A stretch of DNA of 20,215 nucleotides from a virus: positions 1 to 20,215 of IMG/VR virus record IMGVR_UViG_3300035698_002450; one strand, 5' to 3'. The translations under genes and the position numbers were made by a program. This document shows positions 1 to 20,215 of the stretch, one piece after another. The notes under the pieces were generated by a model. The model saw only the letters and a list, made by a program, of their open reading frames with translations. It was not told where the DNA came from and made no database searches. Position 1 is the first letter of the stretch, and every line of letters starts with the position of its first letter.

Positions 1-116
1 ACCCCTGGTGGGTGAAGATTGGTTAATATCTCTCGCAGTACGGCTCTAAAGTGAGCGCGAACACCAGAAGTGGTTAGCGGGCCAGCCACTTCTGGTAACA
101 TATTCCTATCTATCAT
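1..116 (-). CDS. 5' end of an unknown gene, cut by the window edge
   Basis: An ATG at 116-114 opens a frame that stays open for 38 codons to the window edge, starting MIDRNMLPEVAGPLT. A purine-rich AGAGAAG lies about 4 bases before the ATG and could be the ribosome site. A TTGACA promoter-like element lies just upstream at 163-168. The visible part is too short to recognise a family. It has a helix-like stretch with alternating basic and hydrophobic residues. A perfect 11-base inverted repeat lies inside the coding part. The run could be an open frame by chance, so the call rests on start, ribosome site and promoter together. Confidence 0.5.
   Translation of the reverse strand, partial: MIDRNMLPEVAGPLTTSGVRAHFRAVLREILTNLHPPG
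63..96. repeat. 11-bp perfect inverted repeat, 12-base loop
   Basis: ACCAGAAGTGG at 63-73 is the exact reverse complement of 86-96, with a 12-base loop. It sits after the oxygenase gene in the minus-strand direction of transcription and inside the start of the next gene. There is no T-run on either side, so a simple intrinsic terminator is unlikely. It could be an operator or an mRNA hairpin. Confidence 0.6.
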
Positions 117-139
117 GTGCTTCTCTCTATTTTGTGAGA

Positions 140-168
140 AGGTTAGCAGTATGTTTACAGCATGTCAA
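140..168 (-). promoter_or_regulatory. possible sigma70-type promoter for the partial gene at the left edge
   Basis: On the minus strand a perfect TTGACA (168-163) is followed after 17 bases by TAACCT (145-140), preceded by TGC, which gives an extended -10. The -10 hexamer matches the consensus at only 3 of 6 positions. The ATG at 116 lies 23 bases downstream. The -35 overlaps the stop codon of the oxygenase gene. Confidence 0.4.
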
Positions 169-803
169 CTGTCAGGAAACCAATCCGCGTAGGTGCCCTG
201 GTACTCGTCCTTATTGTACTTCCATGGTGTTGCTTGGCCAGTAGAGATATGGAACCTAATCTGGAACATATCCCCCAATACGACTGGTGATGTGTGGTTT
301 ACGAAATTGCTGGTTCCGGGAAAAATAATCATATTACCGCGCTGGGGCGTGAAAGAGAAATCGAAGTTCGGGAACTGTAAATTGCCACCAAAGCATTCAA
401 AAGTTGGGTCAATTTTTGCACCCCGCTGTACCCCGCTGGTTAGAAAGATTATTCCACAAAAGTCATAATCATTAACTCGTACCCAATCAGTCTTAACTAG
501 TACAGAATTTTCACACCTCGGTGGGACGTCTTTCCTTCCCTGCGGGTGCCACTCGAACTGTAGTGGGTATATACCAGTACGCTTGAAGCCATAGTAAGTT
601 TCTGCTTCCTCTACTGCACTTTCTATGGCCGAGATGTAGCGCATCTCAAATAGTTTATTCGGGCGCTTGGTTACGAGGGGGGTTTTATCTTCGTCATAGT
701 CCGGCAAGTCGTAACTTACGGAATTGGCTGCTGCTTCACATTCCAACGGCGAAAGAAAGTCTTCTATCACCAAAAAGGGGGATTTAATCATATTAGTGCT
801 CAT
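165..803 (-). CDS. 2-oxoglutarate/Fe(II)-oxygenase-like phage protein
   Basis: This 212-residue protein has the C-terminal half of a prolyl-4-hydroxylase-like double-stranded beta-helix. A strand GIIFLTS (117-123) is followed by FGGNLQF (138-144), a PQRGNMIIF turn and strand (153-161), the distal metal His (H170, NHTSPV) and a 2-oxoglutarate-binding Arg (R183, in QIRFH). Similar proteins are common in T4-like marine phages. Where the first metal pair HxD is expected, the sequence reads K104-T105-D106, so the first histidine is missing and activity is uncertain. The substrate is unknown. The ATG at 803 has only a weak ribosome site. The gene has its own strong sigma70-like promoter and no late promoter, so early expression is likely. 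A second ATG at 791 is possible. Confidence 0.75.
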   Translation of the reverse strand: MSTNMIKSPFLVIEDFLSPLECEAAANSVSYDLPDYDEDKTPLVTKRPNKLFEMRYISAIESAVEEAETYYGFKRTGIYPLQFEWHPQGRKDVPPRCENSVLVKTDWVRVNDYDFCGIIFLTSGVQRGAKIDPTFECFGGNLQFPNFDFSFTPQRGNMIIFPGTSNFVNHTSPVVLGDMFQIRFHISTGQATPWKYNKDEYQGTYADWFPDS

Positions 804-816
804 GTTATTAATCTAA

Positions 817-846
817 ATTATAACACTTAAATTCGTTAACTGTCAA
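817..846 (-). promoter_or_regulatory. consensus sigma70 promoter of the oxygenase-like gene
   Basis: On the minus strand the -35 hexamer TTGACA (846-841) and the -10 hexamer TATAAT (822-817) are both perfect matches, with an 18-base spacer. The gene's ATG at 803 is 13 bases downstream, so the leader would be very short. This is the strongest host-type promoter in the window and separates this gene from the late operon that ends at 850. Confidence 0.8.
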
Positions 847-849
847 CGT

Positions 850-1164
850 TTATTTTTTGCCAACTTTCCCGGCAAGATAATCATTGTATCTTTTGAGTAG
901 CTTTGTTCCTGGTTTCCGCATAGTCAACTTCGTCTTGCGCACGCGGGCACCTTTATGTTGACGTGCAGATATTTTACCCTGCCGGACTCTCTTGGGGTCT
1001 TTCTGGATAGCACACTTTGAAGGCTCTGTAACCATTCTACCCTTTCTGCTACCAAAGGTGCAGCGATACTTCATCTTAAAGCTCCTGCCGTCACGCTTCA
1101 TTTGGCGGACGGCAGGAGATTCAGTCAGTAGCTCTTCATCTTCAAATAACTCTTCCAGGGTCAT
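850..1164 (-). CDS. small basic protein with an acidic, protease-cleavable leader; probable head-internal protein
   Basis: The protein has 104 residues in two very different parts. Residues 1-15 are acidic (MTLEELFEDEELLTE). From residue 16 on it is strongly basic, rich in Lys and Arg, with a conserved-looking RCTFGSRKGR segment (34-43) and a second Cys at 51. The junction L13-T14-E15|S16 fits the (I/L)-x-E|(A/G/S) site of the T4 gp21 protease. The leader resembles that of T4 Alt, which is also acidic and removed. I infer a late protein that is processed in the prohead and then binds DNA or the capsid wall. Start ATG 1164 overlaps the previous gene's TGA in an ATGA, so translation is coupled. 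AGGTGA lies about 10 bases upstream. Confidence 0.8.
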   Translation of the reverse strand: MTLEELFEDEELLTESPAVRQMKRDGRSFKMKYRCTFGSRKGRMVTEPSKCAIQKDPKRVRQGKISARQHKGARVRKTKLTMRKPGTKLLKRYNDYLAGKVGKK

Positions 1165-2519
1165 AGGTTTGCATCACCTAGATCATCTGCTGCTTTTTTT
1201 GCTTCTTTCTGCTTATATCGGATCATGGAACTGGCTTTGCGCATCTTTGCCGTAAGTTCCGCTAACGCTAACCGACGCTGTTCCCCTTTAAGCGCAGCTT
1301 TAGCTGGGTCATCATCGGGGGATGCTGCATATTTCTGGTTAATCATTGTACGCTGTCTGGCTAATGCTTCTGGAGTGTCGAACTCATCCTCAAAAATGGC
1401 AGCTCTCAAAAAGCTACCTTCATATCGGCTACCCATTGAGTTGGCCTTTTCTGCCTTGTACTTGGCGATGTTAGCAATTCGCTTGGATTCCTTCTCTCTA
1501 TCCTTATTCTGTTGCATTTCGGATTCGATGCGATGCAACTCCTCTTCCTTTGACAATGCTGATCGTTGAGCACGCTCTGCATACTCTGCTTGAGATGCCT
1601 TAGCCTTCTCAGCTTCTGCCTCTGCCTTAGCCTTTTCGGCTTCCGCATTAGCTTTAAGCATTGCGAGAATGGATGTCAATAGACTGGTTTCTGAAGTGTC
1701 ACTCTCTACCTCGTCCGGGATACCATCTAGATCTTCATCATCTAGATCTTCATCCCCATCGTCGAACTCATCGCCAAGGTCCAGGTCCTCACCTTCACCG
1801 CCCATGTCACCACCAAGATCCATATCACCTTCGCCACCGAAATCATCACCCATACCATCGTCCATACCAACTGCATTAGGGTCTAATGGATTTTCCGGAA
1901 CTTGGCCTGGATTATTATTCTTTTTACCATCTGTTTCATAGGTACTGTTACCTGGAATTTTTGGAAACTGTAGATCCAAGATATTGAAATTGTCCTTGAT
2001 CATAGCAATAAGATCTACAAGACCCTGCTTGTTCTTGAAGTCCTTGAATTCCTTATTTTCATATTCTAGCTGATTCATGGTCTCTTTAACGAAATCTATG
2101 AATTTAGCTTCATCCTCTTTAGCCACTGTGATCTTCATCATGTTTCCCTCTTCATCCTCAATACCGTACGAGACTGAATTAGTTTTCGTTCCAGTAGAAG
2201 CCTGCTGGGTTGATCGTAGTGCTGCCAGTGCTGTGTTGATGTCATAGTTTTCTGAAACCTTACCACCAAACACTGGGACAAAGCGTTTGAACATGTTGCT
2301 CAATCGCTTTCTCTTTTTAGCGGCTAGTGCCTTCTTGGCTATAGCTATCTGCTCTTTGGTGCTCTTAACTTTAGCAGCATCCTTGACATGTGTGTTGGGG
2401 GTCTCCCTCCAGGTTCTTTCGGCAGTACGCAAGTCATTGCGACCATTTCCTGGGTTAGCCGCTATGTGTGATGCCGAAATAGTGCCACCAATATCTTCGA
2501 TTACTGTTGCAAGTTTCAT
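1161..2519 (-). CDS. unknown late structural protein with acidic Gly/Asp stretch and coiled coil
   Basis: I do not recognise a family for this 452-residue protein. Residues 50-85 are basic (KKALAAKKRKRL). Residues 218-275 form a low-complexity run of Asp, Glu and Gly. Residues 280-360 are an Ala/Glu/Lys helix of coiled-coil type, and the C-terminus is again helical and charged. The composition and its place after gp4 suggest a prohead core, scaffold or head-associated role, but this is inference. The start ATG at 2519 is supported by AGAGAG about 8 bases upstream and by a late promoter element GATAAATA at 2541-2548. It is coupled to the 104-residue protein by a 4-base overlap. A V-I-E|D near residue 8 only weakly resembles a gp21 site. 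Confidence 0.8.
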   Translation of the reverse strand: MKLATVIEDIGGTISASHIAANPGNGRNDLRTAERTWRETPNTHVKDAAKVKSTKEQIAIAKKALAAKKRKRLSNMFKRFVPVFGGKVSENYDINTALAALRSTQQASTGTKTNSVSYGIEDEEGNMMKITVAKEDEAKFIDFVKETMNQLEYENKEFKDFKNKQGLVDLIAMIKDNFNILDLQFPKIPGNSTYETDGKKNNNPGQVPENPLDPNAVGMDDGMGDDFGGEGDMDLGGDMGGEGEDLDLGDEFDDGDEDLDDEDLDGIPDEVESDTSETSLLTSILAMLKANAEAEKAKAEAEAEKAKASQAEYAERAQRSALSKEEELHRIESEMQQNKDREKESKRIANIAKYKAEKANSMGSRYEGSFLRAAIFEDEFDTPEALARQRTMINQKYAASPDDDPAKAALKGEQRRLALAELTAKMRKASSMIRYKQKEAKKAADDLGDANL

Positions 2520-2529
2520 ATTATGCTCT

Positions 2530-3045
2530 CTAAGTCTTTTTATTTATCGGTTTCGGGAGCTTTGGCATCAACATTTTTTCTGTGTAGACATTAAAGATAA
2601 TACCACGCGATTTACACCATGCGGATGCGGCCTTCCATTTTTCTTGGTTAACCACAAATACTTGATTTTCCATCAACTTCCTAGTTGCCTTTTTTGCCCT
2701 GCTTGGCACTGTCTGCTTGTGTGGTTTTATCTCAATAAGCTCTCTAATAGTTTGCCCTTTTGAGTTTACGTAAACCATATAGATGTCTGGGTAGTACACT
2801 GACGGCTTTACCCAGGGTGGGACATGTATAGGTTTCATATACGGTATCGGTGTTACTTCAGACCCCCATGACAGTATTGACTCATTCTCGTCACATCTAT
2901 GAAAGAATGCCAGCTCCCACGAAGATCTATAGGTTATTTTAGTAACATCCCCTATATATTTTCCGGGATTCGTTGGTGTAAACTTTCCAGTCTTAAATGG
3001 GAGCTTCCTTTTTTTGAATACTTTTTTTGGTGGGTTGTCAACCAC
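2530..3045 (-). CDS. 4: head completion nuclease, T4 gp4 family
   Basis: The core carries the gp4 signature: NPGKYIGD, then YRSSWEL (residues 39-45 counted from the GTG at 3045), a central YYPDIYMV and ELIEIKPHKQT. These match the E, D and ExK positions of the TnsA/restriction-like nuclease fold. In T4, gp4 acts on filled heads before tail joining. No ATG is available near the expected N-terminus. The GTG at 3045-3043 gives 171 residues, close to T4 gp4 (150), and overlaps the upstream stop by 8 bases. The open frame continues upstream to a TTG at 3138, but that stretch lies entirely in the previous gene and does not look like gp4. No clear ribosome site precedes the GTG, so coupling to the upstream gene is likely. 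Confidence 0.85.
   Translation of the reverse strand: MVDNPPKKVFKKRKLPFKTGKFTPTNPGKYIGDVTKITYRSSWELAFFHRCDENESILSWGSEVTPIPYMKPIHVPPWVKPSVYYPDIYMVYVNSKGQTIRELIEIKPHKQTVPSRAKKATRKLMENQVFVVNQEKWKAASAWCKSRGIIFNVYTEKMLMPKLPKPINKKT
2541..2548 (-). promoter_or_regulatory. T4-type late promoter element GATAAATA
   Basis: The minus strand reads GATAAATA, 22 bases before the ATG at 2519. It lies within the last codons of the gp4-like gene, so the 452- and 104-residue genes may have their own late transcript. Confidence 0.7.
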
Positions 3046-3676
3046 TTTGTATTGAACAGCCGTCGTGGTTGAACACCAAAGACACCATCGGAACCTTGGA
3101 TTCTCCCATATCCAATACATCCATATCAGCATTGACAATTTTTGGGTTAGCGAAACTGTAAATCAGCTTCCCACCTGTTCCCGATGTGTCCGAATAATAA
3201 TGGGTCAATACGATGCGGTGCATAGGTCCATGCCGGTTACTTGTTAAGGGCTTGATTGAGGATGCGGTTCCTGGGCCATTAGTATCATAACTACCAGCTC
3301 CGGCACTGTTATAATCACTCGCTATTGCGGAAACCGCCTCAAAATATTTTTTATATAAGTCGTGTGCTCTATTCTTTACGTCATCATAAAATGATATTTC
3401 CACATTTCCATAATCTACGCTGGTCGCTACATTGGTTCGGAAGTTGTAGTAGTTAACTTTCGTATACTCAATTGACGGCTTTGGTCTGGAAAATGTTTTA
3501 ACCAGCAACATCAGCGGCTTCATTTCTGAACTACCCGTTTCTTCTAAATCCACATCCCGTGGGTAGAATTCTACAGTATAGTTAAACCCCAGTTTGGCTG
3601 TATCTACCCCAGCTATATCGGCATCGGTGCTATAGTTCCCACCCCGTCCGTCTAGTGTCCAGCTCCACGATGCCAT
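3038..3676 (-). CDS. tail tube/baseplate tube-like structural protein
   Basis: This 212-residue protein has a pattern I associate with tube-fold virion proteins. A basic Pro-rich strand (RPKPSIEY, 64-71) is followed by NYYNFRT (75-81), an ISFYDD strand end (94-99) and a helix with YKKYFEAVSAIA. Later come IVLTHYY and a closing region with D-V-L-D and MVSLVFNHDG. It could be a second tail tube, tube-initiator or baseplate-tube protein of the gp48/gp54 kind; the exact role is not clear. The ATG at 3676 shares one base with the previous gene's TAA stop, and GGAG lies 8 bases upstream. The late context and the nearby gp19 gene support a tail role. Confidence 0.6.
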   Translation of the reverse strand: MASWSWTLDGRGGNYSTDADIAGVDTAKLGFNYTVEFYPRDVDLEETGSSEMKPLMLLVKTFSRPKPSIEYTKVNYYNFRTNVATSVDYGNVEISFYDDVKNRAHDLYKKYFEAVSAIASDYNSAGAGSYDTNGPGTASSIKPLTSNRHGPMHRIVLTHYYSDTSGTGGKLIYSFANPKIVNADMDVLDMGESKVPMVSLVFNHDGCSIQSG

Positions 3677-4227
3677 TATTTAATCTCCAGTGCGATTCGA
3701 GCCAGAGATCTACTCTGGCGCAATAAACGTTTTTTGTATTTATCTACAGTAAATCTAGAGTTTTTGAGATCGAACACCATTTCACTCACGATTTCTAGAT
3801 AACTCTCATGGTCACCCTTAGCATTGGACTTTGCTAAATTGTAAATGTCCAACATTCCTATAATGTTTAACGTTACTACGACCTTATCTTCTTCGGGTAA
3901 GCCGAGGAATGTATAGGCTGGCGTACCTGTCTCGTTGTAATAAGTCATACCAGTTCTAGTCTTACCGGCTATTTCATATGCAAGTGCATTCAACTGTATC
4001 AATCCTGCACTGACTCTGCCCCTACCCCGGTCATTAAGTACCCACCAGCCCGTAGATTCATCTATACCCTCGAACGGTAGTGCGGTTGGGGGTAGCTGGT
4101 TCCCCTCGCTATACCTTAAAAGTTGCGTAGCGAAGTTGGCATCAATGAACTCTTGTATGTCGTTAAAATTCTTTGCTCGAAAATTATCATCGATTACTGT
4201 TAATGACTTTCGTATATAGTTTGGCAT
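3676..4227 (-). CDS. unknown late structural protein
   Basis: I do not recognise this 183-residue protein. It is mixed in composition, with no signal peptide, membrane segment or metal motif. The C-terminal third is helical and basic (from about residue 150: FTVDKYKKRLLRQSRSLAR). It follows a perfect T4-type late promoter, TATAAATA at 4251-4258, and leads an operon with the tube-like protein and gp4. A neck, tail-completion or baseplate role would fit the neighbours but nothing in the sequence proves it. The ATG at 4227 has a moderate ribosome site (AGAAG). The stop is fused with the next gene's start (TAATG), so the two are coupled. Confidence 0.75.
   Translation of the reverse strand: MPNYIRKSLTVIDDNFRAKNFNDIQEFIDANFATQLLRYSEGNQLPPTALPFEGIDESTGWWVLNDRGRGRVSAGLIQLNALAYEIAGKTRTGMTYYNETGTPAYTFLGLPEEDKVVVTLNIIGMLDIYNLAKSNAKGDHESYLEIVSEMVFDLKNSRFTVDKYKKRLLRQSRSLARIALEIK
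3737..3744 (-). promoter_or_regulatory. possible internal late promoter GATAAATA
   Basis: The minus strand reads GATAAATA inside the 183-residue gene, 60 bases before the ATG at 3676. The distance is longer than at the other copies, so it may be a chance match or a secondary promoter for the tube-like and gp4 genes. Confidence 0.35.
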
Positions 4228-4250
4228 CGGGCATCTTCTAGTTTGTCAAT

Positions 4251-4258
4251 TATTTATA
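4251..4258 (-). promoter_or_regulatory. exact T4-type late promoter TATAAATA
   Basis: The minus strand reads TATAAATA 23 bases before the ATG at 4227. It sits just after the terminator of the tail tube gene, in the short gap between them. It is identical to the T4 late consensus recognised by gp55. Confidence 0.8.
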
Positions 4259-4267
4259 CGGAAATGA

Positions 4268-4291
4268 AAAAGGTCCCTTTCGGGACCTTTT
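4268..4291 (-). terminator. intrinsic terminator after the tail tube gene
   Basis: The stem is 10 bp and perfect (4268-4277 with 4282-4291). On the minus strand the loop is GAAA and the stem runs into a T-tract, TTTTT. It lies 20 bases after the gp19 stop codon. The late promoter for the next operon follows at once. Confidence 0.9.
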
Positions 4292-4311
4292 CGTAGTACG
4301 GACGGTGCGAG

Positions 4312-4884
4312 TTACGCGCCTGGGTGGGCGTCACCTGAGATTCCGGTGATATCATGAATAGCATGATCAAAACGAATAGTCATTTGAACTTTAATGGCTT
4401 CGCTTACGGAATAGTCATTATCACCGTAGTCTACTCGCTTAAGCCAGCAACCCTGCATTATCCAGGTAGAAATAACTGTTTCCCCGTCTCCGGTCAACTG
4501 TTTAAGGAGTGACGTGAACTTATAATTTTGGCCAGCTGGGGATGAACCCAAAGTGGATGCCCCGAGAGGCCCCTGATTACCTGTGATGTTTTGTTCCTTT
4601 TGCTGTTGTTCTTGAATAGCAAGCAATACGTTACCACCAATATCAACTTCCACAGCAACGGTGATGGGATCAAACTGATGCTTACCAGCAATGTATACCC
4701 TACTGTTGTAGCGGTCCAATGTGATTTCATCTTTTTCGAGTTTTGGTTGTTCCGCAGTAACGCACATAGTCGTTATAGCATCCGAACTCCCACCGAAGTT
4801 AACCAATTCCAACATAAATTTATGTTTTACGTGTGGGTGGAAAATACCATCCCCTCTTACACCTACATCTGCGATTGTTGCCAT
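4312..4884 (-). CDS. 19: tail tube protein, T4 gp19 family
   Basis: The protein has 190 residues from the ATG at 4884. It has the gp19-type layout: an N-terminal GIFHPHVKHKF strand (13-23), DRYNSRVYIAGKHQFDPITV (57-76) and a C-terminal set with W141, GCWLKRVDY (145-153) and a last strand IKVQMTIRFDH. Copies of this protein stack as hexamer rings to form the inner tube of a contractile tail. The residue count is near T4 gp19 (163), with an extra Gln/Gly-rich insert at about 92-120. The ATG at 4884 has AAGGAG nine bases upstream. A TTG two codons earlier has no such support. The gene has its own late promoter at 4923-4930 and its own terminator, so it is made at a high level. Confidence 0.85.
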   Translation of the reverse strand: MATIADVGVRGDGIFHPHVKHKFMLELVNFGGSSDAITTMCVTAEQPKLEKDEITLDRYNSRVYIAGKHQFDPITVAVEVDIGGNVLLAIQEQQQKEQNITGNQGPLGASTLGSSPAGQNYKFTSLLKQLTGDGETVISTWIMQGCWLKRVDYGDNDYSVSEAIKVQMTIRFDHAIHDITGISGDAHPGA

Positions 4885-4922
4885 GAACAAGTTCTCCTTA
4901 CGATTGTGTTTAATCTACGTTG

Positions 4923-4930
4923 TATTTATT
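4923..4930 (-). promoter_or_regulatory. late promoter element AATAAATA of the tail tube gene
   Basis: The minus strand reads AATAAATA 38 bases before the ATG at 4884. It is one of a divergent pair with the plus-strand copy at 4977-4984, about 46 bases away. Confidence 0.7.
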
Positions 4931-4976
4931 ACTGGTCACATTATTTCTGATAAAAACGGCACATAGGGGATCATAG

Positions 4977-4984
4977 AATAAATA
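4977..4984 (+). promoter_or_regulatory. late promoter element AATAAATA of the plus-strand gene
   Basis: AATAAATA on the plus strand, 24 bases before the ATG at 5009. It is the only copy on the plus strand in front of a gene, and it precedes the only plus-strand gene in the structural region. This supports the element as a true promoter that follows gene direction. Confidence 0.7.
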
Positions 4985-5008
4985 CCCGTAGAAAGAATTC
5001 ATGGACCT

Positions 5009-5716
5009 ATGTCAAATTTTGTAAGTTTTTTAAAAAAAACCATCACGGAAGAATCTGGTGGGAAATCGCAGGTGGTTGTTGAGAAGCTCCTCACCCAATT
5101 AGATACTACCCATATAGAGGAATATCCAAATGCGTACAGCATTAATGTGGGTGATGTACTTAAACAGACTAAACTCAAGCAATGTACCGTGTTAGTTATT
5201 GTTGGTGGTGGTGCCCCTCGTGTAGGCTCGAAGGATGGTGGAAGGGTTCTGGTAATTCCAGTCGCAGAAAAGCCGCCACGACTAGAGATAGATTCCCTAT
5301 TGGGCAAGCCAGAGTATTACAAATTTTTGGTGGACAATATACTGGCTGGGGTGGTTTCTGGACCTAGTGACAGTATCTACCCCGAAGAAAAGAGAAGTGC
5401 AATCAACACCCCCGAAGAATTTGAGAAATTTTATTCCGAGTGTGCACCAAAATTGAGCGCGTACAAGAAGGAGTATTTGGATGCTGTAGGACATGCCGAC
5501 TCAACCTCAAAGGAGAGTGAGCATCGTATGGGTGGTGATTTTGGGGATATGGCCAAATCACATGTTGCCAAGGAATACACCGGCTCTGTGTCACAGTTGC
5601 TTAAATATTTGGAGAAAGACCCCGGCATTAAGGCAAAGATAGCACTACTTGATAAAACCTTTTTAGCTAAGTTCAAAGCGCGGTTGGACTCCTTCTTCAC
5701 CACCTTGACGCATTAA
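5009..5716 (+). CDS. unknown late protein with capsid-targeting-like leader; possible internal head protein
   Basis: This 235-residue protein does not belong to a family I recognise. Its first residues, MSNFVSFLKKTITE, share the aromatic-4, Phe-7, aliphatic-8 pattern of the T4 capsid-targeting leader MKTYQEFIAE. I12-T13-E14 could be a gp21 cleavage site, though the next residue is Glu, not Ala or Gly. A hydrophobic strand with a GGG turn follows (61-69), then basic loops and Lys-rich helices to the end. It is the only plus-strand gene in the structural region and has its own late promoter and a terminator-like hairpin after the stop. No strong ribosome site precedes the ATG at 5009. T4 internal proteins are also late, separate genes, which fits, but the role is inference. 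Confidence 0.75.
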   Translation: MSNFVSFLKKTITEESGGKSQVVVEKLLTQLDTTHIEEYPNAYSINVGDVLKQTKLKQCTVLVIVGGGAPRVGSKDGGRVLVIPVAEKPPRLEIDSLLGKPEYYKFLVDNILAGVVSGPSDSIYPEEKRSAINTPEEFEKFYSECAPKLSAYKKEYLDAVGHADSTSKESEHRMGGDFGDMAKSHVAKEYTGSVSQLLKYLEKDPGIKAKIALLDKTFLAKFKARLDSFFTTLTH

Positions 5717-5717
5717 A

Positions 5718-5739
5718 AAAGGGGCCTTTCGGACCCTTT
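5718..5739. terminator. convergent terminator between the 235-residue gene and the prohead protease gene
   Basis: Six pairs (5718-5723 with 5734-5739), one G-A mismatch and two more pairs close a TTTC loop. On the minus strand the loop is GAAA and six T follow, so it is strongest as the end of the protease operon. On the plus strand the T-tract is broken and termination would be weaker. Confidence 0.8.
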
Positions 5740-5760
5740 CCTTATTTCATGTAACTATTA

Positions 5761-6387
5761 TTACCATTTCCTATTCAGGAATGTGTGAATAGATTTGACA
5801 AAGAATTTCTGTGCAGAAGGATCTTGTTTAATCAGTTCGGACAGCTTAATAGCCTCTCTACCATGCTGGTCATGCCCCATAGCTTCCAGTATTGGGGTTG
5901 GGTATGCACCCGGTGCCGATGGTGTGGCAACTAAGTCAGCAGTCACGAACACGAAGCCCGTCACAATACCATTCTCTGATAGGTTTCCCGCACCTCTGGA
6001 AGAGATACCGAAACGTACCTTACTTCTGGCCAATTCCTGTGAAATCAAACCCGTAGGGGTATTCAGAAGTTCAACCGTACCATTTGCATTGTTACCTTCC
6101 ATCTTAATGTCTCGGATTACATGTGATACTCGGTCCATGTTTATCTTCAACTTATCTGGATGGTCCAACTCCCCAAATATACCATTGTTCTCCTTAATCA
6201 TACCAACCGCAGTGTTAACCGCATTGGTCATCTCATTGAGGGGGTACACTCGGTTATTTCGATTGGCCAGTTCTGCCTGCATGAGGGTGCCACGCAACTT
6301 CCACGTGCGCTCCCCGTGTGACCCATCATACGCCTCTACGAGGACATTACTTTGAGTAGGCGTTAGTTCTTGACTTAGGAATTCCAT
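5761..6387 (-). CDS. 21: prohead protease, T4 gp21 family
   Basis: This 208-residue protein matches gp21 (212 residues in T4) in length and motifs. These are MQAELANRNNRVYP (36-49), the catalytic-His motif FGELDHP with H76, the catalytic-Ser motif GISSRG with S129/S130, and a third conserved region ADLVATPSAPGA (150-161) with D151. It is a serine protease of the herpesvirus-protease-like class that cleaves scaffold and leader peptides inside the prohead. L16-V17-E18|A19 fits its own cleavage rule and may be a self-processing site. The ATG at 6387 overlaps the upstream gene by 13 bases, with AGAGGA ahead of it. It is the last gene of the portal-core-protease operon, followed by a terminator. 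Confidence 0.93.
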   Translation of the reverse strand: MEFLSQELTPTQSNVLVEAYDGSHGERTWKLRGTLMQAELANRNNRVYPLNEMTNAVNTAVGMIKENNGIFGELDHPDKLKINMDRVSHVIRDIKMEGNNANGTVELLNTPTGLISQELARSKVRFGISSRGAGNLSENGIVTGFVFVTADLVATPSAPGAYPTPILEAMGHDQHGREAIKLSELIKQDPSAQKFFVKSIHTFLNRKW

Positions 6388-6959
6388 TTTTGTTCCATCC
6401 TCTTACCAATATAAGTAAGGGTAGATTTATCTGCACACGTGTAGTCATGGCACTTGTCTAGGACAAATTTGGCCATCTTAGTAAACTCGGTGGACTCCGT
6501 TAGTGATTGGGTCTTCTGTAGGAGTGCATCGTTGGACGCAATCGATTCCAATACTGTGACACTAAGCTCGTCATCATTCTTCATCACTAGAGATTCCGCT
6601 AGGCCGAATCGAGTCTTCAGAAATCTTGTCAGGGCCGGAACGTCATCAAACTCTTGTGAAAACCTACCATCAGCGGAAACGAAGTTAATACCCGAATCCA
6701 TGTCATCTAGATTCGTCTCAACGCGGCCAACTTGTTTTCCGTTGATGAATATGTCATCACCCTTAAACTCGAACGGGAGGTCATTAAGTGCCTCGGCTAT
6801 GAGCATTTTGGTATTTTCAAAGGCTTCTGCCAGTCGTGCTCGCTTCTGTGAATGAATCACATCCTTCGAGTGCTCCTTCACCATAGTGGCAAAGATCTGC
6901 TTGTATTTTTCCATGTCACCGGATGTGACAGATTCTAATAGATCGGTTTGTGTGGTCAT
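6375..6959 (-). CDS. 68: prohead core protein, T4 gp68-like by position
   Basis: This 194-residue, mainly helical, charged protein lies between a gp67-like peptide and the protease, the place of gp68 in T4 (portal-67-68-21). Similarity to T4 gp68 cannot be shown by eye. It carries many sites that fit the gp21 rule: L8-L-E|S neighbourhood (7-10), L43-A-E45|A46, I54-A-E56|A57, L120-A-E122|S123 and L153-T-E155|S156. This is what one expects of a core protein cut to pieces during head maturation. The ATG at 6959 has GAGGA eight bases upstream and lies 3 bases after the preceding stop. A late promoter element lies at 6998-7005. Confidence 0.75.
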   Translation of the reverse strand: MTTQTDLLESVTSGDMEKYKQIFATMVKEHSKDVIHSQKRARLAEAFENTKMLIAEALNDLPFEFKGDDIFINGKQVGRVETNLDDMDSGINFVSADGRFSQEFDDVPALTRFLKTRFGLAESLVMKNDDELSVTVLESIASNDALLQKTQSLTESTEFTKMAKFVLDKCHDYTCADKSTLTYIGKRMEQKWNS

Positions 6960-6962
6960 TAA

Positions 6963-7112
6963 CTATTCCTCGTTTGGGTTGTCTGGTACCTGTGGAGTAT
7001 TTATCATCCTGCCAGCTTTTTCTGCCAAACCTCTAGCGAAATACTTCTTGGCCTCCTCCCTATCACCCATTTGCAAGGCTTCTGCAGCCTGCTGAAAATC
7101 TTCAATACTCAT
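6963..7112 (-). CDS. 67: 49-residue prohead core peptide, T4 gp67-like
   Basis: This small gene starts MSIEDFQQAAEALQMGDREE and ends VPDNPNEE. Its AAGGA ribosome site lies 8 bases before the ATG at 7112, and a late promoter element, CATAAATA, lies at 7130-7137. The helical pattern with D-REEAKKYFARGLAEKAGRMI resembles the N-terminal half of T4 gp67. That protein occupies the same place, just after the portal gene, and helps to form the prohead core. It lacks the long acidic tail of T4 gp67. It lies 25 bases after the portal stop and 3 bases before the gp68-like gene. The assignment rests on position, size and helix pattern. Confidence 0.75.
   Translation of the reverse strand: MSIEDFQQAAEALQMGDREEAKKYFARGLAEKAGRMINTPQVPDNPNEE
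6998..7005 (-). promoter_or_regulatory. late promoter element GATAAATA
   Basis: The minus strand reads GATAAATA inside the 49-residue gene, 38 bases before the ATG of the gp68-like gene at 6959. Confidence 0.6.
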
Positions 7113-7129
7113 AATCTGTTCCTTTTAAT

Positions 7130-7137
7130 TATTTATG
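7130..7137 (-). promoter_or_regulatory. late promoter element CATAAATA
   Basis: The minus strand reads CATAAATA directly after the portal stop codon and 17 bases before the ATG of the 49-residue gene at 7112. The AAGGA ribosome site lies between them. Confidence 0.6.
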
Positions 7138-8835
7138 TTACTTTTCTGGTAGTGGGCTTTTATCGTCATCCCCACCCGGAAGTGGGTCCGCGATGTCGTC
7201 TGGTGAGGTATCTGGGGGAAGTTCTGCGTCCTCGCCATCCTCACCATCCAAACCTAGGTCACCACCCAACCCTCCACCGAAATCGCCACCCCCTCCAGAC
7301 ATAGAGCCGTCAAACTCTGAAACGTCTGCCTGTTCTGGGTCGTAAAGTTTAGGTATATCTCTCGGATCGTTGGACGTGGTGCTTATCCCCTTCTCCCCAC
7401 GCAATAACATTTCATTCTCTTCCATCTCTTCCCTGGTTAGTTGCAACCATTTCTTATGTGCAAAACGTGGAGAGATTGACGGATGATCAACAATAGATCC
7501 AAACGTGTTTATTGATTCAGAATCCATCTGGTTTTGGCGACTCTTAGCGAAGTTGGTGGGTGCTGGTAATTGAACTTCAAATGTTGTTGGATCAATGACG
7601 ATTCCATGCGCGGTCAAAAATAGTTTGAATTCTTTATCCAAAACTTTTTCAAAAATTCTCTGCAATCTTTCGATATATAGGGTGAATTTTATTTCCTGCA
7701 TGTATGCAATACCAACTTTACCGTCAGTGTACGATCCACCACCTTCTGACCCATTATCCATATAAGACCCCGGAATACGAAGACCCCTCCACAACCTCTT
7801 GTAGAAGTAATCCAAATCTTCCAGGTTGCCAAGACCTTGCCCACCGGGAAGTACTTCTACCCTGGTATTACCATTTGGTCTCACAGGGAAAAAGAAATCT
7901 TCCTGCATGGAGTGTGCATTAAACTTACTATCAACCGTGATGCCACCATCCTTATCTGCACCCATGGTCTTCTTTTGGTTTATTTCAGTCTTGATGTTAT
8001 TAAGATAAGTCTTAACATTACTAGCGTGCATCTTACCTACATCAACATAGAACACGCGCCGTTCTGGTGCTCTCTGGATTCGGTAGATGATAAGAGAGTC
8101 TTCTAGTAGCTGCTTTTGTCTGAATGTCCTATATACGTCTGACAGTATGGATAAACCAAATGGAGCATCCTCTGCCGTAACATCGGTTAGGGAGAACCGC
8201 GCAACCTCTTCGGGCTGTAAATCTGTATGGCTAAGCGATCCCTTGGGAGAAGACGCGGAGGTTCCAGACCCTATGTATGGTCGCGTAAAGTCTGTTTGTA
8301 TCTTCCATTCCCGAAAATCAGTATGGTCTATATCACTAACCAAAGCAGATAATACACACCTTGATGGAATAAATTGATAATTCATATTCCTCTTTTTGAA
8401 ATCGGGTCGCTTCAGGAACGTATCACCAGTAACAAGGCAGTTTCTAACAAAATGGTAAAAATTTTCTTCTAGGTTAGTGGATTTAGTCCACGCACGTATG
8501 GCTGCGCGCAATGTGGTAACATCTTGTTTCTTCAGTGGAGTTTCTAGAGTATCCGGAAACTTAAGGTCAAACACGACATCCCGTGTAGCCTTAGATACGT
8601 TACCGCATATTTCTTCTGCTATAAGGTTTAAGGCCGTAGCAATGTCAAGATCTCTTGACATATCTTCGTATTCAATATAGCGCCTAAACCTGTCATACGA
8701 TCCTTGGACTAACTTCGTGTACCACGAATTAAGTCCATGTCCCATTCCACCATTACCCATACTATATTCGTTGTCGGATACTTCCTGGGTTTTAGATGCG
8801 GCGTTTATTACCTTGTAAAATTCTCTGATTGCCAT
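7138..8835 (-). CDS. 20: portal vertex protein, T4 gp20 family
   Basis: This 565-residue protein (T4 gp20: 524) carries the gp20 landmarks. These are an N-terminal YIEYEDMSRDLDIATALN helix (53-70), YRIQRAPERRVFYVDVG (251-267), the MQEDFFFPV loop (310-318) and LPGGQGLGNLEDLDYF (329-344). Twelve copies form the channel through which DNA enters and leaves the head. It also nucleates prohead assembly. The last 60 residues are a low-complexity tail of Gly, Asp and Pro, which is unusual. The ATG at 8835 has only a weak, A-rich ribosome site but a late promoter element, GATAAATA, at 8861-8868. It heads the portal-core-protease module. Confidence 0.95.
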   Translation of the reverse strand: MAIREFYKVINAASKTQEVSDNEYSMGNGGMGHGLNSWYTKLVQGSYDRFRRYIEYEDMSRDLDIATALNLIAEEICGNVSKATRDVVFDLKFPDTLETPLKKQDVTTLRAAIRAWTKSTNLEENFYHFVRNCLVTGDTFLKRPDFKKRNMNYQFIPSRCVLSALVSDIDHTDFREWKIQTDFTRPYIGSGTSASSPKGSLSHTDLQPEEVARFSLTDVTAEDAPFGLSILSDVYRTFRQKQLLEDSLIIYRIQRAPERRVFYVDVGKMHASNVKTYLNNIKTEINQKKTMGADKDGGITVDSKFNAHSMQEDFFFPVRPNGNTRVEVLPGGQGLGNLEDLDYFYKRLWRGLRIPGSYMDNGSEGGGSYTDGKVGIAYMQEIKFTLYIERLQRIFEKVLDKEFKLFLTAHGIVIDPTTFEVQLPAPTNFAKSRQNQMDSESINTFGSIVDHPSISPRFAHKKWLQLTREEMEENEMLLRGEKGISTTSNDPRDIPKLYDPEQADVSEFDGSMSGGGGDFGGGLGGDLGLDGEDGEDAELPPDTSPDDIADPLPGGDDDKSPLPEK

Positions 8836-8860
8836 ATTTTTTTTACTTTCTAGTAATTTC

Positions 8861-8868
8861 TATTTATC
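8861..8868 (-). promoter_or_regulatory. late promoter element GATAAATA of the portal gene
   Basis: The minus strand reads GATAAATA, 25 bases before the portal ATG at 8835 and 3 bases beyond the stop of the large upstream gene. Confidence 0.75.
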
Positions 8869-8871
8869 AAT

Positions 8872-11800
8872 TTAATCTTGCCCTGGAGGGCTTGCCATGG
8901 TTGCTCGCCATGAAGCTGCCATACCAGACTCTGTGGCAGCAAGGCGCGCATACTGTTCATCGGCACTTTCTTTTTTGAATGTTCTTGCTGTATCGCGAGT
9001 AGCGGTTTCAGTTTTAAAGTCGAATATGGAGCCACCAATTCCTTTCAATAGTTCAAACATGGGGCCATCCCCACCTGTCAATTTTTCTAGACTGTCTGAA
9101 ATACTTTTCATAAACCCGTCATTTTCTGTTTCGGTTTCCGCTTCTCTGGTCAGTGCTTGGGTAGACATGTCCACTGGCATAACCGTGGCCGCAGACTCCG
9201 TATCACCCAACCGAAAGGCTCCAGACCCCCCTGTCATCTGTGCATATGCAGCTTTTTGTTGCTCTGGGGAAATGTGATCTAATCCTGGAGCATTCCCATA
9301 CTTAAGTCCCTCATTAAGCACATAACTACCATCAGCTTGTCGTTCCCCAAATTCTCTGGCCCTCTGTCCCGCAGCCCTGTTGGCTTCCATGCGGCGTTCA
9401 GATTGTTCGCGCATTGCAGTAATTTGGGGTGATTCTTGTGTTGGTATTTCTACTCCATCACTGCCCATTTTATCATCAGATGGTTTTAACCATTCTATCA
9501 TTGCGCTAGGAATAGCCCCAAAAGACCCTACCATTACATCCTGCCAAACACGGGCGGCTTCATTCTCAAAGGGTGTAATATTAAGATTTTCATACACCTG
9601 TCCCATGTCCCGGTCCATAAGGGCACCAGTTGCCCCCCCAGTAAAGATACTCGATGCATCTATAAGTGACCCTGCGATACTAACCCCCATGTCTCCCAAA
9701 AAAGAATTATCCATCCCCTCCCGCTGCATGTTAAGTCTGTCTCTGTGCTCGTCTACACTCGTCGTGGCTGCGCTAAATCCCGCGTAAGCTGCCATAACAT
9801 GGGGCGCTTTTTTAGCGGCAAATCCGAAAAGTTTTCCCAGGGGTGATTTAGCCACACGGTCAAGAGATGGTGTAATGGTTGCACCAAGCCGTGTCGCTTT
9901 TGCAGCCCAAGAGGTTTTTGTAGCTACATTAGCTGTATTCGCCGCCCCTGATGGTCCTGTTGGTAGACCACCTGTGGGTACTCTTGTGGGGGTAGGTACT
10001 TTTCCCCCACCGAACCACCCCTTAACCATATTCATGAGCCCTTTAGCACCGCCACCTATACCCTTTGCCGCGTAATGCCCAACTATCCCCTGCGCAACCA
10101 AACTCAGCGCCCCACCAGCTGCTCCTACTGCCTGCCCCAATGGACTCTTCGTGGCACCCTCCACCCAAGTTATGAATTTGGCCAGGGACGTTTGGAACTC
10201 ACTGATGGTGTTGGCTATGGGCTTGGTACTACCCTCTAATCCGTCAAGAGTGGTATCTTCTACTATCCGGCGAGCCTTTAGTGGTTTAATACCAAAGACT
10301 CCTAGCAACCCATTAAGGCCACCCAGGCTGCGCTGATCTGCCTCGTTGGCTTGTAGGGTTCTCTTAATTTCCCCCTGCTCGGTATTTAATTGGTCTGCGC
10401 CGGACCCCGTCATCCCTATCCCGGTATCCACAAGAGCTAAATTACCAAGCCCCGACCTGTCACCATTAATGTAATCCGCTTTTAATTGTTTTCGTAGCGC
10501 AAATACTCCCTGTCCCAAATCGCGCTGCAGCGCCATAACTCGGGCCTCACCATCCTCTGTATCAAATTCGATACTTTCGGGTATGGCAGCATTCATACCA
10601 ATCATACTGACTATTTCTATTTCTCTAGCCGTATACCCTGACAGGTCTAATTTACCGGCCCGTTCCGCCTCACCCATCAACAACTTGTTACCGTATTCAC
10701 GTTCTATGGCTTCGGATACGCCAGAGTTTTCGATGCTGGAAGCGAGTGCATAGGCACGTTTTTGTTGGTCTATTGATTTACCCATAGCTACATTCAATAG
10801 CGTTCTTTGAGCAAATTCTTCTTCCAGTATTTTTAATCTCTCATCATCCGACCCGAAAGTTTGCCTATTATCAATCAGATCAACCATCCCAGATTCAGTA
10901 AACGCTCGCAACAATTCGGTAGTTTGACCTGTGGTAAGCCCCGCATGTGGTGCAAGAGTTCTCATTCTCTTTCCACTTTCATCCATACCCTTAGCACTCA
11001 GCCTACCAGAACCCATCTCCTGGCGCTGCTTAACAAATTCTATACCAAACTTGGTGGCCTCTTCACCAGCTAGACCATATAAAAATCCCAACTCTTTCAT
11101 GGATTTCAAGGAGCCGTCTGTCGCAGCCCTAGACTCTTCTCCAGAAAGGGATGCACGACGCAAGGTTAATCGATTTCCATCAATAGCTTCCGCATAACTA
11201 CTAAAACTCATACCAAAATTAGCAGCTTCCCCATAAGTAGCTGCCGGGGCACTAAATTTCTGGGCCGCGAATTGGTCCATGGTTATAGCCTTGCCCGCAG
11301 GTATCATCGCCACTTTAATGGCCGTTGCTATAGAGTTCTTTAAATCTTTGGCATTCTTTGCTGAATTTTCATTCGTCGCAATATTACGGTTTATGGAACT
11401 TTCTATACCCTTAGTAACTGCATTAAGTTTTCCAGTAAACGCAGCAACCACTGATGCACCCTCCCCAACATCGTCCGCCAACTTCTCCAAATTTTCAACC
11501 AGTGCCATGGTTGCCGGATCAATGTTAGATAGCATTTCCGGGTAGTCTTTGGCAATGTCTTTCATTACTTTGAGGGAGTCTGTGACTTGGTCTTGTGTGA
11601 GTTTAGCGGCAACCAAGGAGTCATGAAAGTCTTCAAACACTTTGTCACCCTTGTTACTATCTCGGGTTTCGGCTGCTGCCGATATGTCGGCGTTCTTTAC
11701 CTTCTTCAAATTAGTAGGTAGTTTAAGATACTCGTTAATACTATCCAGATACTTGTTAAACCCCCCCTTTATCCTATCAGCAGATTCTTTACCTAAACCC

Positions 11801-12183
11801 CCGGAACCGAAGTCAAACGTGGACGCTTTTTTGGCCATATCCTTAAACGCTTGAGATACTTCAGCCAAATCATCATCCAACATTTTATCAAATTTACGTC
11901 GAATTGTGCGAGTAGGTGAAAACCTAAGCTTCATCTGCTCATACGCAGTCATCCTAAATGCCTCCTCTACTGTACCAGCAGACGCGGCCAACGACTTCAT
12001 AGCTTTTTCCATACCCTCTACAGTTGAGGCATCAACACGAGTTCCGTGCCCAATGGATACACCAGTTTCTTTAAAAAAGTCATTACTGTCACCAAATCCT
12101 CCCATCTTATTATTGGAAAGGGTTTTTGTAAGATTTTTTAGTTCCTTAAGTAGTTGGGTGACGTCTGTTGTGTTTGCAGCCAT
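8872..12183 (-). CDS. large virion protein, probable tail tape measure protein
   Basis: The protein has 1103 residues from the ATG at 12183. The first 650 residues are mostly helical and charged with few Cys. Around 680-726 comes a Gly/Ala-rich hydrophobic stretch, then a Gly/Pro/Thr linker and a second Ala-rich hydrophobic part near 785-805. The C-terminus is again charged and helical. This build is typical of tape measure proteins, which set tail length and leave first at injection. At about 1.5 angstrom per residue it would predict a tail of roughly 160 nm. No clear T4 gp29 similarity is visible, so a baseplate hub or other large tail protein is possible. The ATG at 12183 has GAAGGA just upstream. 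Earlier starts (12216, 12225) lie on or above the late promoter-like element and are less likely. Confidence 0.65.
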   Translation of the reverse strand: MAANTTDVTQLLKELKNLTKTLSNNKMGGFGDSNDFFKETGVSIGHGTRVDASTVEGMEKAMKSLAASAGTVEEAFRMTAYEQMKLRFSPTRTIRRKFDKMLDDDLAEVSQAFKDMAKKASTFDFGSGGLGKESADRIKGGFNKYLDSINEYLKLPTNLKKVKNADISAAAETRDSNKGDKVFEDFHDSLVAAKLTQDQVTDSLKVMKDIAKDYPEMLSNIDPATMALVENLEKLADDVGEGASVVAAFTGKLNAVTKGIESSINRNIATNENSAKNAKDLKNSIATAIKVAMIPAGKAITMDQFAAQKFSAPAATYGEAANFGMSFSSYAEAIDGNRLTLRRASLSGEESRAATDGSLKSMKELGFLYGLAGEEATKFGIEFVKQRQEMGSGRLSAKGMDESGKRMRTLAPHAGLTTGQTTELLRAFTESGMVDLIDNRQTFGSDDERLKILEEEFAQRTLLNVAMGKSIDQQKRAYALASSIENSGVSEAIEREYGNKLLMGEAERAGKLDLSGYTAREIEIVSMIGMNAAIPESIEFDTEDGEARVMALQRDLGQGVFALRKQLKADYINGDRSGLGNLALVDTGIGMTGSGADQLNTEQGEIKRTLQANEADQRSLGGLNGLLGVFGIKPLKARRIVEDTTLDGLEGSTKPIANTISEFQTSLAKFITWVEGATKSPLGQAVGAAGGALSLVAQGIVGHYAAKGIGGGAKGLMNMVKGWFGGGKVPTPTRVPTGGLPTGPSGAANTANVATKTSWAAKATRLGATITPSLDRVAKSPLGKLFGFAAKKAPHVMAAYAGFSAATTSVDEHRDRLNMQREGMDNSFLGDMGVSIAGSLIDASSIFTGGATGALMDRDMGQVYENLNITPFENEAARVWQDVMVGSFGAIPSAMIEWLKPSDDKMGSDGVEIPTQESPQITAMREQSERRMEANRAAGQRAREFGERQADGSYVLNEGLKYGNAPGLDHISPEQQKAAYAQMTGGSGAFRLGDTESAATVMPVDMSTQALTREAETETENDGFMKSISDSLEKLTGGDGPMFELLKGIGGSIFDFKTETATRDTARTFKKESADEQYARLAATESGMAASWRATMASPPGQD

Positions 12184-12206
12184 ATGATCCTTCACATCGT
12201 TTCGTA

Positions 12207-12214
12207 TATTTACC
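12207..12214 (-). promoter_or_regulatory. variant late promoter element GGTAAATA
   Basis: The minus strand reads GGTAAATA, 23 bases before the ATG at 12183. It differs from the other copies by one base (A to G at the second position). The distance fits the set, and it supports the downstream ATG over starts at 12216 and 12225. Confidence 0.4.
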
Positions 12215-12238
12215 ATATTTTGCAAGATGAATAATATG

Positions 12239-12267
12239 TTGTATAAAGTTATGTGATATGATATAAT
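12239..12267 (+). promoter_or_regulatory. sigma70 promoter with extended -10 for the gp55-gp47-gp46 operon
   Basis: A perfect TATAAT at 12262-12267 is preceded by TGA, which gives the extended -10 form. TTGTAT at 12239-12244 is a partial -35 at 17 bases. The gene 55 ATG is 25 bases downstream, and no ATAAATA element is present. It is divergent from the large minus-strand gene, sharing a gap of about 110 bases. Confidence 0.75.
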
Positions 12268-12292
12268 AATTTTAAATCCGGAGATTTTTTAA

Positions 12293-12880
12293 ATGGTAGA
12301 AATTCAAAAGCTAGCCCCAGGCGAGACTGGACCAAAAAGAAAGATTAAAAAGAAGAGGGTGAGGAACGTATCATCAAAGACCTTACCCAATGGGTCTATC
12401 ATATATCTACGAAACGCTGACCTCCTGCGCGAATACCATAGGAGTGTAGAGCAGGATAAAATGACGAACGAGCTAGCTGAGATGCTCGGTATGTTGTGTG
12501 ACAAGTATGGTCGAGCTGGCAACTTCGCAAATTATTCCTACAACGACGAAATGCGAGCAGAAGCGTGGCTCAACTTGGTCAAGGTGTGGCGGAAGTTCGA
12601 CCCTAATAAGGCAGAAAACCCGAATCCTTTTTCCTATTACACCTCATGTGTCACAAATTCGTTCCTCCAATATATGAACTACGAAAAAAATGAAAGAAAC
12701 ATTAGGGATGCCCTGTTGGTTGATATTGGGGAAGCCCCTTCGATGACTTATGCTACCTCCGAGGCGAGTGACGCATTTACCAATATTTTTGATGATGACG
12801 GGTCGGACTTTGTTGCCCCTACCACCGTGTATGACAATGATGGTACAATCGCGGATTCAAATAAAAACGAAGAGGTGTAA
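12293..12880 (+). CDS. 55: late-transcription sigma factor, T4 gp55 family
   Basis: This 195-residue protein is near T4 gp55 (185) in size. The centre matches gp55 and sigma region 2: GNFANYSYNDEMRAEAWLN (76-94), VWRKFDPNKAENPNPFSYYT (98-117) and an FLQYMNYEKNERN helix (124-136). gp55 binds host core polymerase and directs it to TATAAATA late promoters, of which this window has many. The N-terminus is unusually basic (PKRKIKKKRVR, 14-24). The T4 C-terminal clamp-binding peptide (SLDFLYE) is not seen; the protein ends NKNEEV. DAFTNIFDDD (160-169) might serve instead. The gene is first in the early operon, with GGAG nine bases before the ATG at 12293, and gene 47 follows with no gap. Confidence 0.9.
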   Translation: MVEIQKLAPGETGPKRKIKKKRVRNVSSKTLPNGSIIYLRNADLLREYHRSVEQDKMTNELAEMLGMLCDKYGRAGNFANYSYNDEMRAEAWLNLVKVWRKFDPNKAENPNPFSYYTSCVTNSFLQYMNYEKNERNIRDALLVDIGEAPSMTYATSEASDAFTNIFDDDGSDFVAPTTVYDNDGTIADSNKNEEV

Positions 12881-13930
12881 ATGCTCAAGAAACCCGCAAT
12901 GTTTACGGATATTCACTGGGGTAGGAAGAACAATTCTCCGGTCCACAACCAGGACTGCCTGGATTTTGTCAAGTGGTTCTGTGAGGAGACAGTAAGGAAT
13001 GATTGTGATCATATCATCTTTCTTGGTGATTGGTTTCAGCACAGGTCGGCTATTAACGGGATGACACTGAAAATGTCATTGATAGCTGCTGGACTGTTAA
13101 ATGACCTAAACCTGCCAGTATACTTTATTACCGGAAACCATGACTTGTACCACAGGAACAATCGCGAGGTCTGCTTAACTAGTGTGTTTGTGGAATTTGA
13201 TAACTTCACGGTCATTACTAAAGACAGTATCGAGTTCGAGACCAGTGGTGGTACGGTCGGTGTGTTTCCGTTCCTGTTTCCACAAGAGTACGACACCCTT
13301 AAAGCGAAAACCCATATTTCAGTGATGTTTGGACATTTCGAGTTTAAGGGTTTCGTAGTCACGGGTGACTTCTACAAGATGGAGCACGGCCCGGAGCATA
13401 CGGAATACAACCAACATGCGAAGAGGATATTCTCTGGACATTTTCACAAGCGCCAGATAGAAGACAATATAGTCTATATCGGGAATGCGTTTCCCTGTGA
13501 TTTCTCGGATAAGGATGATTTTGATAGGGGTATGGCCATTTATGAGTACACCTCTGATGAGTTACAGTTCATAAGTTGGCCCAATGCCCCGTCATACATC
13601 ACAACCACCTTGACCGAATTATCGACACATGCAAAGACGATACTTAGGGAGAAAGCAACGGTGGAGTGTGTAGTTGACATAGACATTAACTTCAAACAAA
13701 GCGTAAAGCTTCGAGATACTTTCATCAGAAAATACAAACTGCGAGAGTTAACCCTAAAGGAGCCGTATGTGCCCGCAATTTCTGGTACGGATGATATGAA
13801 AGATATCTCCGGACTTGACAATATGACAACGGCAGAACTTGTGGCGGAGTTATTGGATCGAGTAGACCATGATGATACCTTCAAGGAACGGATCAAAGAA
13901 GAGTTTAAAACTGTATCTAAACCGGAATAA
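12881..13930 (+). CDS. 47: recombination nuclease subunit, T4 gp47 (SbcD/Mre11) family
   Basis: This 349-residue protein (T4 gp47: 339) is a calcineurin-like metallophosphoesterase. All metal motifs are present: TDIHWG (D10, H12), LGDWF (D50), TGNHD (N86, H87, D88), GHFEF (H152) and SGHFH (H187, H189). With gp46 it resects DNA ends for the recombination-dependent replication and repair of T4-like phages. The C-terminal part, after about 240, is the likely gp46-binding region. The ATG directly follows the stop of gene 55, and its ribosome site GAGGTG lies in the last codons of that gene, so the two are coupled. Gene 46 follows after 3 bases. Confidence 0.95.
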   Translation: MLKKPAMFTDIHWGRKNNSPVHNQDCLDFVKWFCEETVRNDCDHIIFLGDWFQHRSAINGMTLKMSLIAAGLLNDLNLPVYFITGNHDLYHRNNREVCLTSVFVEFDNFTVITKDSIEFETSGGTVGVFPFLFPQEYDTLKAKTHISVMFGHFEFKGFVVTGDFYKMEHGPEHTEYNQHAKRIFSGHFHKRQIEDNIVYIGNAFPCDFSDKDDFDRGMAIYEYTSDELQFISWPNAPSYITTTLTELSTHAKTILREKATVECVVDIDINFKQSVKLRDTFIRKYKLRELTLKEPYVPAISGTDDMKDISGLDNMTTAELVAELLDRVDHDDTFKERIKEEFKTVSKPE

Positions 13931-13933
13931 AAA

Positions 13934-16135
13934 ATGAATAGTGAATATAAAAATTTAGTAATCCGTAACTTCATGAGTTATGGTGATAATGAAACTGAGA
14001 TAGACTTAACATTTAACAAGACCAAGCTGGTTCTGGGAAAAAATTTCGATTCGGTGGTCAACGGTCAAATAGACAGTAACGGCTCCGGCAAGTCGGTCCT
14101 CATTGAGGCCCTATTATGGTGCCTATACGAGAAGACCATTGAAGATAGGCCAGCCTCTAGTGTTGTCAACGACATTAATAAAAAGAACTGTGTGGTAATT
14201 GTGTATTACACATCTGCTACAGGGATCAAGTATGCGTTTGAGCGCTATAGGATGCACTCTGTGTATGGGAATACTGGTATCAGAATCCTAAAACATGTCG
14301 GGACGGAAGATGAAGAAGACGTCGCAGAGTCGTCCGTGCCTGCGGCAAATGCGCAGATCGTCCGCATAACTGGTATCCCATTCGAAGTATTTTCTAGGAT
14401 GATCATATTCAGTGCCAACAGCAAACCGTTCTTTTCATTGCCGGTAACCAGCACCAAAGACAACAACAACCAGACATTCATATTGGAAGACCTTTTTGGC
14501 CTCACTTCGCTGTCCGAGTGGGGTACCAAGCTTAAACTGGCTATGACAGAAGCTGTCAAGTCACTTAAAGATTTACAAAACATGGAAGCACAGTCGGAAT
14601 CTCACCGAGCAGAATTGGAGGGAAAACTGAGTAGCATTCGCCTTGATAGTGAGCAGTGGGAGCGTGAGAGGGAAGAAAATCTGGAACGCATGGAAGCGAA
14701 GCTGTTATCCCTGAATTCTATGGATCTTGACGGCAACCGAAAACAATTGAATAAACGGCGAAAGCTGGAAGGGGAGATTACTCTTACCCGAACTGAAATA
14801 GCTGACATCAAGCAACAGATTACGGGTTTGCGGGTTTCGGCCAATGCACTAGAAACAGAAAAAAATCGTTTGGAGTCAGAGATGGCTCGCACAAGTAAGC
14901 TCTTTGAAATTTTCGAAACCGGGTCACTAGAAGAGCTTCAAGTCGCCCAGTCCGAGCTGGTTTTGTTGGATAAATTCATTATAGATACCGGAGTGAAGTC
15001 AGAAACTCTTCGAGTAGAGCTACATGACCTCAACGAGCGAGCCTTCGCGCTTAAGCAGGAAAATGATAGCTTGGCCTCGAAAGTGTGCCCATACTGTAGC
15101 CAGGAGTATGCAGATGCCCGCAGTAAGCTCATAGAAAATAAAAAGGAGCTGGCTGTCCTAGAGCTTGGTAGGGTGAAGATAACCAAGGGGTTGGAGCAAC
15201 AGGACAAGTCCCGGAGCAAAGTTCAAGTTCTATCCACGGATTTATCGGTGAAGCATCCGGGTATATTGGATATAGATTTGGTCAGGTTGGAGGAAGATTC
15301 CAAGAAGGCTGATGAGTCGTATAAGTCGCTGGAAAGTAATATGGTGGAACATGGTGGTATGGTAGAGACGCTCGATACCTTAGAAAGTGAGTTGAGTAAT
15401 AAAAATAATAGCTTAGCCCTATTCACAGATGCTCTTGACGATATAAATATACAAATATCGTCTGGTATGTTGTACGGATCGGAAACCGAGATGGCTAGAC
15501 ACTCCGATGACATTAATGAACTAGAAGGGGAAATTGCTGGACTAACTATGTCAACCAGTAACCCCTATAAGAAAGTTATAGGTGAGCTAACGGCGGTTAA
15601 CTTCAAGGGGTATTCCACGGAAATTGAAGCCCTGGAGAAGGATTTAGAGGTGAAGGGATTCCTCTTTAAGATTCTAACAAAGAAGGATTCGTTCATTCGC
15701 CAAACCTTACTCAACCAATCCATTCCACTACTGAATGATAGACTCAATATGTACTTGGCCAAGATTGGACTACCCCACAAGGTTACGTTCAATGACGACC
15801 TAAGTACGACCATTGGCCAATTCGGGAAAGAGATTAATTTCAACTGCTTGTCCACCGGACAGAAGGCGCGAATAAACTTGGCCCTCTCATTCTCTTTTAG
15901 AGATATTCTACAATCTAGATTTGGCCACGTTAACTTCTGTATGCTGGACGAATGCCTGGACTTCGGTCTCGGTAATGTCGGCACACAACTTGCGGCACAG
16001 ATGATTAAGGATATAGCGTCCAGAGATAAAATCTCGATGCTGGTGATAACCCATAAGGATGAAATTGCTACGATGTTTACAGACACCATAGAAATTGAAT
16101 TCAAGAATGGCTTTTCTAATATAGTCAAGCAATAA
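13934..16135 (+). CDS. 46: recombination ATPase subunit, T4 gp46 (SbcC/Rad50) family
   Basis: This 733-residue protein (T4 gp46: 560) is an SMC-type ATPase. Its parts in order are: Walker A with NGSGKS (49-54); a Q-loop-like IIFSANSK (157-164); a long coiled coil (about 205-575) broken by a zinc hook CPYC (385-388); the ABC signature LSTGQKARINLAL (639-651); Walker B FCMLDE (668-673); and the H-loop THKDE (H707). The hook lies near the middle of the coil, as in Rad50, and the extra length over T4 is in the coil. It forms the end-resection complex with gp47. The gene ends at a strong terminator. An exact TATAAATA occurs inside at 15442-15449 but is probably chance. Confidence 0.95.
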   Translation: MNSEYKNLVIRNFMSYGDNETEIDLTFNKTKLVLGKNFDSVVNGQIDSNGSGKSVLIEALLWCLYEKTIEDRPASSVVNDINKKNCVVIVYYTSATGIKYAFERYRMHSVYGNTGIRILKHVGTEDEEDVAESSVPAANAQIVRITGIPFEVFSRMIIFSANSKPFFSLPVTSTKDNNNQTFILEDLFGLTSLSEWGTKLKLAMTEAVKSLKDLQNMEAQSESHRAELEGKLSSIRLDSEQWEREREENLERMEAKLLSLNSMDLDGNRKQLNKRRKLEGEITLTRTEIADIKQQITGLRVSANALETEKNRLESEMARTSKLFEIFETGSLEELQVAQSELVLLDKFIIDTGVKSETLRVELHDLNERAFALKQENDSLASKVCPYCSQEYADARSKLIENKKELAVLELGRVKITKGLEQQDKSRSKVQVLSTDLSVKHPGILDIDLVRLEEDSKKADESYKSLESNMVEHGGMVETLDTLESELSNKNNSLALFTDALDDINIQISSGMLYGSETEMARHSDDINELEGEIAGLTMSTSNPYKKVIGELTAVNFKGYSTEIEALEKDLEVKGFLFKILTKKDSFIRQTLLNQSIPLLNDRLNMYLAKIGLPHKVTFNDDLSTTIGQFGKEINFNCLSTGQKARINLALSFSFRDILQSRFGHVNFCMLDECLDFGLGNVGTQLAAQMIKDIASRDKISMLVITHKDEIATMFTDTIEIEFKNGFSNIVKQ

Positions 16136-16161
16136 AAAAGGGGCCGCAAGGCCCCTTTTTT
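16134..16161. terminator. strong bidirectional terminator between gene 46 and the helicase gene
   Basis: A perfect GC stem GGGGCC/GGCCCC (16140-16145 with 16150-16155) closes a GCAA tetraloop and is flanked by six A and six T. It works on both strands and ends the two convergent genes. The stop codon of gene 46 overlaps its A-tract, and the helicase stop is at 16163. Confidence 0.95.
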
Positions 16162-16162
16162 G

Positions 16163-17785
16163 TTATTGAATGCCGTCTAGCCACCACTTCGGCAATGCGT
16201 ACTTCATTCGCTTATATAGTGGCCCGAATGACGAATCTAAGATGTATGTGATGCCCCAATCGTCCGGACCCCTAACTACCCTACCAGATCCCTGGATAAT
16301 CGATCTGAGGGCCTGTAGGTTGTACCAGGACGCTGACATCTGTTGACGCTTCTTAACCCAGGCATCGCCCAGGAATGGAAACGGCACCTTGACGAAAATA
16401 TTGAACCGCGCTAGGTCATCCTTAAGGTCAAGCCCCTCAGTCAGGGACGGGCTAATAAGAACCATAGGTTCCTTGCCCTCATTAGCCATGAATATCTCGA
16501 TGGCATCCTCTCTACTTAACGTGTCTCGGTTTGGGTCTGGTGTATGGGAGATTATCCGATGTGGCACTTTTCCCTGCAACTCAGCTTCCAGCCACTTGGC
16601 TACAGCAAATGACCCAGTGTGGATTATTCCACAATCCTCCTTATGGGACTTGTGAATATCTAACACAGCTTTTGGCATTTTACTTAAGTTGGTTGCATTA
16701 TCTGGGCTGTTCCAGCCATACGTCATCTTGGTAGTAGGGATGAAAAACACTGGACGATTCGCGACATTAAACTCGCTATCTAGCGATATGAATTTAGTAT
16801 CATCCGGGTTTATCCCTAAGTCATTACAGAATTCGTTTTTACCTAGAATGGTGCTGGACATGTACAGCAATTTGTTGGTGCCCATTGGCTCTACATATGA
16901 CTTGAATGGCTTTCCACCAGTGAGCAGCTTGAGTTTCTGGCTTACAGCATCGGTAGTCAACACATACTCCACCTCCACCACTTCCATGGGTGGGAATAGG
17001 ATTTCATCTAACACGTCATTATAGCGACTCAGATTTGCGTGCTTTGCTAATACGTCCTTATCCGACCCACGAATTGTGGCTCCATCACGCATTTTAGTTT
17101 GGATGGTAATTACCTGCCTGTTTAGGGAGAGCAGCATTTCCACCAGTGCGGGTTTGATATCTGATCGAAGCCAGTCTACCGCTTTATCCAGCGTCTGGAA
17201 GATCGGACGCTTCTTTGCGTACCCAATCTTCTTTAGTTGCTTGTCTGACCAAGTAATGGAGTCAAACTCCGTTAGGAACTCTTCCAGTCTGTGCGCTTCA
17301 TCCATAATTACTATGGATCGCGGGTCAAATAGACCAAATTTGAAGTACAGCAAAGCTAAGTGGTAGTTAAGCACTACATTGGGTGTTGCCTTGGCAGTTC
17401 TGGCAGCTATGTTGGCTGGACATCTTTGTCCACACTTGGGTTCCAATAGGTTACCTAGTTCGCAGTTAGTCCCTTTCATGGAGCACTTGTAGTTCACTCG
17501 GCCATACAGTGAGTATAGCTCTAGGTCACCTAGTGAGTCCTCGTACTGCTTTTGTAAGATTTTCTGTGGTGTCAATATGACTGAGTCGCCATATGGCTGT
17601 GCTATGTGCCTAGCCAGCGTTAGTCCGGCTGGTGACTTCCCTCCACCTACTGGCATCTCCAATAGAATATGCTTTACGTCTGGGTCAGGTAGGACCTCGT
17701 TGTCTAGCCACTCAAAAAATTTGATTTGTGATTTCCGTGGAGTCCTATCGGCTTCCTTCCAGGGCCATTGGTCTATTACTGCCAT
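16163..17785 (-). CDS. DinG/XPD-type superfamily 2 helicase with iron-sulfur cysteines
   Basis: This 540-residue protein has the full helicase set: a Q-motif-like RKSQIKFFEW (17-26), Walker A MPVGGGKSP (44-52), DEAH box IMDEAH (160-165), YMSSTI (308-313), SPSLTEGLDL (445-454) and motif VI QGSGRVVRGPDD (498-509). Between Walker A and DEAH lie four cysteines (C101, C108, C118, C122), the place of the 4Fe-4S cluster in XPD, Rad3 and DinG. Such enzymes move 5' to 3' and open forks, D-loops or R-loops. This would fit a role with gp46/gp47 in recombination-driven replication, but that is inference. It differs from T4 UvsW and Dda. The ATG at 17785 has AAGGA about 10 bases upstream and a sigma70-like extended -10 promoter, so early expression is likely. 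Confidence 0.9.
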   Translation of the reverse strand: MAVIDQWPWKEADRTPRKSQIKFFEWLDNEVLPDPDVKHILLEMPVGGGKSPAGLTLARHIAQPYGDSVILTPQKILQKQYEDSLGDLELYSLYGRVNYKCSMKGTNCELGNLLEPKCGQRCPANIAARTAKATPNVVLNYHLALLYFKFGLFDPRSIVIMDEAHRLEEFLTEFDSITWSDKQLKKIGYAKKRPIFQTLDKAVDWLRSDIKPALVEMLLSLNRQVITIQTKMRDGATIRGSDKDVLAKHANLSRYNDVLDEILFPPMEVVEVEYVLTTDAVSQKLKLLTGGKPFKSYVEPMGTNKLLYMSSTILGKNEFCNDLGINPDDTKFISLDSEFNVANRPVFFIPTTKMTYGWNSPDNATNLSKMPKAVLDIHKSHKEDCGIIHTGSFAVAKWLEAELQGKVPHRIISHTPDPNRDTLSREDAIEIFMANEGKEPMVLISPSLTEGLDLKDDLARFNIFVKVPFPFLGDAWVKKRQQMSASWYNLQALRSIIQGSGRVVRGPDDWGITYILDSSFGPLYKRMKYALPKWWLDGIQ

Positions 17786-17814
17786 CTGATTGCGTTCCTT
17801 AGATTTGACTTCAG

Positions 17815-17843
17815 ATCATACCATGTGCGACCCACTTCAGCAA
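17815..17843 (-). promoter_or_regulatory. sigma70-type extended -10 promoter of the helicase gene
   Basis: On the minus strand TTGCTG (17843-17838) is followed after 17 bases by TATGAT (17820-17815), preceded by TGG, which gives an extended -10. The helicase ATG at 17785 is 29 bases downstream. No late ATAAATA element is present here. Confidence 0.6.
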
Positions 17844-17873
17844 GTTAACAGGTAGACGGCGCTAGCTCTCTAC

Positions 17874-17887
17874 GCACCGACAGGTGC
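17874..17887. repeat. small hairpin GCACC/GGTGC
   Basis: A 5-bp perfect stem with a GACA loop, located 31 bases upstream of the helicase promoter. There is no strong T-run directly after it on either strand. Confidence 0.45.
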
Positions 17888-17943
17888 CTGACATTGGTCT
17901 TTTTCATTTGTTTTTGTTTAGTAGCAATTTAGTTTAGTTTTGC

Positions 17944-18010
17944 CAAAACTTCAATCTATAAAAAAGCTATTCGCTGCCGCTCATAGCTTTTTGTCTAGAT
18001 TGAAGTTTTG
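17944..18010. repeat. 67-base two-part hairpin, terminator-like
   Basis: The outer arms (17944-17958 and 17996-18010) are a perfect 15-bp match. After a small 2x3 internal loop the inner arms (17961-17970 and 17983-17992) are a perfect 10-bp match closing a 12-base loop. The inner stem ends in GCTTTTT on plus and GCTTTTTT on minus, so it can act as a terminator in both directions. A third copy of the outer sequence (AGTTTTG, 17936-17942) makes a tight palindrome with the left arm. It lies before the helicase promoter and may insulate the helicase gene from late transcription. Confidence 0.8.
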
Positions 18011-18212
18011 CTGTTTTATTGCTGTTTAGGTTAGGAGCTAAGCCTTTATGATAAGAGCGTATAGTAAGAGCAATGGCTTTCACAGTCTCCCCCCATTTAT
18101 TTTGATTGATAATGAAATCAACCAAGGTAAACATCGCAAACCAAAACCTAGTCCTAAAGCGCGACTGACAATATTCAGTCTGGAACCATAACGCATCTAC
18201 ATAGACCATCAT
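17967..18212 (-). CDS. doubtful 81-codon open frame
   Basis: The frame starts at ATG 18212 (a second ATG follows at once) and starts MMVYVDALWFQTEYCQ. No ribosome site is visible before it, and no promoter was found. Its middle is rich in Trp, Phe and Arg, its end is basic, and I recognise no family. The last codons run through one arm and the loop of the large hairpin, which is odd for a real gene if the hairpin is a terminator. It may be chance in a gene-poor stretch. It is listed because nothing else fills 18010-18212. Confidence 0.3.
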   Translation of the reverse strand: MMVYVDALWFQTEYCQSRFRTRFWFAMFTLVDFIINQNKWGETVKAIALTIRSYHKGLAPNLNSNKTAKLQSRQKAMSGSE

Positions 18213-18251
18213 GTAGTGTCGAGGAATCAGCAGCTCACTGTTCCGCCCTTT

Positions 18252-18527
18252 TCAATGGGTCGAGATAAGTAGCGAATCCAGCTTGTAAGATTTCGCAAGC
18301 CACTTACCCCCCATAAAGACCTTTGGGTTACTACGAGTGGTAATTAGCTCTTCCCACTCAACCCGTCCGACATCGACCAGTGGGTCTCCGTACAGCCTCT
18401 CCAAGTTGACTAATTTTTTAATAACATCATCCACTATACGTGATAATGGATGGTTTGTAAAGGGGTATTTTCTAAGTTTTTTGGTTGAACACCTTCTGTG
18501 CAGCTTTCGGATCGATCCGGGGGCCAC
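18252..18527 (-). CDS. small unknown protein overlapping the end of the 401-residue gene
   Basis: A frame of up to 91 codons starts at GTG 18527 and shares 56 bases with the end of the 401-residue gene. A later GTG at 18434 would give about 60 residues with no overlap. Neither has a clear ribosome site, so translation by coupling is likely. The part after 18434 looks protein-like: a helix DDVIKKLVNLERLYGDPLVD is followed by VEWEELI and a basic end with KVFMGGKWLAKSYKLD. I recognise no family. It would be the last gene of the late transcript that starts at 19703. Confidence 0.5.
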   Translation of the reverse strand: MAPGSIRKLHRRCSTKKLRKYPFTNHPLSRIVDDVIKKLVNLERLYGDPLVDVGRVEWEELITTRSNPKVFMGGKWLAKSYKLDSLLISTH

Positions 18528-19677
18528 TAGGTAGTTGATTCAACACCCCGAACCCAACATCGGTAACCATAGTGCTATTATGCTCTACCATACCAAAATA
18601 TCGCAAATTATCAAGATAGGCACTTGGCAACCGCTTGTTGAGGGGATCGGATCTATGCCACCCCTTTGATTGATTGTCTATCGCGTGTAAGGCATCAACA
18701 CTTTTACCAAACGCTCCCCCCTTCTTATACTCAGTCAATGCCTTGCTGATAGAGGGTTGAAGATCTACATCATCGCGAGGATCGTAGTTTCTATCAGCGC
18801 TCGATAGGGCCACGCCAACTTTCGCTGTAACAGTGTCAGCAATATTCTTGTTAGCCCGTCTGAGCATCTGAAACGGATGTCTCTGCGTAAATTTCAGTAA
18901 GTATCCAATTTCATCTACATTGAGTAGATGATGCTCGGATATAAGGTGTTCATCCTGTAGAACCTCAAAATCTAGTGGGTTTGTGTTTCGGAAGTCATCG
19001 ACCTGTGCCATATACCCACGCTTTTTCCCGTATTTTTTTAGTAGAGTTTTTAGAATGGAAAGGCTACTGCTAGACAATTCCGTATACACACTAAGATAGT
19101 GCGCGTCGGTGTGGTCAAGGTTGGCTCGCCATTTCTGGTATCTTTCATCGTCTAGGCCATTAGTGACATCATTTTGGATTACAGTGTCCCAGGTGTCAAA
19201 GGATGGTGGTGAACCACCAGGTGTAGTGATTACCCCATTGAATAGTGCCGTACTAAAAGCTGATCCTTGAGCAGTAATTTTGAGTAGTTTTCGATGGGTT
19301 TCTCTGGTATGAAATCCAGGCTCCACCAACCTATATGCCATGGCGATGGGTACTATAACCCGCTGCAGTTTGGTGATTTTTGTATCTTTCCCATCCGCCA
19401 GCATTTTTCCCCTACCCTCAATGTTGTCATAGTACTGATTAGCATTGGCCCCACCAGTACCTTTACCGTCACTACTCTTTCCACTGCCTTGACCGAATAT
19501 ATTTTGGGCAAGTTTTCGAGGTGACAGGAAAAACTCTTTATCATTCTCTAGCTGTGAAAAAACGGCACTCATCATTTTTTTGTAGATGGTAGCATAGTGT
19601 TGTTTCTTGCTATGGGTTAGCTGACGCTTTGATGTCTGCTTTGGACCTTCCATCAAAAATTGTAAAAAACTTGCCAT
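18472..19677 (-). CDS. unknown 401-residue late protein with T4-like capsid-targeting leader; probable internal head protein
   Basis: The first ten residues MASFLQFLME, followed by Gly, align position by position with the T4 internal-protein leader MKTYQEFIAE|A: aromatic at 4, Phe at 7, aliphatic at 8, Glu at 10. L8-M9-E10|G11 fits the gp21 cleavage rule. I infer that the protein is packed in the prohead, trimmed by the protease and perhaps injected. The mature part is basic near the start (KQTSKRQLTHSKK, 13-25) and has a Gly/Ser linker at 62-78. It ends in a possible winged-helix (about 346-382: YLDNLRYFGMVEH, then TDVGFGVLNQL), which could bind DNA. I know no family for the whole. ATG 19677 has GAAGGT upstream and a late promoter element at 19703-19710. 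Confidence 0.8.
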   Translation of the reverse strand: MASFLQFLMEGPKQTSKRQLTHSKKQHYATIYKKMMSAVFSQLENDKEFFLSPRKLAQNIFGQGSGKSSDGKGTGGANANQYYDNIEGRGKMLADGKDTKITKLQRVIVPIAMAYRLVEPGFHTRETHRKLLKITAQGSAFSTALFNGVITTPGGSPPSFDTWDTVIQNDVTNGLDDERYQKWRANLDHTDAHYLSVYTELSSSSLSILKTLLKKYGKKRGYMAQVDDFRNTNPLDFEVLQDEHLISEHHLLNVDEIGYLLKFTQRHPFQMLRRANKNIADTVTAKVGVALSSADRNYDPRDDVDLQPSISKALTEYKKGGAFGKSVDALHAIDNQSKGWHRSDPLNKRLPSAYLDNLRYFGMVEHNSTMVTDVGFGVLNQLPSGPRIDPKAAQKVFNQKT

Positions 19678-19702
19678 GGGTATTACCTTCAGTATTAACC
19701 TT

Positions 19703-19710
19703 TATTTATT
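19703..19710 (-). promoter_or_regulatory. late promoter element AATAAATA of the 401-residue gene
   Basis: The minus strand reads AATAAATA 25 bases before the ATG at 19677. It overlaps the stop codon of the RuvC-like gene. Confidence 0.7.
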
Positions 19711-20215
19711 GTGCAATACCACCCTGAGCGATTTTTGCCATGGTATAGAGTATTTGTGCATCATTTATGTCTTCGAGTGGTTTGGGAACACTGGCCATCC
19801 CCTCCAGTTCTTCCCGATTGTCCATAAGGATTTTCATCCAGGAACCGTTACTACATAAGGTGGGTGAGTCATATAGAGCAGTAAGCATATCGGTCTTGGT
19901 AAAGCTCCCACCCGCCTTTCCCGCATTGTTGCGATACTCCACCTTCTTAACTTTGACTCCCTTGGTTATTGGGGGATAACAGAATTTCGCAGTCATAGCC
20001 TTGAGTTCTGACGGTGCAATTATCTTAAGACTGCAACCAATCTCTAGGAGTTTTGCTCGGAGGAGGGTACCAAAGCAAACCAAATCGAGTATAGGCCCAT
20101 GCTTTGAGGATTGGCTATATCCTTCTATATAGACTATGGTATCAGTGTACTTTTTTGCCGTTTGGATGGTTCTAACAATCTTAGTAGTAATGTTTCCATA
20201 GTGCTTCATCTTCGC
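19706..20215 (-). CDS. RuvC-like Holliday junction resolvase, N-terminus outside the window
   Basis: The visible frame has the RNase-H-like fold of RuvC-type resolvases without its first strand. It shows a helix of IVRTIQTAKK type, the second-acid strand IVYIEGYS (E29 counted from ATG 20209) and FGTLLRAKLLEIG. APSELKAMT (65-73), a Lys-rich loop with FTKTDML (103-109) and the C-terminal acid pair DINDAQIL (D147, D150) follow. The first catalytic Asp is missing because the frame continues in phase (GCG AAG) past the window edge. The Met at 20209 is therefore probably internal. Such enzymes cut branched DNA before packaging, the task of gp49 in T4, which is a different fold. A role in recombination or packaging is inferred. 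Confidence 0.75.
   Translation of the reverse strand, partial: AKMKHYGNITTKIVRTIQTAKKYTDTIVYIEGYSQSSKHGPILDLVCFGTLLRAKLLEIGCSLKIIAPSELKAMTAKFCYPPITKGVKVKKVEYRNNAGKAGGSFTKTDMLTALYDSPTLCSNGSWMKILMDNREELEGMASVPKPLEDINDAQILYTMAKIAQGGIAQ

What the first reader, a model, noticed from the sequence alone, without database searches (positions are those of the whole stretch)
18472..19677. A 401-residue unknown protein carries a T4-like capsid-targeting leader and may be an injected effector
Residues 1-11, MASFLQFLMEG, match the T4 internal-protein leader MKTYQEFIAE|A in length, aromatic-4, Phe-7, aliphatic-8 and Glu-10, and end in a gp21-type site (L-x-E|G). The same window encodes a gp21-type protease and gives this gene a late promoter element. 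T4 proteins with this leader (IPI-III) enter the host with DNA and can block its defences. At 401 residues this one is far larger than the T4 internal proteins and has no family I recognise.
Basis: partly seen in the sequence, partly recalled or inferred. Interest (0 to 1): 0.8.

Follow-up and report, generated by a model that had tools for sequence, protein, structure and literature searches.

The report
Head-targeted winged-helix protein of jumbo phages
A giant T4-like phage makes a late, probably DNA-binding protein with a short address tag that should send it inside the virus head for delivery into the next host cell; in one branch of its relatives the same tag has moved to the other end of the protein, which suggests that the tag is a real, portable signal.

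Summary
The leader is real. MASFLQFLME|G matches T4 IPII/IPIII position by position, follows an ATAAATA late element, and the window encodes a gp21-type protease. The protein looked like an orphan (no Pfam, PHROG, PDB or tblastn match), but synteny exposed its family: in 13 jumbo phages a fast-diverging late gene sits between a RuvC-like gene and a helicase. XacN1 (MRFVQYLIE|A) and RAS14 (MSFVQFLIE|N) carry the leader. In one clade the N-terminal leader is missing and an equivalent tag stands at the C-terminus (LSFKQFLIE, LSFKKYLIE), nearly identical to an N-terminal tag of another late protein in the same genome. No other late gene in the DNA fetched has a C-terminal tag. In the T4-like cyanophage S-CREM2, the only three ORFs with the strict leader were all found in virions by published mass spectrometry. 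The body is predicted, with modest confidence, to be two tandem winged helices. Best reading: a prohead-targeted, probably ejected DNA-binding protein. Head packaging is well supported indirectly; ejection and host target are inferred. The size is not unusual, since T4 Alt has 682 residues.

The parts
18472..19677 (-). 401-aa late protein, head-targeted tandem winged-helix family (subject of the finding)
   Evidence: orthologues in XacN1, RAS14, CM1 and IMG/VR loci L046, L047, L049, L050, L051, L056, L058, L060, L071, L072
19648..19677 (-). N-terminal capsid-targeting-type leader, residues 1-10 MASFLQFLME; predicted gp21 cut after Glu10 (L-M-E|G)
19703..19709 (-). late promoter element ATAAATA, 32 nt upstream of the ATG
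   Evidence: similar spacing in all family members
19686..19690 (-). GAAGG ribosome-binding site
19216..19614 (-). predicted first winged-helix domain, residues about 22-154
   Evidence: AlphaFold2 on an 11-sequence alignment; weak VIA-align matches to MarR-type repressors, Z 4-4.8; Pfam HTH_45 below cut-off in 5 of 11 members
18865..19140 (-). predicted second winged-helix domain, residues about 180-271 (best-predicted part, pLDDT 80-90)
   Evidence: the region of sequence homology to relatives
5761..6387 (-). gp21-type prohead protease, the presumed cleaving enzyme
5009..5716 (+). second leader-type late protein (MSNFVSFLKK...), divergent from the tail-tube gene; homologues in XacN1 (ORF352 MRFTSYLIE|T), RAS14 and CM1
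16163..17785 (-). helicase that marks the conserved neighbourhood
19706..20209 (-). RuvC-like resolvase gene, 5' end cut by the window edge; the other syntenic neighbour

Best explanation
This is a late, head-targeted internal protein of a jumbo T4-like phage of the XacN1/RAS14 kind. Step 1 (well supported): it is transcribed from a gp55-type late promoter while heads are being built. Step 2 (well supported, indirectly): the 10-residue amphipathic leader acts as a capsid-targeting sequence that binds the prohead core. Step 3 (inferred): the gp21-type protease cuts after LME-10, leaving a protein that starts at Gly11 inside the DNA-filled head. Step 4 (moderately supported): the body folds as two tandem winged helices and binds DNA. 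Step 5 (inferred): it leaves the head with the DNA and acts in the new host, on phage or host DNA, before early genes are made. The tag is a portable module: most relatives carry it at the N-terminus, one clade at the C-terminus.
For: Leader and T4 match. Protease. Late element at similar spacing in the window, XacN1, RAS14 and the IMG/VR orthologues. Synteny RuvC-like / this gene / helicase. Homology of the body: P0001 against L051 E 3.7e-10 in a 14-sequence comparison. Leaders in XacN1, RAS14, L056, L058, L060, L072, L046. C-terminal tags FKQFLIE, FKKYLIE, FKNYLIE, FKKYLIE in the clade without the leader; among late genes in all fetched loci only these four have a C-terminal tag; the clade is one branch of the helicase tree. 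The C-terminal tag SKSLSFKQFLIE is almost the N-terminal tag of another late protein of the same genome, MSKNLSFKNFLINE. S-CREM2: the only three strict-leader ORFs are virion proteins by mass spectrometry (PMC10665884). Winged helices. Literature on the T4 CTS: PMC5694885, PMC3012670.
Against: There is no mass spectrometry of this phage, and the XacN1 virion data are in a figure and supplement that could not be read. L051 has a tag at neither end. Some relatives lack the gene at this place (G003/L033), so it is dispensable in them. The structure model has mean pLDDT 56 with the last third unresolved, and the winged-helix matches are weak (Z below 5). Nothing shows ejection or a target.
Confidence: 0.6

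Rival explanations
1. It is a prohead core (scaffold) accessory protein of the gp67/gp68 kind: the tag binds it into the core, it helps head assembly, is cut by the protease and does not act in the host.
For: T4 core proteins gp22, gp67 and gp68 also carry leader-like or gp21-site N-termini; XacN1 ORF299, between portal and protease genes, has a similar leader SKFSEYLAE.
Against: The gene lies outside the head cluster, between a resolvase and a helicase gene; it is missing at this place in some relatives, diverges fast and has a winged-helix-like body; the core proteins of T4 are small and encoded next to gp21.
Confidence: 0.2
2. It is a packaged anti-defence protein of the IPI kind that inhibits a host nuclease or defence enzyme; the winged helices serve as a scaffold for that inhibition or shield DNA.
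For: T4 IPI works this way and T-even internal proteins keep only the CTS in common (PMC3012670); S-CREM2 packages a SAM hydrolase and a Cas9 with leader-like N-terminal segments.
Against: No similarity to any known inhibitor; the family has a conserved body and a conserved place, unlike the variable T-even internal proteins. The PADLOC library was not searched.
Confidence: 0.12
3. It is a late regulator or packaging factor that works only in the producing cell; the leader is an incidental amphipathic helix.
For: A winged-helix-like body and neighbours in DNA metabolism; five relatives lack the N-terminal leader.
Against: The tag reappears at the C-terminus in four of those five and matches tags of other late proteins of the same genomes, which is unlikely by chance.
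Confidence: 0.08

Closest known systems
T4 internal proteins IPI, IPII, IPIII (CTS propeptide, gp21-processed, ejected)
   Same: 10-residue leader with the same aromatic/hydrophobic/Glu spacing, gp21-type protease in the genome, late-type promoter element
   Different: Body unrelated in sequence, 401 aa, apparently tandem winged helices; a family at a conserved place instead of variable small proteins
T4 Alt (682-aa packaged ADP-ribosyltransferase)
   Same: Large leader-bearing head protein; shows that size is no obstacle
   Different: Leader MELITELFDE is less alike; no ADP-ribosyltransferase match here
XacN1 ORF314 (BBA65462.1) and RAS14 WAX21654.1
   Same: Same place between RuvC-like and helicase genes, same leader, same late element; linked by sequence through L056 and L051
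   Different: 346-351 aa; no direct BLAST match to the window protein outside the leader
Packaged enzymes of cyanophage S-CREM2 (SAM hydrolase, APH-like kinase, cytidylyltransferase)
   Same: Same strict leader motif, gp21-type protease, two of the three with ATAAATA upstream; found in virions by published mass spectrometry
   Different: Bodies are enzymes unrelated to this one
P1 DarB N-terminal capsid-targeting segment (PMC9024508)
   Same: N-terminal targeting of a host-acting protein to a phage head
   Different: Different phage type and a longer signal (more than 9, at most 30 residues); sequence likeness not tested

Membership tests
T4-type CTS-bearing internal head protein | short N-terminal leader ending in a gp21-type site ([LI]xE|) | tested here: met
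   MASFLQFLME|G aligned with T4 leaders; motif odds
T4-type CTS-bearing internal head protein | gp21-family prohead protease in the same genome | tested here: met
   5761-6387, Peptidase_S77 3.2e-18
T4-type CTS-bearing internal head protein | late promoter | tested here: met
   ATAAATA 32 nt upstream; conserved in orthologues
T4-type CTS-bearing internal head protein | leader conserved among homologues while the body varies | tested here: met
   7 of 12 other members have an N-terminal leader and 4 a C-terminal one; body identity to the window protein 12-21%. L051 has neither
T4-type CTS-bearing internal head protein | present inside the virion head | not testable with these tools
   XacN1 virion figure and supplement not readable; indirect support from S-CREM2
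T4-type CTS-bearing internal head protein | leader removed by the protease | not testable with these tools
   needs the mature N-terminus by mass spectrometry
T4-type CTS-bearing internal head protein | ejected with the DNA into the host | not testable with these tools
   none
winged-helix (wHTH) fold | three helices followed by a two-strand wing | tested here: inconclusive
   model shows the arrangement twice (second copy pLDDT 80-90); PDB matches to MarR/MntR-type proteins Z 4-4.8; HTH_45 best 4e-4, below the curated cut-off
T4 IPI-type nuclease inhibitor | sequence or fold likeness to IPI* | tested here: inconclusive
   no match of the window protein or the family profile among PDB sequences; fold not compared directly

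The most novel reading that the evidence does not exclude
Jumbo T4-like phages use a position-independent head-packaging tag: the same roughly 10-residue amphipathic motif targets cargo from either the N- or the C-terminus, and one orthologous cargo family, a tandem winged-helix protein delivered into the host with the DNA, switched ends in evolution. A C-terminal capsid-targeting tag was not described in the papers found and read here.
Probability: 0.5. Interest if true: 0.75.

Novelty: new variant of a known kind. Interest (0 to 1): 0.62.

Why it matters
If true, part of the packaged and ejected protein set of jumbo phages can be read from sequence (tag at either end plus late promoter), which opens many unannotated genes to testing as early host-takeover proteins. 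A DNA-binding protein delivered with the genome would act before any phage gene is expressed. A C-terminal tag would also widen the tools for loading proteins into phage heads and help show what the prohead core recognises.

Tried and rejected
Direct homology searches with the window protein (tblastn on phages, peptide-pattern scans of viral and genome contigs, PHROGs, Pfam, PDB) found nothing; only synteny through the helicase profile worked. AlphaFold2 on the single sequence was useless (pLDDT 33). hhalign of the window protein against the XacN1/RAS14 pair gave only E 0.14; homology rests on intermediate sequences. The idea that the size is unusual was dropped (Alt is 682 aa). L054/L077 (445 aa, MKIQNIFQLVEQTLIE) sits at the same place but could not be joined to the family by sequence (E 0.12-0.15). 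The top BFVD structural match A0A7D0KZ17 (E 1.5e-3, probability 1.00, 349 aa) has no name at hand. Rfam found no RNA in the window. No significant PDB match in Foldseek. PADLOC was not searched.

Full report
Setting. The window is a 20.2-kb IMG/VR virus fragment. Its portal is 45-46% identical to those of Xanthomonas phage XacN1 and Stenotrophomonas phages RAS14 and CM1, and its helicase 43-45%, so it comes from a jumbo T4-like phage. It encodes a gp21-type protease and, by my reading of the ORFs, gp20-, gp4-, gp19-, gp46-, gp47- and gp55-type genes.

The observation. The ORF at 18472-19677 (-) encodes 401 residues beginning MASFLQFLMEG. T4 N-termini read from the RefSeq record are IPII and IPIII MKTYQEFIAEA, IPI MKTFKEF, Alt MELITELFDED, gp24 MAKINELLRES and gp22 MLKEQLIAEA. 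A late element ATAAATA lies 32 nt before the ATG; the same element stands before several head and tail genes of the window. The helicase next door lacks it, and its XacN1 and RAS14 counterparts have sigma70-like upstream sequences instead.

Finding the family. Direct searches found no relative. But in XacN1 and RAS14 the gene between the RuvC-like gene and the helicase encodes a 346-351-aa protein with the leader MRFVQYLIE|A or MSFVQFLIE|N and the same late element. A profile of seven helicases then brought in 35 IMG/VR loci. In ten of them the same gap holds a 320-471-aa late gene that belongs to one family. All-against-all comparison joins these to each other, to XacN1/RAS14 (through L056, E about 1e-33 to 1e-40) and to the window protein (L051, E 3.7e-10; L047, 9e-8; L049, 2e-7). 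The E-values refer to a 14-sequence set, so they test chosen pairs and are not database searches. Identity to the window protein is 12-21%.

The tag moves. N-terminal leaders are seen in the window, XacN1, RAS14, L046 (MKRPLIE|A), L056 (MKLDLLLE|K), L058 (MITNFYLIE|S), L060 (MITRFFLIE|N) and L072 (MLTKFYRLNE|A); the last five are looser matches than the first three. Five relatives (L047, L049, L050, L051, L071) start directly with the body, MASxxEIYxxI or similar. Four of these end in ESKSLSFKQFLIEKIDK, ESKNLSFKKYLIEQQAS, HKDLSFKNYLIEEKSKHIDKRI and ESKNLSFKKYLIESN. In the genome of L047 another late protein begins MSKNLSFKNFLINE, and others MSFKTFLQE and MRSFKQYILNE. The chance of the strict motif in the last 24 residues is 0.1-0.3% from composition and 0.2-1.3% by shuffling. 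In the helicase tree the C-tagged phages form one group (support 93/91), sister to the untagged L051 (100/99), while N-tagged phages occupy the other branches. One shift from the N- to the C-terminus explains this; because the four are related, it counts as one event. L051 ends GRKSSFKDFLTR, without the Glu, and has no tag downstream.

Does the leader predict packaging? The T4-like cyanophage S-CREM2 has a published virion proteome of 52 proteins (PMC10665884). A six-frame scan of its genome with the strict motif in residues 2-15 finds exactly three ORFs: SAM hydrolase MKDFDSFLEE, APH-like kinase VKRFDAFLTE and cytidylyltransferase MKNFSSFLTEA. All three are in the virion list (3 of 3 with 52 of 219 detected, p = 0.013). 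Two more proteins of that list have looser versions: ORF13 MKDLHSFLTE, and a Cas9 with LRFASFMAEA near residues 17-26. In XacN1 and the IMG/VR genomes G014, G016 and G031, strict leaders go with late promoters (9 of 15 against 235 of 1,511, p = 1.2e-4). This fits the CTS described for T4 (PMC5694885; PMC3012670). In SPN3US, 13 of 14 head cleavage sites remove N-terminal propeptides, the exception being the protease itself (PMC10052503); no C-terminal targeting tag was described in the passages I read.

The body. AlphaFold2 on the 11-sequence alignment gives mean pLDDT 56, with residues 181-270 at about 80-90. Residues 22-154 and about 180-271 each show helices followed by a wing. Weak PDB alignments are dominated by winged-helix repressors (best Z 4.8; none significant in Foldseek), and Pfam HTH_45 matches five of eleven members below its cut-off. 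A tandem winged-helix, DNA-binding body is the best guess, not a proof.

Mechanism and limits. Late synthesis, tag-directed entry into the prohead core, cleavage after LME, packing among the DNA and ejection with it is the simplest course. The first two steps have comparative support; cleavage, ejection and function in the host are inferred from T4. The gene is absent from this place in G003, so it is an accessory there. The XacN1 virion was analysed by mass spectrometry (PMC5852040), but the figure and supplement that would say whether ORF314 is present could not be read.

Verdict. The effector claim is open. The unexpected gain is the end-switched tag.

Noticed in passing
window 5009-5716 (+): Second leader-type late gene (MSNFVSFLKKTITEESGG) divergent from the tail-tube gene; homologues XacN1 ORF352 MRFTSYLIE|T and, by position and N-terminus, G014/G016 MRSFKQYILNE / MQSFKAHLLNE.
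   Followed up: partly
window 1161-2519 (-): 452-aa late protein; likely counterparts in G014/G016 begin MSFKTFLQETA / MSFKKYLQETA followed by a shared GxIxAxxIAANP-like stretch; probably another head protein.
   Followed up: partly
L063 4174-4905, L066 4188-4922, L068 4127-4849, L074 524-1255, L090 15908-16651, L116 5507-6247: Family of 240-247-aa nucleotidyltransferases (phrog_36119), most with strong leaders (MLTFKQYLLEE, MATFTEFLIES); the S-CREM2 homologue ORF156 is in the virion proteome, so this may be a packaged nucleotidyltransferase.
   Followed up: partly
L145 7704-10313 (-), S-CREM2 ORF12: Phage Cas9 detected in virions carries a leader-like LRFASFMAEA near residues 17-26; possibly a packaged, ejected Cas9.
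   Followed up: no
L145 3837-5081 and 10579-12846 (-), S-CREM2 ORF6 and ORF14: Virion-packaged SAM hydrolase and APH-like kinase with strict leaders, which may explain how they enter the head.
   Followed up: partly
window 17786-18471: About 690 bp between the helicase and this gene without a long ORF, and similar gaps (600-820 bp) in XacN1, RAS14 and L051; the window copy has small leftward ORFs and a sigma70-like TTTACA-N17-TATAGT.
   Followed up: no
L023 9594-10046 (XacN1 ORF296), L024 23674-24048, L096 5439-5771, L121 6039-6386: Small late proteins MKIQNILSED / MKIKTLLEN, next to the protease gene in XacN1 and RAS14, with a single winged-helix-like stretch and an acidic tail.
   Followed up: no
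L051 4150-4185: Relative with a tag at neither end; its C-terminus SSFKDFLTR resembles a decayed tag.
   Followed up: partly
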